Source: Streptomyces sp. NBC_01454 (lineage in GTDB: Bacteria > Actinomycetota > Actinomycetes > Streptomycetales > Streptomycetaceae). From it: a DNA stretch of 64,000 nucleotides. The DNA lies in contig NZ_CP109460.1 of the NCBI RefSeq assembly GCF_036227565.1, positions 620,001-684,000 of the forward strand, given 5' to 3'. This document shows positions 1 through 64,000 of this stretch, piece after piece. The position numbers and the translations under genes are program-made. The notes under the pieces were generated by a model that was not told the DNA's origin, did not search any database, and saw only the letters and a program-made list of their open reading frames with translations. The first letter of the stretch is position 1. Each line of letters starts with the position of its first letter.

Positions 1-528
1 CGGAAGTTCTTCGCTGACCAGTGCGCAGAAATCGGCCGGGCCGTCCACGAGTTCCGCTTCGAACCGGTCGAGCAGCCTTTGGGTCGTCTGCTCGACCGAG
101 GGTCTCATTCCGGCCAGGGAGTTGCGATCGAAAACGTTGCCCACCGACCGCCGCACCCGGGTGTGGTGCGGCGGGTTGAGCATCGGCAGGGTGCCGCCCA
201 TCTGTCGGGACGCGTCCGCACTCCAGCGGGCCGCGTCGCCCTGGCGGGCCCGCCAGGCACTGTCCGGGACCCGCCAGGATCTACTTCGCAAAAGCTGGTG
301 GCACAGCCCGTATGACGTCGTCAAGTAGCCGCCCCAGGGCGCCGGAACGGCCTCTCCCATTTTCCTGAGTTTCGCGTACAGCGGCAGCGGATTCGACTGG
401 CCGTCGACCGTGCGCAGGCGGGAAAAAAGCGAAACCACACTGCGCCGGTCAACGGCGGCAGTGGCCAGAGCGGGAGGCAAGGCGGCACCTTCTTTCAGAA
501 GATCACTCACTAATCGCCAACCCTGCAT
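1..528 (-). CDS. Cytochrome P450, N-terminal part (gene runs off the window)
   Basis: Reading the minus strand gives an open frame to the window edge with the P450 pattern LNPPHHTRVRRSVGNVF (the usual DPPxHTRLR region that contacts the haem propionates), followed by a SLAGMRPSVE helix. Only the first ~175 residues are present, so the I-helix, ExxR and haem Cys cannot be judged. It follows the first P450 of the conservon operon by ~55-70 bases and is probably co-transcribed, as in other conservons with paired P450s. Two starts are possible: ATG at 528 with AGGGG just upstream, or GTG at 510. The ATG choice would include a TTA codon (511-513), which is rare in Streptomyces; the GTG start would exclude it. 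Confidence 0.85.
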   Translation of the reverse strand, partial: MQGWRLVSDLLKEGAALPPALATAAVDRRSVVSLFSRLRTVDGQSNPLPLYAKLRKMGEAVPAPWGGYLTTSYGLCHQLLRSRSWRVPDSAWRARQGDAARWSADASRQMGGTLPMLNPPHHTRVRRSVGNVFDRNSLAGMRPSVEQTTQRLLDRFEAELVDGPADFCALVSEELP

Positions 529-582
529 ACCCCTGCCGCCGAACGTTCATGCGACAAACGAACTTTCAAGCTGTAGTAAAAC

Positions 583-1953
583 TCACACCCGCCACCAGCT
601 GAGGAATCCGCTCCACCAGCTGCCCTTCTGGGGCTTGCCCTGCTGCTCCCGGCCCCGGGCGTCTCCCCCGCCGGCACCGCCGGCCGCGGCGGGCAGCGGA
701 CCCCGCCGCTCGCTGCGTACCGGGGTGAAGCGCGCGGGCAGCGCGTTGAGCGCCCGGTGGAACGGGCCGGGCCGCCAGGTCAGCGTCTGTGCGGGGACGC
801 CCAGTTCGATGTCGGGCAGCGTGTTCAGCAGCTTCTCGATCGCCCGTATGGAGATCAGCAGCGCGGGGTCCTTCGCCGGGCAGGCGTGCGGACCCGCGCC
901 CCAGGCCAGATGGGCCCGCTTGCTGAACGTCTGCCGGCTCGCGGACAGGCTCGGGTCGGCGTTGGCCGCCGCGAAGCTGATGAGCACCGGTGTGCCGGCC
1001 GCCAGCTTGGTCCCGGAGAGTTTCACCTCGTGCACCGGGTAGTGCGTGGCGTAGTTGGCGATCGGCGGGCTGTTCCACAGCACCTCGTTGAGCGCGTCCT
1101 CGACCAGGACGTCGCCGCCCCCCTGCGGGCCGCCGGCGAACTCCTCGTCGGACAGCAGCAGCCGCAGCGCGTTGGCGATGATGTTCTGCACCGGTTCGGT
1201 GCCCGCGCCGATGAGCAGGGCGAGCTGGTGGACCATCTCCTCGTCGGTCAGCCGCGACTGATGCTGCATCAGCCAGGAGGTGACGTCCTCGCCCGGCGCG
1301 TTGCGCTTCAGCGTGACCAGCTCGAACAGGGCGCCCGCCATGACCTCGTTGGCCCGCTCCACATCGACGCCGTCGAAGAGGTTGGAGATGGCACTGATCA
1401 GCCGGTCGCCGATTTCCGCCGGGCAGCCGAACAGGTCGTTGAAGACCAGCAGCGGTAGCAGCTGGGCATAGTCACTGATCAGGTCGGCCTTGCCCCGGAG
1501 GCCGAACTGGTCGATGAGGTACGCCGCGACGCGGTCGACATGCCGGCTCACCCGGTGCATGTCCAGGCGCGCGAGGCTCTCCGTCACCGCCTGGCGCAGC
1601 CGCAGGTGCTCGGCGCCGTCGGAGAACATGCAATTCGGCCGGTACATCATCATGGGCAGCACGGGGCTGTCCAGCGGCACACGCCCCTCGTTCAGTGCGC
1701 GCCACCGGCGGGAGTCCCGGGCGAAGGTGTCCGGGTTCTGCAGGACGTGGAGCGCTGTGGCGTAGTCCGTGACGAGTTCGGCCTCCACACCGGGAGCCAG
1801 CTCGACGGGCGCGCTGGGGCCGTACTGCCGCATCGTCTCGTAGAACGCGTCCGCTGCGGCGGCGAATTCCGGCCCGTGCAGGGGCACCCTTTCGCCGCCG
1901 GCGTGCGCGGGGCAGCCTGGCGGCGGAGTCTGGAATTCCGAGTGAGATTGCAT
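583..1953 (-). CDS. Conservon-associated cytochrome P450, CYP157-like, lacking ExxR
   Basis: 456 aa P450. The haem loop is WGAGPHACPA (residues 351-360, Cys358 as thiolate ligand) and the I-helix is IGAGTEPVQ near 248-256. The K-helix ExxR motif, nearly invariant in P450s, reads EVLW (290-293): Glu is kept and Arg is replaced by Trp. Published CYP157 enzymes of Streptomyces conservons show the same kind of loss (EQSLW), so this is a family trait rather than damage. The start at 1953 has GGAGC about 6 bases upstream and lies 10 bases after cvnD. The position matches the rarE-type P450 of the rar/cvn9 operon. Substrate and redox partners are unknown. The C-terminal ~40 residues are low-complexity Gly/Arg/Ala. 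Confidence 0.93.
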   Translation of the reverse strand: MQSHSEFQTPPPGCPAHAGGERVPLHGPEFAAAADAFYETMRQYGPSAPVELAPGVEAELVTDYATALHVLQNPDTFARDSRRWRALNEGRVPLDSPVLPMMMYRPNCMFSDGAEHLRLRQAVTESLARLDMHRVSRHVDRVAAYLIDQFGLRGKADLISDYAQLLPLLVFNDLFGCPAEIGDRLISAISNLFDGVDVERANEVMAGALFELVTLKRNAPGEDVTSWLMQHQSRLTDEEMVHQLALLIGAGTEPVQNIIANALRLLLSDEEFAGGPQGGGDVLVEDALNEVLWNSPPIANYATHYPVHEVKLSGTKLAAGTPVLISFAAANADPSLSASRQTFSKRAHLAWGAGPHACPAKDPALLISIRAIEKLLNTLPDIELGVPAQTLTWRPGPFHRALNALPARFTPVRSERRGPLPAAAGGAGGGDARGREQQGKPQKGSWWSGFLSWWRV

Positions 1954-1963
1954 GGCTGAGCTC

Positions 1964-2554
1964 CTAGTTGACGCGGGACTGTAGATATCGCACGAGTGCG
2001 ATCAGGGAATCGGCCGAGGAACGCTGGTCCCGTGCGTCACAGTGGACGACGGGCGTCTCCGGGAGAAGGTCCAGTGCCTCCCGGATCTCGTCGAGCGAAT
2101 GGGAGGGGGTCCCGTCGAACCGGTTCACGGCGATGGCGTACGGGATTCCGTAGTGTTCCACCAGGTCCATGACAGGGAAAGACTCGTCGAGTCGCTGTGG
2201 GTCGACCAGGACCAGCGCACCCAGCGCCCCCCGCGTCATGTCTTCCCACACCTGAACGAACCGCTGCTGCCCGGGCGTTCCGAACAGATAGAGGACCAGC
2301 CTCTCGCTGAGGGTGAGCCGGCCGAAATCCATGGCGACCGTGGTCGTGGTCTTGTCCGGCGCACCCTTCGGATCGTCAATTCCGGCGCCCGCCTGGGTCA
2401 TTACCTCTTCGGTCCGCAGCGGAGGAATCTCGGACATGGTGCCGATGAATGTCGTCTTTCCCACTGCGAAATGACCGACCACCAGGATCTTCGCCGCGGT
2501 CTGCACTGAATTGCGCAGGTACACGCCGTCATCCAAAGCGAGCCTGGAGTCCAT
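1964..2554 (-). CDS. cvnD: CvnD, Ras-like small GTPase of a conservon
   Basis: 196 aa. G1/P-loop GHFAVGKTT lies near residues 27-35; a G3-like FGTPGQQRF and a G4-like NRFD follow, so nucleotide binding looks intact. This is the Pfam ATP_bind_1/conservon GTPase family (MglA-like), which works with a roadblock protein and a sensor-kinase-like protein at the membrane. The gene starts inside cvnC (26-base overlap), suggesting translational coupling. In known conservons such as rarABCD (cvn9), the complex is proposed to act as a bacterial G-protein-like signalling unit affecting aerial growth and secondary metabolism. The direct effector here is unknown; the P450s downstream are candidates by context only. 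Confidence 0.95.
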   Translation of the reverse strand: MDSRLALDDGVYLRNSVQTAAKILVVGHFAVGKTTFIGTMSEIPPLRTEEVMTQAGAGIDDPKGAPDKTTTTVAMDFGRLTLSERLVLYLFGTPGQQRFVQVWEDMTRGALGALVLVDPQRLDESFPVMDLVEHYGIPYAIAVNRFDGTPSHSLDEIREALDLLPETPVVHCDARDQRSSADSLIALVRYLQSRVN

Positions 2555-2909
2555 TCAGCACCTCCTCAAGGATTTTCCGGTCGACAAGCTGAGCGCTAGG
2601 TATAGGCGCGCGGGAGTAGAGATGACCCTCCCGCGCGAGATCGGACACCAGAATCTTGACGACGCCCACCGGGAGCCGGGTATGCCCGGCGATCTCGGCG
2701 ATCGAGAGAAAGCCTCCCGAACACAGCTCCAGCAGGCGGAGCTTCTCCGGATCGAGCGGTTTCGTCCGAGGGGGGTCCGCATGCACGGTGACCAGGGTGA
2801 TCAGCGAGAACTCACTGCCGTCAAGAAGATCGCGGCCGTTGGTGATGACGTACGGCCGCACTAATTCCGCTGCTTCGTGTTCCAGCTCCGGCTCGTCGTC
2901 ATGTGTCAT
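2529..2909 (-). CDS. cvnC: CvnC, DUF742 protein with winged-helix-like fold
   Basis: 126 aa DUF742 protein, third gene of the conservon. The conserved stretch LCSGGFLSIAEIAGHTRLPV (about 67-86) resembles a winged-helix core, followed by VVKILVSDL. It begins with ATGA overlapping the cvnB stop. Codon 16 (bases 2862-2864 on the plus strand) is TTA, read only by the bldA tRNA in Streptomyces, so the operon is probably developmentally gated at translation. Family members associate with CvnA/B/D; a biochemical role for DUF742 is not firmly known. Confidence 0.93.
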   Translation of the reverse strand: MTHDDEPELEHEAAELVRPYVITNGRDLLDGSEFSLITLVTVHADPPRTKPLDPEKLRLLELCSGGFLSIAEIAGHTRLPVGVVKILVSDLAREGHLYSRAPIPSAQLVDRKILEEVLNGLQARFG

Positions 2910-3319
2910 GACTGAATATCTGCCCTCTCGCGAGGCGGGCTGGTCAAAGCCTTACCGAGCTGCCCGACAAGCTGTTGCATACGGAAGGTGATCTCCGCCA
3001 TGTCGACATCGGGCGACGCCGAAACGGCGAGATACGCACCTTCACCGGCCGAGATGAGAAAGACCCAGCCATGGTCGAATTCCACCAGCGTCTGCCGCCA
3101 TTGCGGCCGGTTGGCGGCCGTCCCGCCATGGCAGAAGTCGGCAACCGTACGGCTCAGCGACTGCATTCCGCTCATTGCCGCGGCGACGGTATCGGCGTGA
3201 TCCCGGCCGACGTCCTTCGAGCGGGCCATGAGCAGACCGTCGGCGGAAACGAGAATGGCATGCTGCGCTTCGGGCAGTTCCAGAGCACTGTCAAGCATCC
3301 ACGACAGATCGTAGTTCAC
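2906..3319 (-). CDS. cvnB: CvnB, roadblock/LC7 protein
   Basis: 137 aa roadblock/LC7 domain protein, the usual size for CvnB. The region LPEAQHAILVSADGLLMARS (17-36) and the following GMQSLSRT helix match the fold that serves as a GTPase-binding or GAP-like partner of MglA-type G proteins. The GTG start at 3319 overlaps the cvnA stop by four bases, and the stop overlaps the cvnC start by four bases, so A-B-C are tightly coupled. It is probably a dimeric adaptor between CvnA and CvnD (family knowledge). Confidence 0.94.
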   Translation of the reverse strand: MNYDLSWMLDSALELPEAQHAILVSADGLLMARSKDVGRDHADTVAAAMSGMQSLSRTVADFCHGGTAANRPQWRQTLVEFDHGWVFLISAGEGAYLAVSASPDVDMAEITFRMQQLVGQLGKALTSPPRERADIQS

Positions 3320-4569
3320 TGAACCTCATGCCCTTCATCGCTTGCATTGGTGGAACGACGGCCGGACTGGGTGCCGCGCTGGAATGCGCCCATGACGGAC
3401 GCGGCCTTTGCGCTGTCGCGGGCCGGGGTTTCCGTAGTCTCGTTCTCGGTCGGCACGATGGAAATCGCACCACGACGGCGACGCTTCGGCAGCCCGCCGG
3501 CGGTCGTCTCGTTGACCGGCGCTGCGGGAGCCGGCGGCTGCCCCATGGGCACGGGTCCCGGAGGCTGGTAGGAGGGGGGCCGGGGAGCCGCGGCGGCACC
3601 GCCGGAAGCCGGATGACCAGGAGGGTTCTCGGGCGGCAACGGAGCGGACGCGGCCACGGCAGGGCTCTCCTCGGGCTCGTGCAGGGACGTCAGTAGATCG
3701 TCGGGGAGCAGGACGACCGCGCGCACGCCACCGTAGGGAGAGGTGGAATCCACCGAGACGCTGAATCCGTAGCGGGCGGCGAGCACACCCATGACCGTGA
3801 AGCCGAACTGCGGCGGGTTACCGAGACTGGAGACGCTGGCGGAATTCTCGCTCGACAGCAGCTGAGCGGCGCGCGCCTTCTCCTCCTCGTTCATACCGAC
3901 ACCGGCATCATCGACGACGATGCAGACGCCCTTGGGTACCGGACGGATATTGATCTCGATCATCGTTTCCGGCGCCGAGTAACTGGTGGCGTTGTCCAGC
4001 AGTTCGGCAAGAACCAGCGCGACCGGTTCCACCGCACGGCTCACGATGGCGAAGTTGCTCTGCGACCGGATTTCGACGCGCGTGAAGTGGCGAATACGCC
4101 CCTTCGCACTGCGGACCACATCGTAGAGCGAGGCGTTGTGCCGTCGCCGGCCGAGCCAGCCGTCGCAGAGGACGGCGATGGACTGGGCCCGCCGCGCGAA
4201 CTGCGAGTTCATGTGGTCGATGTCGAGCAGATCCTGAAGGATCTTGTGCTCGCCATAGGTCTCCTGCAGCTTGGAAATCGCCAGCTGCTGCTCGCTCGCC
4301 AGACCCTGGAGGGTCCGCATGGCGGACTTCAAAGTGGTCTTGGTGGCCTCTTCCGCCCGGTCCTTGGCCTCCTCCACCGCCTCCGTGTAGCGGTCTTCCA
4401 GATTGGCGTAGTGCTGCTTGAGTTCAGCCTTTTCTGCTCGAAGCTCCGATATTTTCTTTCGACCGCGAATAATCGCGGTCGCGGCTACAGGTGTGCCAGC
4501 GATCAATCCCCAGAGCGCTGGATCCTGGAAGTATTGCGTCATAAGACTCTCTTCGGACGACGGAGCCAC
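3316..4569 (-). CDS. cvnA: CvnA, conservon sensor histidine-kinase-like protein
   Basis: 417 aa. A short N-terminal hydrophobic stretch (about 15-33) is followed by a coiled coil (about 37-85), then an H-box-like DIDHMNSQFARR and an HATPase_c domain with N-box LAELLDNATSYS and G1-like VVDDAGVGM, ending in a Pro/Ala-rich tail. Conservon CvnA proteins look like nitrate/sulfonate-type sensor kinases but lack the usual large extracellular sensor. The GTG at 4569 gives the full length; ATG at 4542 behind GAAGAGAG is an equally plausible start. First gene of the operon; its promoter should lie in the ~400-base gap upstream. Confidence 0.93.
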   Translation of the reverse strand: MAPSSEESLMTQYFQDPALWGLIAGTPVAATAIIRGRKKISELRAEKAELKQHYANLEDRYTEAVEEAKDRAEEATKTTLKSAMRTLQGLASEQQLAISKLQETYGEHKILQDLLDIDHMNSQFARRAQSIAVLCDGWLGRRRHNASLYDVVRSAKGRIRHFTRVEIRSQSNFAIVSRAVEPVALVLAELLDNATSYSAPETMIEINIRPVPKGVCIVVDDAGVGMNEEEKARAAQLLSSENSASVSSLGNPPQFGFTVMGVLAARYGFSVSVDSTSPYGGVRAVVLLPDDLLTSLHEPEESPAVAASAPLPPENPPGHPASGGAAAAPRPPSYQPPGPVPMGQPPAPAAPVNETTAGGLPKRRRRGAISIVPTENETTETPARDSAKAASVMGAFQRGTQSGRRSTNASDEGHEVQ

Positions 4570-4971
4570 CAGGTGTCGTTTGCCTGGCTGCGACGTATCT
4601 GCTCATTCGCGGTTCCCGATATACGTGAACGGCCGCGCGCAGTCGCCTGCCAGAAAGCCATCAAAGGGCCGGCTAATGGCATAGTGCTCCCGGGGTGGCA
4701 GTTTTCAAAGGCCAATGCGCGGAATTACTTTCTTGCCTTAGCAGGTGACTAGCCCGTTGGCAAGTGCGATGATCTTAGCATCACAACAACGGCGATCGTC
4801 CAACTGCGATCTGAACAGTTCCTCATCTGAAGGAGATTCAACAAAGGCCCTCTTTGGGGCCATTGGACTCTTGCGCCGGGATCGGCGGCAGCCCGTCGTC
4901 CGCATCCTGACGATCCGTTGACGTGCTGCGACGCGGCTTGGCGAACGCAACGGTGGACGGGCCGGCCGGGC
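4570..4971. other. Intergenic region upstream of the conservon
   Basis: About 400 bases, noticeably less GC-rich than the surroundings in 4590-4860. It must hold the cvn operon promoter. I see no convincing gene in either direction: the short reading frames at 4738-5012 lack a ribosome binding site and family resemblance. No clear inverted repeat was found. Confidence 0.5.
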
Positions 4972-5328
4972 TCAGCGATGCGGGGCGTCGTGCACGTACG
5001 TGATCTCGCCACCGCGGACCCGGACGACGCGCACGGTCATATCGCGGTCGGTCCCGCGCAGGTAGTGGGCCGTGCACCGGGTCCGCGCCCCCTTGACGGC
5101 GCGCAGATCGCTCGCGCAGTCGACCGATCGTGGTCCCTTGGGGATCACCGGCAGCGACAGATGGTCCGAGATCGACCGGGCGACCTCGTGGCGCGGGACG
5201 GTATCGGTCGTCCTTTGCACCTCGCTGATGGCGTCCCGGTCCCGCAGCCACCGGCTGCCGGCCGTGAGGCTCCCCGCCAGCAGAGCCGTGCCGACCAGCG
5301 CCAGGCCGACAGCTCGCAGTGTGCGCAC
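4972..5328 (-). CDS. Small exported or membrane-anchored protein, DUF4333-like
   Basis: 118 aa from GTG 5328, chosen because GGAAGGAG sits 5-6 bases upstream; upstream in-frame starts lack one. The N-terminus VRTLRAVGLALVGTALLAG is a signal peptide or membrane anchor. The remainder has two cysteines spaced as in DUF4333-type domains (SVDCASDLRAVKGARTRCTA) and a C-terminal beta-rich segment ending EITYVHDAPHR. Function unknown; these are common as secreted or lipoprotein-like products in actinomycetes. It stands alone between the conservon and a lipoprotein esterase. Confidence 0.65.
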   Translation of the reverse strand: MRTLRAVGLALVGTALLAGSLTAGSRWLRDRDAISEVQRTTDTVPRHEVARSISDHLSLPVIPKGPRSVDCASDLRAVKGARTRCTAHYLRGTDRDMTVRVVRVRGGEITYVHDAPHR

Positions 5329-5457
5329 GACTCTCCTTCCCGCGGGTGGACGCGGTCCTCCGGGCCGCGGCGCGGCCGGATCACGGACAATTCTTACCGG
5401 TTGTCCGGGGTCGGCAACATGAGCCCCCTGCGGTGCCGCCACCCAGGCGACGGTGCG

Positions 5458-6453
5458 TCAGGGGGACGGCACCGGGCCCTGCATCTGTTCGCTGATCCAG
5501 TGCAGCGATTCGGGCATCCGCTGGATGTAGGTGTGGCCGCTGTGCACACCGCCCGGTATGTCGAAGAGCGTGGAGTGGATCGGTCCACCGGTGTGGTCGG
5601 CGATGAAGCGCTTCACATCGGGCACCGCCACTTCCCTGCTGCCGAGCTCGAACGCCAGATAGACGTCCGGGCCCTTCCGCCGGACCAGCTGCCGTGCCAG
5701 GTGGCGTGGATCGTTGGCCCGCATCTCCGCCGGGTGCCCCCGCCACAGCGGCGAATCCGGCGCCGTGTCCGGGCCGTTGACGATCGCCGCCTTGAACTTC
5801 TGCGGCTCCTTGAGGACGGCCTTCAGGGCGGCGAAGCCACCGGACGAGGACCCCATGAAGGCCCAGCCGTCACGGCTGTCGTACGTACGGAAATTGGCCC
5901 GCGCGAAGTCCGGCACGTCCTCGGTGAGCCAGCTGCCCATCTTCGGCTGCCCCGGGATGTCGCTGCCGTCGTAGTACCTCTTGCCGGGGTTGAGCACCGG
6001 CATCACCAGGATGAACGGCAGCGTCTTGCCCTGCCGCGACCACTCCGCGATCCGCTCCTCCAGCGAAAACGGCTCCCCCGCCCAGTAGTTGAACGGATAT
6101 CCGTAGGCACCGGGCAGCGCGATCAGCACGGGGAAGCCGCTCCTGACGTACCGGGGCCGGTGGTACTCGGGCGGCACCCAGGCCCAGATGTCGCCGGTGA
6201 AACCGGACTTGCGGCCGTGCCATGTCGTCCGTACGACCTGGGTGCCGTCGTCCCCGGTCGTCCGGAACGGGGTGAAGGAGGAGCGCGGTCCGCGCGGCGG
6301 CACCATCTGGGGCCGGCCGTTGTTGGCGTCCGCGGGGCGGGCCCGCAGCCGCGGCACCCCCGAGGCGTCGACGATGTCCCGGCCGGTGCCGCAGCCGGCC
6401 AGCAGCGCCAGAGCCAGCACGCTCACCCCAGCACGGACACGCAGGCACTTCAT
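5458..6453 (-). CDS. Lipoprotein esterase of the Ag85/esterase D type
   Basis: 331 aa from ATG 6453 (AAGGAG ~9 bases upstream). The signal peptide ends in a lipobox, ALLAGCG, so the protein should be lipid-anchored outside the membrane. The alpha/beta-hydrolase body has the nucleophile elbow GSSSGG (in AFMGSSSGGFAALKAV), an oxyanion-side LIALPGAYGY and a C-terminal catalytic-His region GGVHSGHTY. This is the putative esterase family (COG0627/Ag85-like). It probably hydrolyses acyl esters at the cell surface; the substrate is not evident. Confidence 0.85.
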   Translation of the reverse strand: MKCLRVRAGVSVLALALLAGCGTGRDIVDASGVPRLRARPADANNGRPQMVPPRGPRSSFTPFRTTGDDGTQVVRTTWHGRKSGFTGDIWAWVPPEYHRPRYVRSGFPVLIALPGAYGYPFNYWAGEPFSLEERIAEWSRQGKTLPFILVMPVLNPGKRYYDGSDIPGQPKMGSWLTEDVPDFARANFRTYDSRDGWAFMGSSSGGFAALKAVLKEPQKFKAAIVNGPDTAPDSPLWRGHPAEMRANDPRHLARQLVRRKGPDVYLAFELGSREVAVPDVKRFIADHTGGPIHSTLFDIPGGVHSGHTYIQRMPESLHWISEQMQGPVPSP

Positions 6454-6746
6454 CGGGACGCTCTCCTTGGCTGCTCGGTCCGGCCGCGGGCACCACGCTG
6501 CCATCACGGCGCCGGCCGAAAGGCACCACTCTAAGATCGTCCGGAGCCCGCCCGGCGCCGCCCCCAGCCGCGTGACCTGGCGGTCCACGGTTTCCGGGCC
6601 TCAAAAGGGCGCTCCGTTACGTCAATTGGGCCGACCGGGTTTCCCCCGTTCGATAGGCCCTCGGCTTGTTTACCGGACGGTCGGTTCTGGCATGGTGGAT
6701 TCCCGTTGGCAAGGGTGCGGCGCTGTGCCGTGGTGGGGGATGACCG

Positions 6747-8792
6747 ATGACCACGTGGGCCGATCGCCGGCCACTGCCGGGAGTGGTGGGACGGGCGGTG
6801 GAGCACGAGCAGTTGTCCGAACTGCTCGACAGCGCCCGGCTGGTGACGCTCACCGGCGCCGCGGGGGTCGGCAAGAGCGTGCTGGCCCACGCCGTCCTGG
6901 CGGAGCGCACCGCCCGGTACGACGGCACGGTCATCCGGGTCGGCTGCTGGGACGGGCCGCCGGACGGAAGCGGGCCCGACCCATCGGACGGGCCGGACGG
7001 CCCGTCAGAGGCGTTGCTGCACGCGGCACAACCGGCCGGCAGGGACGGCACCCGCGCGCCCGCCGGGCCGCCGGCTCACCCCGGCGCCGGCGCACCGCCC
7101 GGCACGGCCCGCCCGGCGGATACCGCGACGGATCGCTTCGCGGCGCTCACCGCGTACTGCCGGCAACGCCGGGCGATCGTGCTGCTCGACGACTGCGACC
7201 CCCGGATCGAGGAGTGCGCGCGGCTCGTCCGGCGGCTGTGGCGGGCCGATCCGGCGCTGCGGATCGTCGCGACCGCGCGGCGCCCACTGGGGCTGGCCGA
7301 GGAACGGGTCGTGGAGATCGCGCCGCTCCCGGTGACGCTGGGCGAGGGGATCGCCGGACCGGCCGTCGAGCTGCTGGCCGCCCGGGCCGGGACCGCGGCG
7401 CCCGAGCTGCTGGTCGCGGTCTGCCAGGCGCTGGAGGGCTCGCCGCTGGCGATCACGCTGGCCGCCCGGCAACTGGACCGGATGTCGCTGCCGCAGCTCG
7501 CGGCGCAGGTGGGCACGGACGGTCCGCTGTTCTACGCCGGGCCGGCGGCGACCGCGCGGCACACCTCGCTCCATGCCGCGCAGGCGGCCGGCTACGCCCT
7601 CTGTTCGCCCGTGGACCGGCAGGTGTGGGCTTGCCTCTCGGTGCTTCCCGGCGATTTCGATTCCTGGCTCGCCGGCTGTGTCTGTACGAGCAGTGACGTT
7701 CCTGCGGCCGCGGTCGAGGGCGCACTGGAACGGCTGCGTACGGCCTCGGTCATCGAGCGCGTCCGAGACGCGGGCGATGTGCACGAGGACACCGGGGCCG
7801 CGCTGCCGCCGCGCTACCGACTCCCCCGCGCCGCCCGCGACTTCGGGCGGACACAGCTGCGCGAGGCGGGCGGGGAATCCGCGGCGCTCAGACGGTTCCG
7901 GCAGGGCTGCGCGGCGCTCGCGGCCGAGGCCCAGATCGCCTGGCAGGGCCCTGACCAGCGGCTCGCCGTGGGGCTGGTGGAGGACGAACAGGCCAACTTC
8001 GACGCGGCGTTGACCCGGCCGCCGCAGGACGCGGCGGATGCGCTCGACGCACTGGAGATCGCGGTGTCGCTGTGGTTCCACTGGGCGGCCTGCGGCCACC
8101 GACGACAGGGGCGGGCGCATCTGGACCGGCTGCTGCTGCTCTCCCCCGAGGACACTCCGCTGCGGGCCCGTGCCCTGTGGTTGTCCGGGTATCTCGCGGC
8201 GCAGGAGAACGCGCCCGCCGCCGGGGCGCTGCTCGACCGGGCATGGACGGCGGCGGTGATGCATGCGGACAGCGACGGGCTGGCCCGGATCGCGCATGCG
8301 CACGGTGTGTTGGCGCTGTACCGGCGGGACCTCACGGCTGCCACGGCGTGTCTGGAGGAGGCGGCCCGGCACCGTTCCCGTGATCCGTGGTTCGGCCCGG
8401 GGCCCGCCCACAGCGGGGCGCTGCTCGCCCTCGCCCTCTCGTCGCTCGACGCCCGGCGGGCGAGGACGACGGCCCGCCGCGCATGGGAGGCCCGGCACTC
8501 CGACGGCGACTGCTGGCTCCACTCAACGGTGCTGTACGCGCTCGCCATGACCGAACGTGCCCACGGGAAACCGGCGGTGGCCCTGCGTGCCTGCCGCAAG
8601 GCCCTGGCGGCCACCGAGCTCGTCGGTGACCCGCTGTTCATCGCCGGTGCCCGGACCCTGCTGGCCGGCCTGCGGCACCAGCTGCGCGGCGGGGCGCCGC
8701 CGGGCCGGGACGGGCAGGAGGCGTGGTGGCAGGGCGGCGGCTCCGGCGTGCGGTCCCGGGCGTTCGGCTCACGGCTGCGGGCGCGGTCCTGA
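6747..8792 (+). CDS. AfsR/SARP-like NTPase without a DNA-binding domain
   Basis: 681 aa. Walker A (TLTGAAGVGKSVLA) lies at ~33-46, then a Walker B-like AIVLLDDCDP, then LRIVATARRPLGL and an APLPV motif typical of NB-ARC/STAND ATPases (COG3903). A region of ~50 residues after the P-loop is rich in Pro/Gly/Asp and looks like a linker or expansion. The C-terminal half is helical and TPR-like. No HTH is visible at either end, unlike AfsR, SARP or LAL regulators, so it may need a partner regulator. The start at 6747 is the only good in-frame ATG. Confidence 0.8.
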   Translation: MTTWADRRPLPGVVGRAVEHEQLSELLDSARLVTLTGAAGVGKSVLAHAVLAERTARYDGTVIRVGCWDGPPDGSGPDPSDGPDGPSEALLHAAQPAGRDGTRAPAGPPAHPGAGAPPGTARPADTATDRFAALTAYCRQRRAIVLLDDCDPRIEECARLVRRLWRADPALRIVATARRPLGLAEERVVEIAPLPVTLGEGIAGPAVELLAARAGTAAPELLVAVCQALEGSPLAITLAARQLDRMSLPQLAAQVGTDGPLFYAGPAATARHTSLHAAQAAGYALCSPVDRQVWACLSVLPGDFDSWLAGCVCTSSDVPAAAVEGALERLRTASVIERVRDAGDVHEDTGAALPPRYRLPRAARDFGRTQLREAGGESAALRRFRQGCAALAAEAQIAWQGPDQRLAVGLVEDEQANFDAALTRPPQDAADALDALEIAVSLWFHWAACGHRRQGRAHLDRLLLLSPEDTPLRARALWLSGYLAAQENAPAAGALLDRAWTAAVMHADSDGLARIAHAHGVLALYRRDLTAATACLEEAARHRSRDPWFGPGPAHSGALLALALSSLDARRARTTARRAWEARHSDGDCWLHSTVLYALAMTERAHGKPAVALRACRKALAATELVGDPLFIAGARTLLAGLRHQLRGGAPPGRDGQEAWWQGGGSGVRSRAFGSRLRARS

Positions 8793-8897
8793 GCGGCGCG
8801 GACGTACGGCGGCCGGCCGGCGCGGCGGGGGCACGCTGTGTGACGTTCCGGCCACGTTCGGGATGCGGGGGCGGTGGCCCGGTCGCATGCTGAGGAC

Positions 8898-9107
8898 ATG
8901 AAGCGTGCCCCCGTGATCGTGCATCCGCCCTGTACGGGCGGTCGCCGTGTGACGCTCTACGGACAGGATCTGGGGCGCGCGCTGCGCCCCGGCGACGTGG
9001 CCGCCATACTGCGCCGGGCCGGTTTCGGTACCGCGCGGTTCGTCTGGGACGACACCGGCGTCTTCGAATGGCGCGACGGCGGGCCGGACGTCTGGCTGAT
9101 GCCCTGA
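8898..9107 (+). CDS. Small conserved Streptomyces protein (VIVHP...GGRRV family)
   Basis: 69 aa from ATG 8898, with GAGG immediately upstream. The sequence follows the pattern hIVHPPxxGGRRVTLYGQ, then FLRRAG-like AAILRRAG and a terminal WxxEWR-type FEWRDGG. A clear paralogue lies at 62937-63152 inside the apparent mobile element. No enzymatic motif; it is probably a small regulatory or adaptor protein of unknown function. It sits in a gap after the NTPase. Confidence 0.7.
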   Translation: MKRAPVIVHPPCTGGRRVTLYGQDLGRALRPGDVAAILRRAGFGTARFVWDDTGVFEWRDGGPDVWLMP

Positions 9108-9207
9108 GCCGCCGCCGCGGCGCCGATGTGAAGTATCGATCGGGTGCGGCGTCCGGAGATCCGGCCGCGCGGACGGGCAGCAGGGCCGCACCGGCCCGGT
9201 TCCCCGG

Positions 9208-9858
9208 TCAGTCCGCCGTGGCGGCGACCGCGGCCTCCTTCGCCTCGCGGGCGGCGGCCGCCTTCTTCGCCCGGTGCTTCATCAAGAGGAACGAGCCGAT
9301 GCCGAACAGCACCGCGGCACCCAGGCCCCACGACGAGAAGCGCTTGAGCCAGGGCTCGGCGACGATGCCCACGCTGTAGATCAGCGCGGTCGTACCGCCC
9401 GCCCAGATGATGCCGCCGAGGACGTTGGCGATCAGGAACTTCCAGTACGGCATCCGCAGGACGCCGGCGAGCGGGCCGGCGAAGATGCGCAGCAGCGCGA
9501 TGAAGCGGCCGAAGAAGACCGCCCACATCCCCCACTTGTCGAACTTCTCCTCGGCCATGGCGACATGGTCGGGGCCGAAGTGCTTGGGGAACTTCCGGCC
9601 GGCCCAGTGCAACAGCGGCTGGCCGCCCTTGCGGCCGATCAGATAGCCGGCGGAGTCCCCGAGGATCGCGCCGATGGACGCGCAGGCGCCGAGCACGAAC
9701 GGGTTGATGTGGTCCTGGGTCGCGGCGAGGATCGCCGCGCTGACAAGGACGATCTCACCGGGCAGCGGAATGCCGAGGCTCTCCAGTCCGATGACCACCC
9801 CCACCAGGAGGTAGACGCTCACGGCCGGTACCGTCTCGAGCCACTCCTGGATGTGCAA
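9208..9858 (-). CDS. DedA-family membrane protein
   Basis: 216 aa. The TTG start at 9858 follows GGAGGAAC, and the protein then begins with the family-typical LHIQEWLETVPAVSVYLLVG. A longer frame upstream is unsupported. About 4-6 hydrophobic helices; the DedA signature ESLGIPLPGE (near 25-35) and GDSAGYLIGRKGG, plus FFGRFIALLRIFAGPLAG with the conserved Arg-rich half-helices. DedA proteins belong to the VTT/SNARE-associated superfamily and are implicated in undecaprenyl-phosphate or phospholipid flipping and membrane homeostasis. The C-terminal ~25 residues are Ala/Lys-rich. Confidence 0.9.
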   Translation of the reverse strand: MHIQEWLETVPAVSVYLLVGVVIGLESLGIPLPGEIVLVSAAILAATQDHINPFVLGACASIGAILGDSAGYLIGRKGGQPLLHWAGRKFPKHFGPDHVAMAEEKFDKWGMWAVFFGRFIALLRIFAGPLAGVLRMPYWKFLIANVLGGIIWAGGTTALIYSVGIVAEPWLKRFSSWGLGAAVLFGIGSFLLMKHRAKKAAAAREAKEAAVAATAD

Positions 9859-10063
9859 AACCGGTTCCTCCGCTGAAGTAGGGCCCCCGTGGGCCGTGGC
9901 CCGGTGCCCCTGACACCGTCGCCGCTCGATCCCCCTGGCACGCCCGGGGCGCGCCCGGGAAGCGTACTCGATCGGGTCGGTCGTGGGCCGATTCGTCCCG
10001 CGGTGGGCGACCTCCGCCACCGGGGACCCTGCCGGCGCGGCCGGGCCGTCCCGGGACGGCGAC

Positions 10064-10091
10064 GGCCCGCCGTGCGGTGACACGGCGGGCC
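10064..10091 (-). terminator. Hairpin terminator after the thioesterase gene
   Basis: GGCCCGCCGTG and CACGGCGGGCC form a perfect 11-bp stem with a 6-base loop, 44 bases past the stop of the minus-strand thioesterase gene. No U-run, as is common for Streptomyces terminators. Confidence 0.7.
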
Positions 10092-10134
10092 GGGGGAGAA
10101 CTGGGCTGTGAAGCGATTCACTCGGTGAAGCGGC

Positions 10135-10590
10135 TCACTTGTTGGGGCGCAGGGTCCACACGATGGTCATCTCGCCGGTCACCGCGCCGTCCTCGCGGGT
10201 AAGGGCGATGTTCACCGGGAATTCCGGGCGCTCACCGGCGTCGAGCTCGGCGACCACCTCGGCCACCGGCCGGCCCAGCTCCGCGGTGGCGGTGACCGCT
10301 CCCATGGCGAGCTTCTTGTAGCCGATCTCGGCGCGCACCGCCAGCGGCACCGCGCGGCCGAGCTGGTCGCCGAAGGCGGTCATCACGATCGCCCCGCTCG
10401 CGGACTCGGCGAGGGTGAACATCGCGCCGGCGTGCGGGCCGCCGACGTGGTTGTGGAAGTCGGACTGGTCGGGCATGCGGACCACGGCGCGCTCGGCGGT
10501 GGTCTCGGTGAACTCGAGGTTCAGGGTGCGGACCATCGGCACGGAGGCCGCCATCATTTCGCCGATCGACGGCAGGGTCTCGGAGGACAT
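10135..10590 (-). CDS. Hotdog-fold thioesterase (PaaI/DUF4442 type)
   Basis: 151 aa, the usual length for a single hotdog domain. The region FHNHVGGPHAGAMFTLAESASG contains the central hotdog helix with the HxGG/HAG pattern expected of PaaI/DUF4442 proteins. These hydrolyse acyl-CoA or act as fatty-acyl binding proteins; the substrate cannot be inferred. It is divergent from the MFS gene that follows, sharing a ~240-base region. Confidence 0.82.
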   Translation of the reverse strand: MSSETLPSIGEMMAASVPMVRTLNLEFTETTAERAVVRMPDQSDFHNHVGGPHAGAMFTLAESASGAIVMTAFGDQLGRAVPLAVRAEIGYKKLAMGAVTATAELGRPVAEVVAELDAGERPEFPVNIALTREDGAVTGEMTIVWTLRPNK

Positions 10591-10831
10591 GGGGTCATGT
10601 TACCTAGCGGTAGCTTAGGTGGGAAGGGCCGCGCCGCCCGGGCGTCGCGCCCCGCGACCATCCGGGTGCACGCCGCGGCCCGCGCCGCCTATCGTGAGCG
10701 CCCATGCGGCCAGGACAACAACACAGCGCAGAAGCACGGGTGAGGTACCCGGCACACCACCGGCACCACGCGCCGGGTTCCCCGTGCCGCAGGCCGTCCC
10801 CCACCGCCCCCTCCCCGGGCACCCGGCCTTG

Positions 10832-12115
10832 GTGAGAGCCCGTCCCGCCTGGGCGGGACGCAACTACCTGCTGCTCACCGGCGCCACGGTGATCACCAGC
10901 CTCGGCAGCTCCGGTGCGCTGATCGCGACCGCCTTCGCGGTGCTCGCCGCCGGCGGCACCGCCACCGAGGTCGGCCTGGTCGCGGCCGCCCGCACGGTCC
11001 CGCTGCTCCTCTTCCTGCTGATCGGCGGCGCGATCGCCGACCGGCTCCCCCGCCACCGTGTGATGGTCGCCGCGAACGCCCTCAACTGCGTCTCCCAGGG
11101 CCTGTTCGCGCTGCTCGTCCTGACCGGGGAGCCACGGCTGTGGCAGATGGCGCTGCTGGCCGCCCTGGGCGGTACCGGGCAGGCGTTCTTCGCGCCGGCC
11201 TCCGAGGGCATGGTGCTCGCCGGGGTCTCCGGCGAGCACGCGGGGCGCGCCTTCGCCGTGTACCGGATGGGCATGAACGGCGCGAACATCGGCGGGGCCG
11301 CGCTCGGCGGCGCCCTGGTCGCCGCCGTCGGCCCGGGCTGGGTGCTGGCCGTCGACTCCGCGGCGTTCGCGCTCGCGGCGGCGCTGCGTGCGTTCCTCGA
11401 TGTGAGCGGAGTTCCCCTGCGGGCCGCCGGCGGCGGGATGCTGCACGAGCTGCGGGAGGGCTGGCGGGAGGTCGTCTCGCGGTCCTGGCTGTGGGCGGTG
11501 GTCCTGCAGTTCTCCCTCGTCAACGCCATGGTCGCGGCCGCCGAGGCGGTCTACGGGCCGCTGGTCGCCGCCCGGTATCTGGGCGGCCCCGGCCCCTGGG
11601 GGCTGGCGCTGGCCGCCTTCGGCGCGGGTACCGCGGGCGGCGCCCTGCTGATGACCCGCCTGCGACCGCGCCGGCTCCTGCTGACCGGTGCGCTGTGCGT
11701 CTTCCCACTCGCCCTCCCGTCCGCCGCGCTCGCCGTGCCCCTCCCGACGGCCGGGCTCGCCGTGATCATGTTCGGTACCGGCGTCGCGATCGAGGTCTTC
11801 GCGGTGACGTGGATGATGGCGCTGCACCAGGAGATCCCCGAGGACAAGTTCTCCCGGGTCTCGTCCTACGACTGGCTGGGCTCCCTGGCCATGGTCCCGG
11901 CGGCCACCGCACTGGCCGGCCCGGTACAGGACCTCATCGGCACGAGGGCCGCGCTGTGGGGCTGTTCGGCGCTGATCGTGCTGCTGACGGCGGCGGTGCT
12001 GTGCGTTCCCGGCGTACGGCAGCTGACCCGGCGCACGGACCCGGAGCCCGCGGCCGGGCGGGCGGACTCCCACGCGGCCGGTGCGCAGGAACCGCAGACG
12101 TCGGGGACGCCGTGA
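10832..12115 (+). CDS. MFS transporter of the DHA3/MefA-like type
   Basis: About 427 aa with 12 predicted hydrophobic segments. The start NYLLLTGATVITSLGSS and the loop GGAIADRLPRHRVMV (motif A, GxxxDRxxRRxxM) are typical of DHA3-type exporters (macrolide or multidrug efflux-like). The GTG at 10832 is chosen because it leaves a normal ~14-residue N-terminus; no strong ribosome site is visible, so the start is uncertain. Substrate unknown. Confidence 0.82.
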   Translation: MRARPAWAGRNYLLLTGATVITSLGSSGALIATAFAVLAAGGTATEVGLVAAARTVPLLLFLLIGGAIADRLPRHRVMVAANALNCVSQGLFALLVLTGEPRLWQMALLAALGGTGQAFFAPASEGMVLAGVSGEHAGRAFAVYRMGMNGANIGGAALGGALVAAVGPGWVLAVDSAAFALAAALRAFLDVSGVPLRAAGGGMLHELREGWREVVSRSWLWAVVLQFSLVNAMVAAAEAVYGPLVAARYLGGPGPWGLALAAFGAGTAGGALLMTRLRPRRLLLTGALCVFPLALPSAALAVPLPTAGLAVIMFGTGVAIEVFAVTWMMALHQEIPEDKFSRVSSYDWLGSLAMVPAATALAGPVQDLIGTRAALWGCSALIVLLTAAVLCVPGVRQLTRRTDPEPAAGRADSHAAGAQEPQTSGTP

Positions 12116-12139
12116 CCCGCGGCCGCGGCGGGTCCGCGC

Positions 12140-12994
12140 TCAGCCGACGCTGAACGCACCGTCCGGAGGCACCGGCGAGGCCACCGCCTCGGCATCGCGT
12201 ACGGGTGCCGCGTCCGCGATCAGCCGCCGCAGTCGCGCACCGTGCTCCACCCGGGCCGGGAACGCGTCGCCGGCCGCCCGCCGGGCCAGCGCGGCGACCG
12301 GGAGCGGCGTGCGCGAGGCGAGCAGCACGGCGTTGCCGAAGCGGCGGCCGCGGAGCACCGAGGGCTCCGCGATCAGCGCCAGATGCTCGAAGACCGAGGC
12401 GAAATTGGCGAGTTGACCGCGCAGAAAGCCGAACGGCGCGCTGTCCGCGAGGTTCGCGGCGTAGCAGCCGTCTTCCCGCAGCACCCGGGCGGCGGCCCGC
12501 GCGTACTCGATCGAGGTGAGCTGCGCCGGCACCCGCGAGCCGCCGAAGACATCCGCCACGATCACGTCGGCGCTCCGCTCCGGGGCCGCCTCCAGCGCCA
12601 TACGGGCGTCTTGGGCGTGCAGCGTGACACCGCAGTTCCCGGGCAGCGGCAGGTGCTCCGCCACCAGGGCCAGCAGGGCGCGGTCGGCCTCGATGACCTC
12701 CTGCCGGGAGTGCGGCCGGGTGGCCGCGAGATAGCGGGGCAGGGTCAGCGCCCCGCCCCCCAGGTGCAGCACGTCCAGCGGCTGCCCCGGGGCGGCCACC
12801 TCGTCCAGGACGAAGGCCAGCCGGCGCACATACTCGAATTCCAGATGCAGCGGAGCGTCGAGGTCCACGTACGACTGCGGCGCCCCGTCGACCGTGAGCA
12901 GCCAGGCCCGGCGCCGGTCGACATCCGGCAGCAGCTTGGCAGTGCCGCAGTCCACGGTCCGGGTGACGGGTATCGGCTCAGGTGCTCGGTCCAC
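12140..12994 (-). CDS. Spermidine-synthase-like methyltransferase-fold protein
   Basis: 284 aa from GTG 12994. The Rossmann motif I is VLHLGGGALTLPRYLA, followed by the acidic VIEADRALL and the family-typical IVADVFGGSRVPAQLTS. This is the polyamine aminopropyltransferase-like family (COG0421), the short cytoplasmic version without membrane helices. Many actinobacterial members have no shown polyamine activity, so the reaction is left open. Convergent with the MFS gene. Confidence 0.82.
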   Translation of the reverse strand: MDRAPEPIPVTRTVDCGTAKLLPDVDRRRAWLLTVDGAPQSYVDLDAPLHLEFEYVRRLAFVLDEVAAPGQPLDVLHLGGGALTLPRYLAATRPHSRQEVIEADRALLALVAEHLPLPGNCGVTLHAQDARMALEAAPERSADVIVADVFGGSRVPAQLTSIEYARAAARVLREDGCYAANLADSAPFGFLRGQLANFASVFEHLALIAEPSVLRGRRFGNAVLLASRTPLPVAALARRAAGDAFPARVEHGARLRRLIADAAPVRDAEAVASPVPPDGAFSVG

Positions 12995-13076
12995 CGTCCG
13001 ATTGTGCCCGTCCGGCCCCGGGCGCTGGTGCCGGTGCGGGCCACCTCGCCCCCGTTACCGGCCCCGGGGCGGGCGG

Positions 13077-13919
13077 TCAGTCCGGCCAGACCTGCCGGAT
13101 CTCCGCCAGATGGGACGCGGCCTGCCGGCGCCCGGCACGAGCCGCGTCCGCACGCCGGGCGGGATCCAGGACATTGCGGCCGAACGCCGACCGGGCCGCG
13201 CGGTCCGGGGTGATCACGCACACCCGGGCACCCTGGCGCGCCAGTTGGGCACCCTGCGCCCGGGGCCCGGCGATCGGCCCGCCGGAGGCCGCCATCGGCG
13301 CGACGACCACCACCCGCTCACAGCCCGCGGCCAGATCCGCGTTGGCGCTGGAGTGCACCCCGCCGTCGATCCAGCGCGTGCCGTCGATGGTGACCGGCGG
13401 ATAGATACCGGGGACCGCGCAGCTCGCGCCCACCGCGTCGAGCAGCCGCACACCGCTGGTGTCGTCGAAGGCGGTCCGCTCCCCCGTGGCCGCGTTCACC
13501 GCGGTGATCACCAGCCGGCGGGCCGGCCAGTCGGCCAGCTCCAGGGTCCGGGCGATGACCGTGCGCTGGGTCTCCTCGGGAACGGTACGGGCCGCGAGGG
13601 CCAGCTTCCCCATCCGTACGCCGAAGGACACGGTGTCCCGGGAGCGCAGCGCGATGGTCGCGAACCGGGCGAGTGCGGCCGGGCCCATCCGCTCCGCCGA
13701 GCGGGATGCGGGCACGGCGAGCTGGCGCTCGTAGATCTCCTCCAGGGCGAGCTGCCGGGAGGTGAGATGGGCGCCGACGATCGATCCGGCGGAGGTGCCG
13801 ATGACGACGTCGGCGTCGGCGAGACCGATGCCCGCCTCGGCCAGACCCGCCAGCACACCGATCTCCCAGCCGATGCCGGTGAGCCCTCCGCCGCCCAGGA
13901 CCAGTGCCGTACCCGCCAT
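13077..13919 (-). CDS. Patatin-like phospholipase
   Basis: 280 aa from ATG 13919 with GAGGGTG upstream. The oxyanion-hole motif GGGGLTG (9-15), the nucleophile elbow GTSAGS (Ser43) and the catalytic-dyad Asp in WIDGGVHSSANAD show a complete Ser-Asp patatin active site. Likely a cytoplasmic or membrane-associated lipid acyl hydrolase. Several Streptomyces have this gene as a stand-alone locus; no operon partner here. Confidence 0.9.
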   Translation of the reverse strand: MAGTALVLGGGGLTGIGWEIGVLAGLAEAGIGLADADVVIGTSAGSIVGAHLTSRQLALEEIYERQLAVPASRSAERMGPAALARFATIALRSRDTVSFGVRMGKLALAARTVPEETQRTVIARTLELADWPARRLVITAVNAATGERTAFDDTSGVRLLDAVGASCAVPGIYPPVTIDGTRWIDGGVHSSANADLAAGCERVVVVAPMAASGGPIAGPRAQGAQLARQGARVCVITPDRAARSAFGRNVLDPARRADAARAGRRQAASHLAEIRQVWPD

Positions 13920-14057
13920 CAGGTCACCCTCGATCATCCGTGTGTGCGCAGCCGTTCCTCCGGGCGAGCAGTGTCGCACCCCGCTCGCTCCCGGGACAGC
14001 GGCGGCCGCGCCCCGCATCGGCGACGGTGCCGGACACCGCTGCTGACCTGCGCCGCC

Positions 14058-15230
14058 TCACTCCTCGACGGTGCGCACCGTCCCCACGCCGACGGTCCGG
14101 CCGCCCTCCCGGACGGCGAAACCCAGGCCCGTCTCCAGCGCCACCGCGCGGTCCAGTTCGACGCGGACCGTCACCGTCTCTCCGGGGTGGGCGAGGCCCC
14201 GCTCGCCGAGGTCGAGGCGGCCGGTCACGTCCGCGGTGCGAAGGTGGAACTGCGGCCGGTAGCCGGTGGACAGCGGCGTCCGGCGGCCGCCGTCCTCTGA
14301 AGACAGGACCTGGAGGCCGGCGGTGAAACGGCGCCGCGGGGTGACGCTGCCGGGTGCCGCGACCACCTGCCCGCGGCGCACCCGGTCGCGGTGGAGTCCG
14401 CGCAGCAGCAGCCCGACATCGTCCCCGGCCTCGGCCGACGCCACGGGCTTGCCGAACGTCTCCAGCCCGGCGACGGTCATCTCGGCCCCCGCACCGACCA
14501 CCGCCACCCGGTCGCCGATCCGCACCGTGCCGCGCGCGACGGTTCCGGTGACGACCGTGCCGCGGCCGGTGAGGGTCAGGACGCTCTCCACCGGCAGCAG
14601 GAACGGAGCGGCCGGATACCGCTCGGGCAGCGGGACACCGACGTCCACGGCGTCCAGCAGCGCGTCGATCGCCGCCGTCCAGCGCGGGTCCCCCTCCAGG
14701 GCACGCAGTCCCGAGACCCGTACGACGGGCACATGCTCCCCGTCGTAGCCGTGCGCGCTCAGCACCTCGCGCACTTCCCGCTCCACCAGGCCGGTGAGTT
14801 CCGGGGCGCCGGCGTCGGCCTTGTTGAGGGCCACGACGACGTACCGGACGCCCATCTGCCGGGCGAGCAGCACATGTTCGGCGGTCTGCGGCCTGATCCC
14901 GTCGAGCGCGGAGACGACCAGGATCGCCCCGTCGAGCTGCGCCACGCCGGTGATCATGTTCTTGATGAAGCCGGCGTGACCGGGCATGTCGACATGGGCG
15001 TAGTGCCGCGTGCCGGTCTCGTACTCGACGTGCGAGCTGGTGATCGTGAGACCGCGGGCCGCCTCCTCGGGCCTCCGGTCGATCCGGCCGAACGGCTCGA
15101 ACGTACCGCTCCCCCGGTCGCTGAGGACCTTGGTGAGGGCAGCGGCCAGCGTGGTCTTGCCGTGGTCGACATGGCCCATGGTGCCGATGTTCAGATGCGG
15201 CTTGGCGCGCACATTTGCCGTCTTGGGCAC
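14058..15230 (-). CDS. tuf3: Divergent elongation factor Tu (EF-Tu3 type)
   Basis: 390 aa EF-Tu with all three domains: P-loop GHVDHGKT (19-26), G3 DMPGH (canonical DCPGH), G4 NKAD, and a C-terminal [15 protein letters not shown]. It differs at many positions that are invariant in vegetative EF-Tu (switch I ends ARGLTITS instead of [16 protein letters not shown] instead of GHADYIKNM). No ribosomal-protein or EF-G gene is next to it, so it is not the str-operon copy. S. coelicolor tuf3 is a known inessential paralogue under positive stringent control; orthology is inferred. The GTG start has GAGGAAG six bases upstream. Confidence 0.92.
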
Positions 15231-15676
15231 GGTGTACTTCCTCGCAACAATGCGGTGAGGACGGCGACTTGGCGCCGCGGGGACCCCTGGGCCGGCCGAC
15301 CCTCCCCCTGCGGGGTCCGCGGGACGATCCGGAGAGGGTCAGCTGTGAATGCCGTCGGCCGGCACGGCCGCTGCGAGGGCGGCGGTGGGGGTGACGGTGG
15401 GGGTGGCGTCCTCCGTTGCGGCGAGGGCCGCGGGGAGGGCGACGGCAGCCTTCGGCCCGTCCGCGACTGCGGGCGGGAGCGGGAGGAAGGCGCGCCGGGG
15501 CATGCGCCCCATGGTGCCGGGCACCCGCACCGCCGTCGAACGATTTACCCGTCGATGCCACGGCCGGACACGGACACAACAGGACATCCTTGCGCCGGTT
15601 TCCGGCAATCCCGAAACGCGCCGGCCGCGGGCCGGGGTGACCGCTCCTTCTCACTGGGGTCGGTTACGCTCCCGGG
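15231..15676. other. Divergent intergenic region between tuf3 and a TVP38 gene
   Basis: About 445 bases that must carry promoters for both divergent genes. Positions 15339-15513 on the minus strand hold a short Ala/Pro/Thr-rich frame with high third-position GC but no good ribosome site; I do not call it a gene. Confidence 0.4.
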
Positions 15677-16378
15677 ATGCTCACACCCGCCGCAGCGCCC
15701 GACGGCCTCGCCGCGCGCTGCACGCGTGTGCTGCTCTCCCCCTGGGCCCGGCTGGGTCTGCTGCTCGCCCTGCTGGCGGCCGCGGCGGCTGCCGTGCTGC
15801 TGTGGCGGCCGCAGCAGCTGCTGACCGGCGGCTGGCCCGCGCAGCTGTCCGGCCCGACCGCCCTGGTGGTCTTCGCGCTGGCGTACGGCGCGTGCGCCAC
15901 CGCCTTCGTCCCGCGCCCGGTGCTCAACCTCGCGGCGGGCGCCCTCTTCGGCTGCCGGGCCGGGCTGGCCACCGCGCTCGTCGGTACGGTGCTGGGCGCC
16001 GGACTGTCCTTCGGGCTCGGCCGGCTGCTCGGGCAGGACGCCCTGCGTCCGTTGTTGCGCGCCCGCTGGCTGACGGCCGCCGACCGGCAGTTGAGCGAGC
16101 ACGGCTTCCGCTCGATGCTGGCGGTCCGGCTCTTCCCCGGCCTGCCGTTCTGGGCCACGAACTACTGCGCCGCGGTCTCGCGGATGGGTTGGTTCCCCTT
16201 CCTCCTCGCGACGGCCCTCGGCAGCGTCCCGAACACCGCGGCCTACGCCCTCGCCGGCGCACGGGCCTCGACACCCACCTCACCGGCGTTCCTCCTCGCC
16301 GTGGGCTTCGTCGTCGTCAGCGCGCTGGGGGCGCTGGTGGTGGCGTGGTGCACACGCAAGGCGCTGCGCGGCAGCTGA
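15677..16378 (+). CDS. TVP38/TMEM64-family (VTT domain) membrane protein
   Basis: 233 aa with five or six hydrophobic helices. The VTT (SNARE-associated) core shows FVPRPVLNLAAGALFG and the family signature VRLFPGLPFWATNYCAAVSRM. It is related to DedA and possibly involved in lipid scrambling or membrane homeostasis. Another superfamily member lies at 9208-9858, but the two are not adjacent. Confidence 0.85.
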   Translation: MLTPAAAPDGLAARCTRVLLSPWARLGLLLALLAAAAAAVLLWRPQQLLTGGWPAQLSGPTALVVFALAYGACATAFVPRPVLNLAAGALFGCRAGLATALVGTVLGAGLSFGLGRLLGQDALRPLLRARWLTAADRQLSEHGFRSMLAVRLFPGLPFWATNYCAAVSRMGWFPFLLATALGSVPNTAAYALAGARASTPTSPAFLLAVGFVVVSALGALVVAWCTRKALRGS

Positions 16379-16575
16379 CCCCGGAGGGGCCGACGGCACC
16401 CGCCATGGGAGCCGCCACCCGGCAGGCGCAGCGGGTCCAGGACCCCTTGGCCATCCGGACATCTTCGGACGTTACGCTGCCCCCGATCGGCGGTGATCCA
16501 CATCCGCCGCCAGTGTCCGATTTTTCACATCTCGCGCAGGTCAGCGCCTGATCACCCTTGGATAGCGTCTTTTCC

Positions 16576-17448
16576 ATGACTTGGTTTGAATCATTCGTGC
16601 TCGGACTCGTCCAAGGGTTGACCGAGTTTCTTCCGATCTCGTCCAGTGCCCATCTGCGGCTGACCGCGGCGTTCGCCGGCTGGCAGGACCCCGGGGCGGC
16701 GTTCACCGCCATCACCCAGATCGGCACCGAAGCGGCCGTCATCATCTACTTCCGCAAGGACATCGGGCGGATCATCTCGACCTGGGCCCGGTCCCTCTTC
16801 CGGCGCGAGCTGCGGCACGATCACGACGCCCAGATGGGCTGGCTGGTCATCGTCGGCTCGATCCCGATCGGCGTGCTGGGCATCACGCTCAAGGATGCCG
16901 TCGAGGGCCCGTTCCGGGATCTGCGGCTGATCGCCACCACCCTCATCGTGATGGGTGTCGTCCTGGGCATCGCCGACCGGCTGGCCGCGCGCGACGAGAC
17001 GGGTGGCCGGCACCGCGCCGCCAAGCAGCGCAAGACCCTCACCGACCTCAACGTCAAGGACGGCCTGCTGTACGGCGCCTGCCAGGCCATGGCCCTCGTC
17101 CCCGGCGTCTCCCGCTCCGGCGCCACGATCAGCGGCGGCCTGCTGATGGGCTACACCCGTGAATCCGCGGCCCGTTATTCCTTCCTGCTGGCCATTCCGG
17201 CCGTACTGGCCTCCGGCGTCTTCGAGCTCAAGGATGCCGGCCAGGGGCATGTCGCCTGGGGCTCCACCGTCTTCGCCACGGTCATCGCCTTCGTCGTCGG
17301 CTACGCAGTGATCGCGTGGTTCATGAAATTCATCTCCCACAAGAGCTTCATGCCGTTCGTGATCTACCGCATTCTGCTGGGCATAGCCCTGTTCGCCCTG
17401 GTCGCGGCCGGGGTGCTGACACCGCATGCGGGGGAAACGGCGGGCTGA
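16576..17448 (+). CDS. uppP: Undecaprenyl-diphosphatase UppP/BacA
   Basis: 290 aa polytopic membrane protein. The two catalytic signatures are intact: LTEFLPISSSAHL near the N-terminus and PGVSRSGATISGGL in the middle. It dephosphorylates undecaprenyl diphosphate to recycle the peptidoglycan carrier lipid and can give bacitracin tolerance. The ATG at 16576 is preferred over the upstream TTG because the family begins with (M)TWFESFVLG-like sequence. The gene is monocistronic. Confidence 0.95.
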   Translation: MTWFESFVLGLVQGLTEFLPISSSAHLRLTAAFAGWQDPGAAFTAITQIGTEAAVIIYFRKDIGRIISTWARSLFRRELRHDHDAQMGWLVIVGSIPIGVLGITLKDAVEGPFRDLRLIATTLIVMGVVLGIADRLAARDETGGRHRAAKQRKTLTDLNVKDGLLYGACQAMALVPGVSRSGATISGGLLMGYTRESAARYSFLLAIPAVLASGVFELKDAGQGHVAWGSTVFATVIAFVVGYAVIAWFMKFISHKSFMPFVIYRILLGIALFALVAAGVLTPHAGETAG

Positions 17449-17513
17449 GCAGCCCGCATACGGGGAAGTGGGGGCGGGCCGCGGCGGGCCCCTGGACGCC
17501 GACGCCCGCCCAC

Positions 17514-18542
17514 CTACGGGCGTCGGGACGGAACCGGCGGGAGCGCGGGCCATCGGGCGGCCATCCGTTGGTGCATGACCGTGCAGAGCGTGCCGAAGCC
17601 CGGCAACTCCGCGTGGCCGGCGCTCATCCGGCTGACGACAGCGAGGCGGTGCAGCAGCCGCTGCCGAGCGGTGGCGGTGCCCCAGGTCCAGTCCCGCTGG
17701 GGGATGCGGGCCAAGTCGTCGGTGCCGCCGCGCCGCGCGCGGGGGACCAGCGCGTCGCCCCTGATCAGCCAGCCCGCGCAGGCGTCGGTGAGATCGACGG
17801 GGAGTGCGGCGCCGGTCTCGGCGTGCCAGGCCGTGCGGTAGGCGTCCTCGGCCCGGTGCAGCAGCGCCTCGGAGGAGGCGGTGACACACCAGCAGGTGGG
17901 AAAGCCGATGCGGAGATAGGCGAGTTCCATTAGTCCGCTGCCCCATGCGGCCTGTTCGAAGTCGATGAATCTGACGCCGCCGGTGGTGTGCAGGTCGTTG
18001 CCGGGGCACGGGTCCCCGTGGAGAAGGGCGTTCCCCGGCGCCCGGCCGAGCCGGAGGACGAGGGCATCGAGCTCGGCGCGCACGCCGGGGGCCACGGGAG
18101 CCTTCAGCGCCTCGGCCAGTCGAAGGAAGGCGTCGATGTCGGCCCCGCCCGGTCCGGTCCACCGGGGGAGCACGGCGGCGCCGTCCGGGCCCGCGGAGGC
18201 GTGCAGCCGCGCCAGCGCCGCGGCGTGGTCGACGATCCAGCCCGGGGACGGTCGTTGGTGGTCCAGATGCTCCAGAACCAGAACCCGCTCGCCGGGATCG
18301 GTGCCCAGCACCGCGGGCACCACAGGTGTGGTGGCCCTGGCGGCGAGCCGCAGAGCGGCCACCTCGCGGGCGTACCGTTCCTCGGCATCGGCCCCATGGA
18401 CGATCTGCTTCACGACCGCCGGTCCACCGGTCAGCTCCACTCGCCACACACGGGAGCGCGGGCTGCTGTCCAGTCGGCGGGCGCGCCGGGGCGGCCCCAA
18501 CTCGGCCTGTAACTCGTCTCCGAACGGCAGTCGCGACGGCAT
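17514..18542 (-). CDS. APH-family phosphotransferase
   Basis: 342 aa aminoglycoside phosphotransferase/choline-kinase fold. Catalytic loop LLHGDPCPGNDLH (HGDxxxxN) and the metal-binding FIDFEQAAWG (DFE/DxD equivalent) are present; the N-lobe Lys is probably in AVVKQIVHG. Such genes are common in Streptomyces, and only some confer antibiotic resistance, so a metabolite or drug kinase role is open. The ATG at 18542 is the best start; the frame extends upstream without homology. Confidence 0.85.
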   Translation of the reverse strand: MPSRLPFGDELQAELGPPRRARRLDSSPRSRVWRVELTGGPAVVKQIVHGADAEERYAREVAALRLAARATTPVVPAVLGTDPGERVLVLEHLDHQRPSPGWIVDHAAALARLHASAGPDGAAVLPRWTGPGGADIDAFLRLAEALKAPVAPGVRAELDALVLRLGRAPGNALLHGDPCPGNDLHTTGGVRFIDFEQAAWGSGLMELAYLRIGFPTCWCVTASSEALLHRAEDAYRTAWHAETGAALPVDLTDACAGWLIRGDALVPRARRGGTDDLARIPQRDWTWGTATARQRLLHRLAVVSRMSAGHAELPGFGTLCTVMHQRMAARWPALPPVPSRRP

Positions 18543-18655
18543 GAGCACATGCTCGCACGCGGCCGGCCACGCGGCTGCTGAATATCGGCGCGTGAACCCG
18601 TGAACCCGGCGTCCCCCTACCGGACTCGACCGCCTCAGCGCCCCTCCCCCGGTAG

Positions 18656-19227
18656 CTATCCGACGCCCTGCGCACGGGCGTTGGCCAGCAGCGCCTTCCG
18701 CCCGTTGAGGTCGAAGCCGGTCAGCTTGTCCGCGTCGGCGGTGGTCCGGTACCCGCCGTTGGGGTCGCACATGATCGGCTTGTTGCCGTAGGACGTGGCG
18801 ACGCACTCGAACTTCTCCACCCACGTCGTGCGGAACAGCGTCGTCCACGAAATGCTGCACGCGCTCGATCTCGACCACCCGAACACCGACCTGGACAAGG
18901 ACGATGTCGTGGGTTGACGGTCTCGACGCCGCCGAGGGCCGGCTTCACACCGGCGGCCTTGGCCTGGGCGACGGCGGCCGTCAGGTAGGGGGTGTAGCGG
19001 GCCTTCATGGCAGCCGTGGCGAAGGTGACCGTGTACGGGCGGGACGGGCTGAGGCCGGTGACGCCGAGCCGGGAGGTCAGATTCCACCCGGTGCCCCTCG
19101 TGGTGAGCGCCGCCGCCCCTCCGGGCGCCGTGGTGAGCGTGCACACCGATATCGCGGCGGCCACAGCAAGAGTCTTCCGCAGGAGGGCTTCCCTCTCCCT
19201 TTGTCCGGGGAAGTGATGCTCTTTCAC
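18656..19227 (-). pseudogene. Disrupted secreted zinc metalloprotease with an internal inversion
   Basis: The minus strand encodes a signal peptide (LAVAAAISVCTLTT) and a conserved N-terminal part ending GGVETVN, and, in another frame, a C-terminal part beginning VEKFECVATSYGNKPIMCDP and ending ARAQGVG. The piece between them is present on the plus strand, at 18823-18912, where it reads VVHEMLHALDLDHP: the zincin signature HExxHxxxxxH. Flipping that segment rejoins DDVV to EKFECV in frame. A stretch before the His motif may also be missing compared with typical secreted zincins. The gene cannot make an active enzyme as read. Confidence 0.8.
18823..18912 (+). other. Inverted ~90-bp segment carrying the zincin active-site motif
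   Basis: On the plus strand this segment encodes RNSVVHEMLHALDLDHPNTD and continues LDKDDVV, opposite to the surrounding gene. The flanks carry short similar inverted words (CCCACG... near both ends), which may have mediated the flip. Exact breakpoints are uncertain by a few bases. Confidence 0.75.
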
Positions 19228-19382
19228 GCATCAGACTGATGAGCCGCACACATGGTTACATTGCCCGCCCGTATTTCCGCTGCACCGGCGCGAGTTGGGT
19301 ACGGCAACGCCATGACACCGCGTCGCGTGCGGGGCGTCCGGCCGGCCGTGCGGCCGTCAGCGGTAGCCGGTGTCGTCGGCCG

Positions 19383-20326
19383 TCAGGCCCCGGTCTGGAC
19401 CTCGACGACATAGCGCCAGCAGTCCGGGCGGGTGCCGTCGGTGTCGGTGAATCCGTAGAGGGGGGCCAGTTGCCCGCTGGAGACCCCCTTTCCGCTCCAG
19501 CGGCCGACGTCCGGATCCGCGGCGAGCGCGACCACGGCCCGAGCGACACAGGTGGGGGACTCGGCGATACAGAAATGCGGTACACGGGCGGTCGCCTCCC
19601 GCCAGGTCTCCTCGGTCACGCCGGAGGCCTCGAGCATCTTCTCCGACCGCAGCCGGCCGGGTGTGACGGCCACGGCCGCGCCACCGTACGGGGTGAGTTC
19701 ATGGCTCAGGGCCAGGGTCATCCGCTGCACGGCGGCCTTCGCCAAGTCGTAGTAGGAGCCCTCGTGGTGGCGGTAGGCGGCGTTGTACTCCGGGGTGCCG
19801 TCGGTCATCTCGATCACCAGCCCGCCGGGGCGGCGGATGAGCAGCGGCAGCGCATGGTGGCGGGTGATCGCGTGGGTGTCGATGCCCATGCGCAGCATCC
19901 GCAGCCCGCCGGCGAGATCGTGCTCCCAGACGGTGGTGCCGAACTGGGCATAGGCATCGCCGCCGAAGATGTCGTTGACGAGGACATCGAGGCGGCCGTG
20001 GTCCCGGTCGACGCGCCGGATGAGAGCACGGACCTGATCGCTGTCGAGGTGGTCCACCGCAGGGCCGTTCCGGTGCCTCCGGCCGCGGTGACCAGCTCTC
20101 CGGTCTCCTCGATCGTCTCCGGCCGGTCGATCTCCGACCGGCCGGCGGTCCGGCTGCTGCGCCCTGTGGCGTACACCCATGCGCCGGCGCGGGCGAGTTC
20201 CACCGCGATGGCGCGCCCGGCGCCGGCCACCAGCGCCACCTTCCCCGCCAGCACCCCCTTCTCCCCCGCCCCCGCCTCGTCCCCCGCCCCCGCCTCGTCC
20301 CCCGCCCCCGCCTCATCCCTCGCCAT
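19383..20326 (-). pseudogene. Frameshifted short-chain dehydrogenase/reductase (SDR)
   Basis: From ATG 20326 (GGAG upstream) the frame reads DEAGAG repeats, then KVALVAGAGRAIAVELARAG, then stops resembling the family near 20058; the family sequence resumes in another frame as VDHLDSDQVRALIRRVDRDH and runs to 19383, including the catalytic YYDLAK. One G is missing in CTGCGGTGGAC. In addition, the Rossmann loop is about four residues short (VAGAGRA where relatives have VAGATRGAGRG), so cofactor binding would be impaired even if the frame were repaired. This argues for real decay rather than only a sequencing error. Confidence 0.78.
20262..20315. repeat. 18-bp tandem repeat in the SDR N-terminus
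   Basis: Three near-perfect copies of an 18-base unit (TCGTCCCCCGCCCCCGCC on the plus strand), encoding DEAGAG three times just after the start codon of the SDR. Simple-sequence expansion is likely. Confidence 0.85.
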
Positions 20327-20449
20327 GGCTCCGGCCTGCTCCCCTCTTCTCGCCCCGCTCCGGGGAATCCGGGCGGGGCCTCTCACCCCGGGACGGCCGG
20401 TACCGGCCTGCGGGGCGGAGTGCGTACGTAGCGCGCTCTCAACGGGCAG

Positions 20450-21304
20450 TCAGGAACTGAGGTGGTATTGGGCCCAGGGCTGATGGGAGGAAACGGGGTC
20501 CTCGTGCGAGGGCGCGAGGGTGCCCCACGGAGCGAGGGCGTTGTCCCATTCGGAGGCGAGGGCGGCCATGTTGTCCGGGACGGACTCCGCGGTCGGCATC
20601 GTGCCGGTGTGCCAGGCGGATGCCATCGGGTGTGCCGAGGGCGCGGCATTCCAGGGAGCCGTCTGCTGTGCGGGAATGGTGTATTCGGATTCATGAACAT
20701 CGCCGGGACCGCGCCGGTGGCGTCCGGCATGGGTCTCGACCGGGCCCGGATAGAACCGCCCCTGGGCGGAGAGCTGTTGGGCCCGGGTCACCAGGCGGGT
20801 GAGATCGAGCCCGAATTCGGCGGCGAGTTCGCGCAGGTCCACCCCCGTCTGCCAACTGCCGATCAGCACCGCGTCCATGGCCGGTGACCAGCTCTGTTCC
20901 GCTGCCCCCGGGCTGCCGACGTTCTCACGGACCGGCCCGGGACGCGTTCCGGCAGAGGAGTTCTGGTGGTGAGGATATTCGGCAGCTGCCTCGGGGGCCG
21001 GCGGAGCCTCGTCGGGCTGCGGGACCGCGGCGGGAGTGGAGGCCGCGAGCAGTTCTTCGGCGACGGCGCGGGCGTCGTCCTTGCCCACCGTGCGCCGGGC
21101 GATCCGTACTTCCCGCTCGTTCAGACCGAAAAGACCCGCCACCGCGCCAGTGCTGCCCACCGTCACCGCGAACGCCGCCAGCACCCGTGACCGGTCGGCC
21201 TGCGCCTCGTCAAGTCTGGCCTGCGCCTCACGCACACGCTCGTCGCCCAGACAAAACGCTTCTGCCAGCACGGCGTTGCGGTCCCACAACTCTCTAGGAT
21301 CCAT
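20450..21304 (-). CDS. Hypothetical protein with helix-turn-helix-like segments
   Basis: 284 aa, no family that I can name with confidence. The N-terminal ~95 residues (WDRNAVLAEAFCLGDERVRE ... GLFGLNEREVRIARRTVGKD) resemble an actinobacterial putative DNA-binding region: a helix, then an HTH-like GLNEREVRIAR. A second HTH-like piece, DLRELAAEFGLDLTRLVTRA, follows a Pro/Ala/Glu-rich linker. The C-terminal 100 residues are low complexity, rich in Pro, Ser, Trp and His. Possibly a transcriptional regulator; evidence is only pattern-level. Confidence 0.6.
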   Translation of the reverse strand: MDPRELWDRNAVLAEAFCLGDERVREAQARLDEAQADRSRVLAAFAVTVGSTGAVAGLFGLNEREVRIARRTVGKDDARAVAEELLAASTPAAVPQPDEAPPAPEAAAEYPHHQNSSAGTRPGPVRENVGSPGAAEQSWSPAMDAVLIGSWQTGVDLRELAAEFGLDLTRLVTRAQQLSAQGRFYPGPVETHAGRHRRGPGDVHESEYTIPAQQTAPWNAAPSAHPMASAWHTGTMPTAESVPDNMAALASEWDNALAPWGTLAPSHEDPVSSHQPWAQYHLSS

Positions 21305-21548
21305 ACTTATTCAACGCCTCGCGCGCGCTGGTGTCCCGATCTGGCTAAATAAAACACCCCAAAGCACCCATCGAACCACCAGATGAAAATCACTCCGGCC
21401 CCACGGCTCCCGCCCGCCCCCCGGCCCCGCCGGATGCCATACGCCCAGGCCACGCGGCCGCGTCCCGCCACACGGGGGATTGTCGGTGCCGTGGGTTACT
21501 GTCTCGATCAGTCACATTTCCATATGTCCGTGTGTTCATGGGGGGGCC

Positions 21549-22420
21549 ATGACTCGTATTTCCCGTACCTCATTCCGCGTCGCCGGGGCGTTGCTGACCG
21601 GCGCCGTGCTGTGCGGCACGGCGGCATGCGCGGCGTCCAAAGGGACCTCGGCGGACCGCTCCGCGCCGGAGAGCTTCCGCGCCGCGCCGGTCGCCGCGGT
21701 CCAGAAGGCCGTCAACAAGGGCGCCCGGCTCAACTCCGCTTCGTATCGCCTCTCCGGCAGGGTCCCGGGGCAGGGGACCATCGAGGGCAAGGTGTCGTTC
21801 AGCCTCCGTCCGCGCGTCGCCGACATGCAGATGAAGGCGTCCATGGGCGGGAAGGCACACGAGTTCTCGGTGCGGCTCGTCGGAGGCTCGGTGTATCTGG
21901 GCGGGGGTTCGGACACGGCGGCCGGGATGGACGGCAAGCACTGGATCAAGTTCGCCATGAAGGGCAAGGGGGCCGGCGGACTCGGGGGATGCAGCAGCAG
22001 GCCGACCAGGACCCGGCGGCGCAGGCGTCGTTGCTTCCGCAGTCCGAGGACGTCAAGAAGGTCGGCGCGGAGACCGTCGACGGCGTGCGGACGACGCACT
22101 ATGCCGGCACGGTGGACGTGGCGGAGCTGCTCAGGCAGCAGATGCCCAAGAGTGCGATGGACGCCGCGCGCCGCAAGAAGGCGATCGAGCAGTACGGGCA
22201 GCTCGGGGTGCGCAAGCTGCGGCTCGACATCTGGATCGGACCCGATGACCGGACCGTGAAGTTCCGGGAGCGTGCGCAGGCGGCCCAGGGCCCGCTGGAC
22301 CTGACCATATGGTTCTCCGGCGTCAACAAGCCGGTCACGGTCCAGGCGCCGCCGGCTTCGGACACGGTGGATCTGGAGCAGAAGCTGAAGGAGGGCGGCA
22401 TACGGCCGCGCACCTCCTGA
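21549..22420 (+). pseudogene. LppX/LprG-like lipoprotein with a frameshift in a G run
   Basis: The ATG at 21549 starts a lipoprotein signal (LTGAVLCGTAACAAS, lipobox TAAC) and a DUF1396/LolA-like domain (SASYRLSGRVPGQGTIEGK). At the G5 run 21984-21988 the family sequence moves to the next frame, continuing MQQQADQDPAAQASLLPQ and ending VDLEQKLKEGGIRPRTS at 22420. Adding one G restores one ~290-residue protein. The rest of both halves has normal codon bias, so the lesion is recent or a homopolymer sequencing error. If intact it would be an exported lipid-binding or carrier lipoprotein. Confidence 0.8.
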
Positions 22421-22428
22421 CGGGCGTC

Positions 22429-23295
22429 TCAGTACGGCACGGGCGCATCGAGGTGCGGCAGGCCGATCGGGTTGGGGAAGGGGAGCACCTCCGCGGCCAG
22501 AATGCGGCGGACCACGGGCTCCAGCGTGTGCAGCATCGCCTCGGTCTGCGCCTCGGGCAGCGGGCGCAGCAGCCGGCCGGCCAGCCGGTCGGTGGCTGCC
22601 TCGATGCGCTCCCGTTCCCGTCTGCCGTGCCCGGTCGCCTCGCCGCGGGCGTCCACGAGGTCCCGGGCCCGCAGCCGGTCCGCCGCCGCTGCCCAGTCCT
22701 CCTCGCTCCAGCCGCGGTCCTGGCGCATGGCCTCCCCGGGGACGCGCCCGGACGCGGCGGCCAGGACCAGGGCCTCGCATCCGTCGAGCCCCTCGTCGGC
22801 GAGTACGGCGTGGTGCGCGTCGCCTCTGAACTCTCTGACGGTGGTGACCAGTTGCCACAGCCGCTCGACGGGGTCGGCGTGATCGCACAGCGCGCGGTTG
22901 GCGGCGAACAGCGGACGTGCGGTGGCCGGTGCGTCGTCGACGATCGCCTGGAGCGGCGGCAGCAGCTCGGCGGCGCGGCGCTCCAGTTCGGGGTCGATCC
23001 CGCGCAGCGCCCGGGCCGCGCGGCTGCCGCGTTCGTCGAGGACATGGGCCGGGCTGACGACGCTCCAGGCCGCGGGCAGCGCACGGGCGACCATCCCCGG
23101 CGCGAACACCCCGAGAACGGCCGTGGCCGCGGCGGGTTCCACCGCTCCCATGGGGGCGGTGCGGGCCGCGAAATACCCCATCCAGAAGCCCTTGAGACCG
23201 AGGTCCTTGCCCATGTCACGGCAGTGGTCGTCGAAGTAGCAGACCGCGTGCAGCGGCTCGGTCAGCAGCCAAAGCGATCGTGCGTGCAGCTCCAT
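22429..23295 (-). CDS. SCO6745-family protein
   Basis: 288 aa. The start MELHARSLWLLTEPLHAVCY and HALFAR-type helices, with the internal GFWMGYFAARTAPMG motif, match the SCO6745 family found across actinomycetes. Residues ~200-240 (GWSEEDWAAAADRLRARDLVD) look like a winged-helix module. No catalytic motif. Function unknown. Convergent with the frameshifted lipoprotein and divergent from the S41 peptidase gene. Confidence 0.75.
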   Translation of the reverse strand: MELHARSLWLLTEPLHAVCYFDDHCRDMGKDLGLKGFWMGYFAARTAPMGAVEPAAATAVLGVFAPGMVARALPAAWSVVSPAHVLDERGSRAARALRGIDPELERRAAELLPPLQAIVDDAPATARPLFAANRALCDHADPVERLWQLVTTVREFRGDAHHAVLADEGLDGCEALVLAAASGRVPGEAMRQDRGWSEEDWAAAADRLRARDLVDARGEATGHGRRERERIEAATDRLAGRLLRPLPEAQTEAMLHTLEPVVRRILAAEVLPFPNPIGLPHLDAPVPY

Positions 23296-23426
23296 GCTCG
23301 GCACGCTACCGCCGGCGGACGTCCGGCGCACCGCGTGCACGGCCCGTACGGCCCCTCGTACGAGCCCGCCCCGGGAGCCGGAGCCGGCGGGGAGACCCAC
23401 CCGCACCACAGAGAGGATCAGCAGCA

Positions 23427-24317
23427 ATGCCCACCCACGCAGAGATCATCGACCTCGCACTGGACCGCATAGTGACGGGCTATGTCTTCCCCCAGCGTGC
23501 GGTGGAGATCGATCAGGCGATCCGGGCCCGGCTGGCATCGGGGACGTATGACGCGCTGAGCGGTGCCGCGTTCTGCGCGGCGGTGACCGCGCACCTCCAG
23601 GAGGTCTGCCCGGACAAGCACCTCCGGCTGCTGTGGCAGGACGAGCCCCGGGCCGCCGAGTCGGCGGAGGGGGACGCGGGGCGGGCGGCCTTCCTCGCGC
23701 TGATGCGGGCCGAGAACCACGGCATCCGCCGCTGCGAGCAGCTCGACGGCAACATCGGCTGTCTGGACATCCGGTGGATGGCCGACGCCGGGGAAGGCGC
23801 GCGTGCGATCGGTGCGGCCATGGAGCTGGTCGCGCACACCCGGGCCCTGCTGCTCGATCTGCGGGAGTGCCGGGGCGGCTCCCCCGCGGGCGCCGCGATG
23901 TGGTGCAGCTACTTCTTCCCCGACGATCAGGTGCACCTCAACGACTTCTACGAGCGCTCCAGCGACTCCACCCGGCAGTTCTGGACCCTGTCGCACCTGC
24001 CGGCGCCGCGCTATCTCTACCGTCCGGTGTACGTCCTCACCAGCGCGACCACGTTTTCGGGCGGGGAGGACGTGGCGTACACCCTGCAGGCCTACGAGCG
24101 CGCGGAGGTGATCGGGGAGACGACCCGCGGCGGGGCGCACCCGACGAAGCGGCATGCGGTGACGGAGCACATCACGGTCACCGTGCCCACGGCCCGGACG
24201 ATCAATGCCGTCACCGGCAGCAACTGGGAGGGCGTCGGAGTGCACCCGGACCGCGACGTACCGGCCGACACGGCATTCGAGGTGGCGTACAAGGAGGCGC
24301 TGGGACGGCTGGCCTAG
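23427..24317 (+). CDS. S41-family peptidase-like protein (IRBP/CtpA-like), no signal peptide
   Basis: 296 aa. An N-terminal helical domain (EIIDLALDRIVTGYVFP) is followed by the S41 core: LLDLRECRGGSP (strand and oxyanion region), the nucleophile motif SATTFSGGEDVAY, then VIGETTRGGAHP. This is the family of interphotoreceptor-retinoid-binding-like tail-specific proteases. No export signal is visible, so it is probably cytoplasmic. It shares its upstream region with the divergent SCO6745-family gene. Confidence 0.82.
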   Translation: MPTHAEIIDLALDRIVTGYVFPQRAVEIDQAIRARLASGTYDALSGAAFCAAVTAHLQEVCPDKHLRLLWQDEPRAAESAEGDAGRAAFLALMRAENHGIRRCEQLDGNIGCLDIRWMADAGEGARAIGAAMELVAHTRALLLDLRECRGGSPAGAAMWCSYFFPDDQVHLNDFYERSSDSTRQFWTLSHLPAPRYLYRPVYVLTSATTFSGGEDVAYTLQAYERAEVIGETTRGGAHPTKRHAVTEHITVTVPTARTINAVTGSNWEGVGVHPDRDVPADTAFEVAYKEALGRLA

Positions 24318-24339
24318 ACGGTGGGGCGGCAGTGGCGCG

Positions 24340-24570
24340 TCAGGCGTCGGTGCGGCCGCCCGCGCCGAATCCCGACTGCCAGGCCCACAGATGGGTGCAG
24401 TTGGGGCACTGCAGGTGCAGGACGCTGCCCTTGTTCGACAGGAGGTAGCGCCAGTGGTCCTCACAGGTGCGGCCGTCGAGGCAGGTGCCGCATTCCTGGT
24501 GGTCCTGGCAGCCGGGGCACGGGACCCAGGCCCGGCGGCCGATATCGGCGGTGGGGTCGAGCGGCAGCAT
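24340..24570 (-). CDS. Small cysteine-rich (zinc-ribbon-like) protein
   Basis: 76 aa. Cys/His pairs PCPGCQDHQECGTCLDG and CEDHW, then LQCPNCTHLWAW, could bind one or two zinc ions. The start at 24570 lies two bases after the stop of the DUF6400 gene, so the two are translationally coupled. No known function. Confidence 0.65.
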   Translation of the reverse strand: MLPLDPTADIGRRAWVPCPGCQDHQECGTCLDGRTCEDHWRYLLSNKGSVLHLQCPNCTHLWAWQSGFGAGGRTDA

Positions 24571-24572
24571 GC

Positions 24573-24809
24573 TCAGGCCTGTCCGGAGGCGGGCAGCACC
24601 CCGGCGGAGACCAGCATGTCGTAGGTGGCCTGCTGCTCCGCGTCCAGGTCCGAGTAGAGGAGACGGTAGGCGTCGGCCTCCCCCTCCAACACCGCGAGGG
24701 GGTCCCAGGTGTCCCCCAGCGCCGCGACGACTTCGGTGCGCCGCCGGGCCTCGTCTGCGGTGAGGTCGAACTCGACTATGTGGTGGTCCGAGGTATTGCG
24801 GTCGATCAT
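24573..24809 (-). CDS. DUF6400-like small protein
   Basis: 78 aa acidic helical protein (FDLTADEARRRTEVVAALGD, then AYRLLYSDLDAEQQATYDML). The pattern matches the small DUF6400 family of Streptomyces. It is followed directly by the Cys-rich gene, forming a two-gene unit. Function unknown. Confidence 0.65.
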   Translation of the reverse strand: MIDRNTSDHHIVEFDLTADEARRRTEVVAALGDTWDPLAVLEGEADAYRLLYSDLDAEQQATYDMLVSAGVLPASGQA

Positions 24810-25109
24810 GGTGCGCGTCCCATGCCACGTGCGGATGATTCGAACGTGTCTATCAAGCCGGGCGGCACTGAGGAAGCGTCAGGCGGAGAGCGTCCCGGAG
24901 GGGTCCGGCATACGGAACGGCCGGTCGCGCAGTGTGCACTCACGAAAGCGTACGGAAGTGGGTAAAGCGGAATTCCCGTGTGGGGAATTGCCTGCGTCGT
25001 GCCGGAGGTGTCCGCTAATGCGAGGTGTGACGGAATTCATCCCGGTCGGGTCAGCCGCCCGTCCCGGCCGGACCGCCGGACCGCCGGAGAGTCGCAGAAC
25101 CGGAGAACC

Positions 25110-25183
25110 GGAGAACCGGAGGTCCGCAGAATCCGGAGAACCGGAGGTCCGCAGAATCCGGAGAACCGGAGGTCCGCAGAACC
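25110..25183. repeat. Three copies of a 25-bp tandem repeat
   Basis: Unit of 25 bases beginning GGAGAACCGGAGGTCCGCAG, repeated three times (the last slightly diverged), preceded by shorter CGGAGAAC units. It lies between the stop of the SpoIIE-type phosphatase (25187) and the DUF6400 gene; the remainder of 24810-25109 holds no gene I can support. It is not a CRISPR: there are no spacers. Confidence 0.85.
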
Positions 25184-25186
25184 GTC

Positions 25187-26497
25187 TCAGGACCCGTCCG
25201 GTCGCCCGGCCTGCGGCGGCCCCGCGGGCAGGCGTCGTACCGCGACCGCGGCGGCATCGTCGCCCAGGCGGCCGTCGGTGTGCGCCAGCAGATCCGCCCG
25301 CAGCAGCTGCAGGACCTGCTGCGGGCTGCAGCCGCTCCAGGCTCCCGCGCGCTCGGCCAGCGGGTAGAACACCCCCTTGCCGTCGCGGGCCTCGGTCACC
25401 CCGTCCGTGTAGAGGAGCAGCAGATCCCCCGGCTCGAAGGGGAACGTCTCGACCTCGTAGTCGGGGGCGCCGGCCAGCCGGCCGAGCCCGATCGGCAGCG
25501 CGGTCCGCTCCGGGCGCAAGGTGAGGGCCCACCCGTCGCGCAGCAGCAGCGCGGGCGGGTGGCCGCACGTGATGGTGCGCAGCACGGGCCAGTGATCGGG
25601 GATGTCCAGCAGCGAGACGGTCGCGAAGGTCTCGTCGGTGTCGGTGTCGGTGTCGGTGTCGAGGTCCGGGGCCGGGGCCGAGTCCGGGCCGGCGGGCTCC
25701 GGACCGGGCTCCGCGGTGGCGGCCGGGGCGGAGCGGACATCCGCGTCGGGGGCGTCACCGGCCTCCGTCGCGGCCTCCGTCGCGGCCTCCGTCGCGGCCT
25801 CCGTCGTCGCATCCGGGGCGTTGCCCCACTGGCTGCTGTCCCAGCGCACCGCGCCGTCGAGGTGGATGGCCAGCTTAGGCAGGGTGGCCTGACGGTGGGC
25901 GGCGGCCCGGAAGGCGCCGAGGAGAAGGGCCGCATGGCTGTAAGCGGGCAGCCCCTTGCCCCGGACGTCGCCGATGATCAGCCGGGTACTGGTGGTGGTG
26001 CGGGCCGCCGCGAAGAGATCGCCGCCCATCGCCGCCTCCTCCTCGGCCGCCAGATAGAAGGACGCGATTTCCAAGGGGCCACTGCGGGCGGGCAGCGGTC
26101 TGAGCAGCACCTGCTGGGCGACGGCGGCCACCGAGCGGCTCTTGGTGAGCCGCCGCTCGCCGCGGTCGCGCACGACGGTGTAGAGCACGACCAGCGCGGA
26201 GACGACGATCAGCGCGGCGATCTGGGCCTCGAGATTCTCGGTGAACAGCACCCGGCGCACGAGCCCGATGCTCACCTGCGCGACCACCGCCAGCGCCCCG
26301 ATCGCCGCCGTCAGCTCGGGCCCGGCGAAGGCCGCGGTGAGCGCTGGGGCCGCGACCAGCAGGGGCCCCAGATGGATGTCGGGCGGCGAGAGGACATCGA
26401 TCGTGCAGACCGCCACGATGAGCCCGATCGGGAACAGCACCAGGACGTGACTGAGCTCCCGTCGTCCCCAGAGCCGAGGCAGCCGTCGCAAGGGCAT
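25187..26497 (-). CDS. Membrane-anchored SpoIIE-type PP2C phosphatase with a repeat-built insert
   Basis: 436 aa. Four to five hydrophobic helices occupy ~15-110. The PP2C_SIG domain follows: MGGDLFAA and IIGDVRGKGLPAY (metal-binding Asp), LLLLYTDGVTEARD and LGDDAAAVAV. Between strands, residues ~225-285 are made of TEAA and DT dipeptide repeats that come from 12-bp and 6-bp DNA repeats (25641-25812), so this loop is probably variable between strains. Such phosphatases act on anti-sigma antagonists or other Ser/Thr phosphoproteins. The partner is unknown, as no anti-sigma gene lies adjacent. Confidence 0.9.
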   Translation of the reverse strand: MPLRRLPRLWGRRELSHVLVLFPIGLIVAVCTIDVLSPPDIHLGPLLVAAPALTAAFAGPELTAAIGALAVVAQVSIGLVRRVLFTENLEAQIAALIVVSALVVLYTVVRDRGERRLTKSRSVAAVAQQVLLRPLPARSGPLEIASFYLAAEEEAAMGGDLFAAARTTTSTRLIIGDVRGKGLPAYSHAALLLGAFRAAAHRQATLPKLAIHLDGAVRWDSSQWGNAPDATTEAATEAATEAATEAGDAPDADVRSAPAATAEPGPEPAGPDSAPAPDLDTDTDTDTDETFATVSLLDIPDHWPVLRTITCGHPPALLLRDGWALTLRPERTALPIGLGRLAGAPDYEVETFPFEPGDLLLLYTDGVTEARDGKGVFYPLAERAGAWSGCSPQQVLQLLRADLLAHTDGRLGDDAAAVAVRRLPAGPPQAGRPDGS

Positions 26498-26564
26498 GCC
26501 TCATGGTGGCACCCGGGAGGGCGAAATGCCCGGATCGTCCCGCCGGGTCGTCGCGGGAGGCGCC

Positions 26565-27290
26565 TCACTCCGCCCGCTCCGCCCCTTCCGCCACCCATTC
26601 CGCCGCCTCCCCGCGCATCGCCGCGATGAGCAGATCGAGGGCGCGCTCGACGGCCGAACCCGCCATGAGCGGCAGATGCTCCCGTACGCGGTGCAGGCTG
26701 GGGTACTCGTCAGCGGGCAGGCTGCCGTACTGCGCCTGCCAGGCCTGTTCGTCGGCGGCGCGCTGGGCGGGGGCCAGCCGCAGCACACCGGCGTCCAGGG
26801 CCGCATGGCCGAGGGCGGTGTCCACGAGCGCGTGGTAGTGACGGACGGCCGTGGCCTCGTCGAAGCCGGCCCCGAGCAGCAGGCCGACGCCGGTGTCGAC
26901 CGCGCGCTGCTCATGGGGGCGGCCCGTGACCCGGACCGTGCTGAACACGGCGATCTGCGGATGGCGCAGCGCGGAACGGTAGGCGCGCAGGCCCAGTTCG
27001 CGCAGATCGGCGGCCCAGTCGCCAGTGGATCCGAAACCGGTCATGCACTCGCCGATGAGCCGGTCGGCGAGCGCCAGCAGCAGGTCCTCGGTGTTGCGGA
27101 AGTAGCGGTAGACGGCGGAGGGGTCGGCGCCGAGCGCCGCACCGAGTTTGCGGACGGTGAAGGCCTGCGCGCCCTGGGCGTCGATCAGTTCACAGGCCGC
27201 GTCGACGATCAGATCGGCCGACAGGACCACCCCCGAGCTGGTCGGCCGGCGCCGCTTGCGCTCGGCCGGGACGCGCTCGCTCTCCGTCAC
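26565..27290 (-). CDS. TetR-family regulator
   Basis: 241 aa. The HTH lies at ~25-70 (AACELIDAQGAQAFTVRKLG and PSAVYRYFRNTEDLLLALAD), with a TetR_C-type ligand domain behind. The GTG start at 27290 has GGAGG seven bases upstream. It is divergent from the APC permease and amidohydrolase genes and likely controls them via the dyad at 27360-27374. The ligand is unknown, presumably related to the permease substrate. Confidence 0.92.
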   Translation of the reverse strand: MTESERVPAERKRRRPTSSGVVLSADLIVDAACELIDAQGAQAFTVRKLGAALGADPSAVYRYFRNTEDLLLALADRLIGECMTGFGSTGDWAADLRELGLRAYRSALRHPQIAVFSTVRVTGRPHEQRAVDTGVGLLLGAGFDEATAVRHYHALVDTALGHAALDAGVLRLAPAQRAADEQAWQAQYGSLPADEYPSLHRVREHLPLMAGSAVERALDLLIAAMRGEAAEWVAEGAERAE

Positions 27291-27359
27291 GCCTGACCTC
27301 CGTATCGCTCCGCCCCCGACCCCTCGGGCCCCGTGCGGGCAAGTTAATCACCAGGTTAC

Positions 27360-27374
27360 GTCAACACCGTTGAC
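27360..27374. promoter_or_regulatory. Candidate TetR operator
   Basis: GTCAA-CACCG-TTGAC, a perfect 5-bp dyad with 5-base spacer, in the 284-base divergent region between tetR and the permease gene, next to a TTGACA-like hexamer. It is the only dyad of this quality there. Confidence 0.6.
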
Positions 27375-27574
27375 ACAAGGAGGAGCGGGCGGTTTCATCG
27401 GCGGACATACACGGACCGCCGCGGTGCCGTACCCCGCTCCGCACCCCTTTCCCACGACGCGGCCGGGCCCCGATCCCGGGCCCGGCCCGTGCCGCCCCGC
27501 CTTGCCACCCCTTCCGCACCTCCCCCCGGCCCGGCGCGAGTCCGGCCCGGGCCGCCGTTCAAGGAGTGAGTGCC

Positions 27575-29104
27575 ATGCCTTCCCCCGTGCAGCAGGACCC
27601 CGGCCGGCCGAGAATGCGCCGCTCGCTGGGGGTGAAGGACGGTGTGGCCATCGCCGCGTCGAGCACCGCCGCCACCACCAGCCTCGGCATCGGGATGGGC
27701 TCGCTGGCCGCGTACGCCGGGCGCCAGACACCCGCCCTGCTGCTGCTCGCGTTCCTCCCCGTGCTCGGCATCGCCCTGTCGTACGCCCGGCTCAACCGCA
27801 CCGAGCCGAACTGCGGCAGCGGCTACACCTGGGTGGGCCGGTCCATCGGCCCCTGGTCGGGGTTTCTGACCGGGTGGGTGGTGCTGATCGGCAACGTGAT
27901 CTTCATGGCGTACACGGGGGCGGTGACCGGCTCCGTGGTGCTCCAGTTCCTCAACAAGCTCGGGCTGCACAGCCTGTTGGGCCTCCGGCTGGATCCGTCC
28001 TCGACCGGCATCAGTACCGCCGTCGGCCTGGTGGCGCTGGTCGTCGTCACGGTCACCGCCATCACCGGCGTGCGGTCCGCGACCCGGATGCAAATGTGGC
28101 TGCTGATCTTCGAGTACACGGTGCTGTTGGTCTTCTGCGGCTATGCGCTGTACATCGGCGACCAGCCGTTCTCGCTGTCCTGGCTCAACCCCTTCGACAT
28201 CGGCTCACCGCAGGCACTGGCCCAGGGGATGGTGATCGCGGTGTTCATCTACTGGGGCTGGGACGCCGCGTTCAGCGTCAACGAGGAGACCCGTAGCGCC
28301 TCCGACGCGGCCCGCGGCGGACTGATCGCGCTGGTGGCGATGCTGGGACTGTTCCTGATCGGCGCACTCGCGTTCCAGCGCGTGATGAGCACGGGCGAAC
28401 TCATCCACAACGGCCCCCAGGCGCTCACCTTCCTCGGCAGCACCCTGGCGCCGGAGCCCTGGGCCTCACTGCCGCTGGCCGCCCTGATGTGCTCCGCCTT
28501 CGCCTCGCTCCAGTCGAGCGTGATCCCCACCGCCCGGGGGGCGCTGGCGATGGCCCGCGACCGGACGCTGGGCCCGGTCTGGCAGCGCCTGCATCCGCGC
28601 TACGGCTCGCCGGCCGTGGGGACCCTCGTGATCATGGCCATGGCGGCGCTGCTGGCCATGCTCGCGGTCGGCATCCCCAAGCTCAACGACATGATCCTGA
28701 CCGCGGTCAACTCCATCGGCCTGACCGTGGCCCTCTACTACGGCCTGACCGCACTCGCCTGCGCGGTGCGCTTCCGCGGCAGCCTGCGCGACGGCGTGGT
28801 GCGCGCGCTGCGGGACGTGGTCGTCCCGGCGGCGAGCGCCCTGGCGCTGTTCGGGCTCGGCGCCTACCTCGTCTGGGACTACGCGACCATGAGCGACCAC
28901 TTCGAGGCGAGTCCGGACAACGGCTGGTTCATGCTGCTGCTCCCCGCGCTGTTCCTCCTGCTGGGCCTGGCCACCGCCGCCTGGGCCAAGTGGGTGCGCC
29001 ACGCCCCGTACTTCCGCACCGGCCGGGGCACCGACGCCGATGCGCTCACCCTGCCGATGGACGGGGACGCCGGCGGGCCGCTGCCGCACCCCGTGGAGAG
29101 CTGA
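27575..29104 (+). CDS. APC-superfamily amino acid/polyamine permease
   Basis: 509 aa with about 12 hydrophobic segments. ATG 27575 follows AAGGAG by eight bases. The N-terminus RRSLGVKDGVAIAASSTAA and CGSGYTWVGRSIGPWSGFLTG show APC signatures (unwound TM1 and the EPNCGSGYTW consensus). It is followed after ~60 bases by an amidohydrolase in the same direction, so uptake and hydrolysis of an amide-type nutrient is a plausible pathway (inference). Confidence 0.9.
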   Translation: MPSPVQQDPGRPRMRRSLGVKDGVAIAASSTAATTSLGIGMGSLAAYAGRQTPALLLLAFLPVLGIALSYARLNRTEPNCGSGYTWVGRSIGPWSGFLTGWVVLIGNVIFMAYTGAVTGSVVLQFLNKLGLHSLLGLRLDPSSTGISTAVGLVALVVVTVTAITGVRSATRMQMWLLIFEYTVLLVFCGYALYIGDQPFSLSWLNPFDIGSPQALAQGMVIAVFIYWGWDAAFSVNEETRSASDAARGGLIALVAMLGLFLIGALAFQRVMSTGELIHNGPQALTFLGSTLAPEPWASLPLAALMCSAFASLQSSVIPTARGALAMARDRTLGPVWQRLHPRYGSPAVGTLVIMAMAALLAMLAVGIPKLNDMILTAVNSIGLTVALYYGLTALACAVRFRGSLRDGVVRALRDVVVPAASALALFGLGAYLVWDYATMSDHFEASPDNGWFMLLLPALFLLLGLATAAWAKWVRHAPYFRTGRGTDADALTLPMDGDAGGPLPHPVES

Positions 29105-29168
29105 CCGCCCGCCCGGCCCCCTCGCGACGACCGCACCACCCACCCGACACCACTGGAGCTGCACCCTC

Positions 29169-30884
29169 ATGGATCTCCGCACCACCGTGCACCCCGAGCC
29201 CGGCCCGGCCGGCGTCCCCTCCGGATCCCCCGGCGACCACCGCGCCGACCTCGTCTTCCTCTCCGGCCCCGTACACACCGTCGACCCCGCGCGGACCCGG
29301 GCGAGCGCGGTGGCGGTCCGCGGGGACCGGATCATCGCCGTCGGGCACGACGCGGCGGTGCGCGAGCTGATCGGACCGGGCACGGAGGTCGTCGACCTGG
29401 GCGGCAAGCTGCTGATCCCCGGCTTCCAGGACGCCCATGTCCATCCGGTCGGCGGCGGGCTGGAGTTGGCGCTGTGCGATCTGAGCGCGGCGGAGACCGC
29501 CACCGCGTACCGCGAGCTGATCAGCGCGTATGCGGCAGCGCATCCGCAGGCTCCGTGGATCACGGGCGGCGGCTGGTCCCTGGAGGCGTTCCCCGGCGGG
29601 ATGCCGACCCGCGAGTTCCTGGACGAGCTCGTCCCCGACCGTCCGGTGTTCCTCGTCAACCGTGATCACCACGGCGGCTGGGCCAACACCTGCGCACTGG
29701 AACGCGCCGGGGTGACCGCCGGTACGCCGGACCCGGCCGACGGGCGTGTCGAGCGGGACGCCGACGGCCACCCGACCGGCATGCTGCAGGAGGGGGCCAT
29801 GCGGCTGGTGGGCGATCTGGTGCCGGAGCCGACGCTCGCCGAGCGGACCGCCGGTCTGCTCAGAGCGCAGCGGCTGCTGCACGGCTACGGGGTGACCGCC
29901 TGGCAGGACGCGATGCTGGGCCGCGCTCCGGGGTCGCCCGACGTCACTCCCGCCTACGTGGCCGCCCGCAGCGAAGGGAAGCTCACCGCGCGGGTGCGGG
30001 GGGCACTGTGGTGGGAGCGGGACCGCGGCGTGGAGCAGATCCCCGAACTGCTGGCGCGGCGGGAGGAGTTGACGGGCGGGCGGCTGCAGGCGACCAGCGT
30101 CAAGATCATGCAGGACGGCATCGCCGAGAACCACACCGCCGCCATGCTCAGCCCCTACCTCACGTCCTGCGGCTGCGCCTCCGGCAACAGCGGCATCTCG
30201 TTCATCGCCCCCGGGGATCTGTGCACCTATGTCACCCGGCTGGACGCGGAGGGCTTCCAGGTGCACTTCCACGCCCTGGGCGACCGGGCCGTACGCGAGG
30301 CACTGGACGCGGTCGAGGCGGCCCGGCGGACGAATGGCCGGACCGACACCCGGCCCCACCTCGCCCATCTCCAGGTGGTCCACCCCGAGGACATCCCGCG
30401 CTTCCGCCGGCTCGGCGCGACCGCCAACATCCAGGCGCTGTGGGCGGCCCACGAACCGCAGATGGACGAGCTGACCATCCCCTTCCTGGGCGCCCAGCGG
30501 GCCGCCTGGCAGTATCCGTTCGGCGATCTGCTGCGCTCGGGCGCCACCCTGGCGGCGGGCAGCGACTGGCCGGTCAGCTCCCCGGACCCGATCGCCGCCC
30601 TGCATGTCGCGGTCAACCGCCGGACCCCGGACGGCCCGGACGCGGCACCGGCCTTCCTGCCCGAACAGCGCATCGACCTGGGGGCGGCGCTGGCCGCGTA
30701 CACGGCCGGGAGCGCATACGCCAACCACCTCGACGACACCGGCACCATCCGTCCCGGCATGCTGGCCGACCTGGCCATCCTCGACCGCGACCCGTTCGAC
30801 GGCCCCGACGAGGAGATCGCCGCGACCCGGGTGCTGGAGACCTTCGTCGGCGGGAGCCGGGTGTACGCGGCCGACGACGCCTGA
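29169..30884 (+). CDS. YtcJ-type amidohydrolase
   Basis: 571 aa metal-dependent amidohydrolase. N-terminal FQDAHVHP (HxH metal ligands), central FHALGDRAVREALDAV, C-terminal AGSDWPVSSPDP (metal Asp) and PGMLADLAILDRDPF. This is the YtcJ/COG1574 family, which includes N-substituted formamide deformylase and related amidases. It follows the APC permease in one operon. ATG 29169 is the best start, although no strong ribosome site is visible. Confidence 0.9.
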   Translation: MDLRTTVHPEPGPAGVPSGSPGDHRADLVFLSGPVHTVDPARTRASAVAVRGDRIIAVGHDAAVRELIGPGTEVVDLGGKLLIPGFQDAHVHPVGGGLELALCDLSAAETATAYRELISAYAAAHPQAPWITGGGWSLEAFPGGMPTREFLDELVPDRPVFLVNRDHHGGWANTCALERAGVTAGTPDPADGRVERDADGHPTGMLQEGAMRLVGDLVPEPTLAERTAGLLRAQRLLHGYGVTAWQDAMLGRAPGSPDVTPAYVAARSEGKLTARVRGALWWERDRGVEQIPELLARREELTGGRLQATSVKIMQDGIAENHTAAMLSPYLTSCGCASGNSGISFIAPGDLCTYVTRLDAEGFQVHFHALGDRAVREALDAVEAARRTNGRTDTRPHLAHLQVVHPEDIPRFRRLGATANIQALWAAHEPQMDELTIPFLGAQRAAWQYPFGDLLRSGATLAAGSDWPVSSPDPIAALHVAVNRRTPDGPDAAPAFLPEQRIDLGAALAAYTAGSAYANHLDDTGTIRPGMLADLAILDRDPFDGPDEEIAATRVLETFVGGSRVYAADDA

Positions 30885-30891
30885 GCAGGAC

Positions 30892-30924
30892 GGCGCGGCC
30901 GGAGCCCCACGCCCCGGCCGCGCC
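30892..30924 (+). terminator. Hairpin terminator after the amidohydrolase
   Basis: GGCGCGGCCGG and CCGGCCGCGCC pair perfectly (11 bp) around an 11-base loop, starting eight bases after the amidohydrolase stop. Confidence 0.75.
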
Positions 30925-30998
30925 ACCCCCGCGCTGTGCGCCCGGCGGACCCGCCCCGCGCTCTCGCGGTGGGCCGGCCCGCCGGGCGGGACGCGCGC

Positions 30999-31409
30999 CT
31001 ACTCGATGACGAGCTCGACGTCGATGTTGCCGCGGGTGGCCTTGGAGTACGGGCAGAACTCGTGCGTGGCCTCGACCAGCTTGTGGCCGGTCTCGCCCGC
31101 GAGGGTCTCCGGCAGCTCCACCCGCATGACGACCCCGAGACCGAAGCCGGTGCCGTCCTTGCCGATCGAGACCTCGGCGGTGACCGAGACGTCCTTGGTG
31201 TCGATCTTCATCTGGCGGCCGACATTGCTCATCGCGCTGGCGAAGCAGGCCGCGTAGCCGGCGGCGAAGAGCTGCTCCGGGTTGGTGCCCGCGCCGTTGC
31301 CGCCGAGCTCCGGGGGCATGGCCAGGGCGAGGTCGATCCGGCCGTCGGAGCTGACGGCCCGTCCCTCGCGGCCGTTGGCGGTGGCGACAGCGGTGTACAG
31401 CGCGTCCAT
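30999..31409 (-). CDS. ohr: Organic hydroperoxide resistance protein Ohr
   Basis: 136 aa, the normal length. Both redox cysteines are present: GYAACFAS (Cys55) and HEFCPYSK (Cys119), with Arg in the N-terminal region. Ohr reduces organic hydroperoxides with lipoylated protein as donor. Starts at ATG 31409 and is divergent from ohrR, with a shared operator region. Confidence 0.95.
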   Translation of the reverse strand: MDALYTAVATANGREGRAVSSDGRIDLALAMPPELGGNGAGTNPEQLFAAGYAACFASAMSNVGRQMKIDTKDVSVTAEVSIGKDGTGFGLGVVMRVELPETLAGETGHKLVEATHEFCPYSKATRGNIDVELVIE

Positions 31410-31473
31410 CAGGGTTCCCTTCGTGGCGCGGCGGCCGTTTCCCGGCCGCCCGATGGGCACTACAGTCGCACAC

Positions 31474-31511
31474 ATTTAAATTGCGTGCAACTAGGTTGTG
31501 CACAATTAAAT
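31474..31511. promoter_or_regulatory. OhrR operator region
   Basis: AT-rich dyad in the ohr/ohrR intergenic region, including the perfect palindrome TTGTGCACAA (31496-31505), a related TTGCGTGCAA (31481-31490) and outer ATTTAA/TTAAAT arms. It overlaps the region where both promoters must lie, consistent with co-repression by OhrR until peroxide oxidises it. Confidence 0.75.
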
Positions 31512-31535
31512 GGCTGGGCGAGCTAACCTGGACCC

Positions 31536-31997
31536 ATGACCCCTACGACCAGGCCCCCGGTGCCCGACGCCGAACTGCTCCGCCTCGACCACCAGGTCTG
31601 CTTCTCCTTGCACGCCGCCTCGCGCGCCTTCGGCAGCGTCTACCGGGACGCCCTGAAGGACCTGGGCCTGACCTACCCCCAGTACCTGGTCATGCTGGTC
31701 CTGTGGGAGCACGGCCCCCAGCCGGTCAAGGCCATCGGCGAACAGCTCCGGCTGGACTCCGGCACCCTCTCCCCGCTCCTCAAGCGGCTGGAGTCGGCCG
31801 GCCTGGTACGGCGCGAACGGAGCAGCGAGGACGAGCGCTCGGTCACCGTCCAGCTCACCCCCGCCGGCGACGAGCTGCGCACCCGGGCCCTGCCGGTCCC
31901 GCTCCGGATACTGGCCGCGACCGGCCTGACGATCGAGGAACTGCGTACACTCCAGGGCCTGTTGGGACGGGTGACCAGCGCCCTCGACGAGGCCTGA
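31536..31997 (+). CDS. ohrR: OhrR, MarR-family peroxide-sensing repressor
   Basis: 153 aa MarR/DUF24-like protein. LDHQVCFSLHAASRAF carries the reactive Cys22 typical of OhrR; the winged HTH is KAIGEQLRLDSGTLSPLLKR. Divergent from ohr, as in characterised Streptomyces and Xanthomonas systems. Organic peroxide oxidation of the Cys releases DNA (family knowledge). Confidence 0.92.
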   Translation: MTPTTRPPVPDAELLRLDHQVCFSLHAASRAFGSVYRDALKDLGLTYPQYLVMLVLWEHGPQPVKAIGEQLRLDSGTLSPLLKRLESAGLVRRERSSEDERSVTVQLTPAGDELRTRALPVPLRILAATGLTIEELRTLQGLLGRVTSALDEA

Positions 31998-32266
31998 CCC
32001 CACCGGCCTCCCGAGTCCGGCGCCCTCCGGCCCGTACCTCTCGACGGTCCGCGGCGTTACGTACGTAGGCGCTTTCCGCGGCGTCCGCAAGGCGGGGCAC
32101 GAACGCCCTGTCCACCCTGGTGCACTCATCACCCCATTGAGCTACCAAAGTTGGGGAGTCATCAGGACAAAGGCGTATAAAGGGTGGTCAAACCAGCCGG
32201 AGCCGCCGGTGAAATCCCGCCCACGACGCGGTTGGCAGCATCGCCTACGGCAAGGAGGAGCGCCAC

Positions 32267-32500
32267 GTGAATGCGGCAGAAGTTGTCACCACCATGCTGG
32301 TCCAACGGTTCGGGGTCTCCTCGGGCGACATCACCGACGGGACTGCGCTGCGCAGCCTGCGTCTGGACTCCCTGGCACTGGAAGAGCTCCGCGTGCTCAT
32401 CGAGGAGCGGCTGGACATCGACCTCGACGAGGTCTCGCTGACCCCGCGGAACACCGTGGGTCAGCTGGTGGCGGCCGTCGACGGCAAAGTTCCGGCATGA
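32267..32500 (+). CDS. Acyl carrier protein
   Basis: 77 aa carrier protein. The phosphopantetheine site is LRLDSLALEELRV, with Ser in DSLAL (the usual preceding Gly is replaced). GTG start at 32267 with AAGGAGGAG upstream. Its stop overlaps the next ketosynthase start (ATGA), so carrier and ketosynthase are made together. It is not the fab operon ACP: the neighbours are different. Confidence 0.88.
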   Translation: MNAAEVVTTMLVQRFGVSSGDITDGTALRSLRLDSLALEELRVLIEERLDIDLDEVSLTPRNTVGQLVAAVDGKVPA

Positions 32501-33735
32501 CGGGCCGCCAGGAGCCGTTCTCCGCGGCCGTAACAGGACTGGGACTGGTCACCGCGGCGGGCGTCGGCGCGAAGGCCACCTGGCATTCCGTCACCCAGGA
32601 CACGGTGCCTTCCGGAGTGGCGCGGCACGAGGAACTCGCCGATCTGCCCTGCGACTTCATGTACACCGTCCCCGATCTGGACACCCTCGGGCTGCTCGGC
32701 GTGGCCACCCAGCGGCTGATGGACCGCTTCTCGCAGCTGGCGGTCATCGCCGCCCGGGAGGCCGTCTCCGATGCCGGACTCGACACGGAGTCCTGGGACA
32801 GCGACCGCGTCGCGGTGGTGATCGGCTCCGCGCACGGCGGGCTGCCGTTCTACGACCAGCAGCATGTGGCGATGGCCGGGCGCGGCGCCCGGCGGGTCTC
32901 GCCCAAGCTCGCCCCGCTGACCGTCGTGAACAGCGCCGCCAGCAGTGTCTGCACCGATCTCGGCGCCCACGGCCCCAGCCTGGGGGTGGCGACGGCCTGC
33001 TCCTCCGGCACCGTCGCCCTGGGCACCGCGCACCAGCTGCTGCGCGCCGGGGTATGCGACATCGCCATCGCCGGCGGGGCGGAGTCGGTGCTGTCCCGGC
33101 TGCTGATCGCCAGCGCCTGCCAGATGAAGGCGGTCTCCACCCGCCGGGACGACCCGGCCACGGCCTGCCGTCCCTTCGACGCCGACCGGGACGGCTTCGT
33201 GGTCGGCGAGGGCGCCGGGCTCCTGGTGCTGGAGCGCCCCGAGCACGCCCGGGCGCGCCGGGCACCCGTCCGCGCGCATCTGCGCGGCTACGGCGCCTCC
33301 AGCGACGCCCACTCCGCGGTGGCCCCGGACCCCGAGGGCAACGGCATCGAGCGGGCGCTGCGGACCGCGCTGGCGGACGCGGGGGTGCAGCCCGGCGACG
33401 TCGGCCATGTCAATGCGCACGGCACCTCGACGGTGGTCAACGACCGGGTCGAGGCCACCGTGCTGCGGCGGGTGCTCGGCGATCACCCCCTGGTCACCTC
33501 CACCAAGGCGATGACCGGGCACGCACTGGGCGCCGCCGGCGGCATCGAGGCGGCGCTCACCGTGCTCGCCCTGGAGCAGCAGCTGGTGCCGCCGACCGCC
33601 AACCTCGAGGTGCCGGATCCGCGGATCCCGATCGACATCGTGCGCAAGGAGGCCCGGCCGGCGTCCTTCGACTGCGCGGTCAAGACGTCGCTCGGCTTCG
33701 GCGGGCACAACGCCGCGCTGGTACTGACCCGCTAG
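32497..33735 (+). CDS. Beta-ketoacyl-ACP synthase (FabF/KAS II type)
   Basis: 412 aa. The complete Cys-His-His triad: ATACSSGT (Cys168), NAHGTST (His308), GHALGAAGG (His342). It is closest to FabF-like or type II PKS KS-alpha, without a chain-length factor gene next to it. It translationally overlaps the ACP gene. Together with the hydrolase behind it, this is a three-gene ACP/KS/hydrolase unit, which probably makes a short fatty acyl-derived product or extends an acyl chain. Confidence 0.9.
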   Translation: MTGRQEPFSAAVTGLGLVTAAGVGAKATWHSVTQDTVPSGVARHEELADLPCDFMYTVPDLDTLGLLGVATQRLMDRFSQLAVIAAREAVSDAGLDTESWDSDRVAVVIGSAHGGLPFYDQQHVAMAGRGARRVSPKLAPLTVVNSAASSVCTDLGAHGPSLGVATACSSGTVALGTAHQLLRAGVCDIAIAGGAESVLSRLLIASACQMKAVSTRRDDPATACRPFDADRDGFVVGEGAGLLVLERPEHARARRAPVRAHLRGYGASSDAHSAVAPDPEGNGIERALRTALADAGVQPGDVGHVNAHGTSTVVNDRVEATVLRRVLGDHPLVTSTKAMTGHALGAAGGIEAALTVLALEQQLVPPTANLEVPDPRIPIDIVRKEARPASFDCAVKTSLGFGGHNAALVLTR

Positions 33736-33812
33736 GGCGACACGCCCTGGACCACCACCGCGCGCCCGGCCGGCGCGCACGCTCCCGCCGGTGCCCCGAG
33801 AAGGAAACTGCC

Positions 33813-34712
33813 ATGTCCGAGGAAACGATCCGTGCCCTGTCGGTGGGCGGGCTGTCCTATTCCTACCGGCGGCTGCGGCAGCCGCAGCGGACCACCGAGC
33901 CCGTGCTGGTGCTGGGGGGCGCGCTGCAGGGGATGTTCGGCTGGCCGCAGATGGAGGATCACGTGGGGCCGGTGGCGGATGTGGTGACCGCCGATCTGCC
34001 CGGCATGGGCAGCGCCGATCCGCTGCCCCCGGGGCCGAGCATCGACGTGGTGTGCGCGGCGATCGAGCGGATCATCGACGATCTGGACGTCCCCCGGATC
34101 AATCTCTTCGGCTTCTCCTACGGCGCGGGCGTGGCCTTCGGATGCGCCCGGCGTTTCCCCGGGCGCATCGCACGGCTCGCCCTCGGCGGGGTCCCGGCGC
34201 ACATCAGCGAGGCGCAGATGGAGCTGTGGCAGCGGGCCGCCGACCATCTGCTGCAGGGTGACGACGAGGCCTTCGCCACCCTGGTCACCGAGGGGCTGAT
34301 GTGCCTCGACGCCGGCCGGCACGTCACCCATCGCAAGCTGGCCTACCGCTACGTCCGGCGCTCGATACTGCATGCGGCCCGCCACTCCCGGGACGCCGTC
34401 GCCTCGCTCAGCCGCGGGCTCCTGGACCGTCCGGACTTCTCCGGCGGACTGACCGGGGTCCCCACCCTCGTCTTCAGCGGTGAGCACGACACGGTGACCT
34501 CCCCGGCCCGCCAGCGGGCGTTCGCGGCCACCATCCCGGGCAGCCGCTTCCTGACGATTCCGGACGCCGATCACTGGGTGGTGCTCGAACGCCCGCAGGA
34601 CGTCGCGGACTTGGCGGCCCGCTTCTTCACCGACGGCCCGCTCAGCTCGGCGCCCTGTCTCGCACCGGCGGCGGGCAGGGAGCCGTCGCCGGCCGATCCG
34701 GCGTGTGTGTGA
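33813..34712 (+). CDS. Alpha/beta hydrolase, thioesterase-like
   Basis: 299 aa. Nucleophile elbow GFSYGAG (Ser102), acid region FSGEHDTVTSP and the catalytic His in PDADHWVVLERP complete the triad. AAGGAAAC lies upstream of ATG 33813. As the third gene behind ACP and KS, it may release or cyclise the acyl chain (thioesterase or lactonase), but a separate role is possible. Confidence 0.85.
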   Translation: MSEETIRALSVGGLSYSYRRLRQPQRTTEPVLVLGGALQGMFGWPQMEDHVGPVADVVTADLPGMGSADPLPPGPSIDVVCAAIERIIDDLDVPRINLFGFSYGAGVAFGCARRFPGRIARLALGGVPAHISEAQMELWQRAADHLLQGDDEAFATLVTEGLMCLDAGRHVTHRKLAYRYVRRSILHAARHSRDAVASLSRGLLDRPDFSGGLTGVPTLVFSGEHDTVTSPARQRAFAATIPGSRFLTIPDADHWVVLERPQDVADLAARFFTDGPLSSAPCLAPAAGREPSPADPACV

Positions 34713-34771
34713 GCCACGCGGGGCCAATACATTCCCTTGCGGTTATATAGCCGGAGAGGCATGCTGGCGCC

Positions 34772-35089
34772 ATGCCCATACCGTTCGACGTACTCGCCGA
34801 GCCGCGCCGGCGCAAGATCCTCGACCTGCTCCTGGAGCGGCCGCGTCTGGTCGGCGAGCTCACGGACCAGCTCGGACTGAGCCAGCCCGGCACCTCCAAG
34901 CACCTGCGGGTGCTGCGCGAGGCCGGGCTGGTCCGGGTCCGGCAGGACGCCCAGCGCCGCTGGTACGAGCTGCGGCCCGAGCCGCTGGCGGAGCTGGACG
35001 CCTGGCTCGCCCACTACCGCCACCTGTGGACCGGGAGCCTGGACGCGCTGGAACGGCATCTCGACGCCATGGAGGACGACCCCCGATGA
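34772..35089 (+). CDS. ArsR-family repressor paired with an SRPBCC protein
   Basis: 105 aa winged HTH: PFDVLAEPRRRKILDLLLER, LGLSQPGTSKHLRVLREAGL and WYELRPEPLAELDAW. No Cys metal-site motif, so the ArsR fold is not a metal sensor. It ends in ATGA overlap with the SRPBCC gene, a frequent pairing in actinobacteria where the regulator and the ligand-binding AHSA1 domain are coupled. Confidence 0.9.
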   Translation: MPIPFDVLAEPRRRKILDLLLERPRLVGELTDQLGLSQPGTSKHLRVLREAGLVRVRQDAQRRWYELRPEPLAELDAWLAHYRHLWTGSLDALERHLDAMEDDPR

Positions 35090-35934
35090 ACCCGCACTCC
35101 GACACCCTCACCACCTCCGACGGCCGCACCGCCCTGCGCATGGAGCGCAGGCTCGCCCATCCGCCCGCGAAAGTCTGGTCGGCGATCACCGACCCGGCGC
35201 ACATCGGGCAGTGGTTCCCCGCCGAGGTCACCGTGGAGCTCCGGCCCGGCGGGGCGGTGACCTTCACCATGCCGGGCGTCAGCGGGGTCGCCATGACCGG
35301 CACGGTCACCGACGCCGAGGAGCCCCGGCTGTTCGCCTTCACCTGGGGCGAGGACCATCTGCGCTGGGAGATCACCCCGGACGGCGAGGGCTCGCTGCTG
35401 ACCTTGGTGCACACCTTCGGCGACCGCTTCGGCGGCGCCAGCTTCGCGTCCGGCTGGCATCTGTGTCTCACCGCGCTCTCGCAGCTGCTGGACGGCGCCC
35501 CGCCCGCCGTGGAGCGCGATGCCGGCGAACTCCACGAGGCGTATGTCGAGCAGTTCGATCTCGGGCACGGCGTGGTCGAGAACACCGCGGACGGCCCGCG
35601 GATCCGCTTCGAGCGCCAGCTCATCAAGCCCGCCGAGACCGTCTGGGCCGCGCTGACCTCGGGCGCGGAGCCCGTGACGGATGCGCCGGCGCCGGAGGGC
35701 TTCACCGCCGGGGACGCGGCGGCCGGGCCCGTCACCGAGGTACGGGCCCCGTCGGTGCTCGCCTACCGCTGGCATCCGCAGGGCACGGTCCGCTGGGAGC
35801 TGGGACGGGGCACCGGTCACGGCGCGCGCCTCGTCCTCACCCAGACCGGCCCGCGGGGTTTCGACACGGCCGCCGCGCTGGACGCCTGGCACGACCGCAT
35901 CGAGCACCTCGCGGCGCGGCTGCTGAGCGACTGA
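35086..35934 (+). CDS. Two-domain SRPBCC (AHSA1-like) protein
   Basis: 282 aa with two START-fold-like repeats: the first ~1-145 (RRLAHPPAKVWSAITDPAHI, GQWFPAEV), the second ~165-282 (RQLIKPAETVWAALTSG). Such proteins bind small hydrophobic ligands in a helix-grip pocket; they are often coupled to ArsR-type repressors but their ligands are unknown. A short hairpin terminator follows at 35963. Confidence 0.85.
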   Translation: MNPHSDTLTTSDGRTALRMERRLAHPPAKVWSAITDPAHIGQWFPAEVTVELRPGGAVTFTMPGVSGVAMTGTVTDAEEPRLFAFTWGEDHLRWEITPDGEGSLLTLVHTFGDRFGGASFASGWHLCLTALSQLLDGAPPAVERDAGELHEAYVEQFDLGHGVVENTADGPRIRFERQLIKPAETVWAALTSGAEPVTDAPAPEGFTAGDAAAGPVTEVRAPSVLAYRWHPQGTVRWELGRGTGHGARLVLTQTGPRGFDTAAALDAWHDRIEHLAARLLSD

Positions 35935-35962
35935 CCTTCCGTATTTCCCCGCCCCCGCCTCT

Positions 35963-35995
35963 TCGCGCCCCCTGTGGATTCCGCAGGGGGCGCGA
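35963..35995 (+). terminator. Hairpin terminator after the SRPBCC gene
   Basis: TCGCGCCCCCTG and CAGGGGGCGCGA pair over 12 bp with a 9-base loop, beginning 28 bases after the stop. Confidence 0.8.
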
Positions 35996-36058
35996 GCGAT
36001 AAGCGCTCCGGGGCCGCTCCGGCCCCGCCGCTCACCCCCGCGGAAATACCTCTCCCCC

Positions 36059-36278
36059 GTGTGAGCCAGGCAACTCCGCGGGGCTCCGAAGAAGCCTTTG
36101 GCGTCCTCGCCGGGTGATGCACGGCACGCGACGTACGTCACGTACGAGCACCGCTAGTCGATGCCCTTCCCGGCGTTTACCGCAGAGCGCCATCTTTACA
36201 ACGGACATCTCGCTCTATCTCACGAAGATAGGTAGTACAAGGCATCTTTGCCACCATCCAGGGCTCGCGTTAACCATG
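36059..36278 (+). promoter_or_regulatory. Structured leader of the first SLT gene (candidate c-di-AMP riboswitch)
   Basis: The ~220-base block contains GTGTGAGCCAGGCAAC (36059-36074), two adjacent hairpins (GGCT...AGCC, then GGCG...CGCC) ending in GGGTGA, the segment GGCACGCGACGTACGTCAC plus TACGAGC, and GCGTTAACCATG. The same block recurs at 37835-38063 before the second SLT gene. The sequences differ mostly in stem positions that change together. ydaO-type c-di-AMP riboswitches precede rpfA and SLT genes in S. coelicolor; that identity here is a hypothesis, as the full ydaO consensus is not evident. Confidence 0.55.
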
Positions 36279-36409
36279 TTCCGCGTAGCACCGAGAACGA
36301 GCCTGCGGCCTCAGCCAGAACGGCGAACGCGGCCACGACCCTCGGTTCTCACGCGCCAACCGAAGGCCGTCTCCCCCCGCCACCCAGCCCTGGAAGAGGT
36401 CATATCCGC

Positions 36410-37138
36410 ATGCCTGGTTTCACTCTGCCCCGCGCCCTCCGTACGACCCGCATCACCCGCTCCCACAAGATCTCCGCGGCAGTGGTGGCGTCCGCGAGCT
36501 GTGCCGCCGCCCTGGCGCTCACCGCGGCGCCCGGCCACGCCGAGACCACCGCCGCGCAGGCACCGGCCGGGGTCAAGCCCGTCAGCGCCAACGGTCTGCC
36601 GCTCACCGCGAAGGACCGGGCCGACGACGGCGCGAAGGACCGGCAGGTCGCCTCGTCGCTGACCGCCGGCCTCAAGGTCACCGCCGTCGCGAAGCAGGGG
36701 CACACGGCCAAGCAGGCCGCCGACCGGTCCGCCGACCGTAAGATCATCGCCGCGCCGAAGGCCGCCGCACCCAAGGCCGCCCCCAAGGCCGCGCCGAAGG
36801 CCGCCCCCAAGCGCTACGCCAACAACCTCGACGGCTGGATCCGTGAGTCGCTCGACATCATGAAGTCCAAGCGGATACCGGGCTCCTACCAGGGCCTGCA
36901 CCGCAACATCATGCGGGAGTCCAGCGGCAACCCGAACGCCGTCAACAACTGGGACATCAATGCCATCAACGGCATCCCGTCCAAGGGCCTGCTCCAGGTG
37001 ATCCAGCCCACCTTCAACACGTACCACGTCTCGGGTACGCCCCATAAGCTCACCGACCCGGTCGCCAACATCACCGCCGCCGCCAACTACGCGGCGCACC
37101 GCTACGGCTCGATCGACAACGTCAACTCGGCCTACTGA
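36410..37138 (+). CDS. Secreted SLT-domain lytic transglycosylase, copy 1
   Basis: 242 aa. A long signal peptide (RSHKISAAVVASASCAAALA, cleaved near GHAETT), then a linker with PKAA repeats (115-134), then the SLT core (138-242) with catalytic Glu170 in IMRESSGNPNAV and the motif GLLQVIQPTF. It cleaves peptidoglycan glycan strands outside the cell. Start ATG 36410, with GAGG ~11 bases upstream. It is a tandem paralogue of 38194-38847: the C-terminal halves and the last ~30 bases before the stop are nearly identical, while the linker differs. Confidence 0.93.
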   Translation: MPGFTLPRALRTTRITRSHKISAAVVASASCAAALALTAAPGHAETTAAQAPAGVKPVSANGLPLTAKDRADDGAKDRQVASSLTAGLKVTAVAKQGHTAKQAADRSADRKIIAAPKAAAPKAAPKAAPKAAPKRYANNLDGWIRESLDIMKSKRIPGSYQGLHRNIMRESSGNPNAVNNWDINAINGIPSKGLLQVIQPTFNTYHVSGTPHKLTDPVANITAAANYAAHRYGSIDNVNSAY

Positions 37139-37209
37139 GCCGGAGAGACACGACCGTGCGGACGGTCGGAGCAGACTGATACGGGTGCCGCGCCGGCGGC
37201 ACCAGGCTC

Positions 37210-37262
37210 GGCAACGGCAGTGGCCCTGCCCGCAACTCGCGGGTGGGGCCATTGCCGTTGCC
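37210..37262 (+). terminator. Long hairpin terminator
   Basis: GGCAACGGCAGTGGCCC pairs with GGGCCATTGCCGTTGCC over 17 bp with one G-T pair; the inner GCCCGCAACTCGCGGGT adds a second stem. It ends the first SLT transcript and also faces the small minus-strand gene at 37284. Confidence 0.9.
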
Positions 37263-37283
37263 GTGCTGCGTGGACGCCGCGCG

Positions 37284-37469
37284 TCAGTAGCGGTCCGGTC
37301 GCGCGGGGGCGCCGAAGAGGACGTCGAGCACCTCGCCGGCCATACGAAGTCCCTCCCGTTCCTTGGCGGTAAGACGGTGGCCGTCGGCCGGCGCCGCGAC
37401 GGCGGGGCCGGCGGCGAGGAAGCCCGTGACGAGAAGACCGGTGAGCACGACGGCAAGACGACGGAGCAT
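37284..37469 (-). CDS. Short secreted protein
   Basis: 61 aa from ATG 37469 (GGGAAG upstream). A strong signal peptide (MLRRLAVVLTGLLVTGFLAA, cleaved after GPAVAA) leaves a ~35-residue mature peptide, HRLTAKEREGLRMAGEVLDV, then a Pro/Arg-rich end. No family recognised. It is convergent with the first SLT gene. Confidence 0.6.
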   Translation of the reverse strand: MLRRLAVVLTGLLVTGFLAAGPAVAAPADGHRLTAKEREGLRMAGEVLDVLFGAPARPDRY

Positions 37470-37834
37470 GAGCACTTCCCTACGGTGAGTGTGGACGGTG
37501 TGCGGTGCCACCCTCCGGGAGCGGAGGGCTCGTAGTCATGCGACAGCCCCGGACGCTGCTGCGAACGGCCCAGCACCACCGCCGTATCGCCGTAGCGGGG
37601 GCTCACCAACGGCCGAGCGGACGCCGCCGCTCCCACGCACCGCGTGCCCAAGGAAGCGGAGCCGTGGGCCGGACGTGCCTCGTGCGTGAATCAGGGCACA
37701 ATCGCCGCCCTTCCGGGCCCGGACGCGGTGCCTCTCACCGCATTTGACGTCTTCCGAGACGCCACGCCCGGCCGCCATCCCGATAAATGGGCTGCCGCCG
37801 GCGGGCAAATCGATGCCGGCGAACAGTAATTCCG
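37470..37834. other. Gap between the small secreted protein and the second leader
   Basis: About 365 bases. No reading frame with both a ribosome site and family resemblance was found; a minus-strand 90-residue frame (37536-37808) has poor features and is not called. It must hold promoters for the small secreted gene and the second SLT leader. Confidence 0.4.
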
Positions 37835-38063
37835 GTGTGAGCCAGGCAACTTATAGCCCGGTCTTCAGAGGGCTTTACGGCCGCCGCCGGGTGACCCGAG
37901 GCACGCGACGTACGTCACTTACGAGCCTGCCTAGTCGATATCCTGCGGCCATTCCGGGTCAACGGAGCCGCACACGCTTATCACTTCGGGGATTCAGATT
38001 TCTCTCACGAAGACGAGTAGTACAGAGCACCATTGCCACAATTCGGGACGGGCGTTAACCATG
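37835..38063 (+). promoter_or_regulatory. Structured leader of the second SLT gene (candidate c-di-AMP riboswitch)
   Basis: The same block as at 36059-36278, with the identical 16-mer, the paired hairpins (AGCCC...GGGCT and GGC...GCC) ending in GGGTGA, the 19-mer GGCACGCGACGTACGTCAC and GCGTTAACCATG. The first hairpin has a different sequence from copy 1 but keeps pairing, which is good evidence for a functional RNA fold. Confidence 0.55.
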
Positions 38064-38193
38064 GATTCCGACGCACTGAGAGCGAGTTTGCGATTCACGC
38101 CCCACGGCGAACGCAGCAAAGACCTCCGGTTCGTCTCGCGCCGCCAAAGAAGGCCGCCTCCCCGTCCCCAGTACCTGGAAGAGGTCACCCTGC

Positions 38194-38847
38194 ATGCCCA
38201 GCTTCACCCTGCCCCGCGCTGCCCGTATCACCCGCATCACCCGCACCCACAAGATCGCCGTGGCCGTTCTGGCCGCCGCGGGTGCCACCTCCGGCCTGGC
38301 CCTCACCTCGGCCCCGGACACCGCTCAGGCCGCTTCTGAGCACGCTCCGGCCGCGGTCAAGCCCGTCGATGCGAAGGGTCAGCCGGCGAAGGCCGACGAC
38401 GCGAAGACCGGCCGCCCGGTGACCGCCTCGGTCGCCGACCGCGTCAAGGTCACCGCCGTCGCGAAGCAGCACAGCGCCCAGCAGGCCGCCAACCGCTCCA
38501 CCGAGCGCAAGGCCGTCAAGGGCTACCCGAACAACCTGGACGGCTGGATCCGCCAGTCCCTGGACATCATGAAGTCCAAGGGCATCCCGGGCTCCTACGA
38601 GGGCCTGCACCGCAACATCATGCGGGAGTCCAGCGGCAACCCGAACGCCGTCAACGGCTGGGACGTCAACGCCGTCAACGGCATACCGTCCAAGGGTCTG
38701 CTCCAGGTGATACAGCCCACGTTCGACCAGTACCACGTGGCCGGCACCGCCCATAAGCTCACCGACCCGGTCGCCAACATCACCGCCGCCGCCAACTACG
38801 CGGCCGACCGCTACGGCTCGATCGACAACGTCAACTCGGCCTACTGA
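38194..38847 (+). CDS. Secreted SLT-domain lytic transglycosylase, copy 2
   Basis: 217 aa paralogue of 36410-37138: signal peptide (TRTHKIAVAVLAAAGATSGL), a shorter linker without PKAA repeats, SLT core with catalytic Glu145 in IMRESSGNPNAV and GLLQVIQPTF. The last ~30 bases and the shared leader indicate recent tandem duplication or gene conversion. Both likely act on the sacculus during growth or germination. Confidence 0.93.
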   Translation: MPSFTLPRAARITRITRTHKIAVAVLAAAGATSGLALTSAPDTAQAASEHAPAAVKPVDAKGQPAKADDAKTGRPVTASVADRVKVTAVAKQHSAQQAANRSTERKAVKGYPNNLDGWIRQSLDIMKSKGIPGSYEGLHRNIMRESSGNPNAVNGWDVNAVNGIPSKGLLQVIQPTFDQYHVAGTAHKLTDPVANITAAANYAADRYGSIDNVNSAY

Positions 38848-39229
38848 GCCGAGGAGCCGATGCGCCGTCACCCACCCGCCCAGGCCGGACCGGCCGGATG
38901 AGGCAACGGGAACGACGGTCCCCACAAACGAGCCGACAGGCTCTGCACAAGGCAGCTTGCGAAGCGGCGGAATGGCGCGTTCGCCGCTGCGCGGTGAAGC
39001 GGGTCCCGGCACAGCCGGGGCCCGCTTCGCTCTGTCTCGGACATGTGCTCGGACCGGGCCCGGGGCGGCCGCTACCGGCCGCCAGACGGGTGAGATGCGG
39101 GGCCGGTCGGCGGACTGACGGCCTGTTGGGTCATAGCGTCAGGCAGTTCTGCGTATAAGTCTCTTATCGGCAGGATTCTGCTCAAAAGCTGCCGAACCTG
39201 ACTCAACCGAAGGCCTTCGGAGGCATGCG
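38848..39229. other. Gap between SLT copy 2 and the muramidase
   Basis: About 380 bases without a gene. It includes a terminator (38996-39028) and, near 39155-39168, an ATAAG/CTTAT dyad that may be regulatory for the muramidase. Nothing else is supported. Confidence 0.45.
38996..39028 (+). terminator. Hairpin terminator after SLT copy 2
   Basis: GAAGCGGGTCCCGGC pairs with GCCGGGGCCCGCTTC with one mismatch or G-T pair; a short ACA loop lies between. It lies 148 bases after the stop. Confidence 0.75.
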
Positions 39230-40090
39230 ATGCCCTTGCGCAGATCCGGTCCGGCCCGCCGTACTGTCCCTATTGCGGCCGGAACTCTTGTTTCTCTTCT
39301 CTCCGTGCTGCCCCTCGCGCTGCCCGGCGCCGCCACGGCGCAGGACGCCGGGAAGAGACCCGCCCATCCCGACCAGGACTGGATGGGGTCCACCATCGTG
39401 GCCCATGAAGGTCTCGGCACCCTCCGTGCCGGCGGCCTGGCGCCGCGGGCGTCGTCCAGAAGGGCCGTGTCCGGCGTCGACGTCTCGAGCCACAACCGCA
39501 AGGTCGGCTGGTCGGGGCTGCGCAGGTCCGGTGTGCGGTTCGCCTATGTCAAGGCCACCGAGGGGACCAGCTACACGAACCCGTACTTCGCGCAGCAGTA
39601 CAAGGGCTCGTACAAGTCCGGCATGATCCACGGCGCGTACCACTTCGCGCTGCCCGACCACTCCAGCGGCGGTTCCCAGGCGGAGTACTTCGCCGACCAC
39701 GGCGGCGACTGGTCCCGGGACGGCCGGACGCTGCCCGGCGCACTCGACATGGAGTACAACCCCTACGGCGCGACCTGCTACGGCAAGAGCCACAAGGGGA
39801 TGGTCGGCTGGATCCACGACTTCGTGCAGACCTACCGGGAGGAGACCGGCCGCTATCCGGTCATCTACACCTCCACCAACTGGTGGAAGCGCTGCACCGG
39901 CAACTCCGGCAAGTTCGGCCGGACGACTCCGCTGTGGATCCCGCGCTACGGCTCCTCCGTCGGCGCGCTGCCCGCCGGCTGGCACTACCACAGCATCTGG
40001 CAGCACACCTCTTCCGGTCACACGGTGGGCGACCGCAACCGCTTCAACGGTACGTACGGCCGCCTGAAGGTTCTCGCGAACGGCCGCTGA
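39230..40090 (+). CDS. Secreted GH25 muramidase (cellosyl-like lysozyme)
   Basis: 286 aa. The signal peptide (PIAAGTLVSLLSVLPLALPG) ends near ATAQDA. The GH25 core starts SGVDVSSHNRKVGW (Asp84), with FAYVKATEGTSY and the catalytic ALDMEYN (Asp173, Glu175) and a final WQHTSSG. N-acetylmuramidase that hydrolyses peptidoglycan beta-1,4 links. ATG 39230 has GGAGG six bases upstream; a different ATG five bases earlier is out of frame. Confidence 0.94.
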   Translation: MPLRRSGPARRTVPIAAGTLVSLLSVLPLALPGAATAQDAGKRPAHPDQDWMGSTIVAHEGLGTLRAGGLAPRASSRRAVSGVDVSSHNRKVGWSGLRRSGVRFAYVKATEGTSYTNPYFAQQYKGSYKSGMIHGAYHFALPDHSSGGSQAEYFADHGGDWSRDGRTLPGALDMEYNPYGATCYGKSHKGMVGWIHDFVQTYREETGRYPVIYTSTNWWKRCTGNSGKFGRTTPLWIPRYGSSVGALPAGWHYHSIWQHTSSGHTVGDRNRFNGTYGRLKVLANGR

Positions 40091-40110
40091 CCTCGCCACC
40101 CCGCCACCCC

Positions 40111-40150
40111 GGCCGGTCCCCGGCGCCCTCCGCGGCGCCGGGGACCGGCC
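40111..40150 (+). terminator. Hairpin terminator after the muramidase
   Basis: GGCCGGTCCCCGGCGCC and GGCGCCGGGGACCGGCC form a perfect 17-bp stem with a 6-base loop, followed by TTTG. A strong terminator 20 bases past the stop. Confidence 0.93.
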
Positions 40151-40318
40151 TTTGTCATACCTCATGCGCCCCTGTCGTCACAGAATTCACGAGAATCCCG
40201 ATCGCAAATCGGCCGGAAAGAGAGGGAATTCACGCTGCCGTGCAACCATCCATGGCGGACCGGTGTCCAACACTGCGCAACGACCACGCAAGGCACTGCA
40301 CCCAACGGGGGTATTCAG

Positions 40319-40768
40319 ATGAAGCGTTCACGTGCCATCGCCGGATCCGCAATCCTGGCCGTCGCGGGAATCGCCACGATGGCGACAGCCACCACCGCAT
40401 CCGCCGCGCCGAAGGCCGCCGCGTACAACGGGGCCTGCGGAAGCGGCTACCGCGTAGTGAATTCCGTGCCGGTCACCGGAAAGGGGACCGTGTTCCTGAC
40501 GTACAACGCAAAGACCGGAAAGAACTGTGTCGTGACGGTGCGCAACGCCACCGGTAAGCCCGTGCAGATGTACGCCTATCTCACGGCCACCGACGGCAGT
40601 TCGCCCTGGGTGTACGACAGCGGTAAGTACACCTCTTACGCGGGTCCGGTCTATCTGCCCGGGAAGGGCATCTGCGTGGACTGGGGCGGCTCGATCGAGT
40701 CCGTCAGCGTCAACGTCTCCGGCTCCAACTGCGGCCGGTTCGCGGCCGGTGTGGTGACCCACCACTGA
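40319..40768 (+). CDS. sapA: Spore-associated protein A (SapA) homologue
   Basis: 149 aa. The signal peptide SRAIAGSAILAVAGIATMAT is cleaved near ASAAPKAA. The mature body ACGSGYRVVNS, FLTYNAKTGKNCVVTVRNAT and YTSYAGPVYLPGKGICVDWGG matches the SapA pattern (four cysteines, two disulfides likely). SapA is a secreted spore-coat-associated protein in Streptomyces. The gene is alone between a terminator and the convergent oxidoreductase gene. Confidence 0.85.
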   Translation: MKRSRAIAGSAILAVAGIATMATATTASAAPKAAAYNGACGSGYRVVNSVPVTGKGTVFLTYNAKTGKNCVVTVRNATGKPVQMYAYLTATDGSSPWVYDSGKYTSYAGPVYLPGKGICVDWGGSIESVSVNVSGSNCGRFAAGVVTHH

Positions 40769-40905
40769 GTTCACCCACGACGGCGGGTTCCCTGGGCATT
40801 CGTGCCCGGGGGCTCGCTGTTGGCGCGTCCGGCCAGGGAAGCAGCACCCTTGTGGGGAGGGGGAGTTCGGCCGCCCCTGCCCTCGTGCCCGTGGCGGCCG
40901 GGGCG

Positions 40906-41882
40906 TCAGTCGGCAAGACGCAGCAGCAGCTTGCCCGTCGAGGTGCGTCCGCCCATCAGGCGGTGCGCCTCGGACGCCTCCGACAGCGGGAACTCCGCGG
41001 TGACGGGAAGGTGCACGGTGCCGTCGGTGACCGTACGGAAGGCACGCTCGGCGAGTGCGCGCAGCGCCTCGGGGGCCGACTGCGCAAGCGCCAGGATCGA
41101 GAAGCCGGCGACCGAACGTCCCTGCGTCAAGAGCTCGGCCTGTCCGACCTGCCAGGGCTCCGCCCCGCTCGCGTTGCCGAAGGAGACCAGGCGCCCGAAG
41201 ACCGCCAGCGCCTCGATGCCGCGCCGGAGGGTCTCGCCCCCTACAGGGTCGAGCACGAGGTCCACTCCTCTGCCGCCGGTGGCACGGCGGACCCGGTCGG
41301 GGAACGACTCGGCCGAGAACACCTCGTCATAGCCGTACTTGAGGGCGTGCCCGGCCTTGGCCTCGGAGGAGGTCACGCCGTACACGGCGCCGGCGCCGGC
41401 CGCCCGGGCCAGCTGCCCGGCCGCCGTGCCGACGCCGCCCGCCGCACCGTGCACCAGGACGCTCTCCCCCGTGCGCAGCCGGCCCACCTCGTGGAGCAGT
41501 GCGTGGGCGGTGGGCAGCACCGTGGGGAGACAGGCGGCGGTCCGCAGATCGATGCCGTCCGGGAGGGGAAAGACGGTGGCGGCGTCGGCGGCCACCACCT
41601 CCGCATAGCCGCCACCGCTGACGAGCGCCGCGACGTCCTGCCCGACGCGGAAACCCGCCACGCCCCGGCTGACGGCCCGGACCCGCCCGGAGACCTCCAG
41701 GCCCGGGACGCAGGGCAGCGAGGCCACCCGGTAACCCTCGGCACGCGCCTTGAGATCCGCGAAATTCACGCCCCCGTAGACGGCGTCGATGGTGACCTGC
41801 CCCGGCCCCGGCTCCGGGGCATCGGTGTGTACGACCTGCAGCACCTCGGGCCGCCGTACTCCCGGAATTCGACCGCACGCAT
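40906..41882 (-). pseudogene. Quinone oxidoreductase with an N-terminal frameshift
   Basis: The family protein begins at ATG 41882 (MRAVEFREYGGP), but just after residue 12 the sequence continues in another frame (EVLQVVHTDAPEPGPGQV onwards, ending GKLLLRLAD). At 41846-41850 the plus strand has CTCGGGCC where one extra base restores the frame. The body is a complete MDR quinone oxidoreductase with VLVHGAAGGVGTAAGQLA and the NADPH site. The gene is divergent from an ArsR regulator, consistent with regulated redox function. A sequencing error is plausible; otherwise the enzyme is not made from ATG 41882. Confidence 0.8.
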
Positions 41883-41902
41883 GGCAGACCACGCCCTTCG
41901 AA

Positions 41903-41955
41903 GAGTGTTCAATGAAATGCGAACACTCGGACTGTAAGATATCCATCGAACACTC
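41903..41955. promoter_or_regulatory. ArsR operator with three GAACACTC half-sites
   Basis: GAGTGTTC (41903-41910) and GAACACTC (41921-41928) form a dyad with 10-base spacer, and a third direct copy lies at 41948-41955. They sit between the oxidoreductase start (41882) and the ArsR start (41987), where both promoters must be. Confidence 0.8.
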
Positions 41956-41986
41956 GGCAAGACGTGGAGCAGGGCGAGGAGAGGGC

Positions 41987-42334
41987 ATGCCGCACCAGGC
42001 CGCAGACGGCGGGCACCGCGCCGCACCGGTCCATACGGATCCCGGCGAGGTCTCCGTCCTGACCGCGCTGTCCGCGCTCGCCGACCCCGTCCGGATGCAG
42101 CTGATCCGCGAGCTGGCGGGCTCCGACGACTGGACGCGCAGCTGTGGCAGCTTCGATGTGCCGGTCGGCAAAGCGGCGCTCAGCCATCACTTCTCGGTGC
42201 TGCGCGGCGCCGGACTCGTCGAGCAGCGCGATCAGGGGGCCAAGCGGGTCAACCGGCTGCGCCACGAGGAGTTCGAGGCGAGGTTCCCGGGACTGCTCGG
42301 GCTGCTCCTGCGCGACGACCAGGGTGTGTCCTGA
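41987..42334 (+). CDS. ArsR-family regulator of the oxidoreductase
   Basis: 115 aa winged HTH: VLTALSALADPVRMQLIREL, SFDVPVGKAALSHHFSVLRG and GAKRVNRLRHEEFEARFPGL. Start ATG 41987 follows GAGGAGAGG. The family includes redox and quinone-sensing repressors; here the ligand is unknown. Divergent from the quinone oxidoreductase, whose promoter it probably represses. Confidence 0.88.
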   Translation: MPHQAADGGHRAAPVHTDPGEVSVLTALSALADPVRMQLIRELAGSDDWTRSCGSFDVPVGKAALSHHFSVLRGAGLVEQRDQGAKRVNRLRHEEFEARFPGLLGLLLRDDQGVS

Positions 42335-42370
42335 CATGCCGTACGAAGCACGCCGCGCCGCGCGGGCGGT

Positions 42371-43903
42371 TCACTCCCCGTGGGAGCGGTGTTCGGCTTC
42401 CGCGGCGGCGGCGATGTTGCGGGCCATGCCGCCGAACACCGCGGCGTGGAAGGGCGAGACGGACCACCAGTACGCATGGCCGGTCAGTCCGTGCGGGTGG
42501 AACAGGGCCCGCTGGCCGTAGCGTGTCCGGCCCCGGGCGTCGCGGCCGACCGTCAGTTCCAGCCAGGCCAGGCCGGGGAGCCGCATCTCGGCGCGCAGTC
42601 GCAGCAGCCGCCCGGGGGTGACCTCCTCGACGCGCCAGAAGTCGAGCGAGTCACCGACCCGCAGCCGGCGGGCGTCCCGCCTGCCGCGGCGCAGCCCCAC
42701 TCCGCCGACCAGCCGGTCCAGCCAGCCGCGCACCGCCCAGGCGAGCGGGAAGGAGTACCAGCCGTTGTCGCCACCGATGCCCTCGACCACCCGCCACAGG
42801 GTGTCGGGGGGCGCGTCCACGGTCCGCTCCCGCCGGTCGGTGTAGAGGCTGCCGCCGGCCCAGTCCGGGTCGGTGGGCAGTGGATCGCTCGGCGCGCCGG
42901 GCACCGCGGCGTTCGACCATCGGGTGGCGACCTCGGCGTCCCGCACCCGGCGCAGCGCGAGGTGGAGCGCCTCGTCGAAGGCGATCGGGTGGCCCGGCGG
43001 GTCCGGGTCGGGAACGTACCGGGCGATGTCGTGCTCGCGGCAGACGACCTCGTACCGCAACGATTCGGCCAGGGGACGGGCGAGGCCGGGCGGTACCGGC
43101 GTGACGAGGCCGATCCAGAGGCTGGACAGTCGCGGGGTGAGCATCGGCACCGGGAGGATCAGCCGTTCGGGCAGCTCGGCGACGCGTGCGTAACGCTGCA
43201 TCATGTCGCGGTAGCTGAGCACGTCGGGTCCGCCGATGTCGAAGGCCCGGCTGACGTCGTCGGGCAGGCGGGCGCAGCCCACCAGGTAGCGCAGGACATC
43301 GCGGACGGCGACCGGCTGGATGCGGGTGCGCACCCAGCTGGGGGTGACCATGACCGGCAGCCGTTCGGTGAGATAGCGCAGCATCTCGAACGAGGCGGAG
43401 CCGGAGCCGATGATGACCGCGGCGCGCAGCACGGCGGTGGGGACACCGGACGCCAGCAGGATGTCCGCGACCTCGGCGCGGGAGCGCAGATGGGGTGACA
43501 GCTGCTGCTCGGGGACGTCCTCGGGGGTGAGGCCGCCGAGGTAGACGATCCGGCGCACGTGGGCGGCGCGGGCCTGCCGGGCGAAGATCTGCGCGGCCCG
43601 GCGGTCGGTGTCCTCGAACCGCCGGCCGCTGCCCAGGGCGTGCACCAGGTAGTAGGCGATGTCGACGCCGTCCATCGCGGTGGCCACCGACTCGGCGTCG
43701 GTGACATCGCCGCGCAGCACCTCCGTTCGCTCCGCCCAGGGATGGTCGCGCAGCTTCTCCGGGGTCCTGGCCAGCGCGCGGACGGCGTACCCGGCCGTGA
43801 GCAGCTCGGGGATCAGACGGCCGCCGATGTAGCCGGTGGCACCGGTGACCAGGGCGCGCGGACGTGTCGCGGGCCGCGCGGGGACGTCGCCTGTGCCGGA
43901 CAT
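42371..43903 (-). CDS. NAD(P)-binding SDR/NmrA-like protein with DUF2867 domain
   Basis: 510 aa. The N-terminal extended SDR (TGATGYIGGRL P-loop, YYLVHALGSG and later IQPVAVRDVLRYLVG) is followed from ~330 by a DUF2867 domain (GGDNGWYSFPLAWAVRGWL and WWSVSPFHAAVFGGM). This two-domain layout is common in actinobacteria. Likely an oxidoreductase or ubiquinone-related redox protein; no pathway is assigned. Confidence 0.85.
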   Translation of the reverse strand: MSGTGDVPARPATRPRALVTGATGYIGGRLIPELLTAGYAVRALARTPEKLRDHPWAERTEVLRGDVTDAESVATAMDGVDIAYYLVHALGSGRRFEDTDRRAAQIFARQARAAHVRRIVYLGGLTPEDVPEQQLSPHLRSRAEVADILLASGVPTAVLRAAVIIGSGSASFEMLRYLTERLPVMVTPSWVRTRIQPVAVRDVLRYLVGCARLPDDVSRAFDIGGPDVLSYRDMMQRYARVAELPERLILPVPMLTPRLSSLWIGLVTPVPPGLARPLAESLRYEVVCREHDIARYVPDPDPPGHPIAFDEALHLALRRVRDAEVATRWSNAAVPGAPSDPLPTDPDWAGGSLYTDRRERTVDAPPDTLWRVVEGIGGDNGWYSFPLAWAVRGWLDRLVGGVGLRRGRRDARRLRVGDSLDFWRVEEVTPGRLLRLRAEMRLPGLAWLELTVGRDARGRTRYGQRALFHPHGLTGHAYWWSVSPFHAAVFGGMARNIAAAAEAEHRSHGE

Positions 43904-44017
43904 CTGCGCGGCCTCCTCCGATGGAGCACGGTGCGTAGGTGACGTGGGATCAGGTCCGTGCGGGAACGGGGCGGGTCACGGGCGGCCGGACGGGTGGCGC
44001 CCGGCCCCGGGTGCCAC

Positions 44018-44338
44018 CTACCCCCGGGGCCCGCCCGAAGGTGACCGGGCGTCGCGGCAGGTGTCCCGGCGTGGCTCGGGCCGGCGCTCGCGTTCGCGGC
44101 CGGCGATCCGGCCGGCCGGGCCGCCGCCGCACTCAGGGCCATGGCCCGTCTCCTGGCAGCAAGGCGCATCGGCCTCCTGATCGCGGCTCGGGTCCAGGCC
44201 CAGCATGTCCATCAACATCGACAGGTCGCCCTCGTTCCGCGCATGGCCGGCCAGCGCCTTCCTGGCGAGCCGTCGTTCCTCTTCACACGGCACGGCGCGC
44301 GGCGCGGGGTCATCGGCACTGCGGTGTTCATCGCTCAC
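44018..44338 (-). CDS. Small hypothetical protein with LARKALAGHARNEGDL core
   Basis: 106 aa from GTG 44338. The core CEEERRLARKALAGHARNEG then DLSMLMDMLGLDPSRD is a conserved small actinobacterial pattern with no known function; the rest is a Cys/Gly/Arg-rich tail. Start choice is uncertain. Confidence 0.55.
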   Translation of the reverse strand: MSDEHRSADDPAPRAVPCEEERRLARKALAGHARNEGDLSMLMDMLGLDPSRDQEADAPCCQETGHGPECGGGPAGRIAGRERERRPEPRRDTCRDARSPSGGPRG

Positions 44339-44696
44339 CGCTGCATTCTCAGCCGGACCGCGACGCCGTGCCCGTCGAGCGGGCCGACGGCGGTTCCCGG
44401 CAATTTCCGCGGGGCAACTGCTCCACACGGGTGGGCGGGCGCGCTTCCCCGCCGGGCGAGGGCGCGGGCTCCGCCGCCACCGCGCGCCCGGGCGGAAGCC
44501 GCCCGCTCCCGTGACGATGCCGCCTCTCCGCCGGAGAGCGGGTCACCACGGCGCCGACGGGATCCGGACCCCGGGAATCCACCGCCGCACCGGCGCCATA
44601 CCCCGCCCACGGACGGCCTGCCGGGCCCCCTGATGCAGATCCCCTGGGACAGGACGATGCTGGAGGCGTGGGGGATCGTGGTGAGGAGGACGACTC
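44339..44696. other. Intergenic gap of ~360 bases
   Basis: No gene is supported. The divergent starts (GTG 44338 and ATG 44697) imply promoters here. The sequence is very GC-rich with many short Gly/Arg-type frames in all readings. Confidence 0.4.
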
Positions 44697-44891
44697 ATGT
44701 CCATGATGGACAAGATCAAGAGCATGCTGAAGGGCCACGAAAGCCAGACGGACAAGGGCATCGACAAGGCCGGCGACATGGTCGACGACAAGACCCAGGG
44801 CAAACACAAGGGCCAGGTCGACACAGGCCAGGAGAAGCTCAGGGACCAGTTCGGCGGCGGATCGGGCCAGGACCGGCCACCGCAGCCCTGA
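44697..44891 (+). CDS. CsbD/MT0933-antitoxin-like small stress protein
   Basis: 64 aa. SMMDKIKSMLKGHESQTDKG, then IDKAGDMVDDKTQGKHKGQV, matches the MT0933-like antitoxin family, a CsbD-like helical protein. In mycobacteria, the related Rv0909 pairs with an SRPBCC toxin; no toxin gene follows here. AGGAGGACGAC lies before ATG 44697. Confidence 0.85.
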   Translation: MSMMDKIKSMLKGHESQTDKGIDKAGDMVDDKTQGKHKGQVDTGQEKLRDQFGGGSGQDRPPQP

Positions 44892-45103
44892 CCACCGCAG
44901 ACCTGAGCGGCCCGCCCAGCGGCGGCGAAGTTCCGCCGCGTCGCCGTACGCCGCACGGATGAGCACGGTGCCATCCGGCCGGCTCGCGCCCGGTGCCCCA
45001 GGAGGCCGTGGACGGGGCCGATGGGGTGAGGCGGCACCGCCCCCGCGCGACGGTGCCCGCCCCCGCGATCGGGAGCGGGCACCGAGAGGTGAGTCCGCCG
45101 TGA

Positions 45104-45307
45104 CTACGCCAGCCGGATCTTCTCGGCCTGGGGGCCCTTGTGCCCCTGGGTGACCTCAAAGGTCACCTTCTGGCCCTCTTGCAGCTCTCGGAAGCCCGTG
45201 GCGTCGATGTTGGAGTAGTGCGCGAAGACATCGGCGCCGCCGCCATCCTGGGCGATGAAGCCGAAGCCTTTCTCCGAGTTGAACCACTTGACCGTGCCGG
45301 AAGCCAT
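45104..45307 (-). CDS. Cold-shock domain protein (CspA family)
   Basis: 67 aa. [20 protein letters not shown] and [10 protein letters not shown] are the RNP1 and RNP2 motifs. RNA/ssDNA chaperone. Streptomyces carries several such genes; this one is monocistronic. Confidence 0.96.
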
Positions 45308-45401
45308 GTCCGTCTCCTTCGTTCAATGGGCTTGCGTCGGCTTCCGCGTGCTGCGGAATCCGGAGGTGATCGCCCTGGTCCGGAGACGCGCTACACAGCA
45401 A

Positions 45402-45430
45402 GGACGCCCGTGAATGCGACACGGGCGTCC
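45402..45430 (-). terminator. Hairpin terminator between the carboxypeptidase and the cold-shock gene
   Basis: GGACGCCCGTG and CACGGGCGTCC form a perfect 11-bp stem with a 7-base loop, ~170 bases past the minus-strand carboxypeptidase stop and upstream of the cold-shock gene start. Confidence 0.75.
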
Positions 45431-45600
45431 GGCACTTCGGAACCACGACAGCTGATCAGGACGCTACACCGAGCAACGCCCGGCGGGCCGCACAACCATG
45501 ACGGACGCGTCGCCCTTCACCGGCCAAGGCCATCGCACGTCCTCCGTATCCCTGACCGATCGGACGGGTGTGCGACACCCCGGCGGTGCGGGCGGCGGCC

Positions 45601-46878
45601 TCAGCCGGTCTCCACGGTCTCGGCCTCGCGCTCGGCCTCCCCCTCGGCCTTCCGCGCGCTCTCGCTCTCGCGCAGCTTGCGATGGCGCCACCACGCCCCG
45701 GTGCCGAGGCCGGCGAGGGCGATGACGCCGACGGCCGACAGCATCCACCAGTAACGCCCCTGCCATCCGGCATCCGTCGGCGCCACCGCCGCCTTGTGCA
45801 GGGACATTCCGGGCCCCTGCCGATGGGCGGCATGCTCCGAGCCGCCGTCGGCGTCGCCGGGCGTCAAGGCGGGGAGCGCACCGACGGCCGCCGTGTGCGG
45901 CGCCGCCTCGAATCCCCAGTCCAGCAGGGTGCGGGTCTCCTCGTAGACCGCGTTCGGGGCGCCGGACTGCGGGTTCATGACGGTGACCAGCAGTGTCCGG
46001 CCGCCGCGCCGGGCGGCGGCGATCAGGGTGTTGCCGGCATGGGTCGTGTAGCCGTTCTTCACGCCGATCAGCCCGTCGTACGGCCTGACGCCGTGTGAGC
46101 CGACCAACAGCCGGTTGGTGTTCTGGATGCCGAACGAGTCCGGGCCGCCGTCCTGCGGAAGCTGTGCCTCCTTGGTCGCGGCGAAGTGGGCGAAGTCCGG
46201 GTTGTGCAGACCGGCCCGCCCGAAGAGCGTCAGGTCGTAGGCGGAGGAGACCTGGCCCGGCGTGTCGAACCCGTCGGCCGACGCCACCCGGGTGTCGCGG
46301 GCGCCGAGACGGTGCGCGGTCTCCTGCATGTCGTCGATGGTCTTGTTCCACCCGCCGTTCATGGCGGCCAGGGTGTGGACGGCGTCGCTGCCGGAGCGCA
46401 GGAAGACGCCGCGCCACAGGTCATCGACGTGGTAGGGCATGTCCTCCCTGAGGCCGGCGAGCGAACTCCCGGACTCGATACCGGACAGGTCCTCCAGCGA
46501 GACGGTGTGCACCTCTCCCTGCGCGAACTTCGGCAGCACCGTCACGGCGAAGAGCGTCTTGAGGGTGCTGGCGGGCGGCAGTGGCCGGTGGGCGTTCTTG
46601 GCCGCGAGGACCTTGCCGCTCGCCAGGTCCGTCACCATCCAGGACAGGGCGGAGACCTCCGGTGGCTCGGGCACCTCCGCCCTGGGCAGGAACTGCACGC
46701 CGCGCCGGTCCAGCCGGTACTCGGCGGCGGCCGGATCGGCCAGGTGCACTCCGGGCCGCAGGTCGTCGATGCCGTTCGGACCATCGGCGGCTGCCTGACC
46801 GGGCACGGCCCACAGGCCGGCGGCACAAAGAGTGGCTGCGGTGGCGACTCTGACGGGGGCCCAACTCACGCTAGACAT
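45601..46878 (-). CDS. D-Ala-D-Ala carboxypeptidase (S11, class C low-MW PBP-like)
   Basis: 425 aa from ATG 46878. A signal peptide (TAATLCAAGLWAVPGQAAAD) and a C-terminal membrane anchor (YWWMLSAVGVIALAGLGTGA) frame an S11 domain. SxxK is PASTLKTLF (Ser104, Lys107); the SxN motif is SGSDAV (Ser-Gly-Ser instead of SxN) and the KTG motif is VKNGYTT (Thr replaced by Asn). The substitutions are not usual for active enzymes, so activity should be questioned. Confidence 0.88.
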   Translation of the reverse strand: MSSVSWAPVRVATAATLCAAGLWAVPGQAAADGPNGIDDLRPGVHLADPAAAEYRLDRRGVQFLPRAEVPEPPEVSALSWMVTDLASGKVLAAKNAHRPLPPASTLKTLFAVTVLPKFAQGEVHTVSLEDLSGIESGSSLAGLREDMPYHVDDLWRGVFLRSGSDAVHTLAAMNGGWNKTIDDMQETAHRLGARDTRVASADGFDTPGQVSSAYDLTLFGRAGLHNPDFAHFAATKEAQLPQDGGPDSFGIQNTNRLLVGSHGVRPYDGLIGVKNGYTTHAGNTLIAAARRGGRTLLVTVMNPQSGAPNAVYEETRTLLDWGFEAAPHTAAVGALPALTPGDADGGSEHAAHRQGPGMSLHKAAVAPTDAGWQGRYWWMLSAVGVIALAGLGTGAWWRHRKLRESESARKAEGEAEREAETVETG

Positions 46879-47058
46879 GTGGCCCACGCTAAAAACGACC
46901 CGGGCGTGGCGCCGTCTGGCATACGCCATCCGATGTGCGGGGGCTCCATTGCCGTACGCGGAGGGCCGGGGCCGGTGGGCCTAGAGCGGTGGGCCGGGGC
47001 CGGCGGGCCGGGGCCGGCGGTCGCCCCGCCGGTCCCGGCCCGCGCGGCCGTATCCCGG

Positions 47059-47925
47059 TTACCAGATCGCGTCGACCCACTCCGGGTGGTCGACGAACGG
47101 GTTCCGGTTGTGCTGGTACTTGTCGAATATCACCTGGTTGCGGTGCTTCTCGAAGGAGTCCGGCGGGTCCTGCTTGCTCCACTGCTTCAGGACGGAGAGC
47201 TTGCCGATGTGCGGCGCGGTGCCGTTGTCGACCTTGTCGTTGGGCTCCAGGTCCGGGAATCCGTCGCCGCCGTCGTAGCGGACGGCCATGTAGAGGATCA
47301 TGCGGGCGACATCGCCCTTGACCGCGTCACGGGGCTCGAAGGAGTCGTCGTCGGTGAAATTGCCCGGCGCCCCGGGAACCGCCTCACCGCCCTTGTCGAA
47401 GTCCTTGTCGCCACGGGCTCCGTTGACGGAGACCTCGGCCGGGCGCAGATGGTGGAGGTCGGTGCCGGGGCCGGTGTCGGTACCGAAGTCGCCGTGGGAC
47501 TTCGCCCAGACGTGTTCGCGGTTCCAGTCGTCCGCGCCGCCGCCGTGGGCGTCCTTGCTCGCCGAGCGGCCGGAGTACAGCAGAATCACGTTCGCGCTGT
47601 TCGCCGGGTCCTGGTCGGTGTCCTTGAGGGCGTCCCAGACCTCGTCATACGTCAGTTTTCCGGTCTGGGTGGTGCTGATGATCCGGTGCAGTGAATCCTT
47701 GAGCGCCTGGCCGGTCTTGCCGAGGGCGTCCTTGTAGTACGTCTCGTCGTCCGCGCGAAGGGCACGGGACGGGTGCGAAGCGAGGGGCGCGGCAGCGGTG
47801 GGCCGGTGTACGGCTTCAGTGGCCGTCGCACTGGCCGGGATCTGTGCGACCACCGCCGTCACTACCGTGCCGATGGCGAGAGCCAGTCCGATACGGGCGC
47901 GACGGGTCACGCGAGTGGTGTCCAC
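47059..47925 (-). CDS. Secreted endonuclease I-family nuclease
   Basis: 288 aa from GTG 47925 (GGAGAGGA upstream). Signal peptide IGLALAIGTVVTAVVA. The endonuclease I (EndA/NucM) core WNREHVWAKSHGDFG is followed by DLHHLRPAEVSVNGARGDKD. Such nucleases degrade extracellular DNA or RNA for nutrient recovery. Monocistronic. Confidence 0.9.
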   Translation of the reverse strand: MDTTRVTRRARIGLALAIGTVVTAVVAQIPASATATEAVHRPTAAAPLASHPSRALRADDETYYKDALGKTGQALKDSLHRIISTTQTGKLTYDEVWDALKDTDQDPANSANVILLYSGRSASKDAHGGGADDWNREHVWAKSHGDFGTDTGPGTDLHHLRPAEVSVNGARGDKDFDKGGEAVPGAPGNFTDDDSFEPRDAVKGDVARMILYMAVRYDGGDGFPDLEPNDKVDNGTAPHIGKLSVLKQWSKQDPPDSFEKHRNQVIFDKYQHNRNPFVDHPEWVDAIW

Positions 47926-48301
47926 GAAGGGTGTCCTCTCCCCGAATTGTGGCGTCGAGTCGCGAAATGTGGGGGCGCGACCCGCGCCGGCCGCTGGGAA
48001 ACACGGCCGCAGGCAGCCTTCCATCACGGGAATCAGCACGGCGTGAACAGTGGGAGAGGGTTATGTGCCCACTCCGTGACAATCACTGAATTCCCCCGAA
48101 ACCCCGGAAACCCCGGAAACACAGCACCTTTGCCGCTACCCCGTCAGGAGCGTATGGGCCAGGCGGTGTTCGGCCCGGAACACTCCGTACCGCTGCCCGG
48201 AGAGGGAAAGCGGCGGGCGCACGGAAACCCGCTCGGGACCTCCTCGTGCGGGAGGAAAGGCACTGCCGGGCGGGCGGGTTGGCGTCCCGCGCCGGCCGCT
48301 T
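47926..48301. other. Gap between endonuclease and methyltransferase genes
   Basis: About 375 bases with no supported gene; the promoter of the endonuclease gene lies near its start (47940-48070). Direct repeats of GGAAACCCC type occur at ~48095-48120. Confidence 0.4.
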
Positions 48302-48928
48302 TCAGGAATGCGGTTTGTCCCACACCAGTGCATAGCGCCACAGCAGATGGCGGCGGAAGCGGCTGCCCGGCAGCATGTCCCGCGCCGCGCGCCGGATCTC
48401 ACCCCAGGTCATGTCCGCGTCCTCCATCGGCATGCCCGACGGTGCGGACGTGCCGCCGTGGCGCCGGGCGAGGAGCCAGGCGGCGGGCACGCCCGCGCCG
48501 CTGATGAGCCAGTCCAGCGGCGTCCGGGTGCGCGCCAGGCCGATGACGACGAGGCGTCCGCCGGGTGCGAGCAGGGCGGCCATGCGGCGGACCGCGGCCG
48601 TGAACTCCAGGTGATGGAGGACGGCCACGGCGGAGAGGAAGTCGTACCCGCCCGGAAGGCCCTCGTCCGCCGTCATGAAATCCGCCTCGACAAACGCGGC
48701 GTTCGGGGACCGGGCACCGGCCTCGCGGGCCAGCCGGATCATCGCCGGCGAGCGGTCCACCCCGGTCACCTCGGGAACCCGCCGCGCGAGTTTGCGGGCC
48801 AGCAGGCCGTCGCCGCATCCGATGTCCAGCGCCCGGGCGCAGCCGTCCGGCACGGCACCGAGCACGAGCCGGTGATAGTGCACATTGTGATTCCAGTACG
48901 GGTTCGGGAGTTCTTCCGGGCTCGGCAT
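48302..48928 (-). CDS. SAM-dependent methyltransferase (UbiE-like)
   Basis: 208 aa from ATG 48928. Motif I ALDIGCGDGLLARKLARR, post-I VTGVDRSPAMI, then AVLHHLEF. The substrate is not indicated. Isolated gene. Confidence 0.85.
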   Translation of the reverse strand: MPSPEELPNPYWNHNVHYHRLVLGAVPDGCARALDIGCGDGLLARKLARRVPEVTGVDRSPAMIRLAREAGARSPNAAFVEADFMTADEGLPGGYDFLSAVAVLHHLEFTAAVRRMAALLAPGGRLVVIGLARTRTPLDWLISGAGVPAAWLLARRHGGTSAPSGMPMEDADMTWGEIRRAARDMLPGSRFRRHLLWRYALVWDKPHS

Positions 48929-49192
48929 GCGGCCACGGTAACGAGGCAACCGGCGCACTTTGGCCTTATCGGGTGAACTCACTCCCGGCTTGCAACCGGA
49001 CGGGCCCGGCCCGGCTTCCGAAGAACTGACACGTTGTTCACCGAATGCCCCGAATCCCGGAAACTCCCCGGAATCCCCTGATCCCGTCGAACCGTTTCGC
49101 ACCCCTCGCACCCTTCGACTGACCCCGTCGAAGCCCTCGACCGACCCTTTCGATCCCCCGAACCCTTCGGACCGTGAGTTGTGGAGGCCCTC

Positions 49193-49615
49193 ATGTCGCA
49201 GTTCCGCCCCACTCCCCCGCCGTACGGTGCCACGCCGGGCTATGTGCTCGCTCCCCCGCGCCCCGAGGAGCGTCTCGGTACGCCGGCGGCCGCGCAGCAG
49301 TGCCCGTCCGCGTACTCCGCAGACCCCGTTCTCCCGCCGCCCCGCCCGGAGGACCGGCTGCACTTCGGGCCGCTGCTCCCGCCGGACCGGCCGCCGGCTC
49401 CCCCGCGCCCCGCGGAGCAGCGGCAGGGGCCGGTGGCCATGCCCGACCGGCGGCGGCAGGAGCTCCAGGCCGCGCTGAGCGCGGCGGGCGTCGCTCCGGC
49501 GGACGCCGACCTGGCCGCACTGGCGGAGATCGCGAGCCTCGGCGACACCACGGTCGTCGCCGTCATCGGCTGGCTCGGGGCCGCCGCCCGGGCGTCCTGG
49601 CCGCGGGCGGTGTGA
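49193..49615 (+). CDS. Proline-rich hypothetical protein
   Basis: 140 aa from ATG 49193 (GGAGG six bases upstream). Residues 1-85 are low complexity (PRPEERL and PRPEDRLHFGPLLPP repeats); the C-terminal part QAALSAAGVAPADADLAALA is a small helix bundle. No known domain. It is convergent with the MurJ gene. Confidence 0.6.
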   Translation: MSQFRPTPPPYGATPGYVLAPPRPEERLGTPAAAQQCPSAYSADPVLPPPRPEDRLHFGPLLPPDRPPAPPRPAEQRQGPVAMPDRRRQELQAALSAAGVAPADADLAALAEIASLGDTTVVAVIGWLGAAARASWPRAV

Positions 49616-49633
49616 CGAAGGGCGCCGCCCCCG

Positions 49634-51412
49634 TCAGCGCAGACCGGGCAGGCTGCGCAGCTCGGCGATCTTCAGCATGCGGGCCAGGAGCACGAAGACC
49701 AGCGCCATGGTGAGAGCGCCGGCGGCCAGGGCCGGCACGGAGGTCCAGCCCGCCGGGACGGGCACACCGGAGCAGGTGTGGGCCACGAGCCGGCCCAGCA
49801 CGCCGGCCGCGGCCGCGGCGAGCGCCAACTTGCCGTAGGTGCGGCACAGCCGCCGGCCGTCGAGGCGGCCGGCGAGCCGGCGGCGCAGCAGCACCGCGGT
49901 GAGCAGCAGCCCCGTTCCGTAGGCGACGGCGTAGGCCGCGGCCATCCCGATGACCGCCCAACGGGTGGGCAGCCACAGGTGGCAGGCCGCGGCCAGGCCG
50001 ATGTTGACGACGGCGATGCACAGCGCCGCCCAGAACGGCGTACGGGTGTCCTCGAACGCGTAGAAGCCGCGCAGCAGCAGGTACTGGGCGGAGAACGGGA
50101 TCAGACCGAGCCCGAAGGCCTGGAGCATCTGCCCGGCGGGCACGGCCGACGCCGCGTCCCCGGCACCGTGCGCGAAGAGGAGTTGGGCGGTCTGCGGGCC
50201 GAGCGCGACGAAGAAGAAGGCCGCCGGGACGATGAGGACCCCGCTGATCCGCAGCCCGCGGGAGAGATCGGCGCGCAGGTCGTCCAGGCGGCGTTCGGCG
50301 ACCGCCCGGCTCATCCGTGGCAGCAGCGCGGTCACCAGCGAGACGGTGACGATCGACTGCGGCAGCAGCCAGATGCCCTGGGTGTAGTTGTAGGCGGTGT
50401 AACCGACGCCCCCGGTGGGACTTTGCTGGTCGGCGGCGCCGGCGAAGTGGGTGACGACGGTCATCGCGGCCAGGTTGGCGAGCACCAGCAGCAGCGTCCA
50501 CCGGGCGGCCCCGATGCTCTTGCGCAGACCGCTGCCGCGCCAGTCGAAGCGCGGCCGGAAGCGGAAGCCGGCGGCCCGCACGAAGGGGATCAGGGCCAGT
50601 CCCTGTACGGCGATCCCGCCCGTGGTGACGATGCCCAGGAAATCGACCTGGTCCGGGGTGATGTCCTCGATCCGGTCCGGGCCCGCCAGCAGGCCGACGT
50701 AGAGGCCGAACATCGTGATCAGCACGACGTTGTTGAGCACCGGTGTCCACATCATCGCGCCGAACTTGTTCCGGGCGTTGAGGACTTGGCCGAGGATGAA
50801 GAACAGGCCGTAGAAGAAGATCTGCGGCAGCAGAAAGCGGGCGAAGGCCACGGTGAGTTCGAAGGCGGCATGGTTCTTGGGGGTGTCGCTCGTGTAGACG
50901 GCGACGATCTGCGGCGCGGCCCAGACCGACAGCACGGTACCGACCGCGAGGACGCTCAGGACCAGGGTGACCAGGCGCTGTTCATAGGCGCGGCCGCCGT
51001 CCGGGTGCTCGGTCCTGGCCCGGACCAGCTGCGGCACCAGCACCGAGTTGAGCGCGCCGCCGATCATCAGCGTGTAGATGCTCATCGGGATGACGTTGGC
51101 CATGTTGTACGTGGTGGCGAGCAGTCCGGTACCGAGTGCGCCGGCCTGCAGCATCACGCGGATCAGCCCGGTGGCCCGGGAGGCCACGGTCCCCAGCGCC
51201 ATCAGGAGCGAGGAGCGCCGCAGCCCCGCGCCCGTGTCCGCGTCCTCCCTGGTAGCCGTGTCCTCCCCGGTGTCCGCGTCCTGCGCTCCGCCGGGCGCCG
51301 GCCGGCCGCCGGATATCTCTTCGCCCGCCGAGCGGTCCCCCGAGCGGTCCGGCAGACGCAGCGGCAGTGTGTCGTGCGGTGGATGTGGTGTGTGTGACGT
51401 CCCGTCCAGCAT
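49634..51412 (-). CDS. MurJ-family lipid II flippase paralogue
   Basis: 592 aa polytopic MOP-superfamily protein with 14 hydrophobic helices after a ~60-residue acidic disordered N-terminus (DADTGEDTATREDADTG). The MurJ core SSLLMALGTVASRATGLIRV, TYNMANVIPMSIYTLMIGGA and VLVPQLV is clear. The main actinobacterial MurJ carries a long cytoplasmic extension; this one does not, so it is probably a paralogue. It is convergent with the proline-rich gene. Confidence 0.9.
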   Translation of the reverse strand: MLDGTSHTPHPPHDTLPLRLPDRSGDRSAGEEISGGRPAPGGAQDADTGEDTATREDADTGAGLRRSSLLMALGTVASRATGLIRVMLQAGALGTGLLATTYNMANVIPMSIYTLMIGGALNSVLVPQLVRARTEHPDGGRAYEQRLVTLVLSVLAVGTVLSVWAAPQIVAVYTSDTPKNHAAFELTVAFARFLLPQIFFYGLFFILGQVLNARNKFGAMMWTPVLNNVVLITMFGLYVGLLAGPDRIEDITPDQVDFLGIVTTGGIAVQGLALIPFVRAAGFRFRPRFDWRGSGLRKSIGAARWTLLLVLANLAAMTVVTHFAGAADQQSPTGGVGYTAYNYTQGIWLLPQSIVTVSLVTALLPRMSRAVAERRLDDLRADLSRGLRISGVLIVPAAFFFVALGPQTAQLLFAHGAGDAASAVPAGQMLQAFGLGLIPFSAQYLLLRGFYAFEDTRTPFWAALCIAVVNIGLAAACHLWLPTRWAVIGMAAAYAVAYGTGLLLTAVLLRRRLAGRLDGRRLCRTYGKLALAAAAAGVLGRLVAHTCSGVPVPAGWTSVPALAAGALTMALVFVLLARMLKIAELRSLPGLR

Positions 51413-51482
51413 TCCGTCAATCTACGGGGAACCACGGGCGGGCCCTGGGCCCCGGCCGCCGGGAGGCGGGCCGCGCACGGGA

Positions 51483-52376
51483 CTACGTCACGGCGGGCAG
51501 CGGGCGGGCGCGGTCCGGGTCGAGGAGCGGGGCGAGCAGATCGCCGTGGCGGCCGAGGCGGGGAGCGATCTCACCGAAGAGAAAGGTGAGTTGCCGGGGA
51601 TCGGTGCAGCCGGCGATCTCGTCCCAGGTGACCGGGGCGGAGACGGTGGGGGTGTCGCGGGCCCGCAGGGTGTAGGCGGCCGCGGTGGTCTTGGCGGCGG
51701 CGTTCTGGGAGAAGTCGAGGAAGACCTTGCCGGGGCGCAGCGTCTTGGTCATCTTGTGCACGACCAGCTCCGGGAGGGCCGCCGCCGCCTCGACGGCGAG
51801 CGCCTTGGCGTAGGCGGTGGTCCGCTCGGCCGGGGTGGGCTCGACGGGCACGAGAAGGTGCAGGCCCTTGGCCCCGCTGGTCTTGGCGTGGACGTCCAGA
51901 CCGTCGGCCGCCAGCCGGTCGTGCAGCCACCGGGCCGCGATGCAGCACTCCACGACGGTGGCCGGGGCTCCGGGGTCGAGGTCGAGGACGAGCCGGTCGG
52001 CGATGCCCGGTGCCCGGGACGTCCACTGCGGGGTGTGCAGCTCGACGACCAGGTTCGCGGCCCAGACGAGCGAGGGGAGGTCCTGCAGCAGGACCTGGCG
52101 GGTGGGCCCGGACGTCGAATGGGGGACCTCGCACGTCTTCACCCAGGAGGGTGTGCCGGGCGGCACGTTCTTGGTGAAAAAGCGCTGGCCGTCCGGCCCG
52201 TCGGGGTAGCGCAGGAAGGACAGCGGCCGATCGCGGAGGTGGCTGAGCAGCGGCTCTGCGGTGGTGGTGCAGTAGTGCAGCACCTCACCCTTGGTGGTGC
52301 CGGTCCCCGGATAGAGGACCTTGTCCAGGTTGGTCAGGGAGAGGCGCCGCCCCTCCACGACCGTGATCGGCGACAT
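51483..52376 (-). CDS. LigD-type DNA polymerase/primase domain protein (NHEJ)
   Basis: 297 aa. Catalytic acidic motif VLDLDPGAP (DxD), KTSGAKGLHLLVP and the LSFLRYPDG start match the LigD polymerase (PolDom) family; there is no ligase or phosphoesterase domain. Divergent from the Ku gene with only 30 bases between starts, so both are probably coexpressed as an NHEJ module. Confidence 0.92.
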   Translation of the reverse strand: MSPITVVEGRRLSLTNLDKVLYPGTGTTKGEVLHYCTTTAEPLLSHLRDRPLSFLRYPDGPDGQRFFTKNVPPGTPSWVKTCEVPHSTSGPTRQVLLQDLPSLVWAANLVVELHTPQWTSRAPGIADRLVLDLDPGAPATVVECCIAARWLHDRLAADGLDVHAKTSGAKGLHLLVPVEPTPAERTTAYAKALAVEAAAALPELVVHKMTKTLRPGKVFLDFSQNAAAKTTAAAYTLRARDTPTVSAPVTWDEIAGCTDPRQLTFLFGEIAPRLGRHGDLLAPLLDPDRARPLPAVT

Positions 52377-52406
52377 ACCATGAGAATCCCACACAAGGGA
52401 TGAAAG

Positions 52407-53561
52407 ATGCGTTCTATCTGGAATGGATCGATATCGTTTGGCCTGGTCACCATCCCGGTGAAGACCTACAGCGCCACCGACCGCACCTCGTCGGTCTCCT
52501 TCGTGCGCATTCACGAGAAGGACGGTGCGCCGGTCCAGTACCGGAAGATCTGTGAGCTGGACGGCGAGGAGGTCCCGAACGAGGAGGTCGGCAAGGGCTA
52601 TCAGCCGCCCGGCGACGACACCATCGTGCCGATCACCGACGACGACCTGTCCCGGCTGCCGATGCCGACCGCCAAAACGCTCTCGATCCTGTCGTTCGTC
52701 GACCCCACCGGGATCGATCCGCTCCAGATGGACAAGTCCTACTACCTGGCGCCCAACGGAGCGGCCGCCGCCAAGCCGTACACGCTGCTGCGGGAGGCGC
52801 TGGAGCACCACCGCAAGGTCGCGATCGGCAAGGTGGCGATGCGGGGGCGGGAGTCGCTGGCGATGCTGCGGGCGCACGACGGGGCGCTGGTGATGCATCA
52901 GCTGCTGTGGCCGGATCAGATCCGGCCCGCCACCGACGTGGTGCCCGACGACGTCGAGATCCGCGAGAACGAGATGACGCTGGCCGAGACCCTGATGGAC
53001 TCCCTGGGCGAGCTGGATCCCGCCGAACTCCACGACGACTACCGCGAGGCCGTCGAGGAGCTGGTCGCCGCCAAGCTGGAGGGCGAGGAGCCGGCCGCCC
53101 CCGCCTCCGCCGCGTCCGGTGGCCAGGTCATCGATCTGACGGCGGCCCTGGAGAAGAGCGTGCAGGCGGCACGGGGCGGGGGCGGCGACACGACGTCGGA
53201 GCCGGCCTCCGTGACGCCCCTGCGGGGACGGAAGGCCGCGAAGAAGCGCACGGCGGGCTCGGGCGCCGCCAAGAAGAGCGGGACGACGAAGCAGGCCACG
53301 GCCCGCGAGACCGGCGCGACCGCCACGAAGAAGGCCCCCGCGAAGAAGACGGCGGCGGCGGCGGCGAAATCCTCGACCGCGCCGAAGGCCGCCGCGGGGC
53401 GGTCCACGGCCTCCCGCGGCACCGCGGCCGGCAGTTCCAAGAAGGCCGCGTCGAAAAGCACCGCAAAGACCGCAAAGAAAGCCGCCACCACGTCGGCCAC
53501 CAAGAAGGCCACTGCCAAGAAGACCGGGGCCAAGACGTCGCGCCGGCGGTCGCCCGCCTGA
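52407..53561 (+). CDS. ku: Ku protein (NHEJ) with a long Lys/Ala-rich tail
   Basis: 384 aa. The Ku core occupies ~1-250 (RSIWNGSISFGLVTIPVKTY, YYLAPNGAAAAKPYTLLREA). The remaining ~130 residues are Ala/Lys-rich, similar to histone-H1-like tails, likely DNA-binding. ATG 52407 follows AAGGGATG. Divergent from the LigD polymerase gene. Confidence 0.95.
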   Translation: MRSIWNGSISFGLVTIPVKTYSATDRTSSVSFVRIHEKDGAPVQYRKICELDGEEVPNEEVGKGYQPPGDDTIVPITDDDLSRLPMPTAKTLSILSFVDPTGIDPLQMDKSYYLAPNGAAAAKPYTLLREALEHHRKVAIGKVAMRGRESLAMLRAHDGALVMHQLLWPDQIRPATDVVPDDVEIRENEMTLAETLMDSLGELDPAELHDDYREAVEELVAAKLEGEEPAAPASAASGGQVIDLTAALEKSVQAARGGGGDTTSEPASVTPLRGRKAAKKRTAGSGAAKKSGTTKQATARETGATATKKAPAKKTAAAAAKSSTAPKAAAGRSTASRGTAAGSSKKAASKSTAKTAKKAATTSATKKATAKKTGAKTSRRRSPA

Positions 53562-53610
53562 AGAAGGTCCGGCGGATCTCGTTTGCTCTCGTCCTCTCCT
53601 CCTCGCTTAG

Positions 53611-54921
53611 ATGCCTGTGGTCAACGTCGGCGGTCCGGTCCGGCGAGGGGGGGCGGCGGGTATGGCGGGCAGGCGGGCGCTGGGGCGTCAATTCGGGTGG
53701 TTGTGGGCGGCGTATGCGGTCAGCGCGTACGGCTCGGGGTTCGGCTTCGGCGCGTTGCCCCTGATCGCGGTGCTGGTACTGCACTGCGGCCCGGCCCAGG
53801 TGGCGGCGCTGGCCGCCACGGGACGGGCCGTGGGAGCACTGGTCGCGGTGCCGCTCGGCCCCTGGGTGGAGTTCCGTCGCAAGCGGCCGGTCATGGTGGC
53901 GATGGATCTGACCCGCTGCGTGGCATTGCTGAGTGTCCCCGCCGCGTTCGCGCTCGGCCTGCTCAGCTTCGCCCAGCTCCTCCTCGTCTCGGTGGTCACC
54001 GCCGCGGCCGACATCGCGTTCAAGGCGGCCGGCGGCGCGTACCTCAAGGCGCTCGTGCCGCCGGCGGACCTGCTCGTCGCGAACGGCCGGTTCGAGTCCA
54101 CGACCTGGACCTCGACCACGGTCGGACCGCCGCTCGGCGGGGCCGCGATCGGACTGTTCGGCCCGGTGACGACCGTGGTGGCCGACGCGGTCAGCTATCT
54201 GCTCTCGGCGCTGGGCATCCGCGCCATCGGCGGGACGGAACCGCTCCCCGCGCGGACCGGTGCGGCACGGCTGCGCGCAGGCGACCTGCTGGCGGGCTGG
54301 CGCCACATCCTCAGCCACCCCGCGCTGCGCCCGCTGTTCGTCAACTCGATCGTGGTCAACGGCCTGATCATGGCCTCCCAACCGCTGCTCGCCGTACTGC
54401 TGCTGGGCCGCCTGGGATTCGCGCCCTGGCAGTACGGTCTCGCCTTCGCGGCCCCCTGCGTCGGCGGACTGATCGGCTCACGCCTGGCGCACCCCCTCGC
54501 GACGCGGTTCGGCCGGCACCGGGTACTGCGCACCTCCGGGGCGCTGCGCGCGTGCTGGCCGCTCGGCCTGGCGTTCGTCCAGCCCGGCGTCCCCGGGCTC
54601 GTCGTGATCATCGTCGTCCAACTCGGCGTGGTGACCTGCTGCGGCGTGTTCAACCCGCTGCTGGCGACGGCCCGGCTCGACCACACCGCCCCCGACCGGG
54701 TGGCGCGCACCCTGGCCGCGTGGTCGATCAGCAGCAGCGCCGCCATCGCGGCCGTGACCGCCCTCTGGGGTCTGCTGGCCGCCGTCACCGGCCTCCGTAC
54801 CGCGATCGCCGCCGCCGGCGTCCTCCTCCTGGCCACCCCGCTGCTGCTCCCGCGCCGCGAGAACGTGTCCCGGGACGAGCTCACCGACACCGGAGTCCAA
54901 GAAGCCGTCGATCCCGTCTGA
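53611..54921 (+). CDS. MFS transporter
   Basis: 436 aa with ~12 hydrophobic helices. The loop WVEFRRKRPVMV is the MFS motif A region. A DHA3-type exporter is likely; no substrate evidence. The start may be ATG 53611 or 53662. Confidence 0.8.
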   Translation: MPVVNVGGPVRRGGAAGMAGRRALGRQFGWLWAAYAVSAYGSGFGFGALPLIAVLVLHCGPAQVAALAATGRAVGALVAVPLGPWVEFRRKRPVMVAMDLTRCVALLSVPAAFALGLLSFAQLLLVSVVTAAADIAFKAAGGAYLKALVPPADLLVANGRFESTTWTSTTVGPPLGGAAIGLFGPVTTVVADAVSYLLSALGIRAIGGTEPLPARTGAARLRAGDLLAGWRHILSHPALRPLFVNSIVVNGLIMASQPLLAVLLLGRLGFAPWQYGLAFAAPCVGGLIGSRLAHPLATRFGRHRVLRTSGALRACWPLGLAFVQPGVPGLVVIIVVQLGVVTCCGVFNPLLATARLDHTAPDRVARTLAAWSISSSAAIAAVTALWGLLAAVTGLRTAIAAAGVLLLATPLLLPRRENVSRDELTDTGVQEAVDPV

Positions 54922-55002
54922 GGCGGAGCTTTCGTGCAGGGGCCGGCAGCATCGGGGCCGTCGGGCCGACTCCCGCATGGGCACCCGTTCTAGAGTCTGG
55001 GT

Positions 55003-55377
55003 ATGGCTTCAGACGAGGGGACCACCCGCATCGACAGCTGGATCTGGTCCGTACGGCTCACCAAGACGCGCTCGCTGGCCGCGGCGGCGTGCCGCGCCGG
55101 ACACGTCCGGGTCAACGGGGAACGGGTGAAGCCGGCGCACGGTGTGCACAACGGCGACGAGGTGCGGCTGCGGCACGCGGGCCGGGAGCGGATCGTGGTG
55201 GTCGCGCGGCTGGTGCGCAAGCGGGTGGGCGCGGCCATCGCCGCGGAGTGCTACGTCGACAACTCCCCACCGGCCCCGCCGCGCGAGGAGGTTGCGGTGA
55301 TCGCACACCGCGACCGCGGCGCCGGACGCCCCACCAAACGCGAACGCCGCGAGATCGACGAGCTGCGCGGCCGCTGA
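55003..55377 (+). CDS. S4-domain RNA-binding protein (Hsp15-like)
   Basis: 124 aa. The S4 domain is IDSWIWSVRLTKTRSLAAAA, then CRAGHVRVNGERVKPAHGVHNGDEV. Hsp15-like proteins recycle stalled 50S subunits. Monocistronic, convergent with the YchJ gene. Confidence 0.85.
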   Translation: MASDEGTTRIDSWIWSVRLTKTRSLAAAACRAGHVRVNGERVKPAHGVHNGDEVRLRHAGRERIVVVARLVRKRVGAAIAAECYVDNSPPAPPREEVAVIAHRDRGAGRPTKRERREIDELRGR

Positions 55378-55440
55378 GGGCCGGGTCCGCGGAACACCGG
55401 GCTCCGGCCGCCGGGCGACCGGGCCCCGCGGCCCCCGTTC

Positions 55441-55869
55441 CTAGCCCGGCGGCAGGGCGTCGAGATAGACCCACCGGCCGGCCTCGCGGACGAAGCGGCT
55501 GTGCTCGTACTGGCTGTCGGCGTGGCCGTGCAGGGTGTAGTGCGCGCGGAATTCCACGGTGCCTTCGGTGTGGAAGGCGCTGCCGCCGCTCGTGCCGAGG
55601 ATGTCCAGTCCGGTCCACCGCTGTGCCGGGTCGAGGTCCAGAACGGCCGGCCGGGTCGTCGGGTGCCAGGTGCGCAGCAGATATCCGGTGTCACCGACGG
55701 CGAAGGCGCTGTACCGCGAGCGCATCAGGCGCTCCGCGGTCGGGGCGGTGGCGCGTCCCTGGTGGAAGGCGGCGCAGCAGTCGCCGTAGGTCGCGGCGCG
55801 TCCGCAGGGGCAGGGCGAGGCGGGGGCGGCGGGAGCCGGGCGGCGGGGCGTGTTCTTCGGTTTCGGCAC
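55441..55869 (-). CDS. YchJ/UPF0225-family protein with SEC-C-like Cys motif
   Basis: 142 aa from GTG 55869. CPCGRAATYGDCCAAFHQG is a SEC-C-like zinc motif, then AERLMRSRYSAFAVGDTGYL and WTGLDILGTSGG match YchJ/UPF0225. Function unknown, possibly zinc-related protein quality control. Confidence 0.85.
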   Translation of the reverse strand: MPKPKNTPRRPAPAAPASPCPCGRAATYGDCCAAFHQGRATAPTAERLMRSRYSAFAVGDTGYLLRTWHPTTRPAVLDLDPAQRWTGLDILGTSGGSAFHTEGTVEFRAHYTLHGHADSQYEHSRFVREAGRWVYLDALPPG

Positions 55870-56065
55870 CCCACGATTGTGCCGGGTCGGCCGGGACGGT
55901 CCACGACACGCCGGGCATCCGTCGAAGCGGACCACGCGAAAGCTGCGCCCATTTAGGGAATTTCAACGATAAATCACCCATTTGCAGCTTTTCGTGGCTT
56001 GATACGTGCTGTGAGGCTGGAAGAACTCATGGTGACCGTCCCCACCACCCAGGAGAGAACCCCCC

Positions 56066-56260
56066 ATGATTCTGTCCATTTCCGGCGTCGTCCTGCTCGG
56101 TGTCATCGTCTTCCTCTTCTTCCGCAAAGACGGCCTGAAGTTGTCCCACGCGCTGGTCTCCGCGCTCTTCGGGTTCTACCTCGCCAGCTCCGCCATCGCG
56201 CCCAGCATCAAGGCCGGCGGGGCGAGCCTGGCCAACCTCCTCGGGGGGATCAAGATCTAG
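56066..56260 (+). CDS. Small membrane protein next to an FtsK-like gene
   Basis: 64 aa, two hydrophobic helices (ISGVVLLGVIVFLFFR and ALVSALFGFYLASSAIAPS) and a Gly/Ala C-terminus. AGGAGAG lies upstream of ATG 56066. It is immediately before the FtsK/TraB-like gene and probably functions with it at the membrane. Confidence 0.7.
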   Translation: MILSISGVVLLGVIVFLFFRKDGLKLSHALVSALFGFYLASSAIAPSIKAGGASLANLLGGIKI

Positions 56261-56437
56261 GCCCGTCCGGCGCTCCCGCCCGGAATTCCCGCCCGGAGTC
56301 CCCGTCCGGCGCCACCCCACCGGTCCGCCCGGACGGGCCGCGCCCGCTCCGTCCGGGCGGCTCCGCGTGCCGCACGTTCCCCGGCTCGCCGCCCACGCCG
56401 AGCCCCGACGACCACCGCACGAGCAACAGGAGAAGAC

Positions 56438-58282
56438 GTGGCCCGGCGCCCCCTGCCCCGCATCCTGACCAGCGGCCAGCCCCTGACCCGCATGGCCAAC
56501 AGCGCCTCCCTCGCCCGCAGCCGCGAACTGGCGCGCACCGCCGCCGAGAGCGCCTCCGACGTGTTCCACCCGCTGATCATCATCGGCCGGGGGCTGCGCC
56601 GGCTGGGCGCGGCCGGGCGTGGACGCTGGGTCGCCACGCCCCGGGAGCACCGCGGCCCGATGGCCTTCTTCATCGGGGCGTGCGTACTGGTCGTGTGCCT
56701 GGTGCCGTACGGGCCGCTGCTCGCCCTGATCACGCTGATGGGCGCGGGCGCCTGGGCGGGGCGGGAGCGCACGCCCGTGGAGACCGGCCCCGGCGAGGCC
56801 GCGACCGAGCGGCTGCGGGCGCTGTACGAGGCCCTGGTGCCGTACCTCTCCGTGGACGGTGACCCCAGTCCCCTGTACGCGCCCGACGGCGACTGGGAGC
56901 GGGCCTTCCCCGAGTACGCCTTCGACGACGGCGGGCGGCTCGAACGGCTCCAGCTGAAGTACCCGGCGTACTTCACCGACGGCGAGGACGGGGCCCGGAC
57001 CCGCATCGAGCAGGTGCTGTACGCCAAGGCCGGCCGCGGCCGGGAGTACCACTTCGCCTGGGACGAGCTGGCCAATCAGCTCACCCTGACCGCCCTGGGC
57101 CCGCTGCCCACCGACATCGCCACCCAGCGCTTCGTCACCTCGCCGGGCGAGCTGGTGCTCGGGTTCACCGACCCGGACTTCGTCCAGCGGACCCTCCCGG
57201 TCACCGCCGGGGAGGAGACCCGGGACGCGCCGCCGGTCGTCTGGCGTACCGGTCCGCGCTCCACCGAACCGCATCTGCTCGCCCTGGGGCAGCCGGGGAC
57301 GGGCAGCACGACGCTGCTGCGCTCGCTCGCGCTCCAGGCGCTGCAGCATGGTGATGTGCTGGTCATCGACGGCGGCGGCACCGGCGAGTACGGGTGTCTG
57401 GCCGGGCGCCGTGGCGTCCTGGGGGTGGAGAGCGGGCTGGCGGGGGCGCTGGCGACGCTGGAGTGGGCCGCCCATGAGACCGAGCGGCGGCTGATCGCGG
57501 CGAACCGGGCGCGGCAGGCCGGCCGGCCCGCGCCGGAGGACACCCGCCGGCCGCTGTGGATCATCGCGGACCGTCCCACCGCGCTGGCCCATATCGCGGC
57601 CGCGGAGGGCCGGGACGATCCGCAGCAGTGGCTCGAGGTGCCGCTGCGGCACGGCCGGGCCGCCCAGATCACGGTGGTCGTGGCCGAGCAGTTCGAGAGC
57701 GCCGAGCTGCTGAGCGAACCGGTGCGGGCGCACACCAAGGCACGGGTGGTCCTCGGCCCCGCCACGGCGGAGGAGGTACGGGCGGTGCTCGGGGCGCCGC
57801 CGCACACCACTCCGGTCGCGCAGGTGCCGCCGGGGCGCGGCTATGCGCGCCTGGGCACCGCTCCCGTGCTGCGGCTCCAGGTGCCGGCCACCCCCGACCC
57901 GCTCGACGACGCCACCGGTCAGGCGCACCGGAAGGCCGTCCTGGCACTGCTGCCGGAGCGGACGGTCCCGGCCGATGGCGCAGACCCCGCCGAGCCGGTG
58001 GACGGAAAGCAGCCCGAGGACGGCCGCCCGGCGGGCGGCGACCGCACGGTGGGAGCGGGCCGCAAGCCGGTGGACATCCGCAAGGTGGACGCCCGTACGT
58101 CCGCGGGCGCCGGCACCGCGGAACCGGCGGGCGGGTCCGCCGCGGCCGAGGGGACGCCGCGGGACGGGGAGGCCGGGGGCGCCGGCGAACCGGTGGGCGC
58201 CGCCGCGCCCGCGGCACACGGCAAGGGCGGCGAGCCCCGGGTGGTCAACGGGTCGGCGGACGCGTCCCGGGCGGAGGGCTGA
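56438..58282 (+). CDS. FtsK/TraB-like membrane protein with degenerate P-loop
   Basis: 614 aa. A membrane segment at ~74-106 (MAFFIGACVLVVCLVPYGPL). The Walker-A-like loop is GQPGTGSTT (284-292), where the usual Lys is Ser, and the Walker-B-like strand is RRPLWIIADRPTAL without the acidic pair. The overall fold (TELARRL-type ATPase, with AAQITVVVAEQFE) resembles FtsK/SpoIIIE/TraB motors, so this may be a non-hydrolysing relative. The C-terminal 130 residues are Gly/Ala/Pro-rich. GTG start with CAGGAG upstream. Confidence 0.78.
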   Translation: MARRPLPRILTSGQPLTRMANSASLARSRELARTAAESASDVFHPLIIIGRGLRRLGAAGRGRWVATPREHRGPMAFFIGACVLVVCLVPYGPLLALITLMGAGAWAGRERTPVETGPGEAATERLRALYEALVPYLSVDGDPSPLYAPDGDWERAFPEYAFDDGGRLERLQLKYPAYFTDGEDGARTRIEQVLYAKAGRGREYHFAWDELANQLTLTALGPLPTDIATQRFVTSPGELVLGFTDPDFVQRTLPVTAGEETRDAPPVVWRTGPRSTEPHLLALGQPGTGSTTLLRSLALQALQHGDVLVIDGGGTGEYGCLAGRRGVLGVESGLAGALATLEWAAHETERRLIAANRARQAGRPAPEDTRRPLWIIADRPTALAHIAAAEGRDDPQQWLEVPLRHGRAAQITVVVAEQFESAELLSEPVRAHTKARVVLGPATAEEVRAVLGAPPHTTPVAQVPPGRGYARLGTAPVLRLQVPATPDPLDDATGQAHRKAVLALLPERTVPADGADPAEPVDGKQPEDGRPAGGDRTVGAGRKPVDIRKVDARTSAGAGTAEPAGGSAAAEGTPRDGEAGGAGEPVGAAAPAAHGKGGEPRVVNGSADASRAEG

Positions 58283-58312
58283 GGCTCAGCCGCCCGGGCG
58301 GTCCCCAGGGCG

Positions 58313-59818
58313 TCAGGCCACGAAGGCGTGCCGCGTCTCGGTGTCCACCGGCGCACCCGTCGCGACCAGCCGCGCGGCGCCGGCCAGCCGGACCGCGGCC
58401 TCGTCCGCGACGGCGCCGCTGACCGTGAACGGCAGTCGCACGAACCCCTCGAAGGCCCCGTCGACACCGAACCGCGGGCCGGAGGGCACCCGCACCCCGA
58501 GCCGCTCCCCCGCCTCGGCGATCCTGGAACCGGAGAGTCCGCCGGTGCGCGCCCAGAGCGTGAGCCCGCCGTGCGGCACGCTGAACTCCCAGTCGGGGAG
58601 GTGCCGTTGGAGGGCCCCGACGATCGCGTCGCGGTTCTCACGGGCCTGTTCACGACGGATCTCGACGGCCGCTTCCCAGCCGCCGCCCTTCAGGAGCGAG
58701 GCGATGGCGAGCTGCTCGAGGACCGGTGAGCCCAGGTCGGAGTAGGCGCGGGCGGCAACCAGACTGCGGATGACGTCGGGAGCGGCACGCACCCAGCCGA
58801 TCCGCATCCCCGCCCAGAACGCTTTGCTCGCCGAGCCGACGGTGATCACCGCGCTGCCCCCGGGGTCGAAGGAGCAGACCGGGCGCGGCGGCTCGGGGTC
58901 CTCGTCCAGCTGGAGTTCGGTCATGGTCTCGTCGACGACGAGCAGCGTGCCGGCCGACTTGGCGGCGTCGACCAGGCGGCGGCGCTGGTCGTCGGTGGCG
59001 AGGGTGCCGGTGGGATTGTGGAAGTCGGCGACGACATAGGCCATCCGGGGCGCGGCATCGCGCATCACCTGGCGCCAGACGGGGAGGTCCCAGCCGGCCA
59101 GCCGCTCGCCGAGGGCGACCGGGACGAGCCGGGCGCCGGCGTCCCGCATCAGCTGGAGGATGTTGGCGTACGACGGGGAGTCGACGGCCACCCGCTCGCC
59201 GGGGCTCGTACACAGCCGGCAGATCGCGGCCACGGCGCCCATCGCGCCCGTGGTCACCATGATCTGTTCCGGCATGGTGGGGATTCCGCGGGCGGTGTAG
59301 CGGTCGGCGAGGGCCTGGCGCAGGACCGGCAGACCGGCCGGGTAGTCGCCGTGGGTGTGGGCGTAGAGCGGAAGGTCGTCCATCGCGCCCTGGACGGCGC
59401 GGGTGAGCCAGGGCTCGGGGGCCGGGAGGGCGGCGCAGCCGAGGTCGATCATGGATCCGGCGGCCTCCGGGGGCAGCGGTTCCAGGCCGCGGGTGGGCAG
59501 CGGATTGCCCGCCGGGACGGCCGTCCAACTGCCCGAGCCGCGCCGGGACTCCAGGAACCCCTCGGCACGCAGCGCTTCGTAGGCGGCGGCGACGGTGGTG
59601 CGGCTGACGCCGAAGGCGGCGGCCAGTTCCCGTTCGGCGGGCAGGCGGGCGGCGACCGGTATCCGGCCTTCCAGTACGAGCAGGCGCACCCGGTCGGCGA
59701 GGCTGCGGTAGGCGGGCAACCGGCGCCCGCCGGCCGCGAGTTGGGCGTCGCACGGGTCCTGTGACCGGAGCAGCCGGGCGAGTTGGGGTGCGCCTACCGC
59801 TGAAGTCCACTGAGCCAC
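58313..59818 (-). CDS. MocR/PdxR-type regulator (GntR HTH plus aminotransferase domain)
   Basis: 501 aa. A GntR winged HTH at ~35-105 (LPAERELAAAFGVSRTTVAA) is followed by a class I aminotransferase-like domain with the PLP lysine in VGSASKAFWAG. MocR proteins sense PLP or amino acid metabolites. It is divergent from the YczE-like gene, a known pairing in several genomes (YczR/YczE). Confidence 0.93.
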   Translation of the reverse strand: MAQWTSAVGAPQLARLLRSQDPCDAQLAAGGRRLPAYRSLADRVRLLVLEGRIPVAARLPAERELAAAFGVSRTTVAAAYEALRAEGFLESRRGSGSWTAVPAGNPLPTRGLEPLPPEAAGSMIDLGCAALPAPEPWLTRAVQGAMDDLPLYAHTHGDYPAGLPVLRQALADRYTARGIPTMPEQIMVTTGAMGAVAAICRLCTSPGERVAVDSPSYANILQLMRDAGARLVPVALGERLAGWDLPVWRQVMRDAAPRMAYVVADFHNPTGTLATDDQRRRLVDAAKSAGTLLVVDETMTELQLDEDPEPPRPVCSFDPGGSAVITVGSASKAFWAGMRIGWVRAAPDVIRSLVAARAYSDLGSPVLEQLAIASLLKGGGWEAAVEIRREQARENRDAIVGALQRHLPDWEFSVPHGGLTLWARTGGLSGSRIAEAGERLGVRVPSGPRFGVDGAFEGFVRLPFTVSGAVADEAAVRLAGAARLVATGAPVDTETRHAFVA

Positions 59819-59839
59819 AAAGATCAGTCCACCTTCCCC

Positions 59840-59899
59840 GAATTGGCTCTACTTCCCGAGCCCGGACACGCCACATGGTGTCATGCGTCGGTCCAATTC
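59840..59899. promoter_or_regulatory. Candidate MocR operator
   Basis: GAATTGG (59840-59846) and CCAATTC (59893-59899) form a widely spaced dyad in the ~100-base region between the MocR gene and yczE; the centre also holds CACATGGTGTCATG. Widely spaced sites fit MocR dimers. Confidence 0.55.
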
Positions 59900-59919
59900 T
59901 GCCAGGAGGGGGAAAAGCC

Positions 59920-60603
59920 ATGTCCACGCCCAGAGGGTCCGGTCCGGGGAGGGCGCCGGTGACGCGTCGGCTCGTCCAGCTGTACACGGGGCTGACGCTG
60001 TACGGCGTGAGCATGGGGCTGATGGTCCGCGCGGACCTGGGCCTGGAGCCGTGGAGCGTACTCAATCAGGGCATATCCCGGCACACGGGGCTGTCGATCG
60101 GCACGGTCACCATCGTGTCCGGCGCGCTGATCCTGCTGCTGTGGATCCCGCTGCGACAGCGTCCCGGGCTGGGCACGGTGTCCAACGTGGTGATCCTCGG
60201 GCTGATGATGGACGCGACGGTGGCCGTGACACCGGAGCTGTCGGCACTGGGTGCGCGCATCCCGCTGCTGGCCTTCGCCGTCCTCCTCAACGGCGCCGCG
60301 ACCGGCCTCTACATCTCGGCCCGCTACGGCCCGGGGCCGCGCGACGGACTGATGACCGGGCTGCATCAGCGCACCGGGCGCCCGGTGCGGCTCGTGCGGA
60401 CCTGCATCGAGGTCACGGTGCTCGCGGTCGGCTTTCTGCTCGGCGGGGCCCTCGGGGTCGGCACGGCGGTCTACGCACTGGCCATCGGGCCGCTGGCGCA
60501 GTTCTTCCTCCGCCGCTTCGCGATCAGCGGCCTGCCCGGGGAGCCGTCCCCGGTGGTGGCCCGCTCAGGGACGTCACCCGAGCGCGCCATACTGCCCGAG
60601 TGA
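59920..60603 (+). CDS. YczE-family integral membrane protein
   Basis: 227 aa with five or six hydrophobic helices, beginning RLVQLYTGLTLYGVSMGLMV and including GPGPRDGLMTGLHQRTG. The YczE/YitT-like family is regulated by MocR-type regulators; transport function is not established. AGGAGGGGGA precedes ATG 59920. The stop overlaps the GDPD start. Confidence 0.88.
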   Translation: MSTPRGSGPGRAPVTRRLVQLYTGLTLYGVSMGLMVRADLGLEPWSVLNQGISRHTGLSIGTVTIVSGALILLLWIPLRQRPGLGTVSNVVILGLMMDATVAVTPELSALGARIPLLAFAVLLNGAATGLYISARYGPGPRDGLMTGLHQRTGRPVRLVRTCIEVTVLAVGFLLGGALGVGTAVYALAIGPLAQFFLRRFAISGLPGEPSPVVARSGTSPERAILPE

Positions 60604-61409
60604 CCTCAGCGATACGCCCCCGCCACGCCTATCTCGACCACCCCGCGCCGCTGCCCTTCGCCCACCGCGGCGGGGCGGCCGACGGACTGGAGAACACCGC
60701 CGCCGCCTTCCGGCGCGCGGTCGCCCTCGGCTACCGCTATCTGGAGACCGATGTGCACGCCACATCGGACGGACACCTCGTCGCCTTCCACGACGCCACC
60801 CTCGACCGCGTCACCGACTCCCGGGGCGCGATCGGGGCGCTCCCCTGGCAGGCGGTGCGCCGGGCCCGGATCGCCGGCCGGGAGCCGCTGCCGCTGTTCG
60901 AGGAGCTCCTGGCGGAGTTCCCCGACGCGCGCTGGAACGTCGACCTCAAGGCCGAGGCCGCGCTGGAGCCACTGCTCGAGCTGCTGCGCCGCACCCATGC
61001 CTGGGACCGGGTGTGCGTCGGCTCGTTCTCGGAGGCCCGGGTGGCACGGGCGCAGCGGCTGGCCGGCCGCCCGCTGGCGACCTCGCTGGGCACCCGTGGC
61101 GTGGCCGGCCTGCGGCTGCGCTCGTACGGCCGCGGCCGCCTGCCGCTGGACCGGCTGCTGGGCGCGGCGGTACGGCGCAGCGCGGTCTGCGTCCAGGTCC
61201 CCGAGCGGCAGTGGGGCATCCCGGTCGTCGATCCGCTGTTCCTGCGCGCCGCGCACGCCCTGGGCATGCAGGTCCACGTGTGGACGGTCAATGACGCGGA
61301 CCGGATGACCGCCCTGCTCGACCTGGGCGTGGATGGCATCATGACCGATCACATCGAGACGCTGCGGACGGTGCTGACCGAGCGGGGGTGCTGGCACCAG
61401 CAGCTCTAG
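60600..61409 (+). CDS. Glycerophosphodiester phosphodiesterase
   Basis: 269 aa. FAHRGGAADGLENTAAAFRR (catalytic HR and EN), ETDVHATSDGHLVAFHDATL and GVDGIMTDH show a complete GDPD domain. It hydrolyses glycerophosphodiesters to glycerol-3-phosphate. It overlaps the yczE gene by GTGA and is probably co-transcribed. Confidence 0.92.
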   Translation: MTSAIRPRHAYLDHPAPLPFAHRGGAADGLENTAAAFRRAVALGYRYLETDVHATSDGHLVAFHDATLDRVTDSRGAIGALPWQAVRRARIAGREPLPLFEELLAEFPDARWNVDLKAEAALEPLLELLRRTHAWDRVCVGSFSEARVARAQRLAGRPLATSLGTRGVAGLRLRSYGRGRLPLDRLLGAAVRRSAVCVQVPERQWGIPVVDPLFLRAAHALGMQVHVWTVNDADRMTALLDLGVDGIMTDHIETLRTVLTERGCWHQQL

Positions 61410-61534
61410 GGAAACGAGCAATTCCCGCCCTCTGAGAAGATGTCACATTCTCGCAGATCCACGCAGGATCGCGCGTCGAGTTGCCGTGATCATCTCCCAC
61501 TCGTCTCCCATCTCTCGCCTTGAGACATGAAAAA

Positions 61535-61585
61535 GCCGGCCCCGGGCCACCCACTTGGGAGGTGGGATGGCGACCCGGGGCCGGC
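61535..61585 (-). terminator. Minus-strand hairpin terminator, no gene above it
   Basis: GCCGGCCCCGGG and CCCGGGGCCGGC form a perfect 12-bp stem, nested with CCACCC/GGTGGG, followed on the minus strand by TTTTT. No minus-strand gene between 61590 and 61820 could be supported; the gene that it served may be lost or the element ends here. The region 61410-61822 otherwise holds only the dyad at 61749. Confidence 0.75.
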
Positions 61586-61748
61586 GATGGGCCCGCCCCT
61601 CAACGCCGTCGGCGGAAGGGGACGGAAGCGTGCGGCAGTCATCGACGCCAGGTGGACACCAACGGGCGTGGGCGGCACTGAAGGCCGACTGGCACGTCAG
61701 GACCAATGAGCACACACACTGCTGGCACTGATTGTAGACGGCAGCCAC

Positions 61749-61762
61749 CTTGATATATCAAG
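61749..61762. promoter_or_regulatory. Perfect palindrome upstream of the GntR gene
   Basis: CTTGATATATCAAG, a 14-bp perfect palindrome, AT-rich in a GC-rich genome, 61 bases before the GntR start. It is the typical size for a GntR/HutC autoregulatory operator. Confidence 0.75.
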
Positions 61763-61822
61763 TGGACGGGGCGATTCCTACCCTGGCGATCTCGCCCAAC
61801 ACGTGATCGCTAAGGGGCTCCG

Positions 61823-62428
61823 ATGGAGGCTGCGCACCGACGCGTTGCAGCCGACCTCGCAGAGCAGATCACCGCCGGCCTCTGGACACCTGGCGACCAA
61901 CTCCCCTCCCGGGCCGCGTTAGCCCGCCACTACGGGGTTCACGAGCAGACCGTGCGATTGGCGATGGTCCTCCTCCGATCGCGTGGACTGATCGAGGGGG
62001 AGCAGCGAAACCGGCTCCGGGTGGCGCATCCTCCAGTCATGCGCGCCCTCATTCGCCCCGATGTCGACTGGCCGCACGATGTCGAGGTCGCCGATAGCAG
62101 CCCCTGTCGCGCCACGGACGAACTCGCCGAGCGCCTCGACGTCGAGCCGGGCACCGCGCTGCAGCGGCAGGTCGTCGAATGCCTTGACCCGGGCGGTCGA
62201 TCAGCCATGCTCGTCACCACCTGGTGGCCCGGCCGACGCAGGCCGCACCACGACTACGTCGCCGAGCTCGACGTCATCGCACTCGACGCCGACCAGGCAC
62301 ACGCGCTCGGACTAACCGTCGACACCGCCGCCTACAGACTGCTCCGCACCCGCATTGACACAGCCGGACGCCCGGTCGAGACCGCGGATCTCATCCTGCC
62401 GATGGACCGCTGGACGATCCGGCTCTAA
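61823..62428 (+). CDS. GntR/HutC-type regulator (UTRA domain) of the element
   Basis: 201 aa. GntR HTH at 6-68 (HRRVAADLAEQITAGLWTPG, ALARHYGVHEQTVRLAMVLL), then a UTRA domain (ELAERLDVEPGTALQRQVVE, TTWWPG). Similar to KorSA-type control proteins of actinomycete integrative elements. Codon 33 is TTA, so translation is bldA-dependent. The gene lacks neighbours that would suggest a metabolic role. Confidence 0.9.
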   Translation: MEAAHRRVAADLAEQITAGLWTPGDQLPSRAALARHYGVHEQTVRLAMVLLRSRGLIEGEQRNRLRVAHPPVMRALIRPDVDWPHDVEVADSSPCRATDELAERLDVEPGTALQRQVVECLDPGGRSAMLVTTWWPGRRRPHHDYVAELDVIALDADQAHALGLTVDTAAYRLLRTRIDTAGRPVETADLILPMDRWTIRL

Positions 62429-62575
62429 CGCGCCAGCGCCCCGCTCCGGGCGCTGTTCCGGGGCGGGGCGGGGAGTGCAGCGCTACCAGCATGAGCGCAC
62501 ACAGTGAATGTGATCCTTCAACGATACGGCTGGCCACTGACAATCTCGGGGCACTCCGGGGCTAGACTCGAACAC

Positions 62576-62902
62576 ATGAGCGAGTTGCCGCCGGATCTGC
62601 CCCGCCTCCGCACCCTGGAGACCTGGCTGCAGCTCGCCCTCGACCAGATCCGGCAGGCCATCACCGTTGCCGAGCAGCGGGAAGCCCAGCAGCAGCGGGC
62701 CGTCCCACCCCCGCCCCCGGACTGGGTAGTCCAGCTCAGCATCGGCGCCGACGCCCACCCCGTCGCAGTACACATCGGCGGATGCGGAACCGCCGGGCAG
62801 CGTGCCCGGCCCATCAGCCGCGAGCAGGCGATCCGTGCGCTCACGGACGGACTGGAGGCCTGCGGGCTCTGCCGCCCGGACACGGAACTCGGCATCCTCT
62901 GA
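62576..62902 (+). CDS. DUF6233-like small protein
   Basis: 108 aa. RLRTLETWLQLALDQIRQAI, then VAEQREAQQQRAVPPPPPDW and CGLCRPDTELGIL, match the DUF6233 family of Streptomyces, often seen near mobile elements. Start ATG 62576; function unknown. Confidence 0.8.
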   Translation: MSELPPDLPRLRTLETWLQLALDQIRQAITVAEQREAQQQRAVPPPPPDWVVQLSIGADAHPVAVHIGGCGTAGQRARPISREQAIRALTDGLEACGLCRPDTELGIL

Positions 62903-62936
62903 TGCGCCCCGCGGCATGACGAAGCAGGCTGGAGGG

Positions 62937-63152
62937 ATGCGGGACCACGCCCCGATCGTCGTACACCCGGTGTCCGCCACCGGCGGCCGGCGAGTCACCG
63001 TGCGCGGGCAGATCCTCGGGCTCGCCTACGACGACCTCGACCTCGTCGAATTCCTGCGGCGGGCCGGTGTCGATGAACCCGAGGCCATCCTTGACGATCC
63101 GACGTGGGTCGAATGGCGCGGCGGGATGCCGCACGACTGGGGCGACACCTGA
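62937..63152 (+). CDS. Small protein, paralogue of 8898-9107
   Basis: 71 aa, the same family as the protein at 8898: IVVHPVSATGGRRVTVRGQ, then LVEFLRRAGVDEPEAI and WVEWRGG. The two share the start region and the ending, but not all of the middle. A start at 62916 is also possible. It lies between the DUF6233 gene and the recombinase. Confidence 0.7.
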   Translation: MRDHAPIVVHPVSATGGRRVTVRGQILGLAYDDLDLVEFLRRAGVDEPEAILDDPTWVEWRGGMPHDWGDT

Positions 63153-63160
63153 CAACAGAA

Positions 63161-63194
63161 GGCCCCGCAGCGACGGGGGATGCGCGGCGGGGCC
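63161..63194 (+). terminator. Hairpin terminator after the small protein
   Basis: GGCCCCGC and GCGGGGCC pair perfectly, loop of 18 bases with an inner GC-rich region. It also separates the convergent recombinase gene. Confidence 0.65.
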
Positions 63195-63222
63195 CGGGAA
63201 CAGTGTGGCAGGTGGCGGGCCG

Positions 63223-63822
63223 CTAGGTGGCGAACGCGGATTCCAGCACGGCCGCGATCCCCTCGTCGTAGCCGTCGCGCACCGGCACCAAATCCTTGCG
63301 GGAAGCAGACTTCGTGATGCCGAAGTACGCCTCCAGGTGCTGCACTGGCGCCCCGTCCTCCAATACGGCGCCCATCGCCGAGCGGCGGAGGTCGTGCGCG
63401 CGGACATCCAGCTCGGCAGCACGCATCGCCGCAGCGAACAGCGTCACACGCTTGACGCCCTGCAAGCCGACCAGCAGTGGCTCGCCCGGATCGGCGTCCT
63501 GCCCTTCGAGGTAGGCATCGACGGCAGCCGCCGCGGACGGGGCGATGCGGATGATCCGCGGGTGGCGCACGCCATCAACGTGTAGTCGCCGCTCCCCCAG
63601 CACGTAGTCCCGCACCCGCAACTCTGAGACCTCCTGTGGACGGAGGCCGGCCAGCAGCATCAGCGCGGCGCTGGCGTGCACCAGCGGATCGTCGCGGGTG
63701 GCGGCCAGAACAGCCCGGCCTTCGGCGCTGGTGAGGGTCGGCCACTGAAGGAGCGGCGGCGATCCCTTCCGGTCCACCCACGCCTGTGCCACCTCGCGGC
63801 TCTCGAACTGCGCACCTCGCAT
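63223..63822 (-). CDS. Short, divergent tyrosine recombinase
   Basis: 199 aa from ATG 63822 (GGGAGGAGCG upstream). Catalytic residues are recognisable: Arg61 in LAGLRPQEVSEL, His143/Arg146 in AHDLRRSA, Tyr185 in VRDGYDEG. The second His/Trp of the catalytic set appears to be Ile (YFGITKS). The N-terminal SAM-like core-binding domain is absent or very short, so this is a minimal or degenerate integrase. A 13-9-13 dyad lies 130 bases upstream. Confidence 0.8.
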   Translation of the reverse strand: MRGAQFESREVAQAWVDRKGSPPLLQWPTLTSAEGRAVLAATRDDPLVHASAALMLLAGLRPQEVSELRVRDYVLGERRLHVDGVRHPRIIRIAPSAAAAVDAYLEGQDADPGEPLLVGLQGVKRVTLFAAAMRAAELDVRAHDLRRSAMGAVLEDGAPVQHLEAYFGITKSASRKDLVPVRDGYDEGIAAVLESAFAT

Positions 63823-63951
63823 GACGCTCCTCCCGCCGGTGTGTGGCCACATCATCCCGCGCCGACCGCCGGTACGGGGGCGGAACAGTGGAGCGCCCCG
63901 GTCTCTCCAGCCGGGGATGCGGGCACCTCCTCGCCGCGCTCCAAGTCGGGA

Positions 63952-63986
63952 GGTAGCGCATAACGTCCTATGGGTTATGCGCTACC
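63952..63986. other. Perfect 13-9-13 dyad, candidate recombination core site
   Basis: GGTAGCGCATAAC, a 9-base spacer GTCCTATGG, then GTTATGCGCTACC. The arms are perfect inverted repeats and carry GCGCATAA and TTATG, words seen in Xer (dif) arms; the layout resembles 13-8-13 loxP-type sites, although the spacer is longer than a standard dif spacer. It lies 130 bases from the recombinase start. A terminator is unlikely (no run of T). Confidence 0.65.
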
Positions 63987-64000
63987 ACATCCCGCCCCCG

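Follow-up and report, generated by a model that had tools for sequence, protein, structure and literature searches.

In single-recombinase Xer/dif systems such as XerS-difSL and XerH-difH, the recombination site lies beside the recombinase gene. The loxP site of phage P1 has an overlap of 8 bp, and lambdoid phages carry boundary sequences at the joints between their modules. We describe a family of short dyads that shares features with each of these systems. As in Xer/dif, the inverted arms end in ATAA and TTAT around a 6-7-bp centre (in E. coli, the XerC arm has GCGCATAA as its core), there is one copy per replicon, and a recombinase gene lies beside the site, within 50 bp in Kribbella. Unlike dif, the sites are found mostly in integrating phages, they form a perfect palindrome next to one recombinase family (family b), and the same site adjoins several unrelated recombinase families as well as serine resolvases. 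The resemblance to Cre/loxP lies in a phage-borne site with inverted arms, present once per phage and near a Cre-class recombinase gene, but the overlap is 7 bp (6 in Kribbella, 11 in the copy described below) and the right arm drifts. The attP core of tyrosine integrases is likewise a short armed core next to a recombinase, between the lysis genes and the int region, whereas our site is intact in integrated prophages, one of which has separate att repeats. Lambdoid boundary sequences are also short conserved blocks with unrelated modules on each side, but the site described here is linked to recombinase genes and is also present outside phages. As judged from sequence, it would be a recombination site of the Xer/Cre type that is associated with exchangeable recombinase modules. 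A literature search of titles and the beginnings of abstracts returned no paper on the site, which does not prove that none exists.

The window is the whole stretch of DNA that we analyzed, 64,000 nucleotides corresponding to positions 620001-684000 of the chromosome of its own genome, a Streptomyces. A sequence-only reading had reported a perfect 13-9-13 dyad near its right edge, and we found GGTAGCGCATAAC-GTCCTATGG-GTTATGCGCTACC at 63952-63986 with zero mismatches. The arms occupy 63952-63964 and 63974-63986 and the centre 63965-63973; no strand is assigned. Within these arms lie the shorter arms typical of the family, TAGCGCATAA and TTATGCGCTA (63954-63963 and 63975-63984), which enclose an 11-bp centre, CGTCCTATGGG. 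A census of perfect dyads in the window (arms of at least 11 bp, loops of 3-14) found 12 separate cases. The dyad at 63952-63986 has the second-longest arms (13 bp; the longest are 17 bp) and is the sole case with arms below 60% G+C, composition being judged by eye. The longest dyad, at 40111-40150, has G+C-rich 17-bp arms and a 6-bp loop and looks like a terminator.

The dyad is single-copy in the 9.46-Mb genome, and a search of that genome for its half-site with at most one mismatch returned just the two arms of the dyad itself. The genome thus has no second copy beyond the right edge of the window, where the sequence-only reading had proposed to look for one. Scans of GTDB contigs and IMG/VR with near-full-length arms gave 0 matches to the window dyad. 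A 40-base site query found no record in PLSDB and two chance-like records in INPHARED, both weak tests for a 17-mer, and blastn of the dyad region against plasmids returned eight weak records.

The dyad lies inside an 84,067-bp prophage, in line with the plasmid or prophage origin that the sequence-only reading had proposed. The prophage is delimited by a 49-bp direct repeat. Its left copy, attL (61346-61394, no strand), is in the 3' end of a GDPD-family gene, and its right copy is at chromosome positions 765413-765461, the prophage running on past the right edge of the window. The left end of the prophage (61395-64000, no strand) contains a GntR-type regulator (61823-62428), a DUF6233 protein (62504-62902), a minimal recombinase and the dyad, which is intact and 2.6 kb from attL. 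The 3' end of an endonuclease VII-like gene on the minus strand occupies 63982-64000; this gene extends to chromosome position 684545, and its TAG stop codon (63982-63984) sits in a dyad arm. Phage genes to the right of the window include the endonuclease VII-like gene, a 339-aa tyrosine recombinase, a repressor-like regulator, an endolysin and a tape-measure protein. Next to the right copy of the 49-bp repeat is an integrase-like gene of 429 aa (L022:12066-13355); it matches Phage_int_SAM_3 only, with no match to PF00589, and we judged its C-terminal motifs by eye. Right of the window, the prophage also contains a frame that by eye resembles a Phd/YefM antitoxin, behind the perfect palindrome ATACCTTAAGGACCTTAAGGTAT (L002:10462-10790). 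The genome encodes a XerC/XerD-like frame of 338 aa that scores 124.5 and 119.2 bits, below the curated cut-offs of 335.15 and 329.6.

Relatives of the dyad form a recognizable site family in phages. Only one viral locus was found with a close relative (77%) of the minimal recombinase, L091, and it carries CTAGCGCATAA-GGGAACG-TTATGCGCTAG 540 bp away. With gaps of 0-24 allowed, both perfect 10-bp arms occur on 18 IMG/VR contigs, and in all 18 the gap is 7. The centre is CGTTCCC on either strand in 16 of them, CGTTTCC in L162 and unrelated in L163. The two-arm scan of GTDB contigs gave 38 matches with gaps from 0 to 24, and the five in Streptomyces or Kitasatospora all have CGTTCCC and a gap of 7 (three are the same elements as IMG/VR entries). 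Searching with AGCGCATAACGTTCCC, which omits the right arm, found 62 IMG/VR contigs with one copy in each, and 13 copies in 12 of 392 genomes of the same genus. The left arm and the centre do not change between sites; the right arm is variable (TGAAGCGCTG, TTAAGTCCTG and other forms), and the sequences on either side of the site are unrelated. Minor centres beginning with CGTC occur in L300, L312, L313, L317 and L325.

The nearest positional relative of the window copy is L340, in which a serine resolvase (Pfam), an endonuclease VII-like gene (63%) and CAGCGCATAA-CGTCTGG follow the same order as in the window. In both loci, a TAG stop codon lies in the variable arm. By comparison with L340, we read the window centre as CGTC-TGG into which CTA has been inserted, accompanied by a new and perfectly mirrored second arm. 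The window copy has a gap of 11 between the family arms, or 9 between its own longer arms, outside the 6-8-bp range of overlaps. This 11-bp centre has no twin in the scans made, and the window copy may therefore be dead or retuned; the centre suggests a diverged or impaired member of the family.

The genome G367 is the only one with two copies of the site, and there the whole prophage is repeated in tandem. The tandem array lies at about 19000-199000 of G367:C111 with a period of 89,881 bp (L292, L278, L275, L276, L289-L291, L277). Both prophage copies carry the site together with a serine resolvase in place of a tyrosine recombinase. The sequence-only reading had said that it would be refuted if no genome had two copies flanking a mobile unit. 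The window's own genome has one copy; G367 does have two, but they come from the repeat of an entire prophage.

We asked which genes accompany the site, scoring recombinases with a profile built from nine tyrosine recombinases (three from site loci) and with one serine resolvase as query. We recovered 73 non-redundant sites. On the side of the right arm, a recombinase was present within 2.5 kb at all 48 sites with at least 2.5 kb of sequence there. On the left side, the figure was 1 of 37 sites with enough sequence. Including shorter right-side sequences that already showed a recombinase, 60 of 60 sites had one (50 tyrosine, 10 serine); the 13 further sites had too little sequence and gave no match. 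One locus, L165, has its recombinase on the left instead, with 1.4 kb available on the right. The recombinase side is thus constant, and the window copy obeys the same rule. In phages, the distance from the site to a Cre-class recombinase gene is about 0.4-1.9 kb, often with a small gene between. The genes beside the site are recombinases, which is not the outcome that the sequence-only reading had named as telling against it (a regulatory site found only upstream of unrelated genes), but a regulatory role keeps some probability. The arms end in ATAA and TTAT, in keeping with the comparison of the arms to Xer half-sites in that reading, and dyads of this kind are strongly linked to site-specific recombinase genes.

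As a control, we took dyads from other taxa that share these arms by chance. Of 30 such cases, one (L202) had a recombinase within 2.5 kb to the left or right, compared with 3 of 3 Kribbella and 4 of 5 Streptomyces or Kitasatospora dyads from the same scan (sequence was cut in the fifth, L203). The dyad in L202, at position 3039 in the Firmicute Inconstantimicrobium porci, is TAGCGCATAA-N6-TTATGCGCTA, and a frame for a tyrosine recombinase lies 0.8 kb from it. This dyad may be a chance match or a further relative of the site family.

The Kribbella dyads associate with a recombinase independently of phages. They are single-copy in all three genomes, even with three mismatches allowed. Homologues of the Kribbella Xer-like recombinase were found in 37 of 210 genomes of its order, 12 of them close (79-100%). 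Eleven of these 12 are accompanied by [T/G]AGCGCATAA-TCCCCG-TTATGCGCTA, with a gap of 6 and varying flanks, and in all 11 the dyad ends 11 bp before the likely start codon of the recombinase. The twelfth (L358) has neither the N-terminal part of the protein nor the dyad. The other 25 genomes have distant homologues, and none of the 18 loci obtained from them contains the same core. A different dyad, TACCCTCATAA-TCCCAC-TTATGTGGGTA, precedes the start of one of these distant homologues (L365) by 10 bp; dyads as strong as this one and below 60% G+C occur three times in 68 kb of distant-homologue loci. Over 323 aa, the Kribbella recombinase shares 38% identity with phage family b. It aligns over its length with the XerC, XerD and XerA models, below their cut-offs, and matches the solved chains of XerA, XerD and Cre.

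The second arm differs in quality among the recombinase families beside it. Family b keeps it best, with 14 of 17 arms perfect and a mean of 9.7 of 10 positions. The means are 7.3 for family a (n = 23), 6.6 for family c (n = 8), 6.5 for serine resolvases (n = 10) and 6.8 for other tyrosine recombinases (n = 5). This difference gave a Mann-Whitney p of 3.5e-8, a statistic that ignores relatedness and depends on family labels that we assigned from the recombinase searches. The Kribbella association and the preservation of the second arm next to family b are our strongest reasons for calling the dyad a recombinase core site.

Two recombinases flank the window copy. The nearer is a tyrosine recombinase of 210 aa (63223-63855, minus strand) that consists of the catalytic domain only. 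Its Pfam Phage_integrase match is confined to residues 43-179, which leaves too little sequence for the usual N-terminal core-binding domain, as the sequence-only reading had noticed. That reading had also seen isoleucine in place of the second His/Trp. Tyrosine recombinases usually have His or Trp at the position aligned with residue 180, and this position is indeed Ile in three of four aligned homologues and Leu in the other. The protein belongs to a streptomycete family of 33 short proteins, itself included (P0001-P0033), of about 175-210 aa; an 89% homologue is present in Streptomyces sp. NBC_01456. In 29 aligned members, inspected by eye, two arginines are invariant and the tyrosine is kept in all but one, which has Phe. 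The first histidine is not strict, the usual lysine was not seen, and the second histidine is replaced, mostly by a hydrophobic residue. Because the family lacks the lysine and the second histidine, the minimal recombinase is probably weak or inactive, and perhaps the family has an accessory role. Minimal-type matches occur in two of the searched site loci (L169 and L215). Together with the missing residues, this speaks against the original pairing of the dyad with the minimal recombinase. A tblastn search of INPHARED with the minimal recombinase found none, and a further sample gave matches in 3 of 296 genomes at E<=1e-20, none of them new. In G174, we rejected as a site the dyad that lies upstream of the minimal recombinase (L010:1269-1300); it is inside a coding frame and its arms are unrelated. 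A G+C-rich hairpin at 63160-63197 of the window has a loop like GACGGGGGATG or its complement and recurs near recombinase genes (L028, L039, L054, L065, L072, L079 and L085). This hairpin may be a terminator that these phages share, or a separate element.

The second is the complete tyrosine recombinase of 339 aa, encoded on the minus strand just outside the window (chromosome 684512-685528, G000:C1), about 525 bp beyond the dyad. Read by eye, it has R, K, HxxR and H, and its C-terminal part aligns. It is likely that this enzyme, and not the minimal one, is the local partner of the window dyad. IMG/VR contains 63 distinct loci of the 339-aa recombinase, which we scanned for the site on both sides. 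The motif TAGCGCATAACGTTCCC with up to three mismatches is present in 19 of these loci and the reversed motif in 0 of 63; the 17-mer is absent from the other 44. Dyads within 1.2 kb downstream of the recombinase in 60 of the 63 loci are, save for chance cases, G+C-rich hairpins and were rejected as the site. A different element, E1 (CTCTCGATAACATGCCATATCGCGGGCG with small changes), is found in 53 of the 63 loci (among L028-L090) and in the window's own prophage. There it lies at L002:10394-10411; E1 is single-copy, often followed by AAAAAACGGTACAAT, and 0.1-2 kb upstream of the 339-aa recombinase. E1 may be the own site or operator of the 339-aa recombinase, in which case this recombinase need not be the partner of the dyad. 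Streptomyces phage ZL12, which has a distant relative of the 339-aa recombinase, contains no GCGCATAA in bases 1-83900, all but the last 6.5 kb of its genome.

We give about even odds that the dyad belongs, as a diverged member, to a family of tyrosine-recombinase core sites with a function like that of dif or lox. Binding, cleavage, resolution and the identity of the acting enzyme are the parts of this model that we infer. The family core site would consist of two inverted 10-bp arms around a 6-7-bp overlap. Dimers of simple Xer/Cre-class recombinases would bind the arms, and strands would be exchanged across the overlap between two copies. Such a reaction could resolve multimers, circularise redundant phage genomes or join DNA of different phages, and a resolution-site function for the dyad is plausible. 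In the prophage of the window, the 339-aa recombinase would be the likely acting enzyme. The window copy itself is probably impaired or retuned, because its four extra centre bases should prevent pairing with normal sites. The invariance of the centre fits the need for identical overlaps in strand exchange. The recombinase module is not the integration system, because the prophages of G227 and G367 carry the site plus a separate Pfam-supported integrase; an integrase-like frame at the left end of the G374 prophage has no Pfam match and was therefore not counted. Several observations count against the core-site model. Serine resolvases, which are unable to use a tyrosine-recombinase site, adjoin 10 of the 60 sites; the modules would then each act at sites other than this one, or the constant arm would be recognized by an additional factor. 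The 17-mer is missing from 44 of the 63 loci of the 339-aa recombinase, the 11-bp centre of the window copy is unmatched, and the tandem prophage of G367 keeps two direct copies of the site.

The strongest alternative is that the dyad is an operator through which a regulator, or the recombinase acting as its own regulator, controls the recombinase gene or module. We consider this rather unlikely. The exact spacing of 11 bp between dyad and start codon in Kribbella would also suit an operator, some phage sites lie just upstream of promoter-like sequence (e.g. TTGACC, element E1), and divergent genes flank 20 of the 73 sites. However, 10 of the 73 lie between convergent genes, others just past the stop codon of the recombinase, and the position in phages is not constant, with no single relation to a promoter. 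An operator also does not account for central bases that are invariant while one arm drifts. The remaining sites are between tandem genes (28), overlap a predicted frame (7) or are incomplete (8), and such mixed orientations are easier to reconcile with a DNA site than with a promoter or a terminator.

A bolder version of the core-site model, which we find unlikely, makes the site a shared recombination currency of temperate Streptomyces phages. Unrelated tyrosine and serine resolvase modules would dock there, a common or host factor would read the invariant left arm and centre, and the variable right arm would travel with the module. Phages could then swap resolution modules site-specifically, and the window copy would be a drifted member with a perfect palindrome and an 11-bp centre.

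It is also conceivable, and in our judgment quite improbable, that the dyad is only a module joint, a short conserved border where ordinary recombination between short homologies swaps phage modules with no dedicated enzyme. We compared flanks in 2775 of 2926 pairs of site loci, dropping short flanks. Four pairs share both flanks, all repeat entries of one phage, while 19 share the right flank only and 11 the left only. In the 23 of 30 one-sided pairs that we aligned, homology starts or stops at the site. Element E1 gave the same pattern as a control (1378 pairs: 1 both flanks, 25 right, 4 left). These breakpoints are what a module joint would produce, and because E1 behaves alike, they are no proof of site-specific exchange at the dyad. 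A module joint leaves unexplained both the constant recombinase side and the dyad beside a recombinase in Kribbella chromosomes.

A transcription terminator is highly improbable. The RNA hairpin behind the endonuclease VII-like gene would have a stem of 13 perfect pairs, with the stop codon of that gene in the arm. We rejected an intrinsic terminator because no T run follows the dyad on either strand and because, in the relatives, the right arm drifts from pairing against a fixed left arm (43 of 63 scored right arms are imperfect). In addition, nothing ends between the divergent genes at 20 of 73 sites, and other hairpins of these phages are G+C-rich. The idea that the dyad serves for integration, as an attachment site used by the prophage or by some other integrating element, has its distance of only 2.6 kb from attL and a nearby recombinase in its favour and is barely credible, since the dyad is single, internal and intact in an integrated prophage that ends in its own 49-bp repeats with an integrase-like gene at the far end, has no second copy in its genome, and belongs to a family whose members in G227 and G367 coexist with separate integrases; it is not attL, attR or attP.

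The site is precisely defined and comes with candidate enzymes, phage family b and its Kribbella counterpart, and is thus a possible new orthogonal recombination tool. It is strange, and asks for an explanation, that tyrosine and serine recombinases replace each other next to a single constant site. With the site and its neighbours in hand, multimer resolution and module exchange in large Streptomyces prophages become testable.
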